Shown here piece after piece: positions 1 through 64,000 of a stretch of 64,000 nt of DNA. The notes under the pieces are model-generated. The model did no database searches and was not told where the DNA came from. It saw nothing but the letters and a program-made list of their open reading frames with translations. Each line of letters begins with the position of its first letter. Position 1 is the first letter of the stretch. This DNA is from Armatimonadota bacterium (lineage in GTDB: Bacteria; Armatimonadota; HRBIN16), in assembly GCA_026003195.1 (NCBI GenBank), contig BPGU01000002.1, forward strand, positions 744,001-808,000. The letters are read 5' to 3'. The translations under genes were made by a program, and so were the position numbers.

Positions 1-1
1 T

Positions 2-1063
2 TTAATGACCTGTCTGAGAGACCGGTAACACGGTGGACGATGTATTCTGCTCTAACTGCTGTGCCAATCGTTTCACTTCTGCCAGACGCTTCTCACGCTC
101 TTGCTGCCTCTCTACCACCCGGCGCATCCCTTCCAGAGACTTCTGAGCTTGTGCCAGAAGGGCGGCGTTTTTTGCCCCTGCCAAACGCTCAGGACGGCGC
201 AGTCCTTCCTCCAGCGCAGCCACCGAACGCTCTGCGTAGCCTAACTGCGCCCAGATGGTTGCCTGCCACAACCACGCTCGCTCCGGCAGAGCGTTGCCTA
301 ACGCCAGTGAACGCAATACGATGCCTTCACCTGCTTCGCCTATCTGCTTCACCGCGTCGAATGCCTCCAACGCCTCCGCGTATCTGCGCTGCCGATACAG
401 GCTCACCCCAAGACAATACCATGCCTGAGCTAATACCACAGGATGGACGCCTTCTTTCATCGCCAGTATCGCCCGGTAGTGGGGTTCCGCTTGCTCAGCC
501 ATACCCTGATACAACCATGCTTCGCCCACTCCCAACAACGCATACGCCGCAGCAGTGCGACCCATGTCGTCACTGCGATTGGAAAGGCTTCGCGCTATCT
601 GTGACAGGCGCGTCTTTGCCTGCTCCAGTAGTTTGTATCTCTGCTCGCCCGGCGCATCTCCCTCCGCCCAGTAGCGGGAGAGATACACGAACCCCGTCTG
701 CAGCAACGCCTCCGCTGCGATGTCGGGCTTGGCACGGGCATCGTCTGCCACCTGCTGAAACAGCCGCTGTGCCTCGTCAAATTGCTTCCCATTGAGCAGG
801 TAATAGGCAACCATCCAGCGGGCTTCTACTCCAGCGGAGGTATTGGGGTAATCTCGCATCAGTTTCTCAAAGAGGGTACGGGCTTCGTCGCGCTTGCCTT
901 GCGCCTTGAGGTCGTATGCCTGTTTGAGCAGGCTGTCTGCGTCAAGAGAGGTGTCTTGCTGAAGGACTACATGAACCAGCAGAGGAGGTGCTGTACCCCC
1001 CCCCGTGACGGGTACACCGCCAGCGCACACCAGGAGCATTGTGCTGATCAGTAAAGCTCTCAT
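2..1063 (-). CDS. secreted TPR-repeat protein
   Basis: Predicted exported protein of 353 residues. The first ~22 residues form a signal peptide (short basic start, hydrophobic core). The rest is helical and looks like tetratricopeptide repeats, for example a segment around residues 45-90 resembling the YbgF/BamD type (QAYDLKAQGKRDEARTLFEK) and repeated A-Y-LG-A patterns at ~170-290. The C-terminus is a charged coiled coil. TPR arrays of this kind usually act as protein-protein scaffolds in the periplasm or at the outer membrane; no catalytic motif is visible. The ATG start has a good GGAGG site 8-12 bases upstream. It is transcribed divergently from the ANTAR regulator. The specific role is unknown. 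Confidence 0.85.
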   Translation of the reverse strand: MRALLISTMLLVCAGGVPVTGGGTAPPLLVHVVLQQDTSLDADSLLKQAYDLKAQGKRDEARTLFEKLMRDYPNTSAGVEARWMVAYYLLNGKQFDEAQRLFQQVADDARAKPDIAAEALLQTGFVYLSRYWAEGDAPGEQRYKLLEQAKTRLSQIARSLSNRSDDMGRTAAAYALLGVGEAWLYQGMAEQAEPHYRAILAMKEGVHPVVLAQAWYCLGVSLYRQRRYAEALEAFDAVKQIGEAGEGIVLRSLALGNALPERAWLWQATIWAQLGYAERSVAALEEGLRRPERLAGAKNAALLAQAQKSLEGMRRVVERQQEREKRLAEVKRLAQQLEQNTSSTVLPVSQTGH

Positions 1064-1146
1064 CGCCGTTCCTCCAGACGAAAGCTTTCCACCCCATATA
1101 TATGCAAGAATCGTACCACAAACGGGGTTTCTGGGGGTTTCACGGG

Positions 1147-1166
1147 AAAAATTTTATAAAATTTTT
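1147..1166. repeat. 20-bp perfect A/T palindrome
   Basis: The 20 bases are A and T only and read identically on both strands (A5 T4 A T A4 T5). The symmetry could serve as an operator, a bent-DNA site or a bidirectional terminator-like hairpin between the two divergent genes. The sequence alone does not decide which. Confidence 0.6.
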
Positions 1167-1352
1167 GCCATTATTGCTGCACAATATGGTTGTCTTGCAA
1201 ATAAGGCAGTATTCTCTTCATCCTTTTTACTCGTCGCAAGCCCCATTGCGCTTTGTAGCGATAGGTCATGGGGTGAGCGCATTCTGGTATCGGTTGACAC
1301 CCCCGCTCGCAGGGGGGCAGCGTCACGTCACCTTTCTCATCAAGCCATGCGG

Positions 1353-1382
1353 TTGCATCTGCCCCCGTGTAAAGCATATAAT
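1353..1382 (+). promoter_or_regulatory. sigma70-type promoter for the ANTAR/kinase operon
   Basis: TTGCAT at 1353-1358 and TATAAT at 1377-1382, separated by 18 bases. Transcription would begin near 1390, about 40 bases before the regulator start codon. Confidence 0.6.
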
Positions 1383-1430
1383 TAAGGTGAACATGGTAAC
1401 GTCATGAAGCACGAAGGAGGGAGCATACGC

Positions 1431-2012
1431 ATGGGCAACGGCACACTTCGTGTCCTGATTGCCGACGACGAACCCATTATCCGGCTGGACCTCAAGAACA
1501 TGCTCGAATCGCTGGGTTACGAGGTTGTCGCCGAGGCGGGTGATGGGGTCTCGGCAGTGGAAGCGGCCCGCACCCTGAAGCCAGATGTGGCCATTCTAGA
1601 CATCAAGATGCCGGGCATGGACGGCATCGACGCGGCGAACGTGCTGAACAGCGAAAAGATTGCGCCGGTAGTACTGCTGACCGCCTTCAGCGATATGGAC
1701 CTGATCAACCGCGCGAAGGAGGCAGGGGTTTTTGCCTATCTGGTGAAACCGTTCCGCGAGAGCGACCTGCGCCCCGCCATTGAGATCGCTATCTCGCGCT
1801 ACAAAGAGTTCCTCGCGCTGGAGGAAGAGGTCAACGAGCTGGAAGACAAGCTGGAGACGCGCAAGCTGATCGAGCGCGCCAAGGGCATCCTGATGGACCA
1901 GTACGGTCTGAAGGAGCAAGAGGCGTTCCGCCGTATTCAGGTACAGAGCATGAACACGCGCAAGTCGATGAAGGAAATCGCCGAAGCCATCATCATTGCG
2001 CATAGTGTGTAG
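1431..2012 (+). CDS. ANTAR-domain response regulator
   Basis: Response regulator of 193 residues with a CheY-like receiver followed by an RNA-binding ANTAR domain. In the receiver the acidic pocket is Asp12-Asp13, the phospho-acceptor Asp57 (ILDIKMPGMDG) and the conserved Lys lies in LVKPF. The ANTAR part (residues ~128-190) shows the typical pattern RKLIERAKGILM, EAFRRIQ, SM..RKSM and EIAEAII. ANTAR regulators such as EutV and AmiR bind RNA hairpins and prevent transcription termination. An ATG at 1404 exists in frame, but the ATG at 1431 is chosen because AAGGAGGG lies 9 bases upstream. It directly abuts the sensor kinase gene, so the two likely form a two-component pair; target RNAs are not identifiable here. 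Confidence 0.95.
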   Translation: MGNGTLRVLIADDEPIIRLDLKNMLESLGYEVVAEAGDGVSAVEAARTLKPDVAILDIKMPGMDGIDAANVLNSEKIAPVVLLTAFSDMDLINRAKEAGVFAYLVKPFRESDLRPAIEIAISRYKEFLALEEEVNELEDKLETRKLIERAKGILMDQYGLKEQEAFRRIQVQSMNTRKSMKEIAEAIIIAHSV

Positions 2013-3836
2013 GTGAACATGCGTTTTCGACCAAACTTGCGACTGCGCAAAACAATGCGCCTGTTCCGCCGCAGCGCACGCGGTGATTCCGCAGAGGACG
2101 TGGCTCCGCTGATAGAGGAGCTGCAGGTCAAAGAGCGTCAACTGCTGGAGGCACAGCACGTCATTCAACAACTTCAGGAACAGCTGGAGGAGCAGGCGGC
2201 GGAAGTGGATGCGCTTCGGCGTATCGGCGCGGCGGTCGGTTCGGCATTCGAGGTGGACGAAACCCTCAACGCGCTGGTGGAAGTGGCTCTGCGCCTTACC
2301 GGCACCGAATCTTGCCATATCTATCTGTTGAACGAGAACCGCACCGAGCTGGTGCTTCGCGCCGCCGATGAAGAGGCACGCCCAATGGTGGGCAAGATTC
2401 GCCTGAAGGTAGGCGAAGGTATCACGGGCTGGGTGGCGCGTGAGAAACGCTACGTGGCGGTGCCCCGCGAAGCATACAAGGACCACCGATTCAAGTACTT
2501 CCCCGAAATGCGTGAGGGCGAATACGAGTCCATGCTGGCAGTGCCCTTACTGCACAACAACGAAGTCATAGGCGTGATTAACGTACGCACCCATCGCCCG
2601 CACGAGTACAGCCGCAACCAGGTGCGCATCCTCTCCAACATCGCTGCGCAGGTGGCAGGGGTTATCGAACGCTCTCGGCGGCTGCAACAGCTGGAGCGAC
2701 GCGCCGAACAGGTTTCTACCCTCACCGAAATCACCCGCCAAATTGCCAGCAACCTCTATCTGGAAGAGATACTGCAGTTTCTGGTGAACATGACCGCGCA
2801 GGCGATGGGCTATAAAGTGTGCACGGTAATGCTTGTGGAAGAGGAACGTCAGGAGCTGGTGCTCAAAGCCACCTCCAGCAAGAGCCAGGAATACATCTCC
2901 AAGCCGAACATCCCCCTCGGGGAGAGCATTGCCGGACGCGCGGCACAACAGGGACGCATTATCACCGTGCAAGACGTGAAAGAGCACCCAGAGTATCAGT
3001 TCGCCGACATCGCCGCCAAGGAGGGGCTGTGCTCCCTAGCGTGCATCCCACTGCGCACTAAAGGCAAGACGCTGGGAGTGCTGAATTGTTACACCGAGCG
3101 TCCGCATCACTTTACGGAAGAGGAGATGAACGTGCTGATGGCACTGGCGAATCAGGCGGCAGTAGCGGTAGAGCACGCCAAGCTGAGCCTGCGCTCCGCC
3201 ATCCTGCAGGAAATGCACCACCGCGTGAAAAACAACCTCCAGCAGATTGCCAGCCTGCTGCGCCTGCAGATGCACTATGCGGAAGGAGCCAGCGCGAAAG
3301 AGGTGCTCAACGAAAGCCTCAGTCGTATCCTCGCCATCGCCACCGTGCATGATTTGCTTTCGCGCGAGGACCTGGACATGGTGCCCATCAAACGGCTGGC
3401 GGAAACCATCCTCTTCCACACCCAGCAGGGTTTGATCCCGCCACACAAACGGATAGAAACTCGTGTCGTCGGCGACGACTTCCTGCTGCCGCTACAGCAG
3501 GCAACCTCTTTTGCACTTATACTGAACGAGCTGGTGCAAAACGCCGTGGAGCACGGTTTCCGCGAACTGGACAGCGGACGCATTATCGTAACCGTCCGTG
3601 AGGAACCCGAACGCTACCGCTTGACCGTGGTGAACGATGGCACGCCGTTGCCCGAAAGCTTCGACCCACGCAAGACGATGACATTAGGCTTGCGCATCGT
3701 GGATGACCTGGTACGGGGTGGGCTGCACGGTACGTTTGACCTTTTCAACTGTGAAGAGGGTATCTGTGCACAGGTGATTTTTCCTAAGGGAGACAGCTCT
3801 GCAAACGCTAATTGGAGGCCGCGAGGACATGAATGA
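2013..3836 (+). CDS. GAF/GAF/HisKA_2 sensor histidine kinase
   Basis: Soluble sensor kinase of 607 residues with no membrane segment. Order: coiled coil (~30-75), GAF domain 1 (~75-215), GAF domain 2 (~230-390), a HisKA_2-type dimerisation domain with the phospho-acceptor His in MHHRVKNNLQQIASLL (~405), and a C-terminal HATPase domain with the N-box FALILNELVQNAVEHGF. HisKA_2 kinases are the known partners of ANTAR regulators (EutW/EutV), and here the gene starts immediately after the regulator stop. The start is a GTG (2013), with an ATG two codons later (2019); neither has a strong ribosome site, suggesting translational coupling. The GAF ligand is unknown. The 3' end overlaps the next gene by 8 bases. 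Confidence 0.95.
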   Translation: MNMRFRPNLRLRKTMRLFRRSARGDSAEDVAPLIEELQVKERQLLEAQHVIQQLQEQLEEQAAEVDALRRIGAAVGSAFEVDETLNALVEVALRLTGTESCHIYLLNENRTELVLRAADEEARPMVGKIRLKVGEGITGWVAREKRYVAVPREAYKDHRFKYFPEMREGEYESMLAVPLLHNNEVIGVINVRTHRPHEYSRNQVRILSNIAAQVAGVIERSRRLQQLERRAEQVSTLTEITRQIASNLYLEEILQFLVNMTAQAMGYKVCTVMLVEEERQELVLKATSSKSQEYISKPNIPLGESIAGRAAQQGRIITVQDVKEHPEYQFADIAAKEGLCSLACIPLRTKGKTLGVLNCYTERPHHFTEEEMNVLMALANQAAVAVEHAKLSLRSAILQEMHHRVKNNLQQIASLLRLQMHYAEGASAKEVLNESLSRILAIATVHDLLSREDLDMVPIKRLAETILFHTQQGLIPPHKRIETRVVGDDFLLPLQQATSFALILNELVQNAVEHGFRELDSGRIIVTVREEPERYRLTVVNDGTPLPESFDPRKTMTLGLRIVDDLVRGGLHGTFDLFNCEEGICAQVIFPKGDSSANANWRPRGHE

Positions 3837-4536
3837 TGCTCTGAAACAGATTTACGAACTGCAAAAGGTGGATGTCCTGCTGGCGCATGTGGCATCACGT
3901 CTGCGCAAGCTGGATAGCGGTGAGGTGTTGAAACAGGCGGCAGAAGCAGCTGCCGCAGGCTACGAAAAAGCGGTTGCCGAGCACAAACGTCTGACCACCG
4001 ACCTGCACGACGCCGAACTGGAACTGCGCTCGGTGGAAGAGAAGCTGAAAAGCTTCGAGCAGAAACTGTGGAGCGGAACGGTGCGCAACCCGAAGGAGCT
4101 GGAGAACCTGGAGAAAGAGGTCAGCGCGCTCAAGCGTCAGCGTTCCCGTCTGGACGAGCGAGTGCTCCAGCTGATGGATGCCGTAGAATCCTCCGAGAAA
4201 GCGTTAGAGCAAGCGCAGAAACAGAAAGAGGAGACCGCGCAGACCTACCAGAAGCACTTGGAAGCCTATCTCGCGGAGAAACGCAAACTGGAAGCGGAAG
4301 GCGTTCGTCTCAAGCAGGAGCGGCAGAAACTGGCATTGCAGTGTGACCCCCAGCTGTTGCAGCGATACGAGTCCATCCGCCAGCGGCACGGAGGAGTCGG
4401 TATCTCGCGGGTGGAGGGTGATTCCTGTGTGATGTGCCACACCCGAATCAGCACCAGTGCCTTACGAGCCATCAAGAGCGGACAAATCGTGCAGTGCGAA
4501 AACTGCCAGCGATTGCTGTATATCGAGGGAGCTTAG
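3829..4536 (+). CDS. coiled-coil zinc-ribbon protein (CT398/CdsZ-like)
   Basis: Protein of 235 residues. Residues ~5-175 form a long antiparallel coiled coil rich in Glu, Lys, Leu and Gln. The C-terminus is a four-cysteine zinc ribbon (CVMCHTRIS... and CENCQRLL). This is the architecture of the C4-type zinc-ribbon family (formerly DUF164), widespread in bacteria and linked in some species to secretion or nucleic-acid-associated roles. GGAGG sits 10 bases before the ATG, and the gene overlaps the kinase stop by 8 bases, so it belongs to the same operon. A direct functional link with the two-component pair is inference only. Confidence 0.88.
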   Translation: MNDALKQIYELQKVDVLLAHVASRLRKLDSGEVLKQAAEAAAAGYEKAVAEHKRLTTDLHDAELELRSVEEKLKSFEQKLWSGTVRNPKELENLEKEVSALKRQRSRLDERVLQLMDAVESSEKALEQAQKQKEETAQTYQKHLEAYLAEKRKLEAEGVRLKQERQKLALQCDPQLLQRYESIRQRHGGVGISRVEGDSCVMCHTRISTSALRAIKSGQIVQCENCQRLLYIEGA

Positions 4537-4539
4537 AAA

Positions 4540-5436
4540 ATGGTAGAAGTGCTGGAAGGAGACTGCGTCTATCATCTCCGCTCGCTTTGTCAGAGAGGGG
4601 AACAGTTTCATCTCACCTTCCTGGACCCTCCTTTCAACCAGGGCAAGGAATACGACTTCTTTGAGGATAACTTGCCACCGGAGACCTACTGGCAGTGGAT
4701 GGAACATGTTTGCCAACTAGTCTATCGCTGTTCTGCACCCGGAGCAGCCATCTACTTCATGCAGCGCGAGAAGAATACCGAACAGGTGCTCAGAGTGCTT
4801 AGAGAGACGGGATGGACGCTACAGAACCTGATTATCTGGCTCAAAAAGACCTCTGCCGTACCCAGTACTATTCGCTTTGGGAAACAGTATCAAATTATTG
4901 CCTTTGCCACCAAAGGTGAGACTCCGCGCGTCTTTCACCGCCTGCGCATCGACGCCCCACTGCGCCCCGAACATCGTCAACCGCGAGAGGACGGAGTGTT
5001 CGTCACCGATTGCTGGGATGATATTCGCGAGCTCACGTCAGGATACTTTGCCGGCGACGAAGCGTTGCGCACGCCAACCGGTGAGCGTTTCCACAAACAG
5101 CAATCTCCGATAGCCCTTCTACTACGCATTCTTTTGTCTTCTACTCATCCCGGCGACTGGGTGCTGGATCCGTTTGCAGGCACCGGAACGACCGGGGTGG
5201 TCGCCGAGCAGCTGGGGCGCCACTGCGTGCTGATAGAGAACGCCCCGCGCAATGTAGAGATGATTCGCTGGAGGCTGGAGGTGCAAAGACCCGCCGATTC
5301 GATAGACAAATGGCGCCACTATTATCGCTTTACCCCGAATCTGGACGAAATCTGGCCTGCGGAAGGCACGCGGGCATGGGGTAGAGAGAAGCAAATGGCG
5401 CTTTTCGAGGAGCACAGGGTATATGGGGATCATTAA
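4540..5436 (+). CDS. site-specific DNA methyltransferase (type II, beta class)
   Basis: DNA methyltransferase of 298 residues. The catalytic motif IV is DPPF (Asp29-Phe32, in LTFLDPPFNQG), which favours N6-adenine methylation. The SAM-binding motif I, DPFAGTGTTG, lies near residue 205, after motif IV; this permuted order defines the beta class. The intervening region must hold target recognition. GAGGGA lies 9 bases before the ATG, inside the end of the zinc-ribbon gene. The next gene overlaps it by 14 bases and looks like a restriction endonuclease, so this is probably the protective half of a type II restriction-modification system. The recognition sequence cannot be told from the sequence. 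Confidence 0.92.
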   Translation: MVEVLEGDCVYHLRSLCQRGEQFHLTFLDPPFNQGKEYDFFEDNLPPETYWQWMEHVCQLVYRCSAPGAAIYFMQREKNTEQVLRVLRETGWTLQNLIIWLKKTSAVPSTIRFGKQYQIIAFATKGETPRVFHRLRIDAPLRPEHRQPREDGVFVTDCWDDIRELTSGYFAGDEALRTPTGERFHKQQSPIALLLRILLSSTHPGDWVLDPFAGTGTTGVVAEQLGRHCVLIENAPRNVEMIRWRLEVQRPADSIDKWRHYYRFTPNLDEIWPAEGTRAWGREKQMALFEEHRVYGDH

Positions 5437-6475
5437 ATGTTTTCTCGACATCGCCAACGATTTGCGACAGGGTAAAAAAGACCTGACAACCTATCCCCTG
5501 GATATGTTGGCTGCCAGTCACGACAACTACGCTTATATTGGTAATCGCAGGACCCTCAGGGAAAAGGTACTGACACTGAGTTCGCGTTTGCGCACCCGGA
5601 TAAGCGGTTTGAGAGACGTACAGCACCCTTCAGAAAATGATACAGAAGAACAATGGGCTGCCTGGTGGTATGGTAGCAAGGATTGGGCGAAAAACTCCGG
5701 AGTTTTCCCCGACTTTGTGCTTGCTTGTGTGCGAGAAGAGATGGATTACTACTGGAGAGGAGCATTGTTGGAACTGAAGGACTCAAAAGGCGACTCTGTA
5801 GCCTCGTTCAACAGCACTTTACCTTCTGCGACCCAAAAATTTGAGAGCCTGCCTAAAATCGTACAGGATGCTACCTTCCGATACGATTTACCATCCTCTC
5901 AGCTCTGTGATTATCCTCAGGTACGGAGATGCTTTTACTTAGTAAGAACAAGAGCCGAGCACCCTGTGGAGGTCCGCGTTTCCCTGGTGGAAGGCACTTT
6001 CTTCGAAACACTACCAACCGACGAGCTGCTACGCGAGGTATGGAAGCAGCTGCTCATTGAATCTGGGTTGCCCCAGGAGCAGGCAGACGAGGTTGTTGAG
6101 AAACTCAGCTCCCTGGATAGGGAGGAAGTTGCTATCAGTCGGCACATAGAAAAAGCATCTATCAAACCCCGTCTACGCATCATGAGTGAGGTGGAAAGCG
6201 ATGGGAATCCGCACACATATCGTGAAATCCCGCCTCGCACATTGAACCTCATTGTGAAGACTCCTGTCGTCGAGCAGGCTAGTGACAGCGATGCATGGCT
6301 TCTGCAGAGCATGGAGTGGTTCCTCCAGCAAGCGCAGGCTGAGGGATTGACAGTAGAAAACGCAGATATCCCCAAAATCACCTTTATGGTTGGACGGGAA
6401 AAGATTTCCGTTGACCTTCGCTGCATCGTCCACCGCCGTAATGGCAGGCATCTTGTGCTCCAGTACCAGCATTAA
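5423..6475 (+). CDS. putative type II restriction endonuclease (PD-(D/E)XK)
   Basis: Protein of 350 residues with no strongly recognisable family, but with a PD-(D/E)XK-like core: Pro96-Asp97 (GVFPDF), a 19-residue spacer, then Glu117-Leu-Lys119 (LLELKDSKG), followed by SFNSTLPS. A hydrophobic strand before ELK fits the nuclease fold. It overlaps the upstream adenine methyltransferase by 14 bases, the classic arrangement of a type II system, with GAGGA ~11 bases before the ATG. Base composition is visibly more AT-rich than the neighbours, in keeping with horizontal acquisition. Family assignment is inference from motif plus context. Confidence 0.72.
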   Translation: MGIIKCFLDIANDLRQGKKDLTTYPLDMLAASHDNYAYIGNRRTLREKVLTLSSRLRTRISGLRDVQHPSENDTEEQWAAWWYGSKDWAKNSGVFPDFVLACVREEMDYYWRGALLELKDSKGDSVASFNSTLPSATQKFESLPKIVQDATFRYDLPSSQLCDYPQVRRCFYLVRTRAEHPVEVRVSLVEGTFFETLPTDELLREVWKQLLIESGLPQEQADEVVEKLSSLDREEVAISRHIEKASIKPRLRIMSEVESDGNPHTYREIPPRTLNLIVKTPVVEQASDSDAWLLQSMEWFLQQAQAEGLTVENADIPKITFMVGREKISVDLRCIVHRRNGRHLVLQYQH

Positions 6476-6541
6476 ATAGCAGGAGAGCACTTAGTGCATT
6501 GCGAACCTTTCGCCTGTGAAAACGGATGGGGAGGAACATCG

Positions 6542-7099
6542 ATGCGTCACCCACAGATTGTGCAGGCAGACCGTTCGGTGCTGGTGGTTGTGGATATGCA
6601 GGAGCCTTTCCTGCGCCATATCTTCGAGCGCGAGCGGGTCATCGAGAAGTCTCGCTTGCTGATTCAATCCGCGAACGTGCTGAAGGTTCCGGTCATCGCC
6701 ACCCTGCAATATGCCCAGAAGATGGGAGGCGTCATCCCCGAAATCGCCGAGGTGCTTCCCGAAGGTTGCGAGCCGATAGACAAGATGTGCTTCAGCTGCT
6801 ACGGTTCCGAGCCGTTCCGCGCGGCGCTGATGGCGAGCGAGCGCACGCAGGTGGTGCTCTGTGGCGTGGAGGCGCACATCTGTGTAACACAGACCGCTCT
6901 GGACGCACAGGCGGCGGGCTTTCAGGTGCACGTGGCAGAGGATGCTGTGAGTTCGCGATCGCGAGAGGACTGGCAAATCGCCATGCGTCGGCTACGCCAT
7001 GCAGAGGTAGTGGTGACTTGTGCGGAGTCGGTGGCCTACGAGTGGCTGGTTCAGGCGGGCACCGACGAGTTCCGGCAGATACTGCAGCTGGTGAAGTGA
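6542..7099 (+). CDS. isochorismatase-family cysteine hydrolase
   Basis: Cytosolic hydrolase of 185 residues of the isochorismatase/nicotinamidase superfamily. The catalytic triad is readable: Asp18 (VVVDMQEPF), Lys81 (IDKMCFSCY) and Cys114 (CGVEAHICVTQ). Such enzymes hydrolyse amides or vinyl ethers such as nicotinamide or isochorismate; the substrate here is not evident. A longer in-frame start at 6494 is possible, but the ATG at 6542 has GGGGAGGA 6 bases upstream and begins where family members begin. It is not clearly operonic with the restriction genes upstream. Confidence 0.9.
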   Translation: MRHPQIVQADRSVLVVVDMQEPFLRHIFERERVIEKSRLLIQSANVLKVPVIATLQYAQKMGGVIPEIAEVLPEGCEPIDKMCFSCYGSEPFRAALMASERTQVVLCGVEAHICVTQTALDAQAAGFQVHVAEDAVSSRSREDWQIAMRRLRHAEVVVTCAESVAYEWLVQAGTDEFRQILQLVK

Positions 7100-7102
7100 A
7101 GC

Positions 7103-7129
7103 AAAACGCCCTCCGCAATGCGGAGGGCG
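7103..7129 (-). terminator. Rho-independent terminator of tRNA-Glu
   Basis: A perfect 10-bp stem (7107-7116 with 7120-7129) and a three-base loop. On the minus strand it is followed by TTTT (7103-7106). It lies just after the 3' end of the minus-strand tRNA; on the plus strand there is no T tract. Confidence 0.8.
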
Positions 7130-7133
7130 CACC

Positions 7134-7210
7134 TGGTAGCCCCAGGGGGATTCGAACCCCCGATCTCCTGGCTGAGAACCAGGTGTCCTAGTCCACTAGA
7201 CGATGGGGCC
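7134..7210 (-). tRNA. tRNA-Glu (anticodon CTC)
   Basis: Complete cloverleaf on the minus strand, 77 bases including an encoded CCA (complement of 7134-7136). The 5' end GGCCCCATCGTCTAG is typical of bacterial tRNA-Glu. The anticodon stem is CCTGG/CCAGG with loop TTCTCAG, giving anticodon CTC (complement of 7174-7176). The T arm is GGGGG-TTCGAAT-CCCCC. The first acceptor pair is G-U. The unit has its own promoter and terminator. Confidence 0.97.
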
Positions 7211-7225
7211 CCGTTGCCGGATAGC

Positions 7226-7255
7226 ATTATACAATAGCTTCCGGCAGTTTGTCAA
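7226..7255 (-). promoter_or_regulatory. strong promoter for tRNA-Glu
   Basis: On the minus strand, TTGACA (7255-7250) and TATAAT (7231-7226), both full consensus, with an 18-base spacer. The -10 box ends 15 bases before the tRNA 5' end. Confidence 0.85.
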
Positions 7256-7263
7256 CCTCTGGC

Positions 7264-7304
7264 AAAAACAAACCTCAGGGCAAGTATCCTCCAGCCCTGA
7301 GGTT
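7264..7304 (-). terminator. Rho-independent terminator of the LTXXQ-like gene
   Basis: An 11-bp perfect stem (7271-7281 with 7294-7304) and a 12-base loop. On the minus strand it is followed by TTGTTTTTG. It sits about 10 bases beyond the stop codon of the LTXXQ-like gene and upstream of the tRNA-Glu promoter. Confidence 0.85.
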
Positions 7305-7313
7305 GTCCGCAAG

Positions 7314-8084
7314 CTAGAGCTCGCGAGGACCGCCTCCCTGCCCCGGAGGTCCACCCGGTCCCATGCCACGACCGCCTCCGGGCGCACGAGGCCCCATGCC
7401 CGGACCGCCAAAGGGTCCGCGTGGAAACTGGAATGGCTTGCCCTGCATCTTCTGCCACTGCTCCTGCTGCTGGGCGGTCAGTACAGCCAGCAGATCCTTG
7501 TCCATCTGCTGGCGCAGCTGCTGCATCTGCTGGAACATCGCCTGGCGGTCTGCGTTGGGTCCCCCGCCCTGCTGCCACAACTGCATCTGCTTCTGGCGGT
7601 ACTGCTCCATGATGCTGCTGACCCTCTTCTTCTGGTCGTCGCTCAGGTTCAACTCTTTCGCGACATCGGGGCGCATCAGAGCAGACGGACCCTCCGCTTG
7701 AAGCTGCAGTTCACGCAGGCGGCTCTTCTGGGCAGGCTGCAGGATTTTGCTCATGCCCTCATCCCATTTCTGCATCGCCTGCTGCATCATCTGCTGTCGC
7801 TGTTCGGGAGTAGCCTCACGCATCTGCTGCATGAGCGCCTGCATCTGCTCGCGCTGCTGCATCATCAGTTGCTGAATCTGCTGCATCTGCTGCTCGGTGA
7901 GACCGATTTCTTTCTGCACCTCCGGCATCATCAGCAACCCGAAACCGCCACCCATGCCGAATCCCATGCCAAAGCCCATCCCCGGTCCCATGCCGCGGCG
8001 TCCACCCGGTCCACCGGGACCCGGCTGCGCCAGTGCCACACTCACAAGCGCCAGCGTGAGAAACACCACCATCAGTTTTTTCAT
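7314..8084 (-). CDS. Met/Gln-rich periplasmic LTXXQ-like protein
   Basis: Exported protein of 256 residues. The signal peptide ends near AL-AQPGPGG. Next comes a low-complexity Gly/Met stretch (GMGPGMGFGMG) and then a helical region rich in Gln and Met with Spy/CpxP-like signatures: IGLTEQQMQQIQQL, LNLSDDQKKRVSSIM and LAVLTAQQQEQWQKM. A Gly/Pro-rich tail follows. Spy-type proteins are periplasmic chaperones or stress sensors; the Met-rich segment could bind metal, but that is speculation. The start at 8084 is preferred over 8102 because GGAGGTGAGAG directly precedes it. A divergent peroxiredoxin gene follows. Confidence 0.82.
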   Translation of the reverse strand: MKKLMVVFLTLALVSVALAQPGPGGPGGRRGMGPGMGFGMGFGMGGGFGLLMMPEVQKEIGLTEQQMQQIQQLMMQQREQMQALMQQMREATPEQRQQMMQQAMQKWDEGMSKILQPAQKSRLRELQLQAEGPSALMRPDVAKELNLSDDQKKRVSSIMEQYRQKQMQLWQQGGGPNADRQAMFQQMQQLRQQMDKDLLAVLTAQQQEQWQKMQGKPFQFPRGPFGGPGMGPRAPGGGRGMGPGGPPGQGGGPREL

Positions 8085-8137
8085 ATCTCTCACCTCCTGC
8101 ATTTAATGACGCATTCCACGCACATCGGTTATAGTCC

Positions 8138-8166
8138 TTCGAGCGGGGTTCCATCTCTGGTACAAT
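8138..8166 (+). promoter_or_regulatory. probable promoter of bcp
   Basis: TTCGAG (8138-8143), a 17-base spacer and TACAAT (8161-8166). Good -10, moderate -35. Transcription would begin about 25 bases before the bcp start codon. Confidence 0.45.
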
Positions 8167-8196
8167 ATGGCTGATAACTTTTACAGGAGGCTAACA

Positions 8197-8667
8197 ATGA
8201 GCGTGCGGGAAGGACAACCAGCCCCCGATTTTGCACTGCCGTCCACCGATGGCAGCGTCGTTCGCCTGTCAGACCTGCGAGGCAAGAAGGTGGTTCTTTA
8301 CTTCTATCCGAAGGATGATACGCCCGGGTGTACGAAGGAAGCCTGTTCGTTCCGGGATAATCTGGGCGTCCTGCAAAGTATGGGCGTAGTGGTTCTGGGA
8401 GTCAGTGCCGACAGTGTGGCGTCGCACCAGAAGTTCGCGCAAAAGTACGGTCTGAACTTCCCCTTGCTGGCGGATGAAGGGGCGCAGGTTGCCACGCTGT
8501 ACGGCGTATGGAAGGAGAAGAAGCAGTACGGCAGGACGTACATGGGCATCGAGCGCACCACGTTCCTGATCGATGAAGAAGGCGTCGTGCGCCGGATTTT
8601 CCCGAAAGTCAAAGTGGATGGTCACGTCGAAGAGGTGATAGAGGCGATTCGTTCTCTGGAGGCATAA
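8197..8667 (+). CDS. bcp: thioredoxin-dependent peroxiredoxin (Bcp/PrxQ)
   Basis: Peroxiredoxin of 156 residues, the same length as E. coli Bcp. It reduces hydrogen peroxide and organic peroxides using thioredoxin. The peroxidatic Cys45 and the resolving Cys50 are both present (DTPGCTKEACSFRD), as in the atypical two-Cys PrxQ group. The thioredoxin-fold signature FYPKD precedes them, and the late motif GIERTTFLID is also typical. The start at 8197 is chosen because AGGAGG lies 6 bases upstream; the in-frame ATG at 8167 has no such site. A second small exported protein follows 2 bases after the stop. Confidence 0.95.
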   Translation: MSVREGQPAPDFALPSTDGSVVRLSDLRGKKVVLYFYPKDDTPGCTKEACSFRDNLGVLQSMGVVVLGVSADSVASHQKFAQKYGLNFPLLADEGAQVATLYGVWKEKKQYGRTYMGIERTTFLIDEEGVVRRIFPKVKVDGHVEEVIEAIRSLEA

Positions 8668-8669
8668 CG

Positions 8670-9275
8670 ATGAGACACAACAGGGTCACAATAGCTCTTC
8701 TGCTGACGGCATGTCTGGTGCTGGCTGCACAGGCGCAAGCGCCAAAGGTTCCCGAATCGGTGCAAAAAGCCAACGAGGTGCTGACCGCGCTGGCAGATAT
8801 CGACATGCTGCTGGTATTCACCCCGCTCAAGCTGAGCAAGGAGCAAATCGGCAAAATCAAGCCGTTGCTAGAGCAGGCGCAAGCCGACCTGATGCGCATG
8901 GAGGAGCGCAACGCACAAGCTCTGCTGCAGATGCGTGAGGAGATACTGGCGGCACGCAACGAGGCACTGAAGGGCAAGACCCCTTCCGAAGAACTGCGCA
9001 AGAAACTGCGTGAGGCAGACAGCGCTGCCGTGCAGCTGCGCATGAAGACGGTGGATCAGGTGGTACGCACCCTCTGGGCGAAGCTGGAGGGCATCCTCTC
9101 AGACACGCAGAAGCAAAGCATGTATAACTGGTCGCGAGAGCAGATGCGCGCTGCACGCCGTCCAGATGTAGACAAAGTGAGCAAACAGGAACTGGGGCAA
9201 TTCTTCGCGCAGGAGGTGTTGCTCGCTCCCCGCACCCTGCCGTTGCTGGAGGAGCTGCAAAAGGTCGCTGAATGA
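8670..9275 (+). CDS. small exported helical protein, Spy/CpxP-like
   Basis: Protein of 201 residues with a clear signal peptide (hydrophobic residues ~7-20, cleavage after AQA). The mature part is almost entirely charged helix. Features such as LKLSKEQIGKIKPLLEQ and LWAKLEGILSDTQKQSM recall the LTXXQ pattern of Spy/CpxP-type proteins, like the protein on the other side of bcp. It starts 2 bases after bcp and overlaps the following MFS gene by 4 bases, so the three form one operon. The function is unknown; envelope stress is a guess from the context. Confidence 0.75.
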   Translation: MRHNRVTIALLLTACLVLAAQAQAPKVPESVQKANEVLTALADIDMLLVFTPLKLSKEQIGKIKPLLEQAQADLMRMEERNAQALLQMREEILAARNEALKGKTPSEELRKKLREADSAAVQLRMKTVDQVVRTLWAKLEGILSDTQKQSMYNWSREQMRAARRPDVDKVSKQELGQFFAQEVLLAPRTLPLLEELQKVAE

Positions 9276-10513
9276 GCCACCTCACTGCTGCTCCATCAGC
9301 CGTCCGGCGCAACATCATCGCTATCATCGGTGATGTGGCATTCTTCATGGTGGGGTTTTCATGCTTCGACCCCACTACTGTCATGCCACAGTTCCTGCGG
9401 GAGCTGGGAGCCTCTCCCCAACTCATCGGTCTGATTGTCGGCTTACGCTTGCTGGTGCTGTTTGCTCCGCAGCCCTACGTGGCGCATCGCGTTCATGGTA
9501 GAAGGCTGGTCAAACCTTTCCTCATCACTGCCTGCCTCATCGGCAGGTTGCCCATGTTCCTGCTGTTTTTGCTCACGTGGTTCTACGGTGAGAACCGCAT
9601 GCTCGTGCTGTGGGCGTTCGTTTTCTTTAACTTGCTGTTTGTGGCATCCGATGGGTTCAGCATCGTGCCGTGGACGGAGATTATCGGCAAGTCGGTGCCG
9701 GAAACGATACGCGGACGGTTCTTCGGGGCGATGCAGACCGTTTCCTCGCTGGCAGCGCTGATTGCGCCGGTGCTGGTCAGCAAGGTGTTGAGCCTGCGCT
9801 CGCTGGAGTTCCCCCAGAACTACGCCCTGCTCCTCTTGCTGATGGCGACCGGGTTACTTCTTTCGCTCCTCATGCTGTTGTTGATACACGAACCGGACAC
9901 TCCTCCGCAAGCGGACCCAGATCGTACCTTCTGGGAGCACCTTCGCCGCATTCCTGTCCTCTGGCGTGATGACCCCGCCTTGCGCTGGGTGCTCACCACG
10001 CAGTTTCTGCTGGCAGGCGGAGGTGTAGCCTCCAGTTTCTACGTGCTGTATGCGCGAGAGCGGTTCGGTTTGCCCGAATCGTACGTGGCGATTTACCTGA
10101 CAGCACAGACGGCAGGCGCGGTCATCACCGGACCGCTCTGGGGGTGGATGGCAGACCGCTTCGGCGCGGTGCGTGCTCTGCAGGTGGTGGTATCGCTTGC
10201 GCTGGTTCCGCCTCTGGCGGCTCTGGTCATGCCGGTTGCGTGGGGGTTCGTGCTGGTGTTTGGCTGTCTGGGTGCGCTGGGATGGAGCCTGTGGAACGCC
10301 TTCACCAACGCCATTCTTTCCATCGCGCCACCTGCCGAGCGACCGACATATATTGCCCTGCAGAACTTCATGAACCTGCCCGCTGCTACCGCGCCCTTTA
10401 TCGGTGGGCTGATTGTGAGCTGGGCTGGTTACCCGGCGGCGTTTGTTACCACTGCGGTGATGGTAGCTCTGGGCGCATGGAGCGCACGCCGAATACCGTC
10501 AAAGAGCTGTTGA
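9272..10513 (+). CDS. MFS transporter
   Basis: Integral membrane protein of 413 residues with about 12 hydrophobic helices and the major facilitator signature between helices 2 and 3 (RLLVLFAPQPYVAHRVHGRR), repeated after helix 8 as WGWMADRFGAVRAL. Charged loops such as TFWEHLRRIPVLWRDD form the central cytoplasmic linker. Substrate cannot be deduced. The ATG overlaps the stop of the upstream exported protein (ATGA), so translation is probably coupled. The promoter of the next gene overlaps its stop codon. Confidence 0.9.
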   Translation: MSHLTAAPSAVRRNIIAIIGDVAFFMVGFSCFDPTTVMPQFLRELGASPQLIGLIVGLRLLVLFAPQPYVAHRVHGRRLVKPFLITACLIGRLPMFLLFLLTWFYGENRMLVLWAFVFFNLLFVASDGFSIVPWTEIIGKSVPETIRGRFFGAMQTVSSLAALIAPVLVSKVLSLRSLEFPQNYALLLLLMATGLLLSLLMLLLIHEPDTPPQADPDRTFWEHLRRIPVLWRDDPALRWVLTTQFLLAGGGVASSFYVLYARERFGLPESYVAIYLTAQTAGAVITGPLWGWMADRFGAVRALQVVVSLALVPPLAALVMPVAWGFVLVFGCLGALGWSLWNAFTNAILSIAPPAERPTYIALQNFMNLPAATAPFIGGLIVSWAGYPAAFVTTAVMVALGAWSARRIPSKSC

Positions 10514-10538
10514 CAGCCATGCTCTGGTGTTGTAGGAT
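10510..10538 (+). promoter_or_regulatory. promoter of the DUF5916 gene
   Basis: Consensus TTGACA (10510-10515), a 17-base spacer and TAGGAT (10533-10538). The -35 box overlaps the MFS stop codon; the start codon of the next gene is about 40 bases downstream of the -10 box. Confidence 0.65.
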
Positions 10539-10580
10539 ACTTCGCAGAGCCGCAAATCATAACCAGAGGTTCAGATAAAG

Positions 10581-12614
10581 GTGAACCCGGTTCGCAAGAA
10601 AGCGTTACTCTGGAATTGTCTGCTGATTCTCAAGGGGGTACTGATTCTCGGCGGGCTGGCAGCAGCGGGAGGAAAGAGCACCGAACCTGGTATCGTCGTC
10701 ATACCAGCACAACAGCTGCCGCGCTCACCTGCCATCGACGGCGTTCTCTCCCCCGGGGAATGGGATGGTGCAACACGAATCGCCCCCTTCTGGTATTTGA
10801 AAGAACAGCGCGAAGCTGACTTTCCCACTGCTGCCTTCCTCGCCTACACCTCTGAAGGGATTTACGCTGCCTTTGACTGTCACGACCCCGAGCCGGAGCG
10901 GATTCAGGCACAGGAAGTTCGCCGAAACGCCGACCTCTCGAAGGATGACTACGTGGAACTGCTGGTGGAACCCACCGGACAGGACATCGAACCCTATCTC
11001 TTCCGTGTCAATCCGCTTGGTACGCAGTTTGACCAGATACCCGGTGGCAGCGCGAGCAACGTGCAGTGGCGCGGTGACTGGAAAGCAGCGGCGGCTCGCC
11101 ACGAGCGCGGCTGGAGCGTGGAGATGTTCATCCCGTTTCGGATGTTGCGCATCCCTCGAGGTCAGCGGGAGTTTGGCGTTATTCTTTCCCGATACGTACC
11201 TCGCCGGAGCGTCATCTACCACTACCCGAACATGGGCGTTGCCTACGATGTGCTCAAGCGCGCCCGATGGCAGGGGATACAGGCTCCAGAAGTGTTGCCA
11301 CCGCCTGTTATCCTGCCTTATACGCAGCTGGACAGCACCTCAGGAAGCACCGAGTGGCGCAGTGGGCTGGACGTGAAACTCACCTTGCGCGGAGGGATTA
11401 CCAGCCTCCTGACGCTCAATCCCGATTTCAAGAACATCGCGCGGGAGGTGGACAGCGTCTCCTTCAGCTACGTGCCGCGCATCGTGCCGGAGACACGCCC
11501 TTTCTTCATTGAGGGAGACGCTTTCTTTCCCGATACCACCCTCTTCTACAGCGGAAACCTGCAGATGGTGGACGCCGCACTGAAGTCCTTCGGCGCGGTA
11601 GGCAGGTGGAGCTACGGTGCGCTCGCCACTACAGGCGGCGAACAGCGAGCGCTTGTCGGACGGATAGGCTATCAGATCACCGACCGCTCGCGCACGGAGG
11701 TGCAATTCGTGCGGGATGACCGCCCGGGGGTACACGCCACCGCCATCGGCGCAGGAGCGGTTGCCTTTCCCGCTTTTCGGGACGGCTATGCAGCCCTCAG
11801 CGCGCTATACTTCCGCACCTCTGGGCAAAACATGCCCGTCGGCGAGAAGATAGCTCTCAGCGTCTGGCGATACCGAGGGGATGGGCGCATTAGCTTCGGC
11901 GGACGGATACAGCAGATTTCCCGTGCTTTTCACCCCACGCTGGGCTATGCGCCAGAAGTGGGCTTTCGAGGTTACGATGCATCTGTTCTCTACGAAAACC
12001 ACTGGCAGAATCGCCCACTCCAGGAGCTTATCGCCAGCATCTCTGTTCTTCAACGATGGAAACTGGACGGAGGAGTATTCGACGAAGCCGTCGGCGTATG
12101 GGGTTCCGCCGTGCTACGCAACGACATCGCTCTCTCGGTGTTTGGGCAGCTGTACCATCGCCCGCCCTATCGCGACCGCATGCTGCAGTGCAGCACGTCG
12201 TGGAACTACCGCAAGCTGTACAATTCCGGCGGCGTGATGGTGTCCTTCGGCAAGGAGGCAGGTGGAGATAGCCTCTTCTGGCGATTTACGCAGGGTATCC
12301 CCTTCACCAGCCGACTGCGCCTGAAGGTGGAGTACGAACGAAGCCAGATCCTTTACCACGACCCCGGCACACCCGACCGCAACCTACACCAGATCATCGC
12401 CACACTGAACTACGACATCGACGCCGAACGCAGTATCGGCGGACGCTATATTGGCAGAGGCAGCCGGTTCGGAAGTTTCGAGGAGATAGACACGTTCTAC
12501 CTGACCTATCGCCAGCAGGTGCGTCGTGGCACAGACATCTTCCTCATCTTCGGCGACCCCAACGCCTCCAGCACGCAGACACGCTTCGCGGTGAAGGTGA
12601 TGACGCCGTGGTAA
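10581..12614 (+). CDS. DUF5916 protein with N-terminal CBM9-like domain
   Basis: Exported protein of 677 residues starting at GTG. After a signal peptide (hydrophobic ~10-28), residues ~45-215 match a CBM9-like sugar-binding domain (IDGVLSPGEWDGATRI ... YVELLVEPTG ... VEMFIPFRML). The rest matches DUF5916, including its signature RPFFIEGDAFF, and has alternating strands ending in a terminal aromatic-rich segment (MTPW), as in an outer-membrane beta-barrel. DUF5916 proteins are common in Bacteroidota and related diderms; their role is not established. It has its own promoter, and its end overlaps rsmI by 7 bases. Confidence 0.85.
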   Translation: MNPVRKKALLWNCLLILKGVLILGGLAAAGGKSTEPGIVVIPAQQLPRSPAIDGVLSPGEWDGATRIAPFWYLKEQREADFPTAAFLAYTSEGIYAAFDCHDPEPERIQAQEVRRNADLSKDDYVELLVEPTGQDIEPYLFRVNPLGTQFDQIPGGSASNVQWRGDWKAAAARHERGWSVEMFIPFRMLRIPRGQREFGVILSRYVPRRSVIYHYPNMGVAYDVLKRARWQGIQAPEVLPPPVILPYTQLDSTSGSTEWRSGLDVKLTLRGGITSLLTLNPDFKNIAREVDSVSFSYVPRIVPETRPFFIEGDAFFPDTTLFYSGNLQMVDAALKSFGAVGRWSYGALATTGGEQRALVGRIGYQITDRSRTEVQFVRDDRPGVHATAIGAGAVAFPAFRDGYAALSALYFRTSGQNMPVGEKIALSVWRYRGDGRISFGGRIQQISRAFHPTLGYAPEVGFRGYDASVLYENHWQNRPLQELIASISVLQRWKLDGGVFDEAVGVWGSAVLRNDIALSVFGQLYHRPPYRDRMLQCSTSWNYRKLYNSGGVMVSFGKEAGGDSLFWRFTQGIPFTSRLRLKVEYERSQILYHDPGTPDRNLHQIIATLNYDIDAERSIGGRYIGRGSRFGSFEEIDTFYLTYRQQVRRGTDIFLIFGDPNASSTQTRFAVKVMTPW

Positions 12615-13453
12615 GCGCCGCGGGCACACTGTATGTGGTGGCAACGCCCATCGGCAACCTGGAGGATATTACCCTGCGTGCTTTGAGTGTGCTGCGTGAG
12701 GTGAACCTTATCGCAGCGGAAGATACCCGTGTCACGCGCAAACTGCTGAGCCATTACGATATCCATACTCCCCTTACCAGCCTGCACGAGTACTCACCCC
12801 CTGCCAAAATCGAGCAGCTGGTGCAACGGCTGCTGGCGGGAGAGAGCATCGCACTGGTCACCGATGCGGGCACGCCCACGCTCAGCGACCCGGGCAGCGC
12901 ATTGATACACCGCGCCCGTGGAGCAGGAATACGGGTGGTTTGCGTGCCCGGTGCGTCTGCGGTGACAGCAGCAGTAAGCATCGCGGGATTGGCGGAAGGG
13001 CGTTTCGCATTCGACGGCTTCCCCCCGCGCCAGGCGAAGGAACGGCGTGCGTATCTGCAGACACTGGCAAATGAGCGCAGGGCGGTGGTATGGTTCGAGG
13101 CGCCTCACCGGTTGTGCAGCTTGCTTCGGGATGTGCTGGAGGTACTGGGCGACCGTGAGCTGTTCATCGCTCGTGAGCTGACCAAGCAGTTTGAAGAGAC
13201 GCGCTTCGCCAGAGTGAGTGAATGGCTGGCACACTTTGAACAAACTCCCCCTCGCGGCGAGTTCACCCTGGTTCTCCTTCCGCAGGAAGAGAAACCCATC
13301 TGCTCTACCGAGGAGCCTCTGCAGATAGTGCAGCAGATGGTCAACCAGGGCATGAGCGAGAAGGAGGCTCTGAGGGAAGCGGCAAAGCGCTGCGGCGTAC
13401 CTCGCAGGGAACTGTATGCCCGCTGGGTGGAGTGGAAAGGCGGGAAGTCATAG
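12608..13453 (+). CDS. rsmI: 16S rRNA 2'-O-ribose C1402 methyltransferase RsmI
   Basis: Methyltransferase of 281 residues of the tetrapyrrole-methylase fold. RsmI methylates the 2'-O of cytidine 1402 in 16S rRNA, tuning decoding in the P site. Family motifs are clear: LYVVATPIGNLEDIT near the N-terminus, AEDTRVTRKLL, VTDAGTPTLSDPG and PGASAVTAAVSIAGL. Length is that of typical RsmI. The start is GTG, overlapping the upstream gene by 7 bases, so the gene relies on the upstream promoter or an internal one. Confidence 0.95.
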   Translation: MVSAAGTLYVVATPIGNLEDITLRALSVLREVNLIAAEDTRVTRKLLSHYDIHTPLTSLHEYSPPAKIEQLVQRLLAGESIALVTDAGTPTLSDPGSALIHRARGAGIRVVCVPGASAVTAAVSIAGLAEGRFAFDGFPPRQAKERRAYLQTLANERRAVVWFEAPHRLCSLLRDVLEVLGDRELFIARELTKQFEETRFARVSEWLAHFEQTPPRGEFTLVLLPQEEKPICSTEEPLQIVQQMVNQGMSEKEALREAAKRCGVPRRELYARWVEWKGGKS

Positions 13454-13543
13454 TTCCGCAAAGTTGGCGAGATGCCTGAAAGGAAACCTGCCCCCCATGG
13501 CGAACATATTCCCGATATCCCCAACAAAGGAGGCAATCTCCCC

Positions 13544-14365
13544 ATGAAAATCGGCGTCAATCGATGGACGATGCCCGGTGACTGGTCGTTTGAGCAATGC
13601 CTCAAAGCGGCGAAGGAAGCTGGGTTCGACAGCATCGAGTTCAATATGGCGGAAGACGGCGTGCTGGGCTTCGAGGCAAAGGAGTCCGAGGTGCGCCAGA
13701 TTGCGGAGATGGCTCAGCGCATCGGCGTGGAGTTATCCAGCCTTTCCACCGGCTTGGGGTGGCAGTATCCGCTGACCAGCCCCGACCCTGCGGTGCGCGA
13801 GAAAGGCATGGCAGCCATCCGCAAGCAGTTGCAGATTGCCAGCTGGCTGGGTGTGGACACCATTCTGGTTGTGCCCGGTGTAGTCAACGAACAAACCGCT
13901 TACGATGAGGCGTACGAACGCGCTCACAAAGCATTGCGCGAACTGCTCCCCGATGCAGAGCGACTGGGTGTGCGCATCGGCGTAGAGAACGTGTGGAACA
14001 AGTTCCTTCTCAGCCCGCTGGAAATGCGCCAGTTTGTGGACGAGCTGGGTAGCCCCTATGCAGGCGTCTATTTCGACGCCGGCAACGTGCTGGTGATGGG
14101 CTATCCGGAACAGTGGATACGCATTCTTGGCAAACGCATCTATCGCGTGCACGTGAAAGATTTTAAGACACACATTGGCAACATCACGGGCTTCTGCAAT
14201 CCCCTGCAGGGCAACGTGCCCTGGGCGAAGGTCAACGACGCGCTCCGGCAGGTAGGCTACGACAGCTACATCACCGCCGAAGTGGAGGGGTATCCGAACT
14301 ATCCCGAGCTGGGCTTGAAGCATATTGCCGAGAGCCTGAAGGCTGTTTTCAAGTCACACTCATGA
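13544..14365 (+). CDS. TIM-barrel sugar isomerase/epimerase
   Basis: Protein of 273 residues of the xylose-isomerase-like TIM barrel family. The metal ligands expected in the family can be read: Glu in GVENVWN, Asp in YFDAGN, His in YRVHVKD and Glu in AEVEGY. Such enzymes isomerise or epimerise sugars or sugar-like substrates (for example hydroxypyruvate, inosose, tagatose); the substrate is not determined. The start at 13544 has AAAGGAGG 10 bases upstream; an upstream in-frame ATG (13472) adds a non-conserved Pro-rich stretch. The next gene, an oxidoreductase, starts 12 bases later with GAGGAGGTG, so the two are co-transcribed. Confidence 0.88.
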   Translation: MKIGVNRWTMPGDWSFEQCLKAAKEAGFDSIEFNMAEDGVLGFEAKESEVRQIAEMAQRIGVELSSLSTGLGWQYPLTSPDPAVREKGMAAIRKQLQIASWLGVDTILVVPGVVNEQTAYDEAYERAHKALRELLPDAERLGVRIGVENVWNKFLLSPLEMRQFVDELGSPYAGVYFDAGNVLVMGYPEQWIRILGKRIYRVHVKDFKTHIGNITGFCNPLQGNVPWAKVNDALRQVGYDSYITAEVEGYPNYPELGLKHIAESLKAVFKSHS

Positions 14366-14377
14366 GGAGGTGAAACG

Positions 14378-15370
14378 ATGCTGCGAGTGGGTATCGTGGG
14401 CGTAGGCACAATGGGACGCACCCACGCGTCCGCCTACACGAAACTGCCCAACACCCAGCTGGTGGGTTTCTATGATGCCATTTCGGATGCTGCCCGGCGG
14501 GTGGCATCTCAGTTTGGTGTGCAGGCGTTCGACAGCTACGAAGCCATGCTGGAACAGGTGGATATGGTGGACATCTGCACCCCTACCCCTACCCATCTGT
14601 CACTGGTGCTTCAGGCGGCGAGCGCGGGCAAGCATATCCTGTGTGAGAAGCCACTGGGACGCACGCTGGAGCAGTGCGAGCAAATGATCGACGCCGCTCA
14701 CAAAGCGGGCGTGACGCTGATGCCTGCACAGGTACTGCGCTTCTTCCCCGAGTTCAAACAGGCACACGACCTGGTGCTGGCGGGCGCAGTGGGCAAACCG
14801 GCGGCGATTCGCACCCGACGCGGCGGACCCTATCCCCGTGCTGCCAATAACTGGTACGCCGACTTTGAACAGAGCGGCGGTCCGATTCTGGATATGGTCA
14901 TCCATGACTTCGACTGGCTGCGCTGGACGTTCGGCGAGGTAGAGCGTGTGTTCGCCAAGGCACTGACCTTCAAGAAGATCAACTATGTCGACTACGCGCT
15001 CATCACCCTGCGCCTGAAGAGCGGCGCCATCGCGCACGTGGAGGCGAACTGGGCAGACCCCAGTGGCTTCAAGGTGGACTTCGAAATCGCGGGCGACGCG
15101 GGCATGATTGCCTTCGACAGCCGCTTTGCAATGCCGTTGACGGTGGCGAAACAGGAGGCAGGCGGCGGAGGCGGGGGCGTGGCTGTGCCCGAGAGTCCTC
15201 TGGCGGAAGACCCTTACATGCTGGAGATAAAGCACTTCGTGGACAGCGTGCAGGCAGGACAACAACCGTCTATCACCGCCGAGGACGGCATGAAGGCAGT
15301 GGAGATTGCGCTCGCCGCGATAGAGAGCGCACGCACTGGCAAGGTGATTCGGCTGGGAGGAGGTGCTTGA
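14378..15370 (+). CDS. Gfo/Idh/MocA oxidoreductase
   Basis: NAD(P)-dependent oxidoreductase of 330 residues. N-terminal Rossmann fold with GIVGVGTMGRTHA; the conserved EKP motif is in LCEKPLGRTLEQ; the C-terminal alpha/beta domain includes GGPILDMVIHDFDWLRW, with the usual catalytic His-Asp pair. Family members oxidise or reduce sugars, inositols or glycosides, often paired with TIM-barrel isomerases as here. The Gly-rich run AGGGGGGVA at ~265 is a loop. It lies between the isomerase and a second oxidoreductase in one operon. Confidence 0.92.
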   Translation: MLRVGIVGVGTMGRTHASAYTKLPNTQLVGFYDAISDAARRVASQFGVQAFDSYEAMLEQVDMVDICTPTPTHLSLVLQAASAGKHILCEKPLGRTLEQCEQMIDAAHKAGVTLMPAQVLRFFPEFKQAHDLVLAGAVGKPAAIRTRRGGPYPRAANNWYADFEQSGGPILDMVIHDFDWLRWTFGEVERVFAKALTFKKINYVDYALITLRLKSGAIAHVEANWADPSGFKVDFEIAGDAGMIAFDSRFAMPLTVAKQEAGGGGGGVAVPESPLAEDPYMLEIKHFVDSVQAGQQPSITAEDGMKAVEIALAAIESARTGKVIRLGGGA

Positions 15371-15371
15371 G

Positions 15372-16373
15372 ATGGCGGTACGAATCGGCATGATGAGCTT
15401 TGCGCACATGCACGCCTACTCCTACGCACACTGCGTGAAGCAGCTGGAGGCGGAAGGCAAGGCGCAGCTGGTGGGTGTGGCGGACGATGACCCGCAGCGC
15501 GGACAGCAGGTCGCACAACAGTACAGCACACGCTTCTACGACAGCTATGAGGCGTTGCTTCAGGCGGGCATCGACGCGGTCATCGTATGCCCGGAAAACA
15601 TCAAGCACCGTCCGCTGACCGAGATGGCGGCGAAAGCGGGCAAACATGTGCTGTGCGAGAAGCCCCTCGCCACCAACAAAGCCGACGGCAGGGCGATGAT
15701 TGAAGTCTGCAAGGCAAACAGCGTACAGCTGATGACCGCTTTCCCTTGCCGCTTCAGTCCCTCATACATCCGCCTGAAGCAAATGGTGGAGTCCGGCGAG
15801 CTGGGCGAGGTGCTTGCCATCCGGGGCACCAACCGCGGGCGCAATCCCGGGGGATGGTTTATCGTGCCCGAGCTCTCCGGCGGTGGCGCGGTGATCGACC
15901 ACACGGTGCATGTCACCGACCTCTGCCGGGACCTGCTCAAGAGCGAGGTGGTGGAGGTGTACGCCGAGATCGGCAACGGCTTCTGCCATGGTGACTTCGA
16001 CGACACGGGCATGCTCACGCTCACCTTCGCCAACGATGTGTTCGCCACACTGGACTCGTCGTGGTCCCGTCCGAAGGTGTTCCCCACCTGGGGCGACGTG
16101 ACCCTGCAGGTGGTGGGCACAAAAGGTCTGGTATATATGGACATGTTCGCCCAGAACTCTACACTGTACGATGACCGCAACATGCGCATCACGCTGGAGC
16201 ACTGGGGTTCCAGCATCGACTACGGTCTGGTCAGCGCATTTGTAGAGAGCGTGGCGACGGGCAAACCCGTGCCGATTACCGGCGAGGATGGTCTGGCGGC
16301 GGCGGAGGTCGCGTTCGCGGCGTATGAGTCCGCAAAGCGCGGCGAGCCGGTGAGGCTACCTCTGCCGGAATAA
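15372..16373 (+). CDS. Gfo/Idh/MocA oxidoreductase
   Basis: Oxidoreductase of 333 residues, paralogous to the previous gene. Instead of the usual GxGxxG at the N-terminus it reads RIGMMSFAHMHAYSYA, a variant seen in a subset of the family. EKP is present (LCEKPLATNKADG), and the C-terminal domain has the motif GGGAVIDHTVHVTDLCRDLL. The ATG at 15372 is chosen, with GGAGGAGGT 6 bases before it, one base after the upstream stop. Together with its paralogue and the isomerase it may carry out a transient keto-sugar pathway on a glycoside; that is inference. Confidence 0.9.
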   Translation: MAVRIGMMSFAHMHAYSYAHCVKQLEAEGKAQLVGVADDDPQRGQQVAQQYSTRFYDSYEALLQAGIDAVIVCPENIKHRPLTEMAAKAGKHVLCEKPLATNKADGRAMIEVCKANSVQLMTAFPCRFSPSYIRLKQMVESGELGEVLAIRGTNRGRNPGGWFIVPELSGGGAVIDHTVHVTDLCRDLLKSEVVEVYAEIGNGFCHGDFDDTGMLTLTFANDVFATLDSSWSRPKVFPTWGDVTLQVVGTKGLVYMDMFAQNSTLYDDRNMRITLEHWGSSIDYGLVSAFVESVATGKPVPITGEDGLAAAEVAFAAYESAKRGEPVRLPLPE

Positions 16374-16394
16374 CCCTGTTCTTCTTGTCCCCTT

Positions 16395-16421
16395 CCCCCT
16401 TCTCCTTTGGGGAGAAGGGGG
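16395..16421. repeat. palindromic intergenic repeat
   Basis: Left arm 16395-16405 (CCCCCTTCTCC) pairs perfectly with 16411-16421; the loop has 5 bases. The flanks are also C- and T-rich. There is no T tract, so it is more like an interspersed palindromic repeat than a terminator. A related C/T-rich hairpin occurs at 43949-43971. Confidence 0.6.
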
Positions 16422-16476
16422 AGATGCTCTTCTCAGGAGGGCGGGATAAGGGATAGTCAACGCAAAGGAGCCAGTC

Positions 16477-18930
16477 ATGTCCATCCTGCGCAACGGTTTC
16501 TTTACCGTCCAGCTGCAACAGCACATCCTGAGCGACCTGCGGTGCGACCCTACCGGCAAAGGGCGATCCAGCCAGTCTTTTTGCGTGAAGATCCTTCCCG
16601 AAGGCTGGGAATGGACATCGCAAACCAGTCTCCGGCAGACGGAGAGCGAAGCCACTGTGGAGCCTCTGCAGGTGTGGCACCTTGAGCCGATAACCCTCGA
16701 AAGCGGCGGCGAGGTCACCTTCCCGGAAAGGTTAGAAGCGGGACACACCCTGGCACAGACGTTCCGCATTGCGCCCGGACAGCAGTTCCGCACCGTCTCG
16801 GTGCACCTGCCCACCTGGCACACGTCCGACTCGGGTTGCACGTTGAGCCTGTATCGGGGTGATACCCTCGTCGCCTCGCGCCGCCTGCAGAACGTTCCTG
16901 ATAACTCCTGGCAGTCGCTCACGCTGGACGAGATGCTCGGCGAGGGCGAGTACACGGTGCAAATCTCCGAGCCGAAAGGCTCCATCGGCTGGTGGAGCAG
17001 TCAGAAAGATGTATGGGCTGGCGGAACTGCACTGGTGGACGGCAAAGCGGTACCCCGCGACCGTGCCCTGCGTGTGGATGTGCGACGCATCATCGGTGAA
17101 GGGCGTTTGCACTACCGGCTGCAACGAGACGTGATGCAAATAGAGGCACTGCTGCGCTCCGCATCTGCTCCCCCTGCGCCCTCACGCTGGACGTGGAGCA
17201 CCACGTGGACGAAGGTGGGCTACGATTGCACTCCGCGTGCGGGTGTGGTCTTCAACCGTTTCTTCGCCGACAACCAGCGCTACATGCCTGTTCAACAACT
17301 CAAAAGGCGTGGTCACGCCGGGCTGTCCTTCGACGGAGCACGCTGGATAGAGATGGAAGGCACACGCGACGCCGACCTGCGCGTGGAGGGCAAGGAGCTG
17401 CACCTGCACTGGGAGATGGAAGAAAAACAGATGCACCTGCGCCTGCACATACCTTATCAGCAGGAAGGAAACCAGCGATGGTCATGCGGGTGGAGCGTGC
17501 GCGTGTTGCCCCGAAAGGATTCCGTGCCTGTACACTTTCCCCGCTTCATCTGCCCGCAACGCAGGCTGGAAGAGGACATCAACCGCTTCTGGTGGGAGCG
17601 AGCGTTCACTTACCCCGCGCCCGCCGGTCCCGCCGCATGGTTCGAGTGGATGGCGACCATGCGCTGCTGGTACGAGGGGCCAGCACGGCACGGCGAGATG
17701 GAGCAGTTGCGTACCTATCCCATCACACCGGAAGGATACGTGCACACCTGGGGCGCGATGCAGGGCTGGCCCTTCCCGTCCTCGCCACCGTACGACACGC
17801 GACACTTCGACACTAATGCCCGGTTCATCCTCTCCTGCTGGCGCTTCTATCTGTGGACGGGCGACAGGGAGTTCTTGAGGAGCCAGGCGGACCGCCTGCG
17901 CCGCGCGATGGCATACCAGCTGGAGACGCTGAAGGGACACGAGGGGCTGATTGTCACCGCCAGCAAGGATGTGAACGGCAGGCACAAGGGCGTAGGCAAT
18001 AACTACTGGGACATCCTGCCCTTCGGGCATCTGGACGCCTATGCCAACGCGGTGTACTACGCCAGCCTCGAAGCCATGCAGGGTATCGATGCCGTTTTGC
18101 GCCAGCGACCGCTTACCGACTACTCTGCACTGCGTCAGAAGGCACACCGTCGCTACAATGAGGTCTTCTGGGACGAGAAGGCAGGACGATACATCGGCTG
18201 CGTGGATATCGACGGCGTGCGGCACGATTACGGCTTCACGTTTGTCAACCTGGAAGCGCTCTACTACGGTCTGGGCGATGCGCAAAAGGCGAAGCGAATC
18301 TACCGTTGGATGGAGACAGAGCCTACCTCCACGGGCAAACCCGACACCTACAGCAGGTGGATCTTCGCGCCGCGCGCCAACACCATCCACAACCCGATGT
18401 GGGGCGAGAACGCTCCCCCCGAAGAGCGCAATAGTCCAGTTCCCCCCTGGTGGCACTTCGGATGGCTGGGCACGCCCTACGGCGACCAGTGTCAGGACGG
18501 CGGGGCAATCCTTTACACCTCTTACTTCGACCTGATGGTGCGCCTGCGCTTCTTCGGCATCGAGAACGCCTGGAAACGGTTTGGAGAGATTCTGTCGCGC
18601 TACCGAATGCCCGACCGTCTGTGTGGGGGACCTCCTCTCTATCGCGGCGAGATACCGCAACAGGAAAATCCGGGACAGGTAGGGGTAGACCTGCCCTTCC
18701 CCGAAAGCGGACTGGTTCCCTGCTTCCTGCTCTACGGCGTGCTGGGCGTGGAGGCGACGCCAGAGGGCTTGCGGGTGCATCCCAGACTGCCGAAAGGGAT
18801 ACCTTCGCTGGGTGTAGAGGGGGTGAACTACCAGGGCAACCGCCTGCGTATCATCGCCACCCCGCGCGAGGTGACGGTAGAAGGGGAGACCATTCGTCAC
18901 AGACTACCGCCAGGGGGTGGTATCATATAG
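16477..18930 (+). CDS. large glycosidase-like protein, six-hairpin fold
   Basis: Protein of 817 residues without a signal peptide, so probably cytoplasmic. The N-terminal ~340 residues are beta-rich (GVVFNRFFADNQR, LSFDGARWIEMEG). From ~370 onward it is helical, with the rhythm of an (alpha/alpha)6 toroid as in GH63/GH78/GH94-like glycosidases: WWERAFTYPA, PFGHLDAYANAVYYASLEAM, YNEVFWDEKAGRYIGC and YGFTFVNLEALYYGLGD. A small beta-domain closes the protein. No exact GH family is recognised. It follows the isomerase/oxidoreductase genes after a palindrome-containing gap; AAAGGAG lies upstream of the ATG. It probably cleaves the glycoside feeding this cluster. Confidence 0.78.
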   Translation: MSILRNGFFTVQLQQHILSDLRCDPTGKGRSSQSFCVKILPEGWEWTSQTSLRQTESEATVEPLQVWHLEPITLESGGEVTFPERLEAGHTLAQTFRIAPGQQFRTVSVHLPTWHTSDSGCTLSLYRGDTLVASRRLQNVPDNSWQSLTLDEMLGEGEYTVQISEPKGSIGWWSSQKDVWAGGTALVDGKAVPRDRALRVDVRRIIGEGRLHYRLQRDVMQIEALLRSASAPPAPSRWTWSTTWTKVGYDCTPRAGVVFNRFFADNQRYMPVQQLKRRGHAGLSFDGARWIEMEGTRDADLRVEGKELHLHWEMEEKQMHLRLHIPYQQEGNQRWSCGWSVRVLPRKDSVPVHFPRFICPQRRLEEDINRFWWERAFTYPAPAGPAAWFEWMATMRCWYEGPARHGEMEQLRTYPITPEGYVHTWGAMQGWPFPSSPPYDTRHFDTNARFILSCWRFYLWTGDREFLRSQADRLRRAMAYQLETLKGHEGLIVTASKDVNGRHKGVGNNYWDILPFGHLDAYANAVYYASLEAMQGIDAVLRQRPLTDYSALRQKAHRRYNEVFWDEKAGRYIGCVDIDGVRHDYGFTFVNLEALYYGLGDAQKAKRIYRWMETEPTSTGKPDTYSRWIFAPRANTIHNPMWGENAPPEERNSPVPPWWHFGWLGTPYGDQCQDGGAILYTSYFDLMVRLRFFGIENAWKRFGEILSRYRMPDRLCGGPPLYRGEIPQQENPGQVGVDLPFPESGLVPCFLLYGVLGVEATPEGLRVHPRLPKGIPSLGVEGVNYQGNRLRIIATPREVTVEGETIRHRLPPGGGII

Positions 18931-18937
18931 CAGGGAG

Positions 18938-20059
18938 ATGATGCTTACCGAGTTCTTCGCCACCTGTAGCGCAGGGTTGGAGTTTATCACCGCGCAGGAG
19001 CTGACCACTCTGGGCGCGGAGGTTACCGACACGAGTCCATCGCGTGTCTTCTTCCGCACCGGGTGGGAAGCCATTTACCGCCTGCACCTGTACGCCCGCA
19101 CCGTCAACCGGTTCTTCGCTCTGCTAGCGAGGACGCAGGTTCGCAACCTGAAGGAGATCGAAGAGGTCGCGTGGCAGGTTCCCTACGAAGAGTGGTTCGA
19201 GAACCGCTACGCCTTCGCCATCCGCTCCGAGCGCGACGGCACACACGATTTCACCAGCATGGACATCGCCCGCGTGGTGGGGCAGGTGGTGTGCGACCGT
19301 TTCGTCGCCCGCACGGGGCAGCGTCCGCCGGTAAATCTGGACAACCCCGACGTGGAGATTTTCTCCACACTGGTGAATGACCAGTATCTGCTGGGCTTAA
19401 ACCTCACCGGCTCCAGCCTGCATCGCCGACCGTGGCGGCAGAGCCTGGCGCACCTCACCGCGCTTCGTCCCACGCTGGCAGCGGCGGTGGTGATGGCTTC
19501 CGGCTGGGACGACCGCCCGCTGGTAGACCCGATGTGCGGCACGGGCACGCTGTTGATAGAGGGCGCACTGTGGCGACGGGGTATGAGCCCCTCTTTGGGG
19601 CGCGAAGAGTGGGCGTTCCGCGTGTTGCTTCCACATGATGAAGCACTCTGGCGAGAGGAACTGGAGGTGAGCAGACACGCCGTCGGGCATTCCCCACCTT
19701 TGCGAGGCAGTGACTGGAACGCCCGGTACATCGAGATTGCCCGACAAAATGCAGAAGGAGCGAGAGTAACCGATATCGGGTTCTCGGTGGCGAATGCGCT
19801 CACCTTACCGCCGCCCAAAGAGCCGGTGGTGCTGGTGACCAACCCACCCTACGGCGTGCGTATGGGCAAACCTTCGGAACTGGTGCATCTGTATCGCAAG
19901 TTATGGCAGAAATGGAGCGCGGAGTACGGAGGTAGTCGCATTGTGGTCATCAGCGGCAACCCTGCGCTGGAGCAGTTTGCCCCTGTGGAGCCGACCGCAT
20001 GTTACGACTTCCTGCAGGCGGATCTGCCGTGCCGATTGCTGATATGGGATTTGCCGTAG
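18938..20059 (+). CDS. THUMP-domain RNA methyltransferase (RlmL/YpsC-like)
   Basis: RNA methyltransferase of about 373 residues. The N-terminal ferredoxin-like and THUMP domains (FFATCSAGLEFITAQEL, then ~50-160) resemble YpsC and the N-terminal half of RlmL, which methylate 23S rRNA at N2 of guanosine. The Rossmann methyltransferase domain contains the SAM motif DPMCGTGTLLIEG (~200) and the catalytic NPPYG (~300). The start is uncertain: ATG at 18938 or 18941, behind CAGGGAG, matches the family N-terminus; a GTG at 18917 in frame would overlap the glycosidase end. Substrate specificity is not provable from sequence. Confidence 0.9.
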   Translation: MMLTEFFATCSAGLEFITAQELTTLGAEVTDTSPSRVFFRTGWEAIYRLHLYARTVNRFFALLARTQVRNLKEIEEVAWQVPYEEWFENRYAFAIRSERDGTHDFTSMDIARVVGQVVCDRFVARTGQRPPVNLDNPDVEIFSTLVNDQYLLGLNLTGSSLHRRPWRQSLAHLTALRPTLAAAVVMASGWDDRPLVDPMCGTGTLLIEGALWRRGMSPSLGREEWAFRVLLPHDEALWREELEVSRHAVGHSPPLRGSDWNARYIEIARQNAEGARVTDIGFSVANALTLPPPKEPVVLVTNPPYGVRMGKPSELVHLYRKLWQKWSAEYGGSRIVVISGNPALEQFAPVEPTACYDFLQADLPCRLLIWDLP

Positions 20060-20142
20060 TACTCTGCCAAACATGAATCTTCGCTTTGCCCATCTGCAGG
20101 GCGAACCTCCTAGCGAGCCGAAAACCTGTACGCTACAACGGT

Positions 20143-20163
20143 CGGCAGGAGCCTCGCCATCCA
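20143..20163 (+). repeat. 21-bp direct repeat, copy 1
   Basis: CGGCAGGAGCCTCGCCATCCA; the second copy (20241-20261) differs at one base. Each copy has internal dyad symmetry around GAGCCTC. The two copies flank a pair of small hairpins. Confidence 0.75.
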
Positions 20164-20240
20164 AAAGGTTTAGCAGCCAGCGCAGGCTGGCTTTGTTTGC
20201 AAGGGAACGGCTTTAGCCGTGAATGCCAACAACATCGGCT

Positions 20241-20261
20241 CGGCAGGAGCCTCGCCCTCCA
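20241..20261 (+). repeat. 21-bp direct repeat, copy 2
   Basis: CGGCAGGAGCCTCGCCCTCCA; 20 of 21 bases match copy 1 at 20143-20163, 98 bases upstream. Confidence 0.75.
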
Positions 20262-20417
20262 GAAGATGGAGCCTTGACAAAGCACTATTCCTACTGACAA
20301 CCGAAACATCACATATCAATCATTTAGCAAGTTTTTGGTGTGAACGGGGGTAAGAAACATCTTGCCCGCTTGGTGCGTCTAATGCGTGCAAGCCAAAAAG
20401 AGGGAGGTTTTGAGCAC

Positions 20418-21902
20418 ATGTTGTGCAAAGCGTTCGTGTGTGTATCTCTCCTGATGGGGGCAACGATGGCAATGGAGGCACAGAATGTGGTGACATCCAC
20501 CGCCAAGGATACCAGAGGGGTATCGCTGACCATCTATAACCAGAACTTCGCGGTGGTGCGGGAAAACCGACAGATAACACTGAAAGAGGGAGTGAATTTG
20601 GTGCGCTACGAGGATGTGGCGGCGCAGATAGACCCCACTTCTATCAGTTTCAAATCACTCACCGCGCCCAACGCCGTCGCCGTGCGCGAGCAGAACTACC
20701 AGTACGACCTGCTGAACCCCACTTCCATCCTCAACAAGTCGGTGGGCAAAACAATACGCTTCAAGCAAGTGCATCCCGACGGTAAGGTGGAGATTCTGGA
20801 AGGCACTCTACTCAATCCGCCTACCGCAGTAGTAGGGCAGACGGACGCTGGCGGAGGCGGAACCGTCTACCAGGGGCTGGTGATTCGCCTGAAGGACGGT
20901 CGGCTGATTCTGAACCCGACAGGGCAAATCGAACTGAACGAGCTGCCAGAGGGGCTGGTTTCGCGTCCGTCGCTGCTGTGGAAGCTGGACGTAGACCGCG
21001 CCGGCACACACCACACGCAGGTCTCCTACCTCGCCAACGGCATCACCTGGAAGGCAGACTATGTGGCGGTAGTGAACAAGGACGAGAGCATGGTGGACAT
21101 CACCGGCTGGGTGACCATCGACAACCGCAGTGGAGCCACCTACACCGATGCCCAGCTGCAGCTGCTGGCGGGCGATGTGCGCCGTGTGCAGGAGGCGCCG
21201 GGCATGGGCGGTGTGCCGATGGATGCGATGATGGTGAAACGTGCTGCCGCCCCACAGTTCGAGGAAGAGGCGTTCTTCGAATACCACCTGTACACCCTGC
21301 AGGGTACCACCACCGTTCGCGACAACGAGACCAAGCAGATGACCCTCCTGTCTGCCGCGGACGTGAAGGTGACTCGCAAGCTGGTGCTGGATGCGGGAAG
21401 GCGATGGTGGATTCAGGGCATCCGCGCACCGGGCATGGGCGGCGATACCCAGAACGTGAAACTGAACATCGTGGTGGAGATGCGCAACAGCAAGGAGAAC
21501 AACATGGGCATGCCTCTGCCGAAGGGCAAGGTGCGCCTGTACAAAGCCGATGACCGCGGCAATTTGCAGTTTCTGGGCGAAGACCTGATTGACCACACGC
21601 CGAAAGACGAGCTGGTGCGCCTGTACATCGGTGACGCCTTTGACGTAGTGGGTGAGCGCAAACGCACCGACTACAAGCAGATTTCCGACCGCGTGATAGA
21701 AGAAACCTACGAAATCACCGTGCGCAACCACAAAGAGACCGACGTGGACGTGTGGATTGTGGAACACTTCTGGGGCGAATGGCAGATTCTCAACAGCAGC
21801 CACCAGTACAACAAGCTGGATGCCCACACTGTAGAGTTCCCCGTGAAGGTGGAGCGTAACGGCGCGGTGAAGGTGACCTACACCGCGCGCACGAAGTGGT
21901 AG
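20418..21902 (+). CDS. exported DUF4139 protein
   Basis: Protein of 494 residues. The start at 20418 has GGGAGG 10 bases upstream and gives a good signal peptide (LCKAFVCVSLLMGATMAMEA); the longer in-frame ATG at 20340 would spoil it. The mature part is beta-rich with family signatures: LTIYNQNFAVVRENRQI at the N-terminus, ISYLANGITWKADYVAVVN-like text near residue 220 (QVSYLANGITWKADY) and a C-terminal VEFPVKVERNGAVKVTYTART. DUF4139 proteins are secreted and uncharacterised. A terminator-like hairpin follows, so it is likely monocistronic. Confidence 0.85.
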   Translation: MLCKAFVCVSLLMGATMAMEAQNVVTSTAKDTRGVSLTIYNQNFAVVRENRQITLKEGVNLVRYEDVAAQIDPTSISFKSLTAPNAVAVREQNYQYDLLNPTSILNKSVGKTIRFKQVHPDGKVEILEGTLLNPPTAVVGQTDAGGGGTVYQGLVIRLKDGRLILNPTGQIELNELPEGLVSRPSLLWKLDVDRAGTHHTQVSYLANGITWKADYVAVVNKDESMVDITGWVTIDNRSGATYTDAQLQLLAGDVRRVQEAPGMGGVPMDAMMVKRAAAPQFEEEAFFEYHLYTLQGTTTVRDNETKQMTLLSAADVKVTRKLVLDAGRRWWIQGIRAPGMGGDTQNVKLNIVVEMRNSKENNMGMPLPKGKVRLYKADDRGNLQFLGEDLIDHTPKDELVRLYIGDAFDVVGERKRTDYKQISDRVIEETYEITVRNHKETDVDVWIVEHFWGEWQILNSSHQYNKLDAHTVEFPVKVERNGAVKVTYTARTKW

Positions 21903-21909
21903 AGAGGGA

Positions 21910-21937
21910 GTGGAGGGTCACAACGGAGCGTGACCCT
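21910..21937 (+). terminator. probable terminator of the DUF4139 gene
   Basis: A perfect 10-bp stem, GGAGGGTCAC with GTGACCCTCC, with an 8-base loop, starting 7 bases after the stop. The T tract is poor (TTCAG), so efficiency is uncertain. Confidence 0.55.
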
Positions 21938-22094
21938 CCTTCAGCAAGCAATCTCACTTCCGCGCGGGTGGAGATGCTTCATCATTCAGCACGACACAAC
22001 AAGGACAAGATGCTTCCTTGAGGTTCAGAACAACCACGCTGCGGTGGTATCATAACCGGTAGACAACCCAATCAGCGGTGACGAGGACCATTCG

Positions 22095-22902
22095 ATGGCA
22101 TTCGGAGTGTCCGATTTTCATGATCTGGTATCTTTGCTGGAACAGCACCCGGAGTGGCGCAGGGAGCTGAGGCTTCTCCTGCTGAGTGATGAGCTTCTCG
22201 CTGGTATGCGAGCTGGCGGAGGGACAAAAACGTACTGACGAAACGGTTCGTGAGCTCGTTGAATCACAGAAACGAACCGATGAGACAGTGCGTGAACTTG
22301 TCCAGTCCCAGAGGCGTACCGACGAACAGATAAGGCAACTCACTGCTCGGGTAGACGACCTCCCCCAGCGACTGGAACAACTCACCGCACGGGTGGAACA
22401 ACTCGGGCAACGGCTAGAGGAACTGACTGCCAGCGTTGCCTCACTCGCCCGCTCAATGGAGCGCGTCAGCCAGGATGTAGCCAAGATGGAAGGCTATTAT
22501 CTCGAGCAACGTTACTATCAACGCGCCCCTGCGTACTTCAGCAAAATCGTCCGACGGGTACGCGCTGTGAGCTATGAAGACCTGTGTCGCCTTCTGGACG
22601 GTGCGATGGACGCCGGTACATTGACAGAGGATGAGCGTGATGACCTGATAGAAACCGATGTGGTTGTTTATGGACGCAAGCGGACGGATGGCGAAGAGGT
22701 GTATCTGATTGTAGAGGTTTCATGGGACATTGGACCCAGTGATGTTTCCCGTGCGTCACAGCGTGCTCGCACCTTCAGCAAACTCGGCTGGCAGACTCTG
22801 CCGGTGGTAGCGGGCGAATGGGCGGACGACGCCAAAGAGGCGGCACGACGCAACGGTGTGGTCATCCCGCTGGATGGCGGACTGGTATTCGGAGCGGTGT
22901 AA
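22095..22902 (+). pseudogene. frameshifted coiled-coil/PD-(D/E)XK-like gene
   Basis: Two overlapping frames together give one protein. From the ATG at 22095 (CGAGGAC upstream) the first frame encodes VSDFHDLVSLLEQHPEWRRE and LLLSDELLAGM, the usual N-terminus of this family, and stops at ~22238. The frame open from 22186 continues with ELAEGQKRTDETVREL repeats (a heptad coiled coil), a linker, then a compact domain with ETDVVVYG and VYLIVEVSWDIG, like a degraded PD-(D/E)XK core in which Lys is replaced. A net +1 shift near 22200-22212 joins them. Either a real disruption or a sequencing error. If translated from 22186 alone a 238-residue protein lacking the N-terminal domain would result. Confidence 0.7.
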
Positions 22903-22906
22903 GGCG

Positions 22907-23908
22907 TCACAGCGGCTTGGATGTCGCCACCGCAATGCCTCTACGTTCGCTCGTTTGGATGTCGCCCACCTTGCCCCCCGGCAACGGCGATACCGCGCAG
23001 TAGAAGTGGTACAGACAGCCATTGTGCCAGAAGATGCTGGGCTTGTGAGCATAACGGGAGTCGATACTGCCCTCTTGCCCCACGTCTACCAGAACCTCAG
23101 GAGCCTTCTCCCAGTGCAACAGGTCTCGGCTGAGGGCAACCCCATCGCGTGCGTGCCCGTCACTGCTCAGTCCGTAGTAGAACATCGCCCACAGCTCTTT
23201 GTCCACCTGCAGCACGCAAGGGTCGCTGGCGAAAACGTCATCCCACGCACCGCGCTTGCCGACACGCAGAACGGGATTGCCTTCGTAGCGCGTCCATCGC
23301 TTCAGGTCCGGGGAGGTTGCCACGCCAATCTGCTCGTTCCAGCCCTGCTCGCGGTTCTTGGCGTTGTAGAACAGGTAATAGGTGCCCCGATGCTCTAACA
23401 GGCAGGATTTGTATAGCCCCGCCTGCTCCCATTCCGCACCCTCCTGTGCGACCAGACAGGGCGGTTCCAACCGCCATTCTTTCAGGTCCCGACTGTAACA
23501 GATGCCGATGGCGGCGGGACCGACCTCGTAGCCAGGTTTGGGGTAAGCGTGGTAAGTGCCCACGTACTGCCCATTCACCCGACGTAGTCGCCCCGAGCCG
23601 AACAGAGCATTGTCGCGCAGTATCCAGGTGAGTGCGACGTTGAACTCGGTCACCGAGCCGGGCGCACCGCGGTCTATCCATATCCCTTGCTTCCGCCAGT
23701 GGATCAGGTCTTCGGAAAACGCCAGCCCCGTGCGGTAGCCGATGCCGTCAAAGCCGATAAAGCTCATAGCAAAGCGGTTGCCGTCGCGGAAGACGAACGG
23801 ACAGTCCACCGCGTGACTGTCGAACTGCCCGGCGCGGTAAGACGGTTCCAGCACCAGGTTCGGGTACTTGTAAGGCGTGCGCAGTCGGGACAGCACCGTA
23901 TCGCTCAC
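22907..23908 (-). CDS. GH130-like five-bladed propeller glycosidase/phosphorylase
   Basis: Protein of 333 residues with the repeated blades of the GH43/GH32/GH130 clan: AFSEDLIHWRKQGIW, CYSRDLKEWRLEPP, ATSPDLKRWTRYEGNPV and ALSRDLLHWEKAPEV. DCPFVFRDGNRFAMSFIGFDG and the WDDVFASDPCVL segment carry the acidic residues expected of the active site. GH130 members phosphorylyse or hydrolyse beta-mannosides; the substrate here is open. GTG start overlapping the upstream SIS gene (GTGA), so it is the last gene of a minus-strand operon. It ends 5 bases from the frameshifted plus-strand gene. Confidence 0.8.
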   Translation of the reverse strand: MSDTVLSRLRTPYKYPNLVLEPSYRAGQFDSHAVDCPFVFRDGNRFAMSFIGFDGIGYRTGLAFSEDLIHWRKQGIWIDRGAPGSVTEFNVALTWILRDNALFGSGRLRRVNGQYVGTYHAYPKPGYEVGPAAIGICYSRDLKEWRLEPPCLVAQEGAEWEQAGLYKSCLLEHRGTYYLFYNAKNREQGWNEQIGVATSPDLKRWTRYEGNPVLRVGKRGAWDDVFASDPCVLQVDKELWAMFYYGLSSDGHARDGVALSRDLLHWEKAPEVLVDVGQEGSIDSRYAHKPSIFWHNGCLYHFYCAVSPLPGGKVGDIQTSERRGIAVATSKPL

Positions 23909-24636
23909 AAGTACGTCACCCTTCCTCGATACCGCTGTAGCAGGCGGGCGTTGTGCACGTCGCCACCGTCCAGGTTCGCGCTGAGGAACACAGGCGGATC
24001 AATACCGCGCTCTTTCAACAGCGCCACCGTTTGCGCCACCAGCGCATTCAGTATCGCTGCACCGATCACCGTGGAGGTGGGCGACACCTTCTGCCTCATG
24101 CCCGGTATCTCCACCACCGCATCGCCGATGACGCCACAGTTATCCAGCACGATGTCCGCCACCTCGAACAGCCGTTTCGTGCCCGCGCGGGGCGTGACCG
24201 ACTTCGAGTAGGTGACCGACGTGAGCGCGATGACCGTCGCCCCCTTTTCACGTCCGTACTGCGCCACCTCTACTGCCACCGCGTTGCGCCCCGATACGGA
24301 ATGCACTATCAACACGTCGCCCGCCTCGATGGGTATCTCGCTCATGAATATCTGCGCGTAGCCCGAATGGCGTTCCAGCACGGAGGTCATGGTAATCGGG
24401 CGCACGTCGCAGGTCAAGCCGGGTGGGAGGATAGGGGAAATGCACGCCAACCCCCCTGCCCGGTAGAACAGCTCCTGCGCCAGAATACCCGCGTGCGTGG
24501 CTCCGAACACGTAGATGAGATGGTCGCTGGCGATGGCATCTGCCATCACCTGCGCGGCGCGTTGCAGGTTCTCGCCCTGCGTGCGCTCCACTTCGTCCAG
24601 TTGCTGACGGATGGCGTCGAAGTACGCTTGAATCAT
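23905..24636 (-). CDS. SIS-domain sugar-phosphate-binding protein
   Basis: Protein of 243 residues with one SIS (sugar isomerase) domain: LIYVFGATHAGILAQELFYRAGGL and DVLIVHSVSGRNAVAVEVAQYG, the latter containing the Ser-rich sugar-phosphate loop. The N-terminal helix (IQAYFDAIRQQLDEVERTQG) and TVIGAAILNALVAQ at the end also match the paralogue upstream (24640-25392), so a tandem duplication is likely. SIS proteins bind or isomerise phosphosugars; a regulatory role is also possible. Start 3 bases after the paralogue, overlap of 4 bases with the glycosidase downstream. Confidence 0.88.
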   Translation of the reverse strand: MIQAYFDAIRQQLDEVERTQGENLQRAAQVMADAIASDHLIYVFGATHAGILAQELFYRAGGLACISPILPPGLTCDVRPITMTSVLERHSGYAQIFMSEIPIEAGDVLIVHSVSGRNAVAVEVAQYGREKGATVIALTSVTYSKSVTPRAGTKRLFEVADIVLDNCGVIGDAVVEIPGMRQKVSPTSTVIGAAILNALVAQTVALLKERGIDPPVFLSANLDGGDVHNARLLQRYRGRVTYL

Positions 24637-24639
24637 CGC

Positions 24640-25392
24640 TCAGTACCCCTTGCGGATGTAGTCGTCCACCGTCTGCTTGTAGATTTCGGGACCGTCGGGC
24701 AGGTTGATGCTCTTGAAGACGGTGGGCTGCAAACCACGTTTCAGCATCTCCTCCACGATGCCTGCCACCAGTGCCCACATCACCATCGCCGCGCCGATGC
24801 CCGAGGCGGGACAGATTTTGCGATCCAGCCCGTCCACCTCTATCATGGCGTCGCCGTAGTCCGCGCCGTTGTCGAGCACCATGTCCACCACCTCGAACAG
24901 CCGCTTGCCGGAGGGATGCACCGACTGCAGCTGCGAGGAGTAGCGGGTGGAGGTGATACCGATGGTGGTCAGACCATGCTCTTTTGCCTGTATCGCCAGT
25001 TCCACCGGTATCGTCTGCTTGCCCGACACCGTGCCGATGATCAGCACATCGCCCGCCCGGATATGACTGCGTTTCAGCGCGGCGGACACGATGAGCGCAT
25101 CGGTTTCAAAACCGCCCTTGCCCGTTTCGCCCTGCGCCTGGCGGAACTGGTTCGGATTGTCCACCGAGAGACCGAAGTTGAGCGAGCTCATCGCCGCCAG
25201 CCCGCCCACGCGGTTGATCAGCTCGCGTGAGACCAGATGCCCCGTATCGTAGATGTGAATCACACCCTGCCGTGCCAGACAGTCGGCGCATACCTTCGCC
25301 GCGCGACGGATTGCCTCGCCCTGCGTGCGCTCGATATCCACCAGCAGTTGCCGATAGGCTTCAAAGGCTCTTGTGATCAGGTCGTTCGCCAT
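24640..25392 (-). CDS. SIS-domain sugar-phosphate-binding protein
   Basis: Protein of 250 residues, paralogue of the next gene. SIS signatures: VIHIYDTGHLVSRELINRVGG and DVLIIGTVSGKQTIPVELA. The C-terminal part FEVVDMVLDNGADYGDAM-like is shared with the paralogue (DIVLDNCGVIGDAVVE). The first helix is also shared (LVDIERTQGEAIRRAAKV). Two SIS proteins side by side may form a heteromer. The upstream neighbour, 231 bases away on the same strand, is a beta-hydroxyacid dehydrogenase. Confidence 0.88.
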   Translation of the reverse strand: MANDLITRAFEAYRQLLVDIERTQGEAIRRAAKVCADCLARQGVIHIYDTGHLVSRELINRVGGLAAMSSLNFGLSVDNPNQFRQAQGETGKGGFETDALIVSAALKRSHIRAGDVLIIGTVSGKQTIPVELAIQAKEHGLTTIGITSTRYSSQLQSVHPSGKRLFEVVDMVLDNGADYGDAMIEVDGLDRKICPASGIGAAMVMWALVAGIVEEMLKRGLQPTVFKSINLPDGPEIYKQTVDDYIRKGY

Positions 25393-25623
25393 GTTTGCCC
25401 CCTGAGGAAGTAAAAACGCTCTACTTCGTGTTCGACGTGATGCCTCTGTGTCCCTGCGTGGAGCGCGCTTCCTTCACTACCCAATTGGTGCATGATAGTG
25501 GTAGAACAGGGCTGGAGTTGCAGGGCAAAAGCGTCACCGCGGTTTGCAGGTACGGCGCAAGCGGCGAAGCAATCTCCCGCGTTTACCAAAAGGATGGCTT
25601 CGCTATCGCTCGCCGTGACACAT
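25393..25623. other. intergenic gap with repeat-like sequence
   Basis: A 231-bp gap inside an otherwise tight minus-strand gene run. On the minus strand it contains GGGAGATTGCTTCGCCGC and GCGAGCGATAGCGAAGCCATC, motifs recalling interspersed elements found between genes in several thermophilic and environmental bacteria. No gene or clear promoter is seen; an insertion that split an operon would explain it. Confidence 0.4.
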
Positions 25624-26523
25624 TCAGGGCGACGGAGTGCCTTCACCCAGCTGAGTCCCCACCAGCGACTCCATCACTTTGACCACTGCCGAGTAGTCCT
25701 CATCGGCGTAGCCCTGTTGCATCGCGGCGACGAACAGCTCGCGCGTGAGGGCGTTCAACGGCAACATGGTGTTCGTCTCACGGGCGGCATCCTCCGCCAG
25801 CGAGAGGTCTTTGAGCAGGTGGCGCACGAAGAAATTCGCCTGAAAGTTCCGCTCCAGCAACGCTTTGCCCTTGGTGGAGTACATCGGTGCGCCCAGGTTG
25901 GATTGGGACAGGATGTCTATCAGGGTGGCGGGCGAGACGCCCCCTTTCGCTGCGAAGAGCAGAGATTGCCCGAGCCCCACCATCATGTGCGCGATGAGCA
26001 TATTGCACGCCAGCTTGGTGGTAGTGGCTTGCTCGGCGGTGGGGAAGCGCCAGATTTTATCCGAGAAGGCTCGCCATACGGGCTCGCAGCACTGGACGTC
26101 CTGCTCGGCGCCCCCGCCGAACACCAGCAGGGTGCCCTCTAAAATCTGCTTTCTACCGCCCAGCACCGGCGCCTGCACGAACCGCTTGCCCGCCTGTTGA
26201 TAAGCACTGGCGATATGGCGAGTCCACGCCACCGATACCGTGCTCATATCGCAATGCACGCTTTGAGGAGAGAGCGCGTGCAGGACGCCCTGCTCGCCAA
26301 AGGAAATCTGCTCCACTGCCGCGGGATCGGTGACGATAGAGATGACCACCTCGCTCTGGCGAGCCACTTCGGCGGGCGAATCCGCCCAGCGCGCGCCCTT
26401 TTCCAGAAGGGGTTGCGCCTTCTCGCGAGTGCGGTTATACACCACCACCTCATGCCCGGTGACGAGCAACCGTTCGGCAATCGCCCCACCCATGATGCCC
26501 AGACCGATGACTCCCGTTCGCAA
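25624..26523 (-). CDS. beta-hydroxyacid dehydrogenase (6PGDH-like)
   Basis: NAD(P)-dependent dehydrogenase of 299 residues. The Rossmann motif is GVIGLGIMGGAIAERLL; the substrate-binding segment is VQAPVLGGRKQILEGTLLVFGGG, and the catalytic Lys lies in TTKLACNMLI. Such enzymes act on 3-hydroxyisobutyrate, tartronate semialdehyde and related beta-hydroxyacids. Start codon is TTG, supported by GGAGG 9 bases upstream. It lies 25 bases after the phosphodiester glycosidase stop, so they may be co-transcribed. Confidence 0.9.
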   Translation of the reverse strand: MRTGVIGLGIMGGAIAERLLVTGHEVVVYNRTREKAQPLLEKGARWADSPAEVARQSEVVISIVTDPAAVEQISFGEQGVLHALSPQSVHCDMSTVSVAWTRHIASAYQQAGKRFVQAPVLGGRKQILEGTLLVFGGGAEQDVQCCEPVWRAFSDKIWRFPTAEQATTTKLACNMLIAHMMVGLGQSLLFAAKGGVSPATLIDILSQSNLGAPMYSTKGKALLERNFQANFFVRHLLKDLSLAEDAARETNTMLPLNALTRELFVAAMQQGYADEDYSAVVKVMESLVGTQLGEGTPSP

Positions 26524-26548
26524 TGTGCAACACCTCCTGATACAGTGC

Positions 26549-28360
26549 CTATGGTGACTTTGTCGGTCGCTTTATCTGGAGAGGAGAAACGCCTTCCGCG
26601 CCTGTGACAGTCAACGTCAGCACGCTCTTCTCCGCGGCAACCGTTGTATCCCAGCTGGCGAAGAAGCGTGCCACACCGCTGGCATCGGTAACAACGCTAT
26701 CCTTCTCAGGATAGGCTCCCTGTCCCCGTATCTGCACAGTCACGCCCGCACACGGATTGCTGGCGCGGTCCACCACACGCACCACCACCTCAAACCGTTC
26801 GTTGCTGGACGGAACCGGGTTGGGCTGAACAAGCACGATTCGCGCCGGATCGCCGGGCAGCACGGTGACCTCTGCCTGCAACACGCGGTCATCGGGCAGA
26901 ATTGCGCTCACGGTGCCCTTACCCATTTTGAAGGCGGTGAACACTCCCTTCTGGTCTACAAAACCGATGCCGCCTGTGGTGCCGAAGAGGATGCTGTCGG
27001 GGTTCAACGCTTGCCCCTTTTCCGGTGAGCGCACCGTAAACGACACGCTCTGCCCCGAACGCACTGTGACGGAGGACGGCTCGATCTGCACATTTGCCGC
27101 CTCTGCCACCGCAGGACGTGGCGCGTACACCACCACCGCGTTCGCCACGGGGCGTTCCTTGCCCTCCGACGGGCTGTTGAGCACCAGCCCCCCACGCATC
27201 GCCAGTGTGGTGGAGCCGCCGCCGTCCAGATTGATGGCGTCCGTCGCACCCAGCTGTTTCATTAACTGTGCCAGCTCGTACAAGGTCATCCCACCCGACA
27301 TCGGCTGGCGACCGTCCACCGTCACCAGCAGCAGTTTGCCGTCCGCGGTGACCCCTACTGCCGTGCGCGGGTGGCGGTTGTCCGAAAAGCCAGTTTCGAA
27401 ACCTTGTTGAGGCGCATCGATCAGTATCTGTCCGTCACGCAACAGCCACGGACCGCCGCCCACCGCCATGCTCGCCTTGCTCCAGTACTCCAAACCGTTG
27501 TGACGTATCCAGTAGCCGCGCGAAGCCAGCTGTGCGTTCACCCTGCCGTTTTGAGGAGCCAGTGCCACCATCTCCTGCCCTGGCTCGATAGAGAAGCGCA
27601 GGGTAATTGCAGCGCCTGCCGAGAACGTGCGCAACCGTTCGCCTGTGCTTCCCTGCGCCACCAGCAACGCGCCCTGCTTGGGCACAGGGCACGGGTTTTG
27701 CCCGCTGACCATCTCGTCCAGGCGGGCGCGCATCTCCTTGCCGAGCACAGGCACACCCTGCACCTCGCCCAGCCGCCAAACCACCGCGCCGTTGGGCACA
27801 GGGTACGCCTCCCCCCAGCGCGGCGTGACCAGAACGCACTCGTTCTGCTGCACAGGGCGGTTGATACCGTTCAGCGGGATGGGGTCTATCCCCTCTACCA
27901 CCACTTCGCCACGCCACACCGGCGCACCGAAGAGCACCACCCTGTCCGCCGTCAAACCGAACACCGAACGCTCCGACGAAGGCTCACTGACCAGCTCCCC
28001 ACCCTGGATGTGCAGGTTGAGCGGGTCGCCTGTCCAGGGAAAGTAGTCGGCGTTGACCGCTGCCAGCGCGCCCAGCCGTTGCACGGTTGCGCTCACGATC
28101 TCCCGACCGCCGGTGGGATCGGCACGATACACCTTGCCCGTGCCTACCTCCGCGTCGATCCGCACCGAGGGGTTGCGCAGGTCTACCTCCAGCACATTCA
28201 CTATCTGCGGCAGATTGTAAAAGGTCTGCACGAACTGTTTGAGCACCACTCCCTCGCCCACCGGCTTGACCGCCGTCTGTGCATGCAGGGGAAGCAGTGC
28301 CAGCGCAAGATAGAGCCCAAAGGCAAGTAACAGCGTGTAGCGAACGGTTCGACGAAGCAT
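26549..28360 (-). CDS. phosphodiester glycosidase (NAGPA) family protein
   Basis: Exported protein of 603 residues. Signal peptide to about LHAQ. A long N-terminal region (QTFYNLPQIVNVLEVDLRN) leads to the NAGPA domain, whose hallmark is TDAINLDGGGSTTLAMRGGLV at ~390; NAGPA enzymes uncover N-acetylglucosamine-1-phosphodiesters. The C-terminus has a Big-like segment (ARIVLVQPNPVPSSNERFEV, VTDASGVARFFASWD), typical of invasin-type Ig folds. The ATG at 28360 has GGAGGAGAAGAG directly upstream, so the longer frame from 28405 is rejected. Substrate, probably a surface glycan, is inferred. Confidence 0.88.
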   Translation of the reverse strand: MLRRTVRYTLLLAFGLYLALALLPLHAQTAVKPVGEGVVLKQFVQTFYNLPQIVNVLEVDLRNPSVRIDAEVGTGKVYRADPTGGREIVSATVQRLGALAAVNADYFPWTGDPLNLHIQGGELVSEPSSERSVFGLTADRVVLFGAPVWRGEVVVEGIDPIPLNGINRPVQQNECVLVTPRWGEAYPVPNGAVVWRLGEVQGVPVLGKEMRARLDEMVSGQNPCPVPKQGALLVAQGSTGERLRTFSAGAAITLRFSIEPGQEMVALAPQNGRVNAQLASRGYWIRHNGLEYWSKASMAVGGGPWLLRDGQILIDAPQQGFETGFSDNRHPRTAVGVTADGKLLLVTVDGRQPMSGGMTLYELAQLMKQLGATDAINLDGGGSTTLAMRGGLVLNSPSEGKERPVANAVVVYAPRPAVAEAANVQIEPSSVTVRSGQSVSFTVRSPEKGQALNPDSILFGTTGGIGFVDQKGVFTAFKMGKGTVSAILPDDRVLQAEVTVLPGDPARIVLVQPNPVPSSNERFEVVVRVVDRASNPCAGVTVQIRGQGAYPEKDSVVTDASGVARFFASWDTTVAAEKSVLTLTVTGAEGVSPLQIKRPTKSP

Positions 28361-28439
28361 CTCTTCTCCTCCCAACGACTGAAGCTCTACAAAGAGATTC
28401 GTCACATAGCGGATGTCAACCTGCCGGGATGGCAGGTCG

Positions 28440-30905
28440 TTACTTCCGTCTTACCGACCGAATGCCCCAAATGTCTTTGGCATACTCCTGCACGGTGCGG
28501 TCGCTGGAGAACTTGCCGATGCGAGCGACGTTCCAAATCGCCTTTCGAGTCCACACTTCCGGCTGGCAGTACTCTTGAGCCGCTCGTTCATGCGTCTCCA
28601 GGTACGATGGCAGGTCAGCAAGGTGGAAGTAGTAATCGCCGTGATACACCAGGTTGTCGAAAATCCAGCGGAACAGCCCCGGCTCATGCGGGCAGAACAG
28701 ATCGGTGCGGAAAGTATCCATCACGCGCCGGATGAGGGGATTCGTTTCGTAGACCGCACGTGGATCGTAGCTGCCCTCCCGACGCATCTCACGGATTTGC
28801 TCGGCGGTGTGCCCGAAGATATAGATGTTCTCTGCACCTACCTCCTCGAGGATTTCAATGTTGGCACCGTCCAGTGTGCCGATAGTGAGCGCACCGTTCA
28901 TAGCGAACTTCATGCAGCTGGTTCCCGAAGCCTCCATGCCCGCGGTGGAGATTTGCTCACTCAGGTCGGCGGCGGGGATAATCACCTCTGCCAGCGACAC
29001 GCGGTAATCGGGCAGGAACACCACACGCAGGTAGTCCCTTGCACGGTGATCGTGGTTCACCACCGACGCCACGTTGTGGATGAGTTTAATAATGTTTTTC
29101 GCCGCCCAGTAACCGGGAGCGGCTTTGCCCGCGAAGATAAAGGTATAAGGCACGGTAGGATATTGTTGCTCCTCCACAATGCGCAGGTAGAGATGGATAA
29201 TATGCAGCACTTTGAGCAGCTGGCGTTTGTACTCATGAATGCGCTTCACCTGCACGTCGAACAGGCTATCGGGCGGCACAGAGGCTCCGATGGTTTCACG
29301 GATCAGGTGGGTCAGTCGTAGTTTGTTGAGCTGCTTCACCTGGCGGAACTGCTGTTGGAACGCTGGGTCGTGGGCATACGGCTCGAGAGCGCGCAGCCGA
29401 TTCAGGTCGGTGACCCATGCCCTGCCAATCGTCTCATCGAGGAGCTGACTCAACCGTGGGTTTGCCAGTTTCAGCCAGCGGCGCGGGGTGACACCGTTGG
29501 TCTTGCTGTTGAACTTGTGCGGAAACAGGTCATAAAAGTCAGGCACCAGCGAAGTGGTAATCAACCTGCTGTGTAACTCCGACACGCCGTTGACCGAGTG
29601 ACTGCCGATGATGGCGAGATGCGCCATGCGTACCTGTTTCTGCTCGCCCTCTTCGATAATGGATAAGCGACGTAGCTTTTCGGTATCACCGGGGTAGAGC
29701 CACATCACATGTTCCAGAAAACGGCGGTTGATTTCATAGATAATCTGCAGATGACGGGGAAGCAATCGCTCCATCAGGTCTACGGGCCACTTCTCCAGTG
29801 CTTCCGGCATCAGCGTATGGTTGGTATAGCCAAAGGTCTGTTCGGTAATTTGCCAGGCGTGTTCCCAGGGCAGATGGTTCTCGTCGACCAGAATGCGCAT
29901 CAGCTCGGCAATGGCTAAGGCGGGATGTGTATCGTTGAGCTGGATAGCCGCCTTGCGAGCAAACTGGTCGAAGGTGTCGTGTTGCTGTGTATAACGGCGT
30001 ACGATGTCGCGTAGAGCGCACGCCACCAGGAAGTATTCCTGCGTTAATCGCAGCTCCTTGCCCGCCGCCACCGAGTCGGAGGGATAGAGCACCTTGGAGA
30101 TAGTCTCGGAGGCGATTTTCTGCTCCACCGCGCTGATATAGTCGCCGCTGTTGAATATCTGCATATCGAACTCATGGTAGGAGCGTGCCGAGAAGAGGCG
30201 CAGCACATTGACCGTCTTGCCACCGTATCCCACGATGGGCATATCGTAGGGTACGCCCACGAGCAGCTTCCAGTCCACCCAGCGAGGCTGGTAGTGACCG
30301 TTGCTGTCTACGGTGTGCTCGATGCGCCCATAGATAGGGATGAAAAATCGGTCGTCGTAGCGCTCAATGAGCCATGGCGACATCCCCTTCAACCACTTGT
30401 CGGGCTTCTCGTGCTGGTAACCGTGGTGGATTTCCTGCTTGAAGATACCGTACTCGTAGTTAATGCCGTAGCCGTAGCCGGGCATCCCCAGCGTCGCCAG
30501 CGAATCGAGGAAGCAAGCGGCAAGCCTGCCCAGCCCACCGTTGCCCAGTGCGGCATCGCTCTCTGTCTCCTCAATCTCGTCGAGGTCGATACCCTGCTGT
30601 AATAGCGCTTCGCGGAAGAGCCCGTACAGTCCCAGATTCATCAGGTTGTTGGTGAGCGAACGCCCGATAAGATATTCCAGCGACAGGTAGTATAGTCGTT
30701 TCACATCCTTCTGTTGATACCGTCTTTCGGTTTCAATCATCAGGTCGATGATACGATTGCGCACTGCCAGCGCTACGGCGGTAAAAAGCTCATGCTTGCT
30801 CAGCCCTTCGCCCGCTTTACCCAGCGAGTAGCGCACATGCCAGCAGAGCGATTGCAAAACCTCCGAGGTGCTCCCAAAAGTTTGCACCAGTTCATCACAT
30901 GCCAT
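28440..30905 (-). CDS. glgP: glycogen/maltodextrin phosphorylase
   Basis: GT35 phosphorylase of 821 residues, the standard length. It releases glucose-1-phosphate from alpha-1,4-glucans using pyridoxal phosphate. Family motifs: LSLEYLIGRSLTNNL, ALGNGGLGRLAACFLDS, YEYGIFKQEI and the PLP region EASGTSCMKFAMNGALTIGT, where Lys of MK holds PLP. The usual residue before MK is Asn; here it is Cys. The ORF is open to 31148, but the ATG at 30905 is chosen: it lies 5 bases after the upstream gene's stop, has GAGGA upstream and begins as the family does. Confidence 0.95.
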   Translation of the reverse strand: MACDELVQTFGSTSEVLQSLCWHVRYSLGKAGEGLSKHELFTAVALAVRNRIIDLMIETERRYQQKDVKRLYYLSLEYLIGRSLTNNLMNLGLYGLFREALLQQGIDLDEIEETESDAALGNGGLGRLAACFLDSLATLGMPGYGYGINYEYGIFKQEIHHGYQHEKPDKWLKGMSPWLIERYDDRFFIPIYGRIEHTVDSNGHYQPRWVDWKLLVGVPYDMPIVGYGGKTVNVLRLFSARSYHEFDMQIFNSGDYISAVEQKIASETISKVLYPSDSVAAGKELRLTQEYFLVACALRDIVRRYTQQHDTFDQFARKAAIQLNDTHPALAIAELMRILVDENHLPWEHAWQITEQTFGYTNHTLMPEALEKWPVDLMERLLPRHLQIIYEINRRFLEHVMWLYPGDTEKLRRLSIIEEGEQKQVRMAHLAIIGSHSVNGVSELHSRLITTSLVPDFYDLFPHKFNSKTNGVTPRRWLKLANPRLSQLLDETIGRAWVTDLNRLRALEPYAHDPAFQQQFRQVKQLNKLRLTHLIRETIGASVPPDSLFDVQVKRIHEYKRQLLKVLHIIHLYLRIVEEQQYPTVPYTFIFAGKAAPGYWAAKNIIKLIHNVASVVNHDHRARDYLRVVFLPDYRVSLAEVIIPAADLSEQISTAGMEASGTSCMKFAMNGALTIGTLDGANIEILEEVGAENIYIFGHTAEQIREMRREGSYDPRAVYETNPLIRRVMDTFRTDLFCPHEPGLFRWIFDNLVYHGDYYFHLADLPSYLETHERAAQEYCQPEVWTRKAIWNVARIGKFSSDRTVQEYAKDIWGIRSVRRK

Positions 30906-30910
30906 CTCTT

Positions 30911-31681
30911 CTATTCCTCTGATGAAGTCTTGTGGAGCAGGCGAAAAATCGCTTGCATCGTTTGTGGTGGCGCGGTCAGAATCGGCTCGCGCAACGCTCT
31001 CCCTTCCAGCAGATGCTGCAGGTGCCATTCCGCCCCCGACAGATAGCGTGTCTGACAACCCGCTTCGCGGCAGAGGAGCAATCCCGCTGCCAGGTCGTAC
31101 AGCTTGCCCAGCGAAATGGCTCCCCGCACCCGCCCAGCGGCTGTCCATGCCAGCTTGACCACCGCACTGCCGAAACAGCGCGGTCTGCCAGGCATGATAC
31201 TGAGCAGTTCAGCGGTGACTGCATCGCTAGCGTAGCAGATGACGTCCTCAGAGGTAAACTCTTCGCTATCCACCGCCTCGATGCGCTTCCCGTTGAGATA
31301 TGCTCCCTGACCTGCCTCTGCCCAGTAAAGCTCATCCAGTACAGGCAGAAAGATCACGCCCAGGCGAAGGCTTCCCTCTTCCACCAGCGCGACCGATACA
31401 CCCCACAGCGGAATACCGAACACGAAGTTGCTGGTACCGTCAATGGGGTCAATCGTCCACAGAAGGCGAGCATGACGGTTAGTAAAGCCCTCTTCCTCGC
31501 CGAAAAACCCCGCTTCGGGCAAGAGACGAGCCAGATGTTCCCGCAGGTAACTCTCTACCTCTCGGTCCGCGTTGGTCACGAAAGAGTCATCGCTCTTGGT
31601 CTCCAGGATGAAGTCCTCTGCCCGTCGTCGTGCTAGACGACCTGCCTCCACCACCAGGTTTTGAACTTCCTCTATAAGCAT
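30911..31681 (-). CDS. inositol monophosphatase family protein
   Basis: Mg-dependent phosphatase of 256 residues. Metal-site motifs are present: FGEEEGF, LWTIDPIDGTSNFVFGIP (WxxDPxDGTxNF) and, near the C-terminus, the segment AWTAAGRVRGAIS with a substitution of the usual Asp-rich WD motif. Substrates in this family include inositol phosphates, fructose-1,6-bisphosphate and PAP. Loss of the classic WDxAA motif (here YDLAAGLLL) is partial. It abuts glycogen phosphorylase, so a role in sugar phosphate metabolism is plausible but unproven. Confidence 0.9.
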   Translation of the reverse strand: MLIEEVQNLVVEAGRLARRRAEDFILETKSDDSFVTNADREVESYLREHLARLLPEAGFFGEEEGFTNRHARLLWTIDPIDGTSNFVFGIPLWGVSVALVEEGSLRLGVIFLPVLDELYWAEAGQGAYLNGKRIEAVDSEEFTSEDVICYASDAVTAELLSIMPGRPRCFGSAVVKLAWTAAGRVRGAISLGKLYDLAAGLLLCREAGCQTRYLSGAEWHLQHLLEGRALREPILTAPPQTMQAIFRLLHKTSSEE

Positions 31682-31740
31682 TCTGTAAGGCTTTGCTTTG
31701 CCAACCTCCCTGAGAATTATCGGCTACAAAGAGCCTCCTT

Positions 31741-31887
31741 CTACATCTTACACCCTGTTGCCTGGAAGGCGAACCTGCCGATGCGTCCATCCCCCTTCGG
31801 GACACTCGTCTGTGTAGAGGGAGCATCCGTCAAGGGAGACTCACGGCTGAGCACAGGCATCGCCTTCCAGACGACACTGTCGGTCAT
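31741..31887 (-). CDS. possible 48-residue protein coupled to the dehydrogenase
   Basis: A short frame whose ATG overlaps the stop of the lactate/malate-type dehydrogenase (ATGA). It begins MTDSVVWKAMPVLSRESPL and ends RFAFQATGCKM. It has balanced composition and no transmembrane segment or known motif. The overlap suggests translational coupling, but no homologue is recognised and no ribosome site stands alone, so it may also be a remnant or chance frame. Confidence 0.3.
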   Translation of the reverse strand: MTDSVVWKAMPVLSRESPLTDAPSTQTSVPKGDGRIGRFAFQATGCKM

Positions 31888-32810
31888 CCTATTACCTGCT
31901 TCTGCGTCTCCCGGAGCACCTGTGCGGAGTGGCGCAACGCCTGCAGTTCGTCTTGTGCGAGATTCATTTCTATCAGCTTTTCGACCCCCTTGCGCCCGAT
32001 AACGGTCGGCACACTCAGACACACATCCTCGATACCATACAGCCCCGTCTGGAAGGTGGACACAGGCAGTATCTGTTTGGTATCCAGCATGATAGCGTGC
32101 ACCACTTCGCGGATTGCCAGACCGACGGCGTAACCCGCACCCCCCTTGAGCCGGATCACTTCTGCGCCGCTCCTTTTGGTGAACTCAAAGATTTCCTGCA
32201 TCTTGGCAACATCATATCCGGGAAGACTTTGCAGCGGCACACCGTTGGCGGTAGCAGTAGACCATATCGGTACCATACTGTCGCCATGCTCGCCCAGGAT
32301 TAATGCTTTCACGTCGGTGGACGCTACCCCAAAGTACTCGGCTAACAGCGAGCGGAAGCGTGTGGTGTCCAACATGGTGCCCAATCCGATGACTTGCTGC
32401 GGCGGCAGTGTAAACTCTTTCACCGCCAGGTAGGTCAGGATATCTACCGGGTTCGAGACCACCAGAAGTATCGCATGGTCGGGCAAGGGGACCTGTTTCA
32501 ACTCCTGCAGGATGCTGCGGAACAAAGACACGTTACGATTAATCAGTTCCAGACGGCTCTCGTCCGGCTTGCGACGCAACCCTGCAGTGATGATCACGAT
32601 GTCGGAGCCGCTGGCGGCTTCGGTGTCTCCTGCGTAAATCCTTTGTGGAGCCGATAGTGCGGCACCGTGTCGCAGGTCCAGTGCTTCACCTTCTGCCATC
32701 TCACGAGCGACGTCGATAACAACCAGCTCCTTCGCGATGCCTCCCATCTGTAGAGCGTAGAGGGTGTTGGAGCCGACTCGCCCGCCTCCACCAATCACGC
32801 TGACTTTCAT
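31884..32810 (-). CDS. LDH-fold malate dehydrogenase
   Basis: NAD-dependent 2-hydroxyacid dehydrogenase of 308 residues. Rossmann motif VIGGGGRVGSNTLYAL; catalytic His in LGEHGDSMVPIWS and catalytic Arg in the TTRFR loop. The residue equivalent to LDH position 102, which sets lactate versus malate specificity, reads TAGLRRKP: Arg80 rather than Gln. In Bacillus stearothermophilus LDH, Gln102 to Arg turns the enzyme into a malate dehydrogenase (established), so malate/oxaloacetate is predicted here. It lies between HslU and the phosphatase gene on the same strand. Confidence 0.88.
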   Translation of the reverse strand: MKVSVIGGGGRVGSNTLYALQMGGIAKELVVIDVAREMAEGEALDLRHGAALSAPQRIYAGDTEAASGSDIVIITAGLRRKPDESRLELINRNVSLFRSILQELKQVPLPDHAILLVVSNPVDILTYLAVKEFTLPPQQVIGLGTMLDTTRFRSLLAEYFGVASTDVKALILGEHGDSMVPIWSTATANGVPLQSLPGYDVAKMQEIFEFTKRSGAEVIRLKGGAGYAVGLAIREVVHAIMLDTKQILPVSTFQTGLYGIEDVCLSVPTVIGRKGVEKLIEMNLAQDELQALRHSAQVLRETQKQVIG

Positions 32811-32849
32811 GTGAACCTCCTCCTTGTGTCCTCCTCGTTGAGGTGGGTC

Positions 32850-34280
32850 TTAGAGAATATATCTGCTCAAATCCTCGCTGCGCAGCACATCTGCCAGCCT
32901 CTCGCGCACATACTCCGCCGTGATGCTCACCTTCTGCCCCGCCAGCTCGCTGGCACGGAAGGAGATGTCTTCCAGCACTCGCTCCATCACGGTGTGCAAT
33001 CGGCGTGCGCCGATGTTCTCACTGCTGGTATTGACTTGCGCCGCGATAGAGGCGATTTCGCGGATAGCATCGTCGGTGAACTCCAGGTCCACACCTTCCG
33101 TTGCCAGCAAGGCTTTGTACTGTTTCACCAGTGCGTTCTGCGGCTCGGTCAGAATGCGCACAAAATCGTGTTCGGTCAGGCTGTCCAGTTCCACGCGAAT
33201 GGGCAAACGCCCCTGCAGCTCGGGGATGAGGTCGCTGGGTTTGGAGACATGGAAAGCGCCCGCCGCGATAAACAGAATGTGGTTCGTGCGTACCGCGCCG
33301 AACTTGGTCATCACCGTAGAGCCTTCGATGATAGGCAACAGGTCGCGCTGCACACCCTCACGCGATACGTCGGGACCGTAACCCTGCTCGCGCCCGGCGA
33401 TTTTGTCCAGCTCGTCAATGAAGATGATCCCGCTCTCCTCCGCCCGACGGATGGCTTCGCTCACCACCTGCTCTCGGTCAATCAGCTCGCGGGCAGCTTC
33501 CTGCGTGAGTATCTGTTTCGCCTCACGAATGGTTACCTGTGCGGTGCGCCTGCGTCCACCCATCATGCCTCGTAGCATATCGGGCAGGTCCAGTCCCATC
33601 TCTTCCATGCCCTGCGGTCCGAACACCTGCACGAACGGCATGGGCGGACCAGACTGCTCTACCTCTATCTCTATCTTCTCATCGTCCATGGCGCCGCTGC
33701 GCACCCGCTCCATCAGCTTCTCGCGCATCCGACGTTCCCGTTCGCGGCGCTCCCTGGCTGCCAGCGACGTATCTTCCTCTTCTTCCTCTTTGCCCTCTTC
33801 CTCGTACAGCGCACGGAACAGACGTTCAAAAGGCGTGCCTGGCTGGAAACCCCGCCGCGTTCGACGTGGCATGAGCCTGTCCACGATGCGCTCGATGGCT
33901 ATTTCCTCTGCACGCGGACGCACTTCCTCTATCTTCTCGCTCTCCACCATGCGCACCGCCGTCTGCACCAGGTCGCGAATCATCGAGTCCACATCGCGCC
34001 CCACATATCCCACCTCAGTAAATTTGGTGGCTTCCACTTTCAGGAACGGCGCCTTGACCAGCTGGGCGATGCGCCGGGCGATCTCGGTCTTCCCCACGCC
34101 GGTGGGACCAATCATCAGGATGTTTTTAGGGATAACCTCTTCACGCAGGTCTTCCGGCAAGCGTTTACGGCGGTAGCGGTTGCGCAGGGCGATAGCCACC
34201 GCGCGCTTCGCCTTCTGTTGCCCGATGATGTATTTATCCAGCTCCTCCACAATGCGCTGAGGTGTCAAATCTTCTTCCAT
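32850..34280 (-). CDS. hslU: ATP-dependent protease ATPase subunit HslU
   Basis: AAA+ ATPase of 476 residues that unfolds substrates for the HslV peptidase. N-terminal [16 protein letters not shown], Walker [14 protein letters not shown], a charged intermediate (I) domain (~residues 120-240, with a Glu/Arg-rich stretch), Walker [13 protein letters not shown] and the sensor region [12 protein letters not shown], with the C-terminal SEDLSRYIL that docks to HslV. The start at 34280 has GGAGG upstream and leaves a 20-base gap after hslV; the frame extending to 34319 would overlap hslV. Confidence 0.97.
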
Positions 34281-34300
34281 GTGGGGATCCTCCACGGCGC

Positions 34301-34834
34301 TCACTCGATGCTCTCGCACTGTACTTTATCGTTGGTGTAGATGCACAGCTCCGCCGCAATACGCATGGCTTCCAGCGCGATTTGCTTGGCGGAGAGCGAA
34401 GTATGCCTCATCAGTGCACGTGCTGCAGCGGCAGCATACGCTCCCCCGCTACCGATAGCCAGCACGTCGTCATCCGGTTCAATCACGTTGCCATCGCCGG
34501 AAATGAGCAGGAGCTCCTCACGGTTCGCCACAACCATCATCGCCTCCAGCCGGCGCAGGATTCGATCGGTGCGCCACTCTTTGGCAAACTCTACCGCTGC
34601 TCGGCGCAGATTGCCGTTCGTGGCTTCCAGTTTGGCTTCGAAACGGTCTGCTAGCGCCTGCGCATCAGCAACGGCTCCAGCGAACCCTGCCAGCACGCGG
34701 TCGTGATACATGCGACGGATTTTACGCGCGGTATGTTTCAACACGGTCTGGTCGTAAGTCACCTGCCCGTCGGCGGCAACGGCTACTTCCCCATTGCGTC
34801 GAACGGCAACAACGGTGGTATGATGCCAGGTCAT
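34301..34834 (-). CDS. hslV: ATP-dependent protease peptidase subunit HslV
   Basis: Peptidase of 177 residues, the proteolytic core of HslVU. The catalytic N-terminal Thr is Thr6 after a short propeptide MTWHH ([12 protein letters not shown]), as in Thermotoga and Bacillus forms with MKFHG- or MSSFHA-type leaders. Other signatures: [29 protein letters not shown] and [16 protein letters not shown], with the C-terminal ICVYTN-like CIYTND. It lies upstream of hslU in one operon, 20 bases apart. Confidence 0.97.
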
Positions 34835-34981
34835 CCCGCTACTCCTGCGGTGTGTTCTCCTCCTTTAGTATAGCATATTACGGGCAGCAATGTGACACCG
34901 GGGGACGCCCCCCACCGGGCAGCAGGAGACAGGCGCGTTGCTGGGGAAAAGGCGCGATGGAACGTGCCTCCCTCTCGACTT

Positions 34982-36121
34982 CTATGGGCGCAGCGTGGCT
35001 TTCACCTCGTCCCAATTCGGTGGGTCGGGGATGCCAAACATCTTGCGCTTGGTCTCCAGATAGAACAGGTAGTTCTCGTAGGTGACATCCGGCGGGCAGC
35101 GATGGTCTACGTGCGGGATATATCCGCCCTCCTCCACCAGCGGCTTCAGGCGCTCCAGCTCCCTCACAATGGCTTCTTTGCCCGCTATCAGCTGCGTCTT
35201 ATCCACCCCACCCATCAGCAACACGGATTTGCCGAACTTCTTGCGAATCAGCACGGGGTCGGAACCACCGCGCACTTCCAGCGGAAACATCACGTTCACC
35301 CCGCCCGCCAACCAGTGCTCCACCAGCTGCAGGATGTTACCGTCGCAGTCCACGTACACGATGTCTATCCCGAACCGGTCGCGCAAGGCATCTGTGATGC
35401 GTTTGTAACGTGGTGTCATCCATTGCCGGAACAGCTTCGGCGAGATAATGGGTCCCTTGTTGAACGCCATGTCCTCCCAAAACGCGGCGTAGTCCAGTTC
35501 CACATCGGCGGGGATTTTGTGGATAGCGGTCAACGCCATCTCCGTGAGATGTTCCATAATCTCTTCTACCAGCTCAGGCTGGTCCACGCAAGCGTAGGAG
35601 ACGCCTTCAAAGCCCATCCAGTCGCGAATCCATCCAAACAGGCTCCCGCAATACACGCCCAGCGGGTAATCACGATTTGCCACCGACTTTTTCCACTCCT
35701 CCCAGTCGGCGGGGTAGCGGCGAGGATCATCGGGGTCTAAGCGTTTCTTGAACTCCAGCCAGTCCTCGCGGCTCTTGATAGGAAACTCCAGATAGTGCGG
35801 AATGGTGGAGGTTCCATCCTTGTAGACAATGCTTTTCACGCCTGTTCCGTCTATCTGGATGCGGTAGCGGTCGGTCTCCTCCAGCACCTTTGACTCGAAG
35901 GGCGGTATCAGTCCCAGGTTAATGGGCACGCCTCCGCGTGGCGCAAAACCAAAAAACTGATTGGCTTTCCACTCTTCATCCACCCATTCCGGCAACCCCT
36001 GTTTGTGCCACTCCGTATATGTTTCCGTCCAGTAACCGAACTCCTCATCGGGTACGTGGTCTATCGGTTCGTAGTGAAAAGTCCTCAGCCACCTTTCACG
36101 GTGCGTCAAAGTCTCTCCCAT
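34982..36121 (-). CDS. uroporphyrinogen-decarboxylase-family protein
   Basis: Protein of 379 residues of the URO-D fold, with HRERWLRTFHYEPIDHVPDEE at the N-terminus and a TIM-barrel pattern including IDIVYVDCDGNILQLVEHWL and YIPHVDHRCPPDVTYENYLFYLE. True HemE motifs are absent, so it belongs to the broad MtaA/CmuA-like group, which includes corrinoid methyltransferases, and its substrate is unknown. It is transcribed divergently from the oxidoreductase/aldolase/nitrilase operon, which suggests a shared pathway or regulation. Confidence 0.85.
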   Translation of the reverse strand: MGETLTHRERWLRTFHYEPIDHVPDEEFGYWTETYTEWHKQGLPEWVDEEWKANQFFGFAPRGGVPINLGLIPPFESKVLEETDRYRIQIDGTGVKSIVYKDGTSTIPHYLEFPIKSREDWLEFKKRLDPDDPRRYPADWEEWKKSVANRDYPLGVYCGSLFGWIRDWMGFEGVSYACVDQPELVEEIMEHLTEMALTAIHKIPADVELDYAAFWEDMAFNKGPIISPKLFRQWMTPRYKRITDALRDRFGIDIVYVDCDGNILQLVEHWLAGGVNVMFPLEVRGGSDPVLIRKKFGKSVLLMGGVDKTQLIAGKEAIVRELERLKPLVEEGGYIPHVDHRCPPDVTYENYLFYLETKRKMFGIPDPPNWDEVKATLRP

Positions 36122-36342
36122 CGGCTATTCTCTCCCAAAGCGCGTTGATGTGTACATCTTTTCTGGACGGGCTCAGGCAACTCCTGCGAACGATTTCCTC
36201 CCGAAGTTTCGGAACCAGGTATAAGCGTGTCTGCATCACCGTGGTTGGGCTATGGGACACAAGGTTCTCACCCTGAGCGAACAGAAAATTGGCAGGAACC
36301 AGCGATCTGCTCGCGAATTTTCTTCGTCAGGAGGGTATGTCG

Positions 36343-37257
36343 ATGAGAATAGGTATTGTGGACTTAGACACCTCGCATCCACCCAGCTGGATTCCGATCG
36401 AACGCGAGCTGGGACACGAAATCGCAGGTGTGTGGGATGGCGGGTCCGTACATCCTTCAGGCTACGCAGAGCGGTTCGCGCAGGAACATGGCATTCCCCG
36501 CGTGTACCGTTCGCTGGAGGAGATGGCGAAGGATGTAGACTGTGCTATCCTTCACGGCTGTGACTGGGATACCCATATCGCCAAGGCGCGTCCCTTCGTC
36601 GAAGCGGGCAAGGCGATCCTGATCGATAAACCGCTGGCTGGCAAGCTGCGTGATCTGCGGCAGATAGTAGAGTGGGCACGCAGTGGCGCGCGCATCACCG
36701 GGGGGTCCTCCTTACGGTTTTGCTACGAGACCCAGCGCTGGCTGGCACAACCGATAGAAGAGCGAGGCACACCAGATACGGTCCTCTGCGGCTGTGCGGT
36801 GGACGAGTTCAACTACGGCATCCACGCCTACTCGATGTTAGCAGGGATTCTGGGAGGCGGTGCGCACAGCGTGCAGCATCTGGGCAAGGGCGTGCTGCGT
36901 CGTGTGGCGATACGCTGGGCAGACGGGCGCATGGGCATAGTGGTGATTGGAACGGCGGAGAAGTGGATGCCTTTCTACGCCACCATCGTCACCGAGAAAG
37001 GTGTGACCCAGTTTCAGGCAGATGCCTCGCAGCTTTATCGCGCCCTGCTGGAGAAGACCCTGCCTTATCTGGCAGGCGAGACGGAGACCCCCCCTGTGCC
37101 CATCGAGGAGCTGGTAGAACCCGAACTCTGGGCGTTAGCAGCACGGCAATCGTGGCTACAGGGCGACCGAGAAGTGCTGCTTTCGGAGGTTATTGACGAC
37201 GAGGGCTACGATGGTGCTGCCTTCGCGCAGGAGTACCGAAGGATGAAGTACCCGTGA
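36343..37257 (+). CDS. Gfo/Idh/MocA-type oxidoreductase
   Basis: Protein of 304 residues with the Rossmann half of the family: RIGIVDLDTSHPPSW, then the triad motif changed to DKP (ILIDKPLAGKLRD). The C-terminal half has GGSSLRFCYETQ. The N-terminal motif lacks the standard GxGxxG, as in several atypical members. The ATG at 36343 has AGGAGGG 7 bases upstream and is preferred over 36337 or 36289. First gene of a plus-strand operon with a second oxidoreductase, an aldolase-like protein and a nitrilase. Confidence 0.85.
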   Translation: MRIGIVDLDTSHPPSWIPIERELGHEIAGVWDGGSVHPSGYAERFAQEHGIPRVYRSLEEMAKDVDCAILHGCDWDTHIAKARPFVEAGKAILIDKPLAGKLRDLRQIVEWARSGARITGGSSLRFCYETQRWLAQPIEERGTPDTVLCGCAVDEFNYGIHAYSMLAGILGGGAHSVQHLGKGVLRRVAIRWADGRMGIVVIGTAEKWMPFYATIVTEKGVTQFQADASQLYRALLEKTLPYLAGETETPPVPIEELVEPELWALAARQSWLQGDREVLLSEVIDDEGYDGAAFAQEYRRMKYP

Positions 37258-37273
37258 CAAGAGGTGCAACGTC

Positions 37274-38233
37274 ATGAGCGATAGAATCCCTGTAGCCTTT
37301 GTGGGTGCGGGGTCACATGCCAACTATGCACACTACCCCTCCCTCAGCGAGATGGAAGATGTGCACATTGTTGCGGTCTGTGACCTCCACCCGGAGCGCG
37401 CTGCCTCCACCGCGCAAAGATGGAACATTGCGCACACCTACACCGATTACCGTCAGATGCTGGAGGAGACACAGCCGCAGGCGGTGTATATCATCCTGCC
37501 TCCGCACCAGATGTTTGATATCGTGGTGGACTGCCTGAACCGCAAACTGCACGTGTTTATCGAGAAACCGCCCGGAATCACGCTGGAGCAAACGCGCAAC
37601 CTTGCCCGCCTTGCGGAAAAGAACGGCTGCCTGACGATGGTGGGCTTCCAGCGGCGTTTCGTACCGGTAGTGGTGCAGGCGAGGCGCAAGGTGGAGGAGC
37701 GAGGTGCCATCACGCAGTGTCTGGCACGGTTCGTGAAGAGTGGAGGCACTGACGACTACTATGGCGGAGCGGTGGACATCCTCACCTGTGACGCCATCCA
37801 CGCCGTAGATAATCTCCGCTGGATGGGTGGCGAGGTCAAGAAGATAGTGAGCAAGGTAGACCGCTTCCATGCGCCGGTAGACAACGCCTTCAACGCGCTG
37901 GTGGAGTTTGAAAGCGGTGCGGTGGGAATCCTGCTCACCAACTGGGTGACAGGAAGGCGCATCTACTCGGTAGAAATGCACGCCTTCAATATCTCTGCCT
38001 ACGCCGAACCCGACGACCGTGCCCTGATCTACCGCGACGGCTCACTGGAACCAGAGGTCATCCTGAACACGGAAGCGGCGGGCAGCCACGCGCCGCATCG
38101 CTACCTCGGCTTTTACGATGAGAACCGCCATTTCATCGAATGCGTAAAGAGTGGGCAACAGCCGCAAACGTGTTTCGCCGATGCGGTGAAGACAATGGAG
38201 CTGGTGGAGAGGATCCGACATGAACGCCTTTGA
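37274..38233 (+). CDS. Gfo/Idh/MocA oxidoreductase
   Basis: Oxidoreductase of 319 residues. AFVGAGSHANYAHYPSL at the Rossmann start, EKP in VFIEKPPGITLEQTRN and, in the C-terminal domain, GGAVDILTCDAIHAVDNLRW with the His of the family. It starts 16 bases after the first gene and overlaps the DapA-like gene by 14 bases, so the operon is tightly coupled. Two oxidoreductases in tandem suggest oxidation and reduction steps on one sugar-derived intermediate (inference). Confidence 0.92.
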   Translation: MSDRIPVAFVGAGSHANYAHYPSLSEMEDVHIVAVCDLHPERAASTAQRWNIAHTYTDYRQMLEETQPQAVYIILPPHQMFDIVVDCLNRKLHVFIEKPPGITLEQTRNLARLAEKNGCLTMVGFQRRFVPVVVQARRKVEERGAITQCLARFVKSGGTDDYYGGAVDILTCDAIHAVDNLRWMGGEVKKIVSKVDRFHAPVDNAFNALVEFESGAVGILLTNWVTGRRIYSVEMHAFNISAYAEPDDRALIYRDGSLEPEVILNTEAAGSHAPHRYLGFYDENRHFIECVKSGQQPQTCFADAVKTMELVERIRHERL

Positions 38234-39266
38234 GGTGCTGCGACGAGGCGTGGTCATTCCCGCCAGTCCGCTCGCCCTGAACGCACAGCGACGCTGGGAC
38301 GAGCGCAGGCAACGTGCCCTGTGGCGATATTACTCCGCTGCGGGAGCGGGCGGAATAGCGGTGGGTGTGCATACCACACAGTTCGCCATTCGCGACCCGC
38401 AAATCGGGCTGTTCCGTCCCCTGCTGGAGCTGGCAAAGGAGGAGTTGGACCGCGCAGACGCCACACGCTCCGAACCGCTGGTGCGTATTGCAGGCATCTG
38501 CGGAGATACCCGACAGGCGGTATCCGAAGCGGAGCTGGCAAGAGATTTAGGTTTTCATGCGGGATTGCTCAGCCTCTCCGCGCTGAAGAACGCTGATGAC
38601 GACGGTCTGATAGCGCACTGCCGTCGCGTGGCGGAGGTGATACCGCTGATGGGCTTCTACTTGCAGCCTGCGGTGGGCGGACGGGTGCTGAGCTACCGCT
38701 TCTGGCGACGGTTTGCGGAGATAGGGAACGTGGTCGCTATCAAGATTGCTCCCTTTAACCGATACCAGACACTGGATGTAGTGCGCGCGATCGCGGAAGC
38801 CGGGCGCGAAGATATCGCCCTCTACACGGGCAACGACGATAACATCGTGCTGGACCTGCTCACACCGTATCGCTTTACCATTGGGGACAGGCAGGTGGAA
38901 CGACGTATCGTGGGGGGCTTGCTGGGGCACTGGGCGGTGTGGACCAAACGCGCGGTGGAACTGCTGGAACGTTGTCACACCGCCGCACGGGAAGAAACTG
39001 TCCCCGCCGACCTGTTACGTCTGGCGGTAGAGGTAACCGACTGCAATGCCGCCTTCTTCGACGCCGCCAACGGCTTCAGGGGATGCATCGCGGGCATCCA
39101 CGAAGTGTTGCGTCGTCAAGGCTTGCTGGAGGGTATCTGGTGTCTGGACCCGGATGAGACGCTCAGCCCCGGGCAGATGGAGGAGATTGAGCGCGTGATC
39201 CGAAACTATCCTCATCTCAACGACGACGCCTTCGTCGCAGAACACCTGCACGAATGGTTGTCTTAG
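38220..39266 (+). CDS. DapA-family aldolase/lyase
   Basis: Protein of 348 residues of the dihydrodipicolinate synthase/N-acetylneuraminate lyase superfamily. The Schiff-base Lys is Lys175 (NVVAIKIAPF); the substrate region before it reads PLMGFYLQPAVGG. The N-terminal segment RRWDERRQRALWRYYSAAGAGGIAVGVHT replaces the usual GGTTGE loop, and the protein is ~50 residues longer than DapA, so another aldolase or dehydratase reaction on a keto-acid is likely. Overlaps the upstream oxidoreductase by 14 bases and is followed 8 bases later by a nitrilase. Confidence 0.85.
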   Translation: MNAFEVLRRGVVIPASPLALNAQRRWDERRQRALWRYYSAAGAGGIAVGVHTTQFAIRDPQIGLFRPLLELAKEELDRADATRSEPLVRIAGICGDTRQAVSEAELARDLGFHAGLLSLSALKNADDDGLIAHCRRVAEVIPLMGFYLQPAVGGRVLSYRFWRRFAEIGNVVAIKIAPFNRYQTLDVVRAIAEAGREDIALYTGNDDNIVLDLLTPYRFTIGDRQVERRIVGGLLGHWAVWTKRAVELLERCHTAAREETVPADLLRLAVEVTDCNAAFFDAANGFRGCIAGIHEVLRRQGLLEGIWCLDPDETLSPGQMEEIERVIRNYPHLNDDAFVAEHLHEWLS

Positions 39267-39273
39267 GGGGCGT

Positions 39274-40191
39274 ATGATGGCACGCTGGGTCAGGTTGTGT
39301 AGCATCAACTTTCAGGGGCAGGGCAGCCGCGAGGCAAACTGGCAAACCGCTTCACAGCTGCTGGAGCAGGCGCTGTGGGATACCCCTGACCTGATTCTTC
39401 TACCCGAGACCTTCACCGGGCTGGGCATGAGCGAGCACGACTGGTTGAACACCGCCGAACCAATGGATGGCGAGACGATGACCCGCCTGAGCAGCATCGC
39501 CCGCCAGCATCAGGCGTATATCGCCTGCCCTATCCTGCTCCAACACCGAAGCACTGTGTACAATGCGATTATCCTGCTCGATCGCGCGGGCAGAGTCGCT
39601 GGCAGCTATTACAAGATGTTTCCCACACTGGGCGAGCTGTCTCTGGGTGTGACACCTGGCGCAGAGGCAACGGTGATCGAGACCGATTTCGGCAAGGTGG
39701 GTTTCGCGATATGCTTTGACCTCAACTTCCGTGAGGTGGCGGACGACCTGCACGCGAAAGGAGCGGAGCTGGTCTGCTTCAGCTCCATGTATCCGGGTGG
39801 GATGCAGCTACAGCACTGGTCCTTAGAGCACCGCTGGTGGATGTTGAGTGCGATCGGCTCGCCACAGGGAGTGCTGGTAGACCCGCTGGGGCGCGTGCGC
39901 AAAGGAGCACAACCCAGCTATCAGCCTGTCCTGAGCGCAAGCGTGAACCTGGACTGCCTGGTGGCGCATCTGGACTACAACCACGACAAACTTCAGCAGA
40001 TCCAGCGCGATTACGGGCGCGAGGTAGAGGTGGACATCCTGCAGCCGGAGGCACGTTTCTTACTCACCTGCCACCGCCAGGACACGAGCGCAGCGGAAAT
40101 AGCGCAGCAGTATGACCTGCTGCTCTGGGACGAATACTTCCGCCGCGCGCGCCACGAGCGAAGCACTCGACTGATAAGACAGGCAGACTAA
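39274..40191 (+). CDS. nitrilase-family carbon-nitrogen hydrolase
   Basis: Hydrolase of 305 residues with the Glu-Lys-Cys triad of the nitrilase superfamily: Glu45 (LILLPETFTG), Lys114 (SYYKMFPT) and Cys147 (FAICFDLNFRE). It is predicted to hydrolyse an amide or nitrile. Last gene of the plus-strand operon, with the stop codon overlapping the convergent M28 peptidase by 4 bases. Together with the aldolase and oxidoreductases it suggests the breakdown of an N-containing sugar acid or amide. Confidence 0.9.
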   Translation: MMARWVRLCSINFQGQGSREANWQTASQLLEQALWDTPDLILLPETFTGLGMSEHDWLNTAEPMDGETMTRLSSIARQHQAYIACPILLQHRSTVYNAIILLDRAGRVAGSYYKMFPTLGELSLGVTPGAEATVIETDFGKVGFAICFDLNFREVADDLHAKGAELVCFSSMYPGGMQLQHWSLEHRWWMLSAIGSPQGVLVDPLGRVRKGAQPSYQPVLSASVNLDCLVAHLDYNHDKLQQIQRDYGREVEVDILQPEARFLLTCHRQDTSAAEIAQQYDLLLWDEYFRRARHERSTRLIRQAD

Positions 40192-42014
40192 TCCGACCTG
40201 GCTTCCAGCGTCAGGGTCAGTTCCACCTCTTTGCCGTCGCGCAGCACCACGACGGTCACTGTGTCGCCCGGCTTATAGCGGTTCAGAGCGTCCATGTAGT
40301 CATAGATATTTTCCACTTTCTGGTCACCGAAGCGCACAATCACATCGCCGCTGCGTACACCCGCCTTTTGTGCTGGACTGCCCTCGCGTACGCCTGACAG
40401 GCGCAGTCCCTTCACGTCCTCGCTGTAGTCGGGTATCGTGCCCACGTAGGCGCGAACACCTCGCTCGGCACCGCCAGTGCGTCGAGGCGTCGCCTGCGGC
40501 TCGCTATACGAGATGCGCTCTGGGGCATTGGCGATGCGCTCGGCAATGCTGGCGACAAAGCGCACCACGCGAGCCGCCCCTGCGGCGTTAATGGTCTCTG
40601 GCTTATCGGCAGGTGTGTGGTACTCGCGGTGCATGCCCGTGAAGAAGAACAGCACCGGTATCTTTCTGGCGAGGAAGGGAGCGTGGTCGCTACCGCCACC
40701 TATCGCGCCGCCACCTGTGGACAGGTTGAACCCCGCCTCGGCGTTGAGTTCTTCCAGCAGCGGTCGCCACGCCGGAGACGAGTCCGCCCCAATCACGCTC
40801 AGCTGGTCGTCACGCAAACGCCCAATCATGTCCATATTGAGCATGGCGACCGTTTTCTCCAGCGGGATAATCGGATGGCGGGTATAATGCGCGGATCCCA
40901 GCAAACCGATTTCCTCGCCGGAGAACGCCATAAAGATTAATGACCGCTTGGGCGGATTGGCAGCGAAGTATTGCGCCAGCTCCAGCACGCCCGCCGTGCC
41001 GGAGGCGTTGTCGTCTGCACCGTAGTGTATCGCGGGCAGCTTGCCAGTGTACATGGAACCTCCCTGATAGCCCCACCCCAGGTGGTCCATGTGCGCACCG
41101 ATCACGATGTACTCGTCTTTCAGCTTCGGGTCGGTGCCTTCCACGACACCGATAATATTTGCCGTCGCACCGTACTTTTGAATCACCTCTGTCTGCACGG
41201 TTGCCGAGGCATTACTCAGCGGTCGTCCCTTCGGGTTCTGCCACAGTTCGTCCAGTGAAACCCCACACGCGGCAAGCAACTTCTCTGCCGCCTTCCGGCG
41301 CAGGATAACGACAGGAATACCCGAGTCGGCACCCCGCCCGGCAATCACAGCAGAGAGAGGCGAATCCTCTTTTTGTATCACTATCAGAGCGACTGCGCCC
41401 TGCTCTTTGGCAGTGCGCGCCTTTGCTCGTGCGGACTGGTACGCGCGCAGCAGGTTCGGTCCCTCAGTCACAGGCGGTGTTCCCTCCAGGGCGATGACCA
41501 CCTTGCCCTTCACATCCAGCCCGGTGTAGTCCTCGTGACCGGCAAGGGCGGTATGGATACCATAGCCGGCAAACACCAGTTCGCCCTTTGCAGTGCCGGT
41601 GCTGGCAACCGATTCAGGCATAAAATCCTCGTGCAGTTTGAAGGAAAGCCTTTTGCCGTTGACCTGTGCCTCCAGCCGGTTTGCCTTGCCTGCCTCTGCT
41701 CCCACGTATACGCGGAACGGCTGAAAGTAACCGCTGCCGTCCATGGGCGCCTGCAGGTCGTGATAGCGCAAGGTGCCTATGGGTTTCAAACCGTACTCGG
41801 CGAAGCGTTCGGCGATATAGTAGGCAGCCAGCTCGTTGCCTTTTGTGCCCGATCCGCGACCTTCGAACTCCTCCGATGCCAGAGTGAAGATGTGTGACCA
41901 GATGCGCCAGGAATGGATGCCGGTAGCCCCTTTGCGCACATCGGCGTAAGCGCTCAGTGCCAGCATCAACCCCAGCGTCAGTGCGAACCATAAACGGTAG
42001 CGGCGAAAAAGCAT
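40188..42014 (-). CDS. M28 aminopeptidase-like protein with PA and PDZ domains
   Basis: Exported protein of 608 residues. Signal peptide at residues ~5-24. A PA-type insert (~120-290) precedes the M28 zinc peptidase domain with metal ligands in GAHMDHLGWG, HYGADDNASGTAG, SGEEIGLLGSAHY, MLNMDMIGR and HTPADKPETIN. The C-terminus is a PDZ domain (GLRLSGVREGSPAQKAGVRSG). It is likely a secreted aminopeptidase. The ATG is preceded by GAGGAGG. It ends within 4 bases of the plus-strand nitrilase stop. Confidence 0.9.
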   Translation of the reverse strand: MLFRRYRLWFALTLGLMLALSAYADVRKGATGIHSWRIWSHIFTLASEEFEGRGSGTKGNELAAYYIAERFAEYGLKPIGTLRYHDLQAPMDGSGYFQPFRVYVGAEAGKANRLEAQVNGKRLSFKLHEDFMPESVASTGTAKGELVFAGYGIHTALAGHEDYTGLDVKGKVVIALEGTPPVTEGPNLLRAYQSARAKARTAKEQGAVALIVIQKEDSPLSAVIAGRGADSGIPVVILRRKAAEKLLAACGVSLDELWQNPKGRPLSNASATVQTEVIQKYGATANIIGVVEGTDPKLKDEYIVIGAHMDHLGWGYQGGSMYTGKLPAIHYGADDNASGTAGVLELAQYFAANPPKRSLIFMAFSGEEIGLLGSAHYTRHPIIPLEKTVAMLNMDMIGRLRDDQLSVIGADSSPAWRPLLEELNAEAGFNLSTGGGAIGGGSDHAPFLARKIPVLFFFTGMHREYHTPADKPETINAAGAARVVRFVASIAERIANAPERISYSEPQATPRRTGGAERGVRAYVGTIPDYSEDVKGLRLSGVREGSPAQKAGVRSGDVIVRFGDQKVENIYDYMDALNRYKPGDTVTVVVLRDGKEVELTLTLEARSD

Positions 42015-42057
42015 CCCGATACTCCTCCTCGTGAGCCGATGTGTCTTATAGTTTACC

Positions 42058-42819
42058 CTACTCCAGAGGCCATTCTCTCAGTTCCTGCAACAGCGCTTCG
42101 GCAGTGAGGTCCAGGTGTATCGGCGTGACCGAGATCTTGCCCGCGCGGATGGCGGCGACGTCGCTGTCGGGGGGAACCTCCTCGTTGGCAAGGCTACCGG
42201 TCAGCCAGTAGTACTTGCGTCCCCAGGGGTCCACCCGCGCCTCCACACGATCCACGTACTGGCGCGTTCCCTGCCTGGTCACCGCAACGCCCTTCACCTG
42301 TTCCATGACGCAGTTGGGCACGTTGACGTTCAGCAACGTATGCGGAGGCAGACGACGTTCGTGCAACACCTTTGCCAGCTTGCGGGCGAAATGGAAGGCG
42401 GCGTCATATTCCGGCGGCTCATCATCGCCACAGCATACCGAGATCGCCACCGAGGGGATGTTAAAAATCGCTCCCTCCATCGCCGCCGACACTGTGCCCG
42501 AATAGGTCACATCCCAGCCCAGATTGGCGCCCTGATTGATGCCCGAGAACACCAGGTCACATCGTCCGTTCATGACCACTGTGACGCCCAGAGTCACGCA
42601 ATCGGAAGGCGTGCCGTTGGTGGAATAGCCCAGCGAACCGTCGCCCATGCGTACAGTGTGCAGCCGAAGCGGCTTGTGCAGGGTAATAGAGTGTCCGGAA
42701 CCGCTACGCGGGCGTTCGGGGGCGACCACAAACACCTCACCCAGCGGTTCCAGAGCGCGCTTGAGCATCAGCAGGCCTTCCGCTAAGATACCGTCGTCGT
42801 TGGTTACCAGTATGCGCAT
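42058..42819 (-). CDS. surE: 5'/3'-nucleotidase SurE
   Basis: Survival protein SurE, 253 residues, a metal-dependent nucleoside monophosphatase. Metal motif MRILVTNDDGI at the N-terminus, the family segments PERPRSGSGHSITLHKPLR and VFSGINQGANLGWDVTYSGTV are all present. ATGs occur at 42828 and 42819; the latter is chosen since it matches the family start and the promoter's -10 box is only 10 bases upstream, so the mRNA may be nearly leaderless. Confidence 0.95.
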   Translation of the reverse strand: MRILVTNDDGILAEGLLMLKRALEPLGEVFVVAPERPRSGSGHSITLHKPLRLHTVRMGDGSLGYSTNGTPSDCVTLGVTVVMNGRCDLVFSGINQGANLGWDVTYSGTVSAAMEGAIFNIPSVAISVCCGDDEPPEYDAAFHFARKLAKVLHERRLPPHTLLNVNVPNCVMEQVKGVAVTRQGTRQYVDRVEARVDPWGRKYYWLTGSLANEEVPPDSDVAAIRAGKISVTPIHLDLTAEALLQELREWPLE

Positions 42820-42828
42820 AGCGGTCAT

Positions 42829-42857
42829 ATCTTAGCACAAAGCGCAAGGGCTTGCAA
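42829..42857 (-). promoter_or_regulatory. promoter of surE with minimal leader
   Basis: On the minus strand TTGCAA (42857-42852), a 17-base spacer and TAAGAT (42834-42829) preceded by TGC. The hexamer ends 10 bases before the chosen ATG and one base before the earlier ATG. Confidence 0.6.
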
Positions 42858-42861
42858 AGGG

Positions 42862-43683
42862 CTAGCTCTCCTCGACAGGAATGACCTGTGCGCTCAACCA
42901 GGCGTATGCCTTGATGGTTCCACCGGTGTGTGGTGTACCCTCCACATCCTCTTCCAGGGCAACCACGTCCACGCTGCCCCCATAGGTATCCACCAGCATC
43001 GCCAGGAAGTTCTTGCCGGTGTGAGGATTTTGTAGCCGGTGCAGTTCCACGATGCGGCCGGTCAGCAAGGCATAATTCCCCGCCACGTTGTCGCTGGCGC
43101 CCTCGTTGATAGGCAACATCGCCTGCGGTGCGAGGCGCAGGGTGACCAGTTCGCCCGTCTCTTCGTCCTCGGTCTCCGTGAGGATGCTGTGGTCGGACTG
43201 CAGGTAGCTCTGCTCGTCGTCAAAGCACCATGCTTCCTGCGCAAAGGCGGCGATCTGCAGGGTGACCATGCGCGGCAGTATCTTCCATGCGTGCAGATGG
43301 GTGGAGAAGTCACGCAGATCGACGCTGAAGGGATAATAGCCCGTCTCGGGGTCTTCCACGCTCAGAGGACTGCTCCAGCCGTACAACGCACCGGTGAGTT
43401 GTTCCTCGTCGTAGGGCACCATCTCCACCACCGCCGCCTGCATACGCCCTGCGCCGTTGTAGTGGGGTTCCAGGTCCACCACTTCCATGGGCGCAGGCTC
43501 AGCACCGGGCTCGGCTTTTCCGCCTTTCATCGCCAGCCATATTTGTGCTCCGTTGGGCGCCTGCCACACAAAGTACGCGCCGTTCTCCACCTCATAGCCT
43601 TCGCTCTCCGTGAGGATGGTGTGAAGGGCGTTCACCAGGGATTGCGCCTCGTCGTAACCGAGGCATCGTGCGTGGGTTATCAT
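42862..43683 (-). CDS. protein of unknown function
   Basis: Protein of 273 residues with no signal peptide or membrane segment. It is acidic, with a repeated motif type: HTILTESEGYEVENGAYFVW near the start and DHSILTETEDEETGELVTL near 165, suggesting two related domains. The C-terminus (GGTIKAYAWLSAQVIPVEE) resembles an OB-like strand set. AAAGGAGCC precedes the ATG. Not recognised as a known family; function is open. The gene lies upstream of surE on the same strand, separated by 34 bases containing the surE promoter. Confidence 0.65.
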   Translation of the reverse strand: MITHARCLGYDEAQSLVNALHTILTESEGYEVENGAYFVWQAPNGAQIWLAMKGGKAEPGAEPAPMEVVDLEPHYNGAGRMQAAVVEMVPYDEEQLTGALYGWSSPLSVEDPETGYYPFSVDLRDFSTHLHAWKILPRMVTLQIAAFAQEAWCFDDEQSYLQSDHSILTETEDEETGELVTLRLAPQAMLPINEGASDNVAGNYALLTGRIVELHRLQNPHTGKNFLAMLVDTYGGSVDVVALEEDVEGTPHTGGTIKAYAWLSAQVIPVEES

Positions 43684-43862
43684 GATGTATCAGGCTCCTT
43701 TCACCCGCCGGGCATCTGTCACATCCTTTGTCAGGAGGGCAAGACGCACTGGGGGATTTTCTTTTGTGCATATGACAGAAGTTCATTCGTAGCGAGCCCG
43801 TTCGATTCCTGCACGCAGGGACGCGGCAGGATGATTTTTGGCACGGAGAAAGCAGGGAAAAC

Positions 43863-44052
43863 CTGAGGGTGTTCGAGAATTGTTGAAAAGTTGGTTGTAG
43901 CGCAAGGAGAGAGGCGTTCTTGCTATCCCTGCCTTACCTCACCCCCGTCCCCTCTCCTGCGAGGAGAGGGGCGTTCCCTCTTCCCTTGCAGGGAAGGGGG
44001 CAAGGGGGTTAGGTTATCTATCCATTCAACCAGCAATTTCGAACACCCTCGG
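43863..44052. mobile_element. MITE-like palindromic element
   Basis: About 190 bases bounded by imperfect inverted repeats: 43863-43885 (CTGAGGGTGTTCGAGAATTG) and 44031-44052 as its reverse complement with two mismatches and one indel. Inside are two hairpins: CCCCTCTCCT (43949-43958) pairing perfectly with 43962-43971, and 43976-43985 with 43991-44000. Outside these hairpins, ACCTCACCCCC and GGGGGTTAGGT pair imperfectly, enclosing both. No transposase is encoded, so it would be non-autonomous. Confidence 0.55.
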
Positions 44053-44058
44053 AAAACC

Positions 44059-44086
44059 TTGACTTTTTTTTTCGATGGGGTAGAAT
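44059..44086 (+). promoter_or_regulatory. promoter upstream of the secreted gene pair
   Basis: TTGACT (44059-44064), a 16-base spacer that includes a T8 run, and TAGAAT (44081-44086). It lies immediately after the MITE-like element. Confidence 0.6.
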
Positions 44087-44120
44087 GTAGGTGCAATCTA
44101 GCCTAAGGAGGGTTACAATC

Positions 44121-44594
44121 ATGGTAAGAACAGTGTTTTGGCTTGTGGTATCACTAGTTTTGCTGTTTTTTACGGAAGCCCGCGCGCAGTACCAGGGCTA
44201 TCTTCCCGTTCAGACTGGAGGATGTGAGCAGACACCAGTCACTTTCCGAAGCAATACATGGGGAGAGTACATAATATGGCAACGCGACATGGACACATGG
44301 TTGGTAGGTTACCCGCCGTATCAGCGTGAAATGCAAGTAGTGGACACTACATGCTATCTGGGGTATCGGTTGCGCGAGTCAAGGCCGTACTGGTGGGTAA
44401 ACCGCTACGAGATCACTCTTGCCGCGTTAAACAATGATGGTACGTACCGATGGCGGTTCGATGGCAGAGCGAGGTCGGTGAATGCGCGCAGTCGGTATGA
44501 AGACCATTTCTTCCTGGTGAACCAGCGAGATAGCCTTGACATCTATAGGGACCCTGATCTTGGCGTCACGCAAGTGGTTTATGTCGATCCATAA
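44121..44594 (+). CDS. small secreted protein of unknown function
   Basis: Protein of 157 residues. Signal peptide MVRTVFWLVVSLVLLFF cleaved near ARA-QYQ. The mature part is beta-rich with aromatic pairs and two cysteines that could form a disulfide (GGCEQTP and DTTCYLG). AAGGAGGG precedes the ATG by 7 bases, and the promoter at 44059 lies directly upstream. Base composition is slightly AT-rich. The stop is 22 bases before the next gene, with which it forms a two-gene unit. No family recognised. Confidence 0.75.
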   Translation: MVRTVFWLVVSLVLLFFTEARAQYQGYLPVQTGGCEQTPVTFRSNTWGEYIIWQRDMDTWLVGYPPYQREMQVVDTTCYLGYRLRESRPYWWVNRYEITLAALNNDGTYRWRFDGRARSVNARSRYEDHFFLVNQRDSLDIYRDPDLGVTQVVYVDP

Positions 44595-44616
44595 GGTGGA
44601 ACAGGAGGGAGGCACG

Positions 44617-45639
44617 ATGTTTTCCGTCTTTTGCAAGCTATTGACAGCAGTTGCCATCATGTTGGCAACGGTTGCGAACGGGTGGGCACAAAACCGGGAT
44701 GCGTCCTCAGATGATTCTTGGCAATCGCCTCCCCGTTTCACAGAGGCTCTCGACAAAATTGCCAGACAGCAGCGATTGAACGTGATCGCTCAGTATTTTA
44801 CTCTCGTCGATACAGAGATCAGTTCACGGCGCACAGCCCTGCGAATGGTGCAAACCGTCGACGAGGTCGCAAGGATGTACGGATGCAATTTGTCCAGGGT
44901 GGGTAGTATTCTCGTCTTGTATACCCCTGTGGACCTCTATCCCGACCGGTATTTCGAGGAGACGCGGGTGTTAAACGTCTTTGGCGATCTCGCCTGGAAA
45001 GACGGGGTTCTTGAGTTCAGAACCAAGAAGGGCGAAGATGGCACCGTGAAGCTAACGATCTCGGCATCTGACATTCCTTTAAAACGTTTGTGCCAGCAAT
45101 TCGAAGCGCAGACCGGCTGGAAAGTGGTTCTGGGCACCGAAGTGCAAGACACCCGCATCTTTGCACGGCTGCAGTCGGTTTCACCGGGCGAACTTGTAGA
45201 GGCAATCTCGGTATTACTGGGCGCGCAGGTCGAGGTCAAAATGACCTTAAGCGAAGAAGCGAGAGACAAACACAGGCGCATGATAGAACAGTCCGCACAA
45301 AGCGACTTGTTCGCTAGGGATAAAAAGTCAGATGAGCTTCTGCCGGAGTTGCTGGCGTTGCTCACGCCAGAGGAGATGGAGCGGTTCAAACGAGGAGAGA
45401 TGGTGGATATTCCCTTATCCCGCTTACCTACAGAGGTACAGGACAAGGCACTACACTATGTGAACTTCGTTATCGATAGGTCCTCCCTCACACCAGAAGA
45501 GTCGCTTTTCCGCTATCGCGATAGGTTGCGCGAGTTGGAGGTTATCTTACATCTCCCGAGTGTCATCGAAGGTAGATGGTTCGCTCCGAATATCGGTATT
45601 ACTGTGAGAGACCCAGAAGGGGTTTTGAATCACTTCTAA
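44617..45639 (+). CDS. exported protein with two STN-like domains
   Basis: Protein of 340 residues. Start ATG at 44617 with AGGAGGGAGG upstream; signal peptide to ATVANGWAQ. Two segments have the shape of secretin/TonB short N-terminal (STN) domains: [18 protein letters not shown] (~45-110) and [26 protein letters not shown] followed by [20 protein letters not shown] (~145-210). The C-terminal third is charged helix. No secretin pore or TonB-dependent barrel follows, so it is a stand-alone STN protein; a role in the envelope with its small partner is inferred. It overlaps the convergent Mpg gene by 4 bases. Confidence 0.78.
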
Positions 45640-46253
45640 GGTGGACGGTGGTGCGTTGCGCCCTTTCTGGACACGAACCGATTGCCCGTCACGTAAAACC
45701 GCCACGGCTTCTCTGCCCACAGGCGGATGCCGATGCGCGTGGTCTGAGTCACCTGTTCAGGAGGAACCGCCTCGCCCTGTACAACGAGTAGCCTGCCCTC
45801 ATAAAGCGGGCAAAAGTTTTGTGCCAGCGCGATGCCCATTGCCTGAGTCAGCCTGCCCGGTCCGGAGGTGAGCAGGCGAGTGTCGGCGACACCACGCCGC
45901 TGTCGCATCAGATCGATACCCTCCACCGGCTCTACCGCCCGGATGAGCACCGCTTCGCCGACACCTTCCGGCGCGGTGACCGCGTTGAGACAGTAGTGAG
46001 TATGTACCTGATAGACGTAAGCGATGCCCGGCGGTCCGAACATAGCAGCGTTGCGCAGGGTCTTGCCACGCGAGGCGTGGTTCGCGGGGTCGCCTGTCAG
46101 ATACGCCTCCGTCTCCACAATGACGCCTGCGGTGACGCCCTCGTCCGTTTCGTGTATCAGAATGTGTCCCAGTAAAGCGCGGGCGACCTCCAGCGTGGGC
46201 TGCAGATAAAACTCTGGGGGAAGCGGCGCACGAGCCAAACAATCTGTAGCCAT
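45636..46253 (-). CDS. 3-methyladenine DNA glycosylase (Mpg/AAG family)
   Basis: DNA repair glycosylase of 205 residues of the AAG/Mpg type, which excises alkylated purines. Family motifs: [25 protein letters not shown] with the catalytic Glu in [29 protein letters not shown] and [14 protein letters not shown]. The ATG at 46253 is taken; upstream TTG adds two residues. It is divergent from the toxin-antitoxin operon and ends by overlapping the STN gene by 4 bases. Confidence 0.93.
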
Positions 46254-46272
46254 GACCAACCACTGCTCCGGC

Positions 46273-46301
46273 TTGACGTGATGCTGTTCGCACTCTATAA
46301 T
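46273..46301 (+). promoter_or_regulatory. promoter of the toxin-antitoxin pair
   Basis: TTGACG (46273-46278), 17-base spacer, consensus TATAAT (46296-46301). Start codon of the first gene is 34 bases downstream of the -10 box. Confidence 0.7.
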
Positions 46302-46335
46302 ACCATACCGGATACCGTTTCAGGCAGGCAAGAGG

Positions 46336-46611
46336 ATGGAGAAGATACCCCGATACATTCTCTGGAGCAAGGACGAGATAGACCTGACGGACGATTGGCA
46401 GAGACGCTGGTACATCCGTCAGGTGCTGATGTACGGCCGTGCCGAGGATGTTGCCAGATTGGATTGGGATGAGATAGAGCGGCTGCTGCCGGAGCTCCAC
46501 CTGCCTCCTACCCTACACCTGTTGTGGGAGAATTATTTCCATGCTCGTCAAAAAGCCGGAACCACACGGCATCCTGAACAAGACCCAGATGGAGTTTCTG
46601 ACCCGATTTAA
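46336..46611 (+). CDS. putative antitoxin-like partner of AbiEii-type protein
   Basis: Protein of 91 residues. WSKDEIDLTDDWQRRWYIRQVLMYGRAEDV and WDEIERLLPELHLPP match a family of small proteins (related to DUF6922) found directly upstream of nucleotidyltransferase toxins. The last ~23 residues come from the overlap with the next gene and may not be conserved. AAGAGG lies immediately before the ATG (spacing tight). Acting as antitoxin is inferred from context. Confidence 0.7.
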   Translation: MEKIPRYILWSKDEIDLTDDWQRRWYIRQVLMYGRAEDVARLDWDEIERLLPELHLPPTLHLLWENYFHARQKAGTTRHPEQDPDGVSDPI

Positions 46612-47221
46612 CCAGTTGCCAGACTCATCCGCTTTCTATTTGACGGGTGGGACGGCATTGGCGGAGTTCTATCTGGGTCATCGTTTGTCCTATGACCTAG
46701 ACCTTTTCACCACCGTAGCCGGTCTCATACGTCCCTTTTGCCTGTTCATGGAAAGCGCAATGGAACAGCAGGGCTTTTCGCTACGAGCCGTACGTCGCAT
46801 GGAAAGCTTTACAGAGTACGAGGTCGCGCTTGGACACGACACCCTTCGCATTCATCTGGCGTACGACAGCCCTTTTCGCTTCGCAGAGCCTGCTCCAACC
46901 CCCTTCGGGCTGGTCAACGACTTTCAGGACATCGTGGTAGACAAGCTGCTGGCTTTCTTCGGGAGGGCAGAACCGCGTGACGCTGTAGACCTATACTTCA
47001 TCCTGCAGGATGTGGATTTTTGGGAGTTAGCGGACATGGCTAGCCAAAAAGACACCGGCTTCGATCTGTACTGGATGGCGAGTGCACTGATGAAAGTAAC
47101 CACCTTTCCCGACGAGGCAGAACGCTGGCCCGTGCAGATGCTTCGTCCGTTCGAGCCAACCGCCCTGAAAAGAGAGTTCACCGAGTTCTCTCAGCAGATT
47201 CTCTCACGAATCCGTCGGTAA
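46541..47221 (+). CDS. AbiEii-type nucleotidyltransferase toxin
   Basis: Protein of 226 residues of the AbiEii/AbiGii toxin (PF08843-like) nucleotidyltransferase family. GG-T motif in AFYLTGGTALAEFYLGHR (Gly36-Thr38) and the metal-binding Asp pair Asp52-x-Asp54 in LSYDLDLFT; the later segment VDKLLAFFGRAEPRDAVDLY is also typical. Members are toxins of type IV toxin-antitoxin or abortive infection systems. It overlaps the upstream small gene by 71 bases in another frame, so translation is probably coupled. Activity against tRNA or phage is unproven here. Confidence 0.87.
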   Translation: MLVKKPEPHGILNKTQMEFLTRFNQLPDSSAFYLTGGTALAEFYLGHRLSYDLDLFTTVAGLIRPFCLFMESAMEQQGFSLRAVRRMESFTEYEVALGHDTLRIHLAYDSPFRFAEPAPTPFGLVNDFQDIVVDKLLAFFGRAEPRDAVDLYFILQDVDFWELADMASQKDTGFDLYWMASALMKVTTFPDEAERWPVQMLRPFEPTALKREFTEFSQQILSRIRR

Positions 47222-47671
47222 CCCCAGCGCCTGTGCAGCACGCAAAAGAGCCTCCCTCACCGCAGGCGTCCACTTTTCCCGTTGCAGGGAGCCATCCTCC
47301 CCAGCGCGACGGAATGCGTCTAAGTCTTCCACCCCTATCCGTTCTTGTAGCGCACGCACCGCACGTCCTGTCATACCCGGCAGCTTCAGCAGTTGCTGAA
47401 CGCCCGCGGGAACCTGCTCCCGCACGCGCTGCAGGGCAGGAAACGTGCCTTCTGCCAGATACTGGCGCACCTTCTTCTCCACCGCCTCGCCGATATGCGG
47501 CAGGTCACGCAGGGCGTTTCGCGCAACGAGGTCTTCTACCGGCTCGCTCAGCCCTTCCAGAGTATCGGCGGCAAGGCGGTAGGCACGCACCTTGAAGGCG
47601 TTTTCGCCCTGCCACTCCAGCGCGTTCGCCAGAAATCGGAACACCTCCGCCAGCTCGTGGTTGCGTTGCAT
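47204..47671 (-). CDS. helix-hairpin-helix protein, PolX-N-like
   Basis: Protein of 155 residues resembling the N-terminal helix-hairpin-helix portion of PolX DNA polymerases: NHELAEVFRFLANALEWQG, FKVRAYRLAADTLE, LRDLPHIGEAVEKKV (HhH 1) and LLKLPGMTGRAVRALQERIG (HhH 2). The polymerase and PHP domains are absent, so this is a stand-alone DNA-binding module. It follows the DUF1992 gene with no gap and overlaps the toxin gene end by 18 bases. Function unknown. Confidence 0.8.
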   Translation of the reverse strand: MQRNHELAEVFRFLANALEWQGENAFKVRAYRLAADTLEGLSEPVEDLVARNALRDLPHIGEAVEKKVRQYLAEGTFPALQRVREQVPAGVQQLLKLPGMTGRAVRALQERIGVEDLDAFRRAGEDGSLQREKWTPAVREALLRAAQALGLPTDS

Positions 47672-48250
47672 CTACGACGCCTCCTCGCGCTCTTTGCTCA
47701 GGGATTCGTAGCGCGCCTGTGCTTCCACGCGCACCGCGCCGCTGCTGGTGCTGGCTTCCGCAATCACCTTTTGCAGGTCCAGCGACTCGGGGGGCGGAAA
47801 CTCGGCGAGGAAAGCATTCATCTCGCGCTCGATGGCAAACGGCGCGTGCACCTGCAGGCTTACCGGTGAACTGATGTTGTACTGCAGGATGAGGTCGTTC
47901 ACCCGGCGCATCAGGCGCAGCAGGCTTTGCAAGATGTTCGCATACCAGTCGGGAAAGACAGGTTTTTCACGACGCAGCGGATACTCCATCGCCACACGCT
48001 TGCGCAGGATGGCAATGGCTTCCCGAGCCATCATAATTTCGCGGTCGGTCTGCGCCCATTCGGGCAGGATTTGCGCGTTATGCAGGATAGTAGCCGCGAC
48101 GCGCAGATGGGGAGGCACGAGCCACTGCGGGTCTATCTCCAGAGGTTGTCCCTTGCCGGGCAGGTCATCGAACTTACCCTCTTCCATCGCCTCGGCGATT
48201 TTGCGCTCGGCGATAATCTCGAAAGCGCGACTGATGTCGTAGTCAGGCAT
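47672..48250 (-). CDS. DUF1992 (DNAJC28 conserved domain) protein
   Basis: Protein of 192 residues. The DUF1992 signature spans its N-terminus: AFEIIAERKIAEAMEEGKFDDLPGKGQPLE and VPPHLRVAATILHNAQILPEW. The remainder is helical (LRKRVAMEYPLRREK). DUF1992 proteins are found in bacteria and, as DNAJC28, in eukaryotes; the role is not known. It is in a minus-strand operon with two Uma2 proteins upstream (13-base gap) and the HhH gene downstream. Confidence 0.85.
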   Translation of the reverse strand: MPDYDISRAFEIIAERKIAEAMEEGKFDDLPGKGQPLEIDPQWLVPPHLRVAATILHNAQILPEWAQTDREIMMAREAIAILRKRVAMEYPLRREKPVFPDWYANILQSLLRLMRRVNDLILQYNISSPVSLQVHAPFAIEREMNAFLAEFPPPESLDLQKVIAEASTSSGAVRVEAQARYESLSKEREEAS

Positions 48251-48263
48251 CGTACTTCCTCGC

Positions 48264-48887
48264 CTATACCAGTTCCCACTCCCTGAGCACCTGCACCTCC
48301 GGGGGCAATTGCCAGAGCCACTCTATCCTCAGCCAGAAGCCTCCCAGCACGGTGCTGTGATACACTCCCTGCTTCCCCTTCATCTGCAGCGCATATTTGC
48401 CATCCTCACCCAGCACGTAGAACTCCGCAAACCGCTTCTCGGGGTCTATCAGCCAGTATTCGCGCACGCCACCCTGCTCGTACTCGCCGAACTTCTGCAT
48501 GCGGTCGCGCTGCTCGCTTTCCGCACTGACGATTTCCACCACCAGGTCTGCCGCCCCATCCAGATAGGTACGACGCAGCAGGTGCCGCCGAGCGTTGCTC
48601 ACGAAAAGAATATCGGGGGAGCGACCGGGAAGGTCAACTCCCGTTTTCATCTGAAACGGCTCATAGCGCACTACACCCAGTTGTCGGTTGCTCACATACA
48701 GCTTGAGTATAGTAATCAGAAAGCTTCCCACCTCCTGATGCTCAGAAGAGACAGGGCTCATCAGTTGTACCTCACCGTCTACCCACTCTGCCCACGTGTC
48801 TTCGTCCAGCCACTCTAAGAACTGCTCGTAGCTGATTCTGCCCGCAGGCAGAGGTCGTACAGGTTGTAGCAATGTTTGCTGTGCCAC
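48264..48887 (-). CDS. Uma2-family endonuclease-like protein (copy 2)
   Basis: Protein of 207 residues of the Uma2 (DUF820) family, a PD-(D/E)XK-like fold. Catalytic-type residues: GRSPDILFVSN (Asp) and LVVEIVSAESEQRDRMQKFGEYEQGG, with EYWLIDPEKR. GTG start with GAGAGGTGAT upstream, 6 bases after the paralogue upstream. Very similar to the neighbouring Uma2 protein (long identical stretches), so it arose by tandem duplication. Cyanobacteria and related phyla carry many such genes; their function is unresolved. Confidence 0.88.
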   Translation of the reverse strand: MAQQTLLQPVRPLPAGRISYEQFLEWLDEDTWAEWVDGEVQLMSPVSSEHQEVGSFLITILKLYVSNRQLGVVRYEPFQMKTGVDLPGRSPDILFVSNARRHLLRRTYLDGAADLVVEIVSAESEQRDRMQKFGEYEQGGVREYWLIDPEKRFAEFYVLGEDGKYALQMKGKQGVYHSTVLGGFWLRIEWLWQLPPEVQVLREWELV

Positions 48888-48893
48888 CGGGCA

Positions 48894-49529
48894 TCACCTC
48901 TCTCCAGATAGCCAACCCCATTCTTGTAGCACCTGCACCTCCGGGGGCAATCGCCAGAGCCACTCTATCCTCAGCCAGAAGCCTTCCAGCACGGTGCTGT
49001 GATACACTCCCTGTTCTCCCTTCATCTGCAGCGCATATTTGCCATCCTCACCCAGCACGTAGAACTCCGCAAACCGCTTCTCGGGGTCTATCAGCCAGTA
49101 TTCGCGCACGCCACCCTGCTCATACTCGCCGAACTTCTGCACGCGGTCGCGCTGCTCGCTTTCCGCACTGACGATTTCCACCACCAGGTCTGCCGCCCCA
49201 TCCAGATAGGTACGACGCAGCAGGTGCCGCCGAGCGTTGCTTACAAAGAAGATGTCAGGGGAACGACCTGGCAGGTCTGCGCTCGTCTTCATCTGGAACG
49301 GTTCTGTGCACAGGATGCCCACCTGCCTGGCGGAGATAAAAAACTGCAGTATGGATGTCAGAAAGACAAAAGTCTTACTGTGTTCCAGAGATATTGGGCT
49401 CATCAGTTGTACCTCGCCGTCCACCCACTCCGCCCACGTGTCTTCGTCCAGCCACTCTAAGAACTGCTCGTAGCTGATTTTGCCCGCAGGCAGAGGGCGC
49501 ACAGGTTGGGTCAGCACTTGCTGCGCCAT
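48894..49529 (-). CDS. Uma2-family endonuclease-like protein (copy 1)
   Basis: Protein of 211 residues, paralogue of the following gene. The first ~45 and the middle residues (~95-175) are almost the same in both copies, while residues ~50-85 differ (FVFLTSILQFFISARQ against FLITILKLYVSNRQ). Key features: GRSPDIFFVSN and VVEIVSAESEQRD. ATG start with GAGGTGATG upstream; its promoter is the extended -10 site at 49549. Confidence 0.88.
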   Translation of the reverse strand: MAQQVLTQPVRPLPAGKISYEQFLEWLDEDTWAEWVDGEVQLMSPISLEHSKTFVFLTSILQFFISARQVGILCTEPFQMKTSADLPGRSPDIFFVSNARRHLLRRTYLDGAADLVVEIVSAESEQRDRVQKFGEYEQGGVREYWLIDPEKRFAEFYVLGEDGKYALQMKGEQGVYHSTVLEGFWLRIEWLWRLPPEVQVLQEWGWLSGER

Positions 49530-49548
49530 GGCTCATCACCTCGCCTTC

Positions 49549-49557
49549 ATTATAGCA
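49549..49557 (-). promoter_or_regulatory. extended -10 promoter of the Uma2 operon
   Basis: On the minus strand TGC-TATAAT (49557-49549), an extended -10 element; the -35 region is poor. It lies directly after the terminator stem of the upstream chemoreceptor gene. Confidence 0.5.
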
Positions 49558-49560
49558 CAA

Positions 49561-49591
49561 AGAGGGATACCCTGTACGGGGGTATCCCTCT
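49561..49591 (-). terminator. terminator of the chemoreceptor operon
   Basis: A perfect 12-bp stem (AGAGGGATACCC 49561-49572 with 49580-49591) and a 7-base loop, beginning 21 bases after the MCP stop. On the minus strand the stem ends in CTCT followed by TTGTG, a weak T tract. Confidence 0.6.
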
Positions 49592-49612
49592 CGGAGCGGG
49601 TCAGCAGTTGCG

Positions 49613-52150
49613 TCAAGCGGCGCGCTTCAGCGTGTGTGCAGAGTCATCTTCCTCCAGCTGGAACTGCTGAACGAGTTGCTGCAGCTGCATCGCCATGGCG
49701 CTCAATTCTTGCGAAGCAGCGGTCACCTGTTGTGCCGATGCGCTGATTTCCTGAGCGCTGGCTGCTGCCTCCTCGCTCACAGACGCCACCGTTGCGATCG
49801 TCTCCGCCACCTGCTGGGCATGTGTGCTCATTGTTTGCACAGCATCGGCGTTCTCTTCAGCGGCAATGCGCACCGAGGAGACCGAGGCGAGCACCTGCTG
49901 CACACTGGCAGACATCTGCTGGGCAATAGCAGTGACTCCCTGCACCTCACTGGCCACCGTCTGCGCCGCCTGCACAATCTGCGCCAGATCTTCGTTGGCT
50001 TGAGTGCTGCGCGAGAAGCCCTTCTCAACCTCTTCGCTGGTCTTCTCCATCGCCTGCACCGCCTGTTCCACGCCGTGGCGCACGTTGGCGATGAGCTCAC
50101 TAATCTCCTTGGTAGAGGTAGCTGCCTGCTCAGCCAGCTTGCGCACCTCATCGGCAACCACCGCAAAGCCCCGACCGTGTTCACCCGCACGCGCCGCTTC
50201 AATGGCTGCATTGAGCGCGAGCAGGTTGGTTTGCTCGGCTATCTGCTCGATGGTTTCCACAATCGCGCCGATTTGCTGACCGAGCTGGTCAAGCTCCTTC
50301 ACCCGCTGAGCAGATACCAGCGTCTGGTCCTGGATGCGGCTCATGGTCTGGATAGTCTCTTGAACCGCCTGACCACCAGTCTGGGCGATTGCCGCCGCCT
50401 GCTGCGCGGAGGAGGACATCTGCTGTGCACTGCGCGCGACCTCTTCCACCGCTTGCGCAGCCTGCTTCATGCCCTCTTCGGCTTCGCTGGCAGATTGCTT
50501 CTGCACCTCGCTGCTGGCTTTCACCTGCTGGATAGCGGCTTCCAGTTCGTCGACAGCCCCTGCAGCTTCCGACGCCGTTCGGGCAAGCTGTTCGCTACCC
50601 TTCGCCACATCCTGTGTGCCGCGACTGCTTTGCTCAGTGGCTGCGCTCAGTTGCTGGCTGGTGGAAGCGAGTGCGGCAGAGGTTTCGGCAAGCCGGCTTG
50701 TCGCTTCTCGCAGGCTGGCAACCATTGCACTGAACGCCTGCCCCAGTTCGTCACGCTCCGAGCGAGGTGTGACCTTTACCGTCAGGTCACCCTGCGCCAT
50801 GCGTCGAGCGGTTTGAGCCATCTCCTGCATGTACGCCAGCATCTTGCGGAAGGCATCTGCCAGTATGCCGGTTTCATCCGCACCGCGGTGCTCTACCTGC
50901 TGATTCAGGTTGCCCTCTGCGATAGCGGTGGCTACCTGCACCATCTGGTTCAAGGGCTTCGCCACAGAACGCCCAAACCGCAGGAGGATAGCGGTAGTAG
51001 CCGCAGCGACCATCAAGCCGACGATGAGGAACGTCCACAGCATCTGCCGTCTACCAGCTTGCAACCGCTGGAAGGCAGCGCCGAAGTCATCCTCATACGC
51101 TGATACTCCGATCACCCAGTCCCACGGGGCGTAGTAGGTAATCTGCGCCACCTTCATGCGCGGTTTTGCCTCACCCTGGTTCTTCCAGGGATAGCGCATC
51201 TTGAAGCTTTCGCCGGGCTTCAGCTCCAGCGCGCGGTTCACCATCTCCTGAATAAAGAAGCGTCCGTTCGAATCCTTCGCTTCCCAGATGTTCTCGCCGT
51301 CGCGCTTTCCGTCTTTGGAGATAATGTAGTGACCGCGCTGGTCACCCTTGCCTCCGATAACGAAGATGTAGCCGTCCTTTCCCACACGGACGCCCATGAT
51401 CGCTTTGCGCACGGCATCTACGCTCTCCGTCTTGACGCCTGTGTAGAGCATTCCGATGATGCGCCCTGAAGCGTCGCGGAGGGGTTCGTAGGCAGCAACG
51501 TACCAGGAGTCCACCACGAAAGCCACTCCGCGGTAGGTCTCCCCACGCAGCACGGTGGATACCACGGGGTTCGGTGTGCCATCAGGATTTGTTGCCGGAA
51601 TGTAGGTACCCACTGCCCTCTTTCCGTTCTTGCCGATGACGTTGGTGGCGACTCGCAGCATGTCCCCCTGTGCGTTCATGCGCTGGAAGATGGTACAGGT
51701 GCCTCCCACCAACGACTTCACCCTGTCCACCACCGGCACCGTAGCGCCGGCGTTTGTCTGCTGTCCCAGCCACGTACTGCCAACCAGCATCTTGGGTAAA
51801 GAGATGATTTGAGCCTGTTTCGTGAACTGGTTCACCGCGTTCCATGTCACTGTCTCCGGTGCGAAGGTCACGCCGCCCGCGCTGTTCAGGATGTGCCTGG
51901 CAACGCTCAGGTTGTGCTCCACCACTTGCCGGAGCAATGCATCCTGGCTGGCAACCATCTGGTAGGTGGTCTCCACGACGTGAGACAGGTCGGAGTCTAC
52001 CAGCTTCTCGACCTCACGCTGCGCCTTCGCATTGAACACACTGCTTTGCCATGCAGCTACCGCGATGAGCGTGAGGGTGAGAAACGCAATCGCCCCCACT
52101 CCTAAAAGGACGAACTTGGTGCTGATGTTTCGTATCTCAGGTATTCTCAT
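49613..52150 (-). CDS. methyl-accepting chemotaxis protein with periplasmic Cache-type sensor
   Basis: Chemoreceptor of 845 residues. First membrane segment at ~12-32 ([22 protein letters not shown]), a periplasmic sensor domain to ~375 with Cache features ([27 protein letters not shown] and [19 protein letters not shown]), a second segment ([21 protein letters not shown]), a HAMP domain (~400-450), a second HAMP-like stretch and the signalling hairpin [39 protein letters not shown]. The sensed ligand is unknown. Co-directional with the porin gene 27 bases upstream. Confidence 0.95.
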
Positions 52151-52177
52151 CAAACCTCGGGCCTCCTCAGATGAAAC

Positions 52178-53449
52178 TCAGAACCGATGTGTCGTTTGCA
52201 CGTAAAACCACTCGGTGCGGTCGTCGAAACCGCCGTTTGTCTCCCGGACAAACCGCCCGGGCACGAAGCGCCCGTAACCTGCGGAGAGCTGCAGGTCAGA
52301 GGACAGCGAGTAGCTCAGCGTCAAGTTTATCTCGGTGCCCACCTCTGTGCCTGCTGCACCGGTCGGGTCTCGCAGAGACTTGCCGTCCATTCCCTTGACG
52401 GGTGATCCGCCCCCGCCGTACCAGTAGTCCCGGGAGTCTGCAAGGCGGTTCAGATGCATATCGGCAGTATACTGCCAGCGTGGGGTAGGCGAGCCACTGA
52501 CGCCAATGCGCCAGGCGCTCATGTTGCGCCAGCCCTGCAACCCCATCCGTCCACACATGGCGAAGGTCGTGCCGAAAAACTGGTCAAAGGTGTGGAGGGT
52601 AGTATCCTCAGGATTACCGCCACTGGCGAAGTCCCGCTGGAGAATGAGCCTGGTGTTGCCGGAGCGATTCAGGGCATATTCCAGACGTACCCAGTAGCCC
52701 CACGCTCTCAGGTCCTTCGCACCCACCTCTCCGCTCTGGAGCACTGCCTCGGCAGTGAGCTTCGTCCCCTTGCCGAGCTGTACCACCGGTCTGGCTCCCA
52801 CCGCCCAGATGCGCTGCTGGGTGCCGGAAGCAATCACCTCCTTGCGCAGCAAATAGACGTCGGATTGCCAGCGCGAAGAGGGCTTATAGGTGGCATAAAT
52901 GCCGTAAAGCACCGGATGTGTGGTGCTGGTAGGAAACATGCCCGGTCTGCCGTAGAGCAAATCGGCTTGCCAGCGGCTGCCCTTGAACCCGAGACGCACA
53001 GCATCCCAGGTGTAGCCGATGTTATCCCAGTTGGAGAGTATGAGCAAACGGTAATCACCATAGCCCATCTCCTGCCTTCCCAGTCGCAGGCTGATGTTGC
53101 CCCAACTGGTGTCCAGATACAGTTGCTGGAAACCGCTTTTCTCCTGCGTATCAGCGCTCCCGTTGAGCCTGTTGCGCTTGTAAGAGTGTTGCCAACGCGC
53201 AACGAATTGGGTAGTGGGTGAGGCTGTGGTGATGAAGTTCAGCCGAATACGGCTGAGCTCATCTTGTGGGTCTTTCTGGTTCACGGAGCAAAAATCGGTG
53301 CAGGCTCGGTCTTCATACCGCAGCCTCCACTCGGCATGGAAAGTCACGGACTTGCCAGCAGGCGAGGACTGTCCCGCACTGGCTGTTAACCATCCGCCGA
53401 GCGTGCATCCCCAAACGGCGACAGCAACACCCCACACAGACAAACGCAT
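52178..53449 (-). CDS. outer-membrane porin, alginate-export-like
   Basis: Beta-barrel protein of 423 residues. Signal peptide to ~SAG-QSS. The mature part alternates short strands and loops (VTFHAEWRLRYED, SLRLGRQEMGYGDYRLL, WDAVRLGFKGSRWQADLLYG) as in the alginate-export (AlgE-like) porins, and ends in an aromatic Phe (TTHRF) as outer-membrane barrels do. AAGGAGG lies upstream of the ATG. It heads an operon with the chemoreceptor, so uptake and chemotaxis to the same solute are suggested. Substrate not known. Confidence 0.85.
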   Translation of the reverse strand: MRLSVWGVAVAVWGCTLGGWLTASAGQSSPAGKSVTFHAEWRLRYEDRACTDFCSVNQKDPQDELSRIRLNFITTASPTTQFVARWQHSYKRNRLNGSADTQEKSGFQQLYLDTSWGNISLRLGRQEMGYGDYRLLILSNWDNIGYTWDAVRLGFKGSRWQADLLYGRPGMFPTSTTHPVLYGIYATYKPSSRWQSDVYLLRKEVIASGTQQRIWAVGARPVVQLGKGTKLTAEAVLQSGEVGAKDLRAWGYWVRLEYALNRSGNTRLILQRDFASGGNPEDTTLHTFDQFFGTTFAMCGRMGLQGWRNMSAWRIGVSGSPTPRWQYTADMHLNRLADSRDYWYGGGGSPVKGMDGKSLRDPTGAAGTEVGTEINLTLSYSLSSDLQLSAGYGRFVPGRFVRETNGGFDDRTEWFYVQTTHRF

Positions 53450-53795
53450 GTTTCTGTTTCCTCCTTACATCCCAAGATGCAGGCAGTACGACTTTCTAAA
53501 CCCACCTTATCTGCGCAAGTCGTGCGCCCGTAGAAATAACGGTTTTCCAATTGTGCATTTTCGGAGTACATTACCCAGAACTTTAGAGAAAATTTTTGTA
53601 ATACACTACATATATTTTTGAACATGCAGCGACATTTCGTCGTCGCTCAGCACGGTAGCAGGCTTCTTCTCAGGAACGCCCATTCCGCTCTAGAATTCGG
53701 TGTGCCAGCAGGATTCTCGCCAAACAGAGGGAAAAGGACTACAGAAGAACCGTGGAGTGCTTTGAAAAGCCAGAAACGCAAGGAGGTAGCAGAGT
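53450..53795. other. intergenic region between divergent genes
   Basis: 346 bases between the porin gene (minus) and the Tat-exported oxidoreductase (plus). 53560-53625 is strongly AT-rich. A small hairpin GCGCA-N5-TGCGC lies near 53510-53525 on the minus strand. No confident promoter pair is seen, although TAGAAT at ~53691 might serve the oxidoreductase. No gene or riboswitch is recognised. Confidence 0.5.
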
Positions 53796-55106
53796 ATGTC
53801 GCAGAAGATGGACCGGCGCACTTTTCTGAAGGGTGCTGCCTTAGGAGGTTTGAGTTTCCTGTTCCTGCGCGATAGCCGTTTGGCGTTCGCCTACCAACAG
53901 AACGAGAAACTGAATATCGCCATGATCGGTGCAGGGGGCAGAGGGCGCGGTAATCTGGACGGCGTTTTGAGTGAAAACATCGTCGCGCTGTGCGACGTGG
54001 ACGAAAGACTAGCTTACAGCGCGCAGCAGGCTTGCCCCAAAGCAAAGTTCTTCCAGGATTTCCGCAAAATGCTGGAACAGATGCGCAAAGAGATCGACGC
54101 GGTCGTCGTCAGCACTCCTGACCACACCCACGCAGTAGCAGCCGCGATGGCAATACGCATGGGCAAACATGTGTACTGCGAGAAGCCTCTGACCCGCACG
54201 ATCTGGGAGGCGAGGATGCTGCGCGACCTGGCACGCCGCTACAAGGTCGCCACGCAGATGGGTAACCAGGGCACCGCCTCTAACGAACTGCGCCAGGGTG
54301 TGGAGGTGATTCAGTCCGGCGTGCTGGGTCAGGTTAAGGAGATTCACGTGTGGAGCAACCGCCCCGTCTGGCCTCAGGGCATTGCTCGTCCCAAAGAGGA
54401 GATGGTCATCCCCGACGGACTGAATTGGGAACTGTGGCTGGGTCCCGCTCCCAAGCGCCCTTATCACGAGGCGTACCACCCGTTCAAATGGCGCGGCTGG
54501 ATAGACTTCGGCACGGGCGCGATTGGCGACATGGCATGCCATACCATGAACATGGCGTTCTGGGCGTTGAACCTGCGCGACCCCATCTCGGTAGAAGCCG
54601 AAACCTCAGGGGTCAATGGCGAGACGTTCCCGCAGTGGTCTATCGTGCGCTATGAATTCCCCCAGCGCGGTGACCTGGCGCCCTGCAAGCTGGTGTGGTA
54701 TGATGGCGGACAGAAACCGCCTGCTGAACTGCTGCAAGGCGAGCAGATGGCGGACAGCGGCTTGCTGCTCATCGGTAGCGAGGGCACGCTGTACAGCCCG
54801 GGCGACTACGGCACACCCTTTGTGTTGTTACCGCGCGAGAAGTTCGCAAATTACCAGCCGCCAGCCCCCTCTATCCCGCGCTCGCCGGGGCATCATCAAG
54901 AGTGGATTAACGCCTGCAAGGGCGGACCAGCCGCTATGTCCAACTTCGATTACGCCAGTGCGCTCACCGAAACTGCTCTGCTGGGCAACCTGGCGATTAT
55001 CACGGGCGAGCGCATTCAATGGGACGCCAAACGCATGAAGGCGGTCAACTGTCCAAAGGCAGACAAGATTATCCGCCCGACCTATCGCAAAGGGTGGACG
55101 CTTTAG
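53796..55106 (+). CDS. Tat-exported Gfo/Idh/MocA oxidoreductase
   Basis: Protein of 436 residues. A Tat signal with the twin arginine (MDRRTFLKGAALGG) and a hydrophobic core is followed by the Rossmann motif IAMIGAGGRGRGNLDG; EKP is in VYCEKPLTRTIWEAR. The C-terminal domain carries GTGAIGDMACHTMNMAFWALNL and NWELWLGPAPKRPYH. Such long exported members (e.g. glycosyl hydrolase family 109-like) act on glycosides in the periplasm. AAGGAGGTAGC precedes the ATG. Followed by a hairpin, so probably a single-gene unit. Confidence 0.92.
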   Translation: MSQKMDRRTFLKGAALGGLSFLFLRDSRLAFAYQQNEKLNIAMIGAGGRGRGNLDGVLSENIVALCDVDERLAYSAQQACPKAKFFQDFRKMLEQMRKEIDAVVVSTPDHTHAVAAAMAIRMGKHVYCEKPLTRTIWEARMLRDLARRYKVATQMGNQGTASNELRQGVEVIQSGVLGQVKEIHVWSNRPVWPQGIARPKEEMVIPDGLNWELWLGPAPKRPYHEAYHPFKWRGWIDFGTGAIGDMACHTMNMAFWALNLRDPISVEAETSGVNGETFPQWSIVRYEFPQRGDLAPCKLVWYDGGQKPPAELLQGEQMADSGLLLIGSEGTLYSPGDYGTPFVLLPREKFANYQPPAPSIPRSPGHHQEWINACKGGPAAMSNFDYASALTETALLGNLAIITGERIQWDAKRMKAVNCPKADKIIRPTYRKGWTL

Positions 55107-55117
55107 AAACACAGTGA

Positions 55118-55147
55118 GGGCAGAGGCGGGTCCCCCCACCTCTGCCC
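55118..55147 (+). terminator. hairpin after the exported oxidoreductase
   Basis: GGGCAGAGG (55118-55126) pairs with CCTCTGCCC (55139-55147); loop 12 bases. No T tract follows. It begins 12 bases past the stop and sits 28 bases before queF. Confidence 0.4.
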
Positions 55148-55174
55148 GATTCGCTCCGTCTCAGAGGTATCGCT

Positions 55175-55531
55175 ATGGACAGGAACATCTTAGAGGTGTT
55201 CGACAACCCCTACCCCGACAGGGACTACCTGGTCAAACACGTTTGCCCGGAGTTCACTTCGGTGTGTCCCAAAACGGGCAACCCCGATTTCGGCACGATC
55301 ACCATCGAGTACGTGCCCGACAAGAAGTGCGTGGAGCTCAAGTCGCTGAAGTACTACTTCTTCGCCTACCGCAACGAGGGCATCTTCTATGAGGCAGTGG
55401 TGAACAAGATACTGGACGATCTGGTGGCGGTATGCCAGCCGCGGCGCATGACGGTAACAGGAGAGTTCAACGTGCGTGGGGGAATCTATTCTGTAGTCAC
55501 CGCCAGTTACGTTGCAGGAGGCGAAAAGTAG
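55175..55531 (+). CDS. queF: 7-cyano-7-deazaguanine reductase QueF
   Basis: Unimodular (YkvM-type) QueF of 118 residues, which reduces preQ0 to preQ1 with NADPH in queuosine synthesis. The covalent nucleophile is Cys31 and the proton donor Asp38 ([13 protein letters not shown]), with the family motif [20 protein letters not shown] for the substrate site. AGAGGT lies upstream of the ATG. The next gene starts 3 bases after it, so queF is co-transcribed with a phosphatase. No other queuosine gene or riboswitch is in view. Confidence 0.97.
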
Positions 55532-55534
55532 TCC

Positions 55535-56062
55535 ATGCGCGTGTATATCGTTCGGCACGGACAGTCCACCAACAACGCGGGGCAGACCTTGCTGGATGAC
55601 CCGCCGCTGACCCCGTTAGGGCGCAAGCAGATGAAGCGGGTGGCGAAGTGGTTGCTGAGCGAACCGGGCAGGATGCACTGGCTGTTCACTTCTCCTTTTC
55701 TACGTGCCCAGCAGAGCGCGGCGATTGTGGCGCAGGCGATTGAGCTGGAACCGGAAACATGGGACGACCTGCGAGAGTACGAATCGGATGCGGAGAGCCT
55801 CGAGCAGATGTGGGAACGGGCGCAGCGAGTAGCGGAAGAGGTGCTGAGGCGGTTCGGGGCGCGCGAGGAGAACAATATTGTGCTCGTGACGCACGGCACG
55901 TTTGGCTCGCGGCTGGTGTGCGCGTTCACCTGCACCTCACCCCATACGCGATTCACCCACTTCAACGGCGGTATCTCCGTGCTGGAGTGGGATAAAGACG
56001 GCGTCCTGCGCGTCCGCCACACGAACTACGTGGGGCATCTCAGCAAGGACATGATGACCTGA
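55535..56062 (+). CDS. histidine phosphatase family protein
   Basis: Phosphatase of 175 residues with the RHG motif at Arg7-His8 (YIVRHGQSTNNAG) and the second catalytic His in IVLVTHGTFGSRL. Phosphate-binding residue Arg in FTSPFLRAQQSA. Similar to phosphoglycerate mutase-like and SixA-type proteins; substrate unknown. Tight spacing to queF indicates one operon. Confidence 0.93.
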   Translation: MRVYIVRHGQSTNNAGQTLLDDPPLTPLGRKQMKRVAKWLLSEPGRMHWLFTSPFLRAQQSAAIVAQAIELEPETWDDLREYESDAESLEQMWERAQRVAEEVLRRFGAREENNIVLVTHGTFGSRLVCAFTCTSPHTRFTHFNGGISVLEWDKDGVLRVRHTNYVGHLSKDMMT

Positions 56063-56111
56063 GGCACGAAACTTGTAGCAGGCGAAAATACCTGCAAGGA
56101 CGGTGAAAGCG

Positions 56112-56780
56112 ATGAAACGTTCCAGCCTGATAGTGCTACTCATGGTGCTTGTTCTGGCGGGCGTATGGGTGGCGTGGTTTGCGCGAGGCAGGTCTACCCA
56201 GGAGCTGTTTCTGGCGGCGGCGCGTGGCGATGTGGATACCGTGCGCTCGCTGCTGGACAGAGGCGTCAGTGTGGATGCCCGCGACGAGCATGGCAAAACT
56301 GCTCTCATCTGGGCATCGCTGAACGGCTCGATAGAGGTGGTCAACCTGTTGCTGGAGCGGGGCGCGGCGGTGAATGCAGCGGATAAATTTGGTCTGACCC
56401 CACTGATGGCGGCGGCGAATCCGCGCCAGCGAGCGCAAACCGCGGTGCTACTCGCCCTGTTAGAGAAGGGGGCAGATGTCAACGCCAAAGATGTGAACGG
56501 CAGGACACCCCTGATGTACGCCCTGTCGGATAACGAGGTGGAGGTGGCGAAGATACTGATAGAGCGCGGTGCCGACGTGAACTCCACCAATAAGTATGGT
56601 GAGGCTCCTCTTACCTTAGCGGCAATGTTTGGAAACAGGGAGGTTATTCAGGCGTTGCTGAGCAAGGGAGCGAAGGTGGATGTCCGGACTAACGGTGGGG
56701 ACACGCCCCTGTCGCTCGCCCGCAAATACAATCGGAAAGAGGCGGAACAGCTGCTACTTCGGGCAGGAGCGAAAGAGTAG
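56112..56780 (+). CDS. exported ankyrin-repeat protein
   Basis: Protein of 222 residues with a membrane-anchor/signal segment (SLIVLLMVLVLAGVWVAWFA) and five or six ankyrin repeats of ~33 residues: LLDRGVSVDARDEHGKTALIWAS, LLERGAAVNAADKFGLTPLMAA, LLEKGADVNAKDVNGRTPLMYA, LIERGADVNSTNKYGEAPLTLA. The ATG at 56112 is preferred to the GTG at 56103. It may act on protein partners in the envelope; the partner is unknown. Confidence 0.9.
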   Translation: MKRSSLIVLLMVLVLAGVWVAWFARGRSTQELFLAAARGDVDTVRSLLDRGVSVDARDEHGKTALIWASLNGSIEVVNLLLERGAAVNAADKFGLTPLMAAANPRQRAQTAVLLALLEKGADVNAKDVNGRTPLMYALSDNEVEVAKILIERGADVNSTNKYGEAPLTLAAMFGNREVIQALLSKGAKVDVRTNGGDTPLSLARKYNRKEAEQLLLRAGAKE

Positions 56781-56797
56781 CACGGAAGAGGCGTTAA

Positions 56798-56817
56798 GGG
56801 CGGGCAGGTGCCCGCCC
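56798..56817. terminator. bidirectional hairpin
   Basis: GGGCGGGC (56798-56805) pairs with GCCCGCCC (56810-56817), loop AGGT. It lies between the ankyrin gene and the convergent small membrane protein gene. No clear T run on either strand, so it may be weak or Rho-assisted. Confidence 0.45.
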
Positions 56818-56822
56818 CATTG

Positions 56823-57125
56823 CTAGCGGGGTGGTGGTATGTTCTCTACTGATTGCCCCTTGGGAGGCACATACACCGGCGGCATGCCGGGTACAGGCGA
56901 CGCCCAGCCTCCTTGAGGCATAGACTCCTGCATCCGTTGCAGCTGCCTCTGCCATGCCTCCTCTTCTTGCTTCTTGGTGTTGCGTGGAACCACTGGAGTA
57001 ATGAAGCGGTCCACCATGAACACCAGAAACGCCAGCACCACCACCACCGCCAGAATCACTACGGGAGTAGAAACGGTCTGGTGGAGCTTATCTGGCTGCT
57101 GACCCTTTCGGATGACCTGAGGCAT
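56823..57125 (-). CDS. small single-pass membrane protein
   Basis: Protein of 100 residues with one transmembrane helix (VVILAVVVVLAFLVFMVDRF, ~22-42) and a Gln/Arg/Pro-rich cytoplasmic or periplasmic tail (QLQRMQESMPQGGWASP). The ATG at 57125 has AAGGAGG upstream and is preferred over the longer start at 57152. It follows the pseudopilin gene by 64 bases on the same strand, separated by a terminator-like hairpin. No known family; partner of the pseudopilin is possible. Confidence 0.75.
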   Translation of the reverse strand: MPQVIRKGQQPDKLHQTVSTPVVILAVVVVLAFLVFMVDRFITPVVPRNTKKQEEEAWQRQLQRMQESMPQGGWASPVPGMPPVYVPPKGQSVENIPPPR

Positions 57126-57151
57126 ATTGGCAATCCTCCTTGACAAGAGCA

Positions 57152-57177
57152 AGGTGGCGCGATGTACCGCGCCACCT
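57152..57177 (-). terminator. hairpin after the pseudopilin gene
   Basis: AGGTGGCGCG (57152-57161) pairs perfectly with 57168-57177; loop of 6 bases. It lies 12 bases after the pseudopilin stop on the minus strand; the T tract is weak (TTGCTCTTG). Confidence 0.5.
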
Positions 57178-57189
57178 GTGCTGCAGACG

Positions 57190-58195
57190 TTAGTCGGACG
57201 AAGCCGTGTGCTGGCGCATGTAGGTGACGCGCTGCGCCTTCACATGCCCATCGGCAAAGATGAAGTTGGCGACGCCGTTATGCACATACAGCACGCGGTC
57301 GTTCGACAGGGGTACAGGCATCACCGTACCATCATCGTTCAGCGTGCCGCTGGCGTAATCCCAGAAGCTGCCGACGCCGTCCAGCCGCTGGCGTTTGATG
57401 GGACGGTTGGGATGATAGCCTGCGGGGAACCCACCTTCAGCAGGATAGGCTGCCGCCATTCCCGCCATCACGGTCTCACGGGTGCCCGGGTAGTTGTCCA
57501 GGCTACAGCAGCCACCAAACCAGCCGGGTCCGGCGCCGACCAACCCTTCCATGAACATGATGGTATCGGCAGGGTGGGTCAGCTTGGCAATCGTGGCGCC
57601 CTTCGAGCATCCCCATCCCCACGACTGACAGCCGGGGTCCTGTCCGCACAGGAAGTCGGGACCGCCGCCCGGTGCATTCCACGCGCTTTCGGGGTTAATG
57701 GGGTCGTAGTTGACGTAGCTCTGATTGATACCATAGGTGAGCGAACCCCATCCGCTGGTACCCCCCGGGGACGGTGAGGCGGGAATCCCCTGAGGGACAG
57801 GTGAACACGGCGCGATTGCCTTTGGAAATGGGGTTGCCCTGCGCGTCGTAATTGGCGGCACGCCCAGCCTTGACGTACGGATAGATGAGGTCCGGCCAGT
57901 ACTGCCCCCACGACGTGCCGGAATACGGGGCGCGGAAGCTGGGGTCAATCACGTCACCGCTGCCACCACAACCTGTGCGCAAGTTGCTCTTGACCCACAT
58001 CGGTGTACCGGTCTCGTCGTAGTCCTGACTGTACATCAGCCAGGCGTTGGCAATCTGCTTCATGTTGCTCACGCAGGTAGCCTGCCTTGCTTTTTCACGT
58101 GCCTGCGCGAACACCGGGAACAGGATCGCTGCCAGTATCGCGATAATCGCGATAACCACCAGCAGCTCGATGAGCGTAAAGCCGTCTCGTTTCAT
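57190..58195 (-). pseudogene. type II pseudopilin with H-X9-DG motif, frameshifted
   Basis: Two overlapping frames form one prepilin-like protein of about 334 residues. The start at 58195 (GGAGGG upstream) gives [28 protein letters not shown], a type IV prepilin leader cleaved after Gly, then [17 protein letters not shown]. The second frame carries the rest, ending with HNGVANFIFADGHVK, the H-X9-DG motif. The frame switch is at the run of six G (minus strand; C6 on plus at 57761-57766), where TVPGG... continues as GGTSGWGSL. One extra base there accounts for it. It may be a sequencing error, true decay, or phase variation. Confidence 0.75.
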
Positions 58196-58233
58196 CTTGC
58201 ACCCTCCTTGTTTAGATAGTTTCTGAGAGTTTG

Positions 58234-58287
58234 TCAACCAGCGAACAGAGACAAGAAGCTGATAAAAAAAGCGCTTTTTGTAACCAA
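58234..58287 (-). CDS. possible 17-residue leader peptide
   Basis: Behind AAAGGAGGT (58300-58292) a TTG-initiated frame at 58287 encodes [17 protein letters not shown] and stops at 58234. It lies between the pseudopilin promoter and the pseudopilin start. The spacing of the ribosome site (4-5 bases) is tight but usable. The peptide is short and hydrophobic, like a regulatory leader. Evidence is thin. Confidence 0.25.
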
Positions 58288-58319
58288 GACCACCTCCTTT
58301 AGCCTATTTATTTATCCTA

Positions 58320-58348
58320 AGTATATTTTGTTTTCAGGCGGTTGTCAA
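58320..58348 (-). promoter_or_regulatory. consensus promoter of the pseudopilin gene
   Basis: On the minus strand TTGACA (58348-58343), 17-base spacer, TATACT (58325-58320). The start codon is ~125 bases downstream, leaving a long leader with an A/T hairpin (58264-58280). Confidence 0.8.
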
Positions 58349-58473
58349 GTATTTTTTTGCCCCATTCACGCATTTTTCAAGCAAAATTCTCTGCTGCAAA
58401 CATCGGCGCTGTTCGTTGCTTGCAACCCACCGCCCTTTTTGGTGTATTATCGAGGGGGTGGAGGTAATCTCTT

Positions 58474-59487
58474 ATGGCGATGATCGAGGTAGACAGGCTT
58501 TGCAAGACGTACGTCACCCACAAGCGCGAGCAGGGCGCTCTGGGTGCGCTGCGAAGCCTCATTACCCGCCAGAAGGTAGAGGTGCACGCGGTACAGGAAG
58601 TCTCCTTTACCATCGAGGAGGGAGAACTGGTGGGCTTTCTGGGTCCCAACGGCGCAGGGAAGACCACCACGCTGAAGATGCTATCCGGTATCCTCTACCC
58701 CACCTCTGGCAAAGCGACGGTAATGGGCTACGTGCCCTGGGAGCGCAAACCCGCTTTCCAGCGGCAGATGTCTATCGTGATGGGTCAAAAGATGCAGCTG
58801 TGGTGGGACCTGCCCGCCTACGAGAGCTTCGTGCTGCTGAAAGAGCTGTATGAGGTGGACGACCATACCTTTGAAAGGCGTGTGAACGAGCTGGCGGAGA
58901 TGCTGGACATCAAAAAGTTGCTGCACACGCAGGTGCGCCGCATGAGCCTGGGCGAGCGGATGAAGTGCGAACTGCTGGCGGCGTTACTGCACGCGCCGAA
59001 GGTGGTTTTTCTAGACGAACCTACCATCGGGCTGGACGTGGTTTCCCAGAAGCGTATCCGCGAGTTTTTGAAAGAGTACAACCGGCAGGCGAAGACCACC
59101 ATCCTGCTCACTTCGCACTACATGCAGGATATTCAGGAGCTGTGCGAGCGAGTGATTATCATTGACCACGGGCGCATCATTTTTGACAACACTCTGAAGA
59201 CGCTGGTGGAGCAATACTCGGACAACAAATTGTTGAAGCTCACCTTCGATCGCCCGGTGTTGCGTGAGCAGCTGGAACAGTTTGGTACCGTATGCAGTCT
59301 GGAGGATTTGCGAGCGGTGCTGGAAGTTCCTCGCACGCGAACCACGCAGATTGCGGCGCAGGTGCTTTCCGAGCTACCTGTGGTGGACATCGTGATTGAC
59401 GAGGTGGAGGCGGAAGAGGTCATCCGTGATATCTTCGCGGGACGCGCTAGGTTGACCACACCAACCTCGGAGGCACGAGCCGGGTGA
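58474..59487 (+). CDS. ABC transporter ATP-binding protein (ABC-2/NatA-like)
   Basis: ATPase subunit of 337 residues. Walker A GPNGAGKTTTLK, signature MSLGERMKCELLAALL (an LSGGQ variant), Walker B KVVFLDEPTIGLD and switch His in TSHYMQD. The N-terminus (YVTHKREQGALGALRSLI) and the C-terminal extension after ~240 are as in ABC-2 exporters. No permease gene follows; the next gene is a methyltransferase, overlapping by 4 bases. The membrane partner must be encoded elsewhere. Confidence 0.93.
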   Translation: MAMIEVDRLCKTYVTHKREQGALGALRSLITRQKVEVHAVQEVSFTIEEGELVGFLGPNGAGKTTTLKMLSGILYPTSGKATVMGYVPWERKPAFQRQMSIVMGQKMQLWWDLPAYESFVLLKELYEVDDHTFERRVNELAEMLDIKKLLHTQVRRMSLGERMKCELLAALLHAPKVVFLDEPTIGLDVVSQKRIREFLKEYNRQAKTTILLTSHYMQDIQELCERVIIIDHGRIIFDNTLKTLVEQYSDNKLLKLTFDRPVLREQLEQFGTVCSLEDLRAVLEVPRTRTTQIAAQVLSELPVVDIVIDEVEAEEVIRDIFAGRARLTTPTSEARAG

Positions 59488-60128
59488 CCTCCGCCATCCT
59501 GCGTTATCCCACCCATACCCTCTCCATTTCGCTCTGCCGGCGCACGTTTCGCATCACCGCGGTGCGCAGTGTGGACGACCTGCTCACCGAAAGCACCTCT
59601 GCGGACGACATCCCCTTCTGGGCGGTGATCTGGCACGCAGCGGTGGGGCTCTGTCAGTATCTGTGCAATCACCCGCAGCTGGTGCGTGGCAAGCGGGTGC
59701 TGGAGCTGGGTACAGGTTTGGGGCTGTGCGGCATCGTCGCCCAATGGCTGGGAGGCGAGGTGACACTAAACGACTACCAGCCCGACGCGCTGGAGTTCGC
59801 CCTCTGGAACGCCTCGCAGAACGGGATTCGAGACATCCATACCCTTCTTGCGGACTGGCGTCGCTTTCCCGATGTGCAGCCGTTCGACGTGGTGATAGCC
59901 GCCGACATCTTGTATGAGCGTCGTCTGCACGAATCGCTGAGGGAGGTGTTGCAGAAGACGACCTCAAAGGGTAGTCGTGTGTTGCTTGCGGACCCCTGGC
60001 GCGATACGGCGTGGGAGTTTCTCGTGGAGATGGAGCGGGCAGGCTGGCGCGTCGATTTCACGGAACACACGACGCAGCTGCTGGGAACTCAGCAAGAGGT
60101 GATTCTCTTCGACCTGTGCCCGCCGTAG
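59484..60128 (+). CDS. class I SAM-dependent methyltransferase (METTL21/ETFB-KMT-like)
   Basis: Methyltransferase of 214 residues similar to the lysine-methyltransferase group (Methyltransf_16): FWAVIWHAAVGLCQYL, the SAM motif GKRVLELGTGLGLCGIVA and the post-motif region VTLNDYQPDALEFALWN and DVVIAADILYERRLHE. Such enzymes methylate proteins or small molecules; the substrate is unknown. Start codon is GTG, overlapping the ABC ATPase stop (GTGA). Confidence 0.88.
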   Translation: MTSAILRYPTHTLSISLCRRTFRITAVRSVDDLLTESTSADDIPFWAVIWHAAVGLCQYLCNHPQLVRGKRVLELGTGLGLCGIVAQWLGGEVTLNDYQPDALEFALWNASQNGIRDIHTLLADWRRFPDVQPFDVVIAADILYERRLHESLREVLQKTTSKGSRVLLADPWRDTAWEFLVEMERAGWRVDFTEHTTQLLGTQQEVILFDLCPP

Positions 60129-60131
60129 CGG

Positions 60132-60452
60132 TTACTCGTTCCACTGTCTGGCGAACTCGTTCACTGCATCCAGCAGCTTCAGCAGCCGTTTGCCCCGTTC
60201 GGTAAACACGTACTCCACGCGCGGTGGTATCTCGGGATACACCTGCCGGAGGATGATACCATACCGTTCCAGCTTGCGGACACGCTCATGGAGCACTTTG
60301 GTGGTCAATCCGGGCAGCTCGCGCTCCAGCCTGCCGGGGCGGTTGACGCCACGAGCGATGGCGTCCAGTATCGCCAGCGTCCACTTGCATTTCAGGATTT
60401 CCGTCACACAGTCGTACACTTCCACCAGTTGTGCGCGCTCGTCTATCTTCAT
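60132..60452 (-). CDS. HxlR-family transcriptional regulator
   Basis: Winged-helix regulator of 106 residues of the HxlR type: KCKWTLAILDAIARGVNRPGRLERELPGLTTKVLHERVRKLERYGII followed by the beta-wing PRVEYVFTERGK. Conserved Cys in VYDCVTEIL could be a redox or ligand site. It lies convergent with the methyltransferase and divergent from the tRNA-Cys promoter region. Target genes are not known. Confidence 0.9.
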   Translation of the reverse strand: MKIDERAQLVEVYDCVTEILKCKWTLAILDAIARGVNRPGRLERELPGLTTKVLHERVRKLERYGIILRQVYPEIPPRVEYVFTERGKRLLKLLDAVNEFARQWNE

Positions 60453-60485
60453 GCTTCTATTTTACCTCAGGGAAAGGAGAGCATC

Positions 60486-60514
60486 TTGCAAATTGTGTGT
60501 GGATTCAGTATAAT
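60486..60514 (+). promoter_or_regulatory. promoter of tRNA-Cys and rpsT
   Basis: TTGCAA (60486-60491), 17-base spacer, consensus TATAAT (60509-60514). The -10 box ends 20 bases before the tRNA 5' end. Confidence 0.8.
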
Positions 60515-60534
60515 GATGGTGCGAAGAGGAGCGA

Positions 60535-60610
60535 GGCGCCGTACCCAAGTGGCTAAGGGGGCGGTCTGCAAAACCGCTATTCGCCGGTTCGATTCCGGCC
60601 GGCGCCTCCA
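60535..60610 (+). tRNA. tRNA-Cys (anticodon GCA)
   Basis: Cloverleaf of 76 bases with encoded CCA at 60608-60610. Acceptor stem GGCGCCG with CGGCGCC; anticodon stem GCGGT/ACCGC with loop CTGCAAA; T arm GCCGG-TTCGATT-CCGGC; discriminator T73, as expected for tRNA-Cys. A T6 run follows at once (60611-60616). Confidence 0.97.
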
Positions 60611-60646
60611 TTTTTTACTGCTCAAAGGGGGAGGTTCGAAGCAGGG

Positions 60647-60940
60647 TTGGCAAACCTGAAGTCGTCTCTCAAAGACATCAAGCGCAACGAGAAGCGTCGC
60701 CTGCGCAACAGGTCCGCCAAGTCGGCGATGAAGACCTTTATCAAGAAGGCGAAGGCGGCGGTCGCCAGTGGCGACACGGAAGCTATCCGCAAGGCATTGG
60801 CACAGGCATGCAGTGCCATAGACAAGACCGCCGAGCGCGGCATTATCCACAAGAACCAGGCGGCGCGGCGCAAATCGCGCCTGATGCGTTTCATCAAGCA
60901 GTATCTGGCACAGCAGCAGGCTGCATCGAGCGGCGCGTAG
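60647..60940 (+). CDS. rpsT: 30S ribosomal protein S20
   Basis: Small basic ribosomal protein of 97 residues that binds the 5' domain and h44 of 16S rRNA. LKSSLKDIKRNEKRRLRN and SAMKTFIKKAKAA at the N-terminus and AARRKSRLMRFIKQYLA at the C-terminus are family signatures. The start codon is TTG, with GGGGAGG 12 bases upstream; E. coli rpsT also starts with TTG. It lies 36 bases after tRNA-Cys on the same strand. Its last 47 bases overlap the end of holA on the other strand. Confidence 0.95.
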   Translation: MANLKSSLKDIKRNEKRRLRNRSAKSAMKTFIKKAKAAVASGDTEAIRKALAQACSAIDKTAERGIIHKNQAARRKSRLMRFIKQYLAQQQAASSGA

Positions 60941-62003
60941 TCGACTTCATACCACACAGGTCGATGACCAGCCGCTCGATCACCCTGCGAGGGTCGCTAT
61001 CCCCTTCGTCTATTCCTTTCAGCACACGGTCCGCCTGATGCAGGCGTTCCAGAGCCTGCTGGATTTCCTGTAGCGACAGGCGCAGTGCCTGCTCGCGCAG
61101 GCTCCTTTCCAGAAACCGCTGTCGGGCGAGCAGCTGTGCCAGATTGGGGTCTGAGGGAAACCACTGAGTTGCGATGTCCCCGTGTTCTATCTGCAGGCGC
61201 ATCTGCCACAGCAGGCGAAACTGACGGGCGATTAATGCCATCAGGCGCGGCACCACTGCTTCCGCCCGCCCTCCTGAAGTCAGCACATCCCGCAGCAAGC
61301 GCATTGCCGAAGCGACATCGTGCATGGCGATGGCATCCACCAGTTTGAACACCTGCGCCTCCACAGTGCGGCTAACCACTGCATCCACATCCTCACGCCC
61401 GATAACCGTCCGATCACCCACATACCATATCAGCTTTTCCAGCTCTGGCTGCGCTGCAGCGGTGCTGGCGGCGGTCAGGAAGGTCAAACGCTCCTTCGCG
61501 TCGGGCGTCATCTCCTTGCCCGCTTCCCTCAGGCGTGCATCCAGCCAGTCCCCAAAGCTCGTCGCGGAGAGAGGCTTGCACTCCACCACCACACCTTGCT
61601 TTTCCACGGCGCCCAGCAGTTTCGCGGGCACTGCAGCTCCTTTCCTGTCTTCCTCCTCACTCTCGGCATGGGTGTACAGGACGAGGCAGGTGCTTTCGGG
61701 CAAGCGGAGGATGGCATCCACGAGACTATCGATGTCCGCGCTTTTGAGGTGCTGGACACCACGAACGAATACCACCCGGCGAGCAGAAAAGGCGGGGATG
61801 CTCATCGCCTCGGCGAGAATCGTGGACAGGTCCACCTCTTGTGCGTCGAGGTGTGCCCGGTCCCATTCATCGGAGACCAGCTGCTCGCGCAGACGTTGCA
61901 GCACAGCGTGCTTTTGTCCCTCCTCCCTGCCGTGCACCAGATAGATGCGTGCAGGCGTCTTGCCGACGCCCCTGTTCAAGAACTCTGTGGCAGAGACTGC
62001 CAT
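60894..62003 (-). CDS. holA: DNA polymerase III subunit delta
   Basis: Clamp-loader delta subunit of 369 residues. N-terminal RIYLVHGREEGQKHAVLQRL replaces the usual P-loop lookalike; ARRVVFVRGVQHLKS and the middle domain PELEKLIWYVGDRTVIGREDVDAVV are typical; the C-terminal collar domain includes RLMALIARQFRLLWQMR. The natural domain ends near VIDLCGMKS; the last ~15 residues come from the overlap with rpsT. holA and rpsT are often neighbours in bacteria. Confidence 0.92.
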   Translation of the reverse strand: MAVSATEFLNRGVGKTPARIYLVHGREEGQKHAVLQRLREQLVSDEWDRAHLDAQEVDLSTILAEAMSIPAFSARRVVFVRGVQHLKSADIDSLVDAILRLPESTCLVLYTHAESEEEDRKGAAVPAKLLGAVEKQGVVVECKPLSATSFGDWLDARLREAGKEMTPDAKERLTFLTAASTAAAQPELEKLIWYVGDRTVIGREDVDAVVSRTVEAQVFKLVDAIAMHDVASAMRLLRDVLTSGGRAEAVVPRLMALIARQFRLLWQMRLQIEHGDIATQWFPSDPNLAQLLARQRFLERSLREQALRLSLQEIQQALERLHQADRVLKGIDEGDSDPRRVIERLVIDLCGMKSTTRRSMQPAAVPDTA

Positions 62004-62015
62004 ACTGTCCCACCG

Positions 62016-63047
62016 TTAGAGGAGGTCACCAATAGCAATGGCTCTACCCTCCATCGTGCTGCGAATAGCGGCTTCCGTAAACTCCATATATTTCACGCCG
62101 TCCTCAAAGGTGGTGAGCCGTATCTTCTCTTTGCCCCGAATGGCGTTCACAAACTCCTCTTCCACGCGCCATCTACCTTCTTCTTCGGGCGGGATGGGGA
62201 TTTCGCTCAGGGTACTGTCGCCGCGCCTCCCACCAGTTAACTTGCCATCCGCAAAGCGCAAGGTGCCCTCGCTGCCGAACAGCCACACCTCGGGTCCTCC
62301 TGCCAGGCCGGTCACGGCGGAAATCTGGAAGTGTGCGACTGCCCCGCACGCCATTTCCGCTATCACTTCCAGATGGTCGGGGATGCGTACCGCCCGCAGA
62401 TTGCCCGAAGCGTCCTTGCGCATCGGCACGAAGGTTTTGCCCATTGCCGTCACACGCTTTGCCTCGCCGACCCAGCGCATGACTGCCTCGTACCAGATGC
62501 CCAGCGTCATGGTATTGAAGCCACTCAGGTCAAAGTCCTGACGCCAGTGCAGGGGCGACTCGCGGTCGATGAAGGTGCCTCCCGCCCGCACCTCAATAGC
62601 CAGCACCTCTCCCAGGTAACCTTCCGAGAGAAGGCGTTGGATAGTAGGGTCTACCTTCAGTGTAAACGGCGAAGGCACAATCTGCGTGACCAGATGTGGG
62701 CGTGCGCGCGCGGCTTCCAGCATCTGTCTCGCCTCCCGCACGTTCATCGCCATGCGCGCTTCGGTCATCACGTGCTTATTCGCCTGCAACGCTGCCAGCG
62801 TGACCGGGCAGTGCATGTAGGGCCAGGTTCCGATGACGATGGCGTTGGTGTCGTCAGCTTCCACCAGTTCACGCCAGTTGTCGTACACCTTAGGAATGTG
62901 AAACTGCCGGGCAACACGCTCGGAAGATTCGCGCGTGCGGTTGCACACGCTGACGATTTGCACGCCCTCGATAGCCTGCAGGTTGGGGATATGTTGTGTG
63001 ACGGTGTTCGCGCCTGCACCGACTACACCCACACGGATAGTCTCCAT
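62016..63047 (-). CDS. Gfo/Idh/MocA-like oxidoreductase without EKP lysine
   Basis: Protein of 343 residues with the Rossmann fold GVVGAGANTVTQHIPNL. At the position of the conserved EKP motif it reads HVMTEARMAMNVREA, so Lys is replaced by Ala. The C-terminal domain has MTLGIWYEAVMRWVG and GPEVWLFGSEGTLRF. Loss of the catalytic Lys suggests a changed mechanism or substrate, or a non-enzymatic role. AGGAGGTGAGC precedes the ATG. It lies 12 bases upstream of holA and downstream of the transglutaminase gene, in one operon. Confidence 0.88.
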   Translation of the reverse strand: METIRVGVVGAGANTVTQHIPNLQAIEGVQIVSVCNRTRESSERVARQFHIPKVYDNWRELVEADDTNAIVIGTWPYMHCPVTLAALQANKHVMTEARMAMNVREARQMLEAARARPHLVTQIVPSPFTLKVDPTIQRLLSEGYLGEVLAIEVRAGGTFIDRESPLHWRQDFDLSGFNTMTLGIWYEAVMRWVGEAKRVTAMGKTFVPMRKDASGNLRAVRIPDHLEVIAEMACGAVAHFQISAVTGLAGGPEVWLFGSEGTLRFADGKLTGGRRGDSTLSEIPIPPEEEGRWRVEEEFVNAIRGKEKIRLTTFEDGVKYMEFTEAAIRSTMEGRAIAIGDLL

Positions 63048-63084
63048 CAGTGTCTGCTCACCTCCTGAGGGAACTATTTCGCCT

Positions 63085-64000
63085 TCAGCGTCGCCACCAC
63101 CTGTATCGGCGTTTCAGCGCGGAACGTATCTGCTGCAGGTGTTTTTCTGCCTGTGCGGCTTCCGCTTCCCCCACGCCGCGTCCATACTCACTGCGTTCCA
63201 GCAAGCGTGTCAGCGCCCACAGCGGCTCCGCCACCTCGGGGACGGCTTTTTGTATCCTCGCCGCATACTCAGAGGGCGTCATCCAATCGCGCCGAGCAAA
63301 GCCTGCTTTTTGCAACATACGCACCGCCTGCAGGTAACAGCGCACGGTACGCGAAGGAGCATAGCCGCCGGTACGACGACCGGAGATCTCGTTCACTATA
63401 GCAAACAATAACAGGCTCGCTGCTGCTACCACCAGCATCCAGGGCAGGTATCCGTAACGTCGGGTAAGCATCTTCCAGAAATGCTCTTTTTTGCCTGTGT
63501 GGCGTGGGGAGCCAGTGACATCGCGTGCGCCCTCGGTGGCATCGAAGATTATCCAGCCGTAGCCGGGGAAGTATATCTCCGTCCACTGGTGACGATGCTT
63601 TTCGCGGGCGATAAACTTGCCGTTGGGCTGGGGGTCCCCCGCCAGAAAACCTGTTGCCACCCGCGATGGGATGCCCGCGTAGCGAGCTAGCACTGCCAGT
63701 GCAGTGGAGAAGAGGTCGCAGTAACCCTCGCGCGAGTCGAAGAGGAAGAACTCCACTGCATCTCTGCCGATGGGCACCGCCGGAGCGTTCAGGTTGTAAT
63801 CGCAGGTGGATTCGATATACTTCTTCAGAGCCATTACCTTGTCGTAGTTATTGTGGTAACGTGCGGTAATCTCTCGCACCAGATTCTGTAGGCGCGGGCT
63901 GGGCTCGGCGGGCAGTTCGAAGTAGATAACCCCCACATCCGCCGGCGTTGCCGGAGGCGCCTGACGCAGCTCATCCGGCGTAGCGTCCGGCACATGCGAA
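63085..64000 (-). CDS. transglutaminase-domain membrane protein (5' end outside window)
   Basis: C-terminal part, at least 302 residues; the frame stays open to the window edge, so the true start lies beyond it. The transglutaminase-like domain shows the Cys-His-Asp triad: REGYCDLFSTALAVLARYAGI, KHRHQWTEIYF and GWIIFDATEGA. One membrane segment (YLPWMLVVAAASLLLFAIVNE) follows, then a DUF4129-like helical tail (MTPSEYAARIQKAVP). In related proteins this unit is preceded by several membrane helices. Function: probably peptide or crosslink-related hydrolase in the envelope, unproven. Confidence 0.88.
   Translation of the reverse strand, partial: SHVPDATPDELRQAPPATPADVGVIYFELPAEPSPRLQNLVREITARYHNNYDKVMALKKYIESTCDYNLNAPAVPIGRDAVEFFLFDSREGYCDLFSTALAVLARYAGIPSRVATGFLAGDPQPNGKFIAREKHRHQWTEIYFPGYGWIIFDATEGARDVTGSPRHTGKKEHFWKMLTRRYGYLPWMLVVAAASLLLFAIVNEISGRRTGGYAPSRTVRCYLQAVRMLQKAGFARRDWMTPSEYAARIQKAVPEVAEPLWALTRLLERSEYGRGVGEAEAAQAEKHLQQIRSALKRRYRWWRR

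Follow-up and report, generated by a model that had tools for sequence, protein, structure and literature searches.

We propose that a porin gene and a chemoreceptor gene of an Armatimonadota bacterium probably form a two-gene operon, which would be transcribed under the control of sigma-28 (FliA) and end at a hairpin. The methyl-accepting chemotaxis protein (MCP) encoded by the second gene would sense formate or another small carboxylate, and the porin would open the outer membrane of motile cells.

Organization and conservation of the porin–MCP locus

The window, meaning the whole analyzed stretch of 64,000 nucleotides, belongs to a genome of 4.58 Mb. Among the named genomes of the collection, its nearest relatives are Armatimonadetes MAGs, including one labelled Chthonomonadia. 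The features relevant to the proposed operon are the following.

53558–53585, minus strand: sigma-28 (FliA)-type promoter, TAAAGTTCTGGGTAATGTACTCCGAAAA, 108 nt upstream of the ATG of the porin gene
52178–53449, minus strand: porin of the Alginate_exp family with a signal peptide, 423 aa, PF13372 score 141.1 bits
52151–52177, minus strand: gap of exactly 27 nt from the porin TGA to the MCP ATG, containing the Shine–Dalgarno sequence GAGGAGG
49613–52150, minus strand: MCP, 845 aa, with a Cache_3-Cache_2 sensor, two HAMP stretches and an MCP signalling domain
51605–51655, minus strand: codons of the predicted formate triad R166, T169 and T182, with PacF-like spacing
49561–49591, minus strand: terminator-like hairpin after the MCP gene, AGAGGGATACCC-N7-GGGTATCCCTCT, kept in seven genomes

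The first-pass annotation had described an alginate-export-like porin and, 27 bases further on, an MCP carrying a Cache-type sensor; this was confirmed by the Pfam matches and the exact length of the gap. The match of the porin to PF13372 (cut-off 25.2 bits) spans nearly the whole profile. The MCP matches PF17201 (Cache_3-Cache_2) with 341 bits and PF00015 (MCPsignal) with 156.7 bits, as well as HAMP. Its start codon is ATG, and an alternative TTG is located one codon upstream. The neighbours of the pair are GFO/IDH/MocA, QueF, Uma2, DnaJ-C28 and HHH genes. The gfo and porin genes are divergent, and the promoter block sits in the region between them. Two tandem Uma2-family genes (48264–49529 in the window) follow downstream of the MCP gene; the number of copies at this site ranges across the genus from none (G001) to two.

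The porin gene was found in eight of the ten genomes of the genus, and the MCP gene in the same eight, adjacent to it and in the same order. The porin gene is interrupted by a contig break in G001 and G004, where its 3′ part still abuts the MCP gene. The adjacency in all eight genomes that carry either gene is more than chance would give. According to the gene coordinates, the gap between the two genes is about 45 nt in G001 and 21–27 nt in the other seven genomes, and its GGAGG is invariant in all eight. The porin orthologs within the genus share 72–92% identity and the sensor domains 81–94%. The surrounding block of gfo, Uma2 and djc28 is likewise syntenic across the genus, so that the linkage within the genus is by itself weak evidence for a unit.

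The joint absence of the pair is a stronger point. Both genes are missing from G003 and from G008, a genome that is only 80% complete. The site is assembled in G003: homology to the window ends at 49566 and restarts at 53728, and the porin, the MCP and the promoter are thus absent as one unit. Since G003 is sister to the pair-bearing G009 in a small four-gene tree, the joint loss of the unit in G003 is the simpler reading; recombination of the locus is another possible account. In G005 (L056:9189-9862) the middle part of the porin gene is deleted with a change of frame, and the downstream MCP gene is intact. An assembly fault behind this gap is possible, but the size of the gap makes it unlikely. 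Beyond the genus, linkage of an MCP with this type of sensor to the porin family was found neither at 75 sensor loci nor among the in-phylum porin relatives.

The hairpin after the MCP gene shows compensatory changes in seven cells, and 94.8% of its cells are paired, compared with 43–64% in sliding controls. It is followed by GTGCTATAAT, which is likely the promoter for the next gene. From the motif upstream of the porin gene and the hairpin after the MCP gene, the most likely transcription unit comprises the sigma-28 promoter, the porin, the MCP and the terminator. The joint control of porin and MCP, which had been suggested when the pair was first noticed, is well supported by the conserved linkage, the shared sigma-28-type promoter, the terminator and the absence of the whole unit from G003.

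Sigma-28-type promoter and the flagellar regulon

The best-conserved block between gfo and the porin gene that lies away from both gene starts is CTAAAG-N16-CCRAWAA. It reads TAAAG-N16-CCGAAAA in the window, with the −35 and −10 elements at fixed spacing; the −10 element differs by a single base from that of the best sites (CCGATAA). The sigma-28 consensus of E. coli is TAAAGTTT-n11-GCCGATAA, compared with which the spacer in the window is one base longer (PMC2859248). A generic sigma-70 scan returned no promoter for the porin–MCP operon.

Across the 4.58 Mb genome, the strict pattern TAAAGN{15,16}CCRAWAA is present at five sites, and the reversed pattern, used as the control, at none. Three of the other four sites are located 93 nt before the flagellin gene fliC, 167 nt before the gene of the anti-sigma-28 factor FlgM and 39 nt before flgF/G; the fourth is internal to an SLBB/polysaccharide-export gene by the flgB-fliF cluster. 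The flgM and flgF/G sites have the same spacing as the porin site, and the fliC site is one base shorter. The ten genomes of the genus together contain 57 strict sites and 11 control sites. By our count, about 45 of the 57 are at fliC, flgM, flgF/G, the SLBB gene, the porin gene or a TonB-receptor operon. The porin site is strict in six of the seven genomes with upstream sequence (G000, G001, G002, G004, G005 and G009) and a relaxed match only in G006; for G007 the upstream sequence is missing. Two further MCP genes of the genome have motif matches of 11 out of 12, located 29 and 43 nt upstream; about 2% of 3000 randomly drawn windows score at least 11 of 12, on a background that includes true sites.

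In the sigma-28 system, FlgM holds FliA, which is released at late flagellar assembly. Both proteins are encoded in the genome, FliA at C3:65263-65937 with 264.5 bits (cut-off 189.6) and FlgM with a PF04316 match of 57.3 bits. Further sigma factors are encoded, and they match the FliA model more weakly. Given the conserved sigma-28 motif at the porin and flagellar genes and the presence of FliA and FlgM, the porin is predicted to belong probably to the late flagellar regulon.

The copy of the motif inside the SLBB/polysaccharide-export gene just upstream of flgB-fliF is near-invariant, spacer included (L099:6310-6337 and orthologs in all ten genomes of the genus; doubled in G008), which may reflect either promoter function or coding constraint. 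A sigma-28-type motif also heads an operon encoding a TonB-dependent receptor, a YfiR/DUF4154 protein, a CHASE8 hybrid histidine kinase and a response regulator-GGDEF protein. This operon was found with the motif in five genomes of the genus (L152–L156, corresponding to G005, G003, G009, G001 and G006).

The same data can be read in another way, in which the porin is a passenger. The promoter would serve the MCP, as with many sigma-28-controlled MCPs, and a chance event would have put the porin gene between this promoter and the MCP gene, where inertia preserved it in a single genus. We regard this as fairly unlikely. The confinement of the linkage to one genus, the synteny of the surrounding gfo, Uma2 and djc28 block and the intact MCP gene next to the broken porin gene of G005 all agree with it. 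However, the reading frame of the porin orthologs is open in the other genomes, with 72–90% identity, and the TonB-dependent receptor at the head of a sigma-28-motif operon in five genomes suggests that the presence of outer-membrane proteins in this regulon is more than one isolated accident.

Sensor domain and predicted ligand

The profile built from the sensor and 58 relatives had 8py1 and 8py0 as its first matches among solved structures. These are formate-bound sCache sensors from Asticcacaulis and Oscillibacter, respectively. The structure model of the sensor is confident (mean pLDDT 91.9), and its membrane-distal module aligns with 8py0 and 8py1 with Z scores of 17.2 and 17.0 and rmsd values of 2.3 and 2.1 over 153 and 140 residues, respectively. 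The window sensor has the fold of this module and the triad in common with both structures. They are, however, single Cache domains, whereas the window sensor adds a membrane-adjacent sCache_2-like module, whose closest matches by sequence are the carboxylate sensors 4k08 and 5g4y.

The residues R142, T145 and T158 affect formate binding in PacF of Pectobacterium atrosepticum (PMC12501870). The residues R166, T169 and T182 of the window MCP are spaced in the same way (R-x2-T-x12-T). Among the aligned sensor relatives the arginine is present in 59 of 59 sequences, the first threonine in 58 and the second in 55. Because of this conserved triad and a fold nearest to the formate-bound sensors, formate is the best prediction for the ligand of the MCP. 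A search of the genome for formate dehydrogenase gave matches below the cut-off only. PacF and McpF, the formate chemoreceptor of Pseudomonas syringae pv. tabaci, share the Cache_3-Cache_2 sensor, the triad and the MCP type with the window protein (PMC12501870). The window MCP is a predicted formate sensor, and its gene is the second of the proposed operon with a porin.

Sensor relatives with about 45–55% identity occur in Planctomycetes, Hydrogenedentes, Deltaproteobacteria, Chloroflexi, Spirochaetes and Geodermatophilaceae. Actinobacteria have no outer membrane. No Alginate_exp relative was found at any of 75 loci of sensor relatives, those of Actinobacteria included, within flanks of up to 5 kb, some contigs being shorter. 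At two of the 75 loci a barrel-like outer-membrane gene lies directly upstream of the MCP gene, with a gap of 58 nt at L212 and of 21 nt at L213; the upstream proteins have weak or no family matches to back the barrel assignment. L212 also has an OprB porin gene downstream of the MCP gene. The neighbourhood of a barrel and a PacF-type MCP at these two loci, counted without a background rate for other MCPs, is a lead only. The genes of these outer-membrane proteins are located at L212:1068-2417 and 5185-6423 in an Opitutaceae MAG, and at L213:1-903 in a contig labelled Archaeoglobus that looks bacterial.

The first-pass annotation had taken the joint control to suggest that the cell steers toward the solute admitted by the porin. 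The joint control stood up to the analysis, but the steering toward a shared solute did not find support. According to such a model, the porin admits a specific solute that is also sensed by the MCP, and the cell moves up gradients of solutes that it can take up. We consider this unlikely. The conserved co-expression unit and its joint absence agree with the model, as do the barrel-like proteins directly upstream of the two unrelated receptor relatives at L212 and L213. However, the receptor family is formate-like, it occurs mostly without an Alginate_exp porin and is also present in Actinobacteria, G005 keeps the MCP although its porin is broken, and only 2 of 75 loci have another outer-membrane barrel directly upstream.

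Proposed role and relation to known systems

The genome encodes CheA, two CheW proteins, CheC, CheD, CheR, CheY and CheX in two clusters, along with FliG, flagellin and PilT-family ATPases. With CheA, CheW, CheY, CheR and flagellar motor genes present, the components of a flagellar chemotaxis system to which the MCP could belong are in place. Five MCPs with a signalling domain were found in the genome, and none of them is encoded inside a che cluster. The lack of other chemotaxis genes near the pair, which had been pointed out earlier, is therefore real at the locus but not peculiar: it is the rule in this genome and needs no special explanation.

We propose that late flagellar assembly frees FliA from FlgM in motile cells and that FliA would then transcribe the porin and MCP genes together. 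The porin would thereby be made when the cell builds its filaments and chemoreceptors. The MCP would join the receptor array, where it would probably sense periplasmic formate or a similarly small carboxylate through its membrane-distal Cache_3 module and signal through CheA, CheW, CheY, CheC, CheD and CheX to the flagellar motor. Most likely, the porin would make the outer membrane of motile cells more permeable to small solutes, which may be anionic. Formate passes general porins, and a dedicated channel for it would therefore count mainly in cells whose general porins are few or selective. It is very improbable that the conserved motif belongs to a different regulator or sigma factor: the genome does encode other sigma factors that match the FliA model more weakly, and the −10 element reads CCGAAAA here, but the same motif and spacing are found at flgM and flgF/G (one base less at fliC) in the genome and in the genus, and the motif fits the sigma-28 consensus (PMC2859248).

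The closest parallels for the proposed sigma-28 control are the aer and trg promoters of E. coli, which have a TAAAG −35 and a CCGATAA-like −10 element with a chemoreceptor gene downstream, in an organism that, like the one studied here, encodes FliA and FlgM (PMC2859248). The unit proposed here differs from them by the porin gene between the promoter and the chemoreceptor gene and by the spacer, which is longer by one base. In a study of Geobacter chemotaxis, the only sigma-28 sites described were those of fliC and a single che cluster (PMC2577667). No clear precedent was found in the open-access literature, to which the search extended, for a porin that belongs to a FliA regulon or is cotranscribed with a chemoreceptor; with this scope, the result is weak evidence of novelty. 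Each part of the unit is known, and the arrangement with a porin gene leading a chemoreceptor operon of the flagellar regulon is new as far as the open-access literature shows. Sigma-28 appears to be an unexpected regulator, and the setting an unusual one, for a porin in a hot-spring-type Armatimonadota bacterium.

Chemoreceptors sit behind the outer membrane, and the influence of outer-membrane permeability on sensing has been little studied. A porin and a chemoreceptor on one flagellar promoter are a natural case in which both may be tuned together. We tentatively raise the possibility that the late flagellar regulon of the genus includes outer-membrane channels along with receptors, and that the porin made alongside the receptor in motile cells determines what gets through to the periplasmic sensor. 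If so, outer-membrane permeability would be tuned together with chemotaxis, and the TonB-receptor operon with its sigma-28 motif would be a second case. The locus comes from a phylum with few studied isolates, and the predicted ligand formate and the predicted sigma factor make the proposal directly testable.

The name Alginate_exp denotes the family of the porin and not its function. The porin shares its family match with AlgE and its relatives (PF13372); it differs from them in that no alginate genes adjoin it, no solved relative is found by sequence and its operon partner is a chemoreceptor. The assignment as an alginate exporter proper (AlgE) was rejected, as no alginate genes were present among the locus neighbours examined. 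Searches of solved structures with the single porin sequence and with the family profile gave nothing useful. The structure model of the porin, built from five sequences, has a mean pLDDT of 52.7 and is too weak for reading the pore or for comparing it with the 18-strand barrel and arginine-rich constriction of AlgE. The in-phylum porin relatives with roughly 25–38% identity have no such MCP adjoining, and the neighbours of porin relatives outside the genus give no consistent hint at a substrate. A second Alginate_exp protein of the genome (L018:7066-8544, 492 aa) is encoded next to an apparent set of ABC-transporter permease and binding-protein genes. At L015 (5950-6699 and 6844-8880), an MCP with a 4HB sensor is divergent from a barrel-looking outer-membrane protein without a Pfam match.
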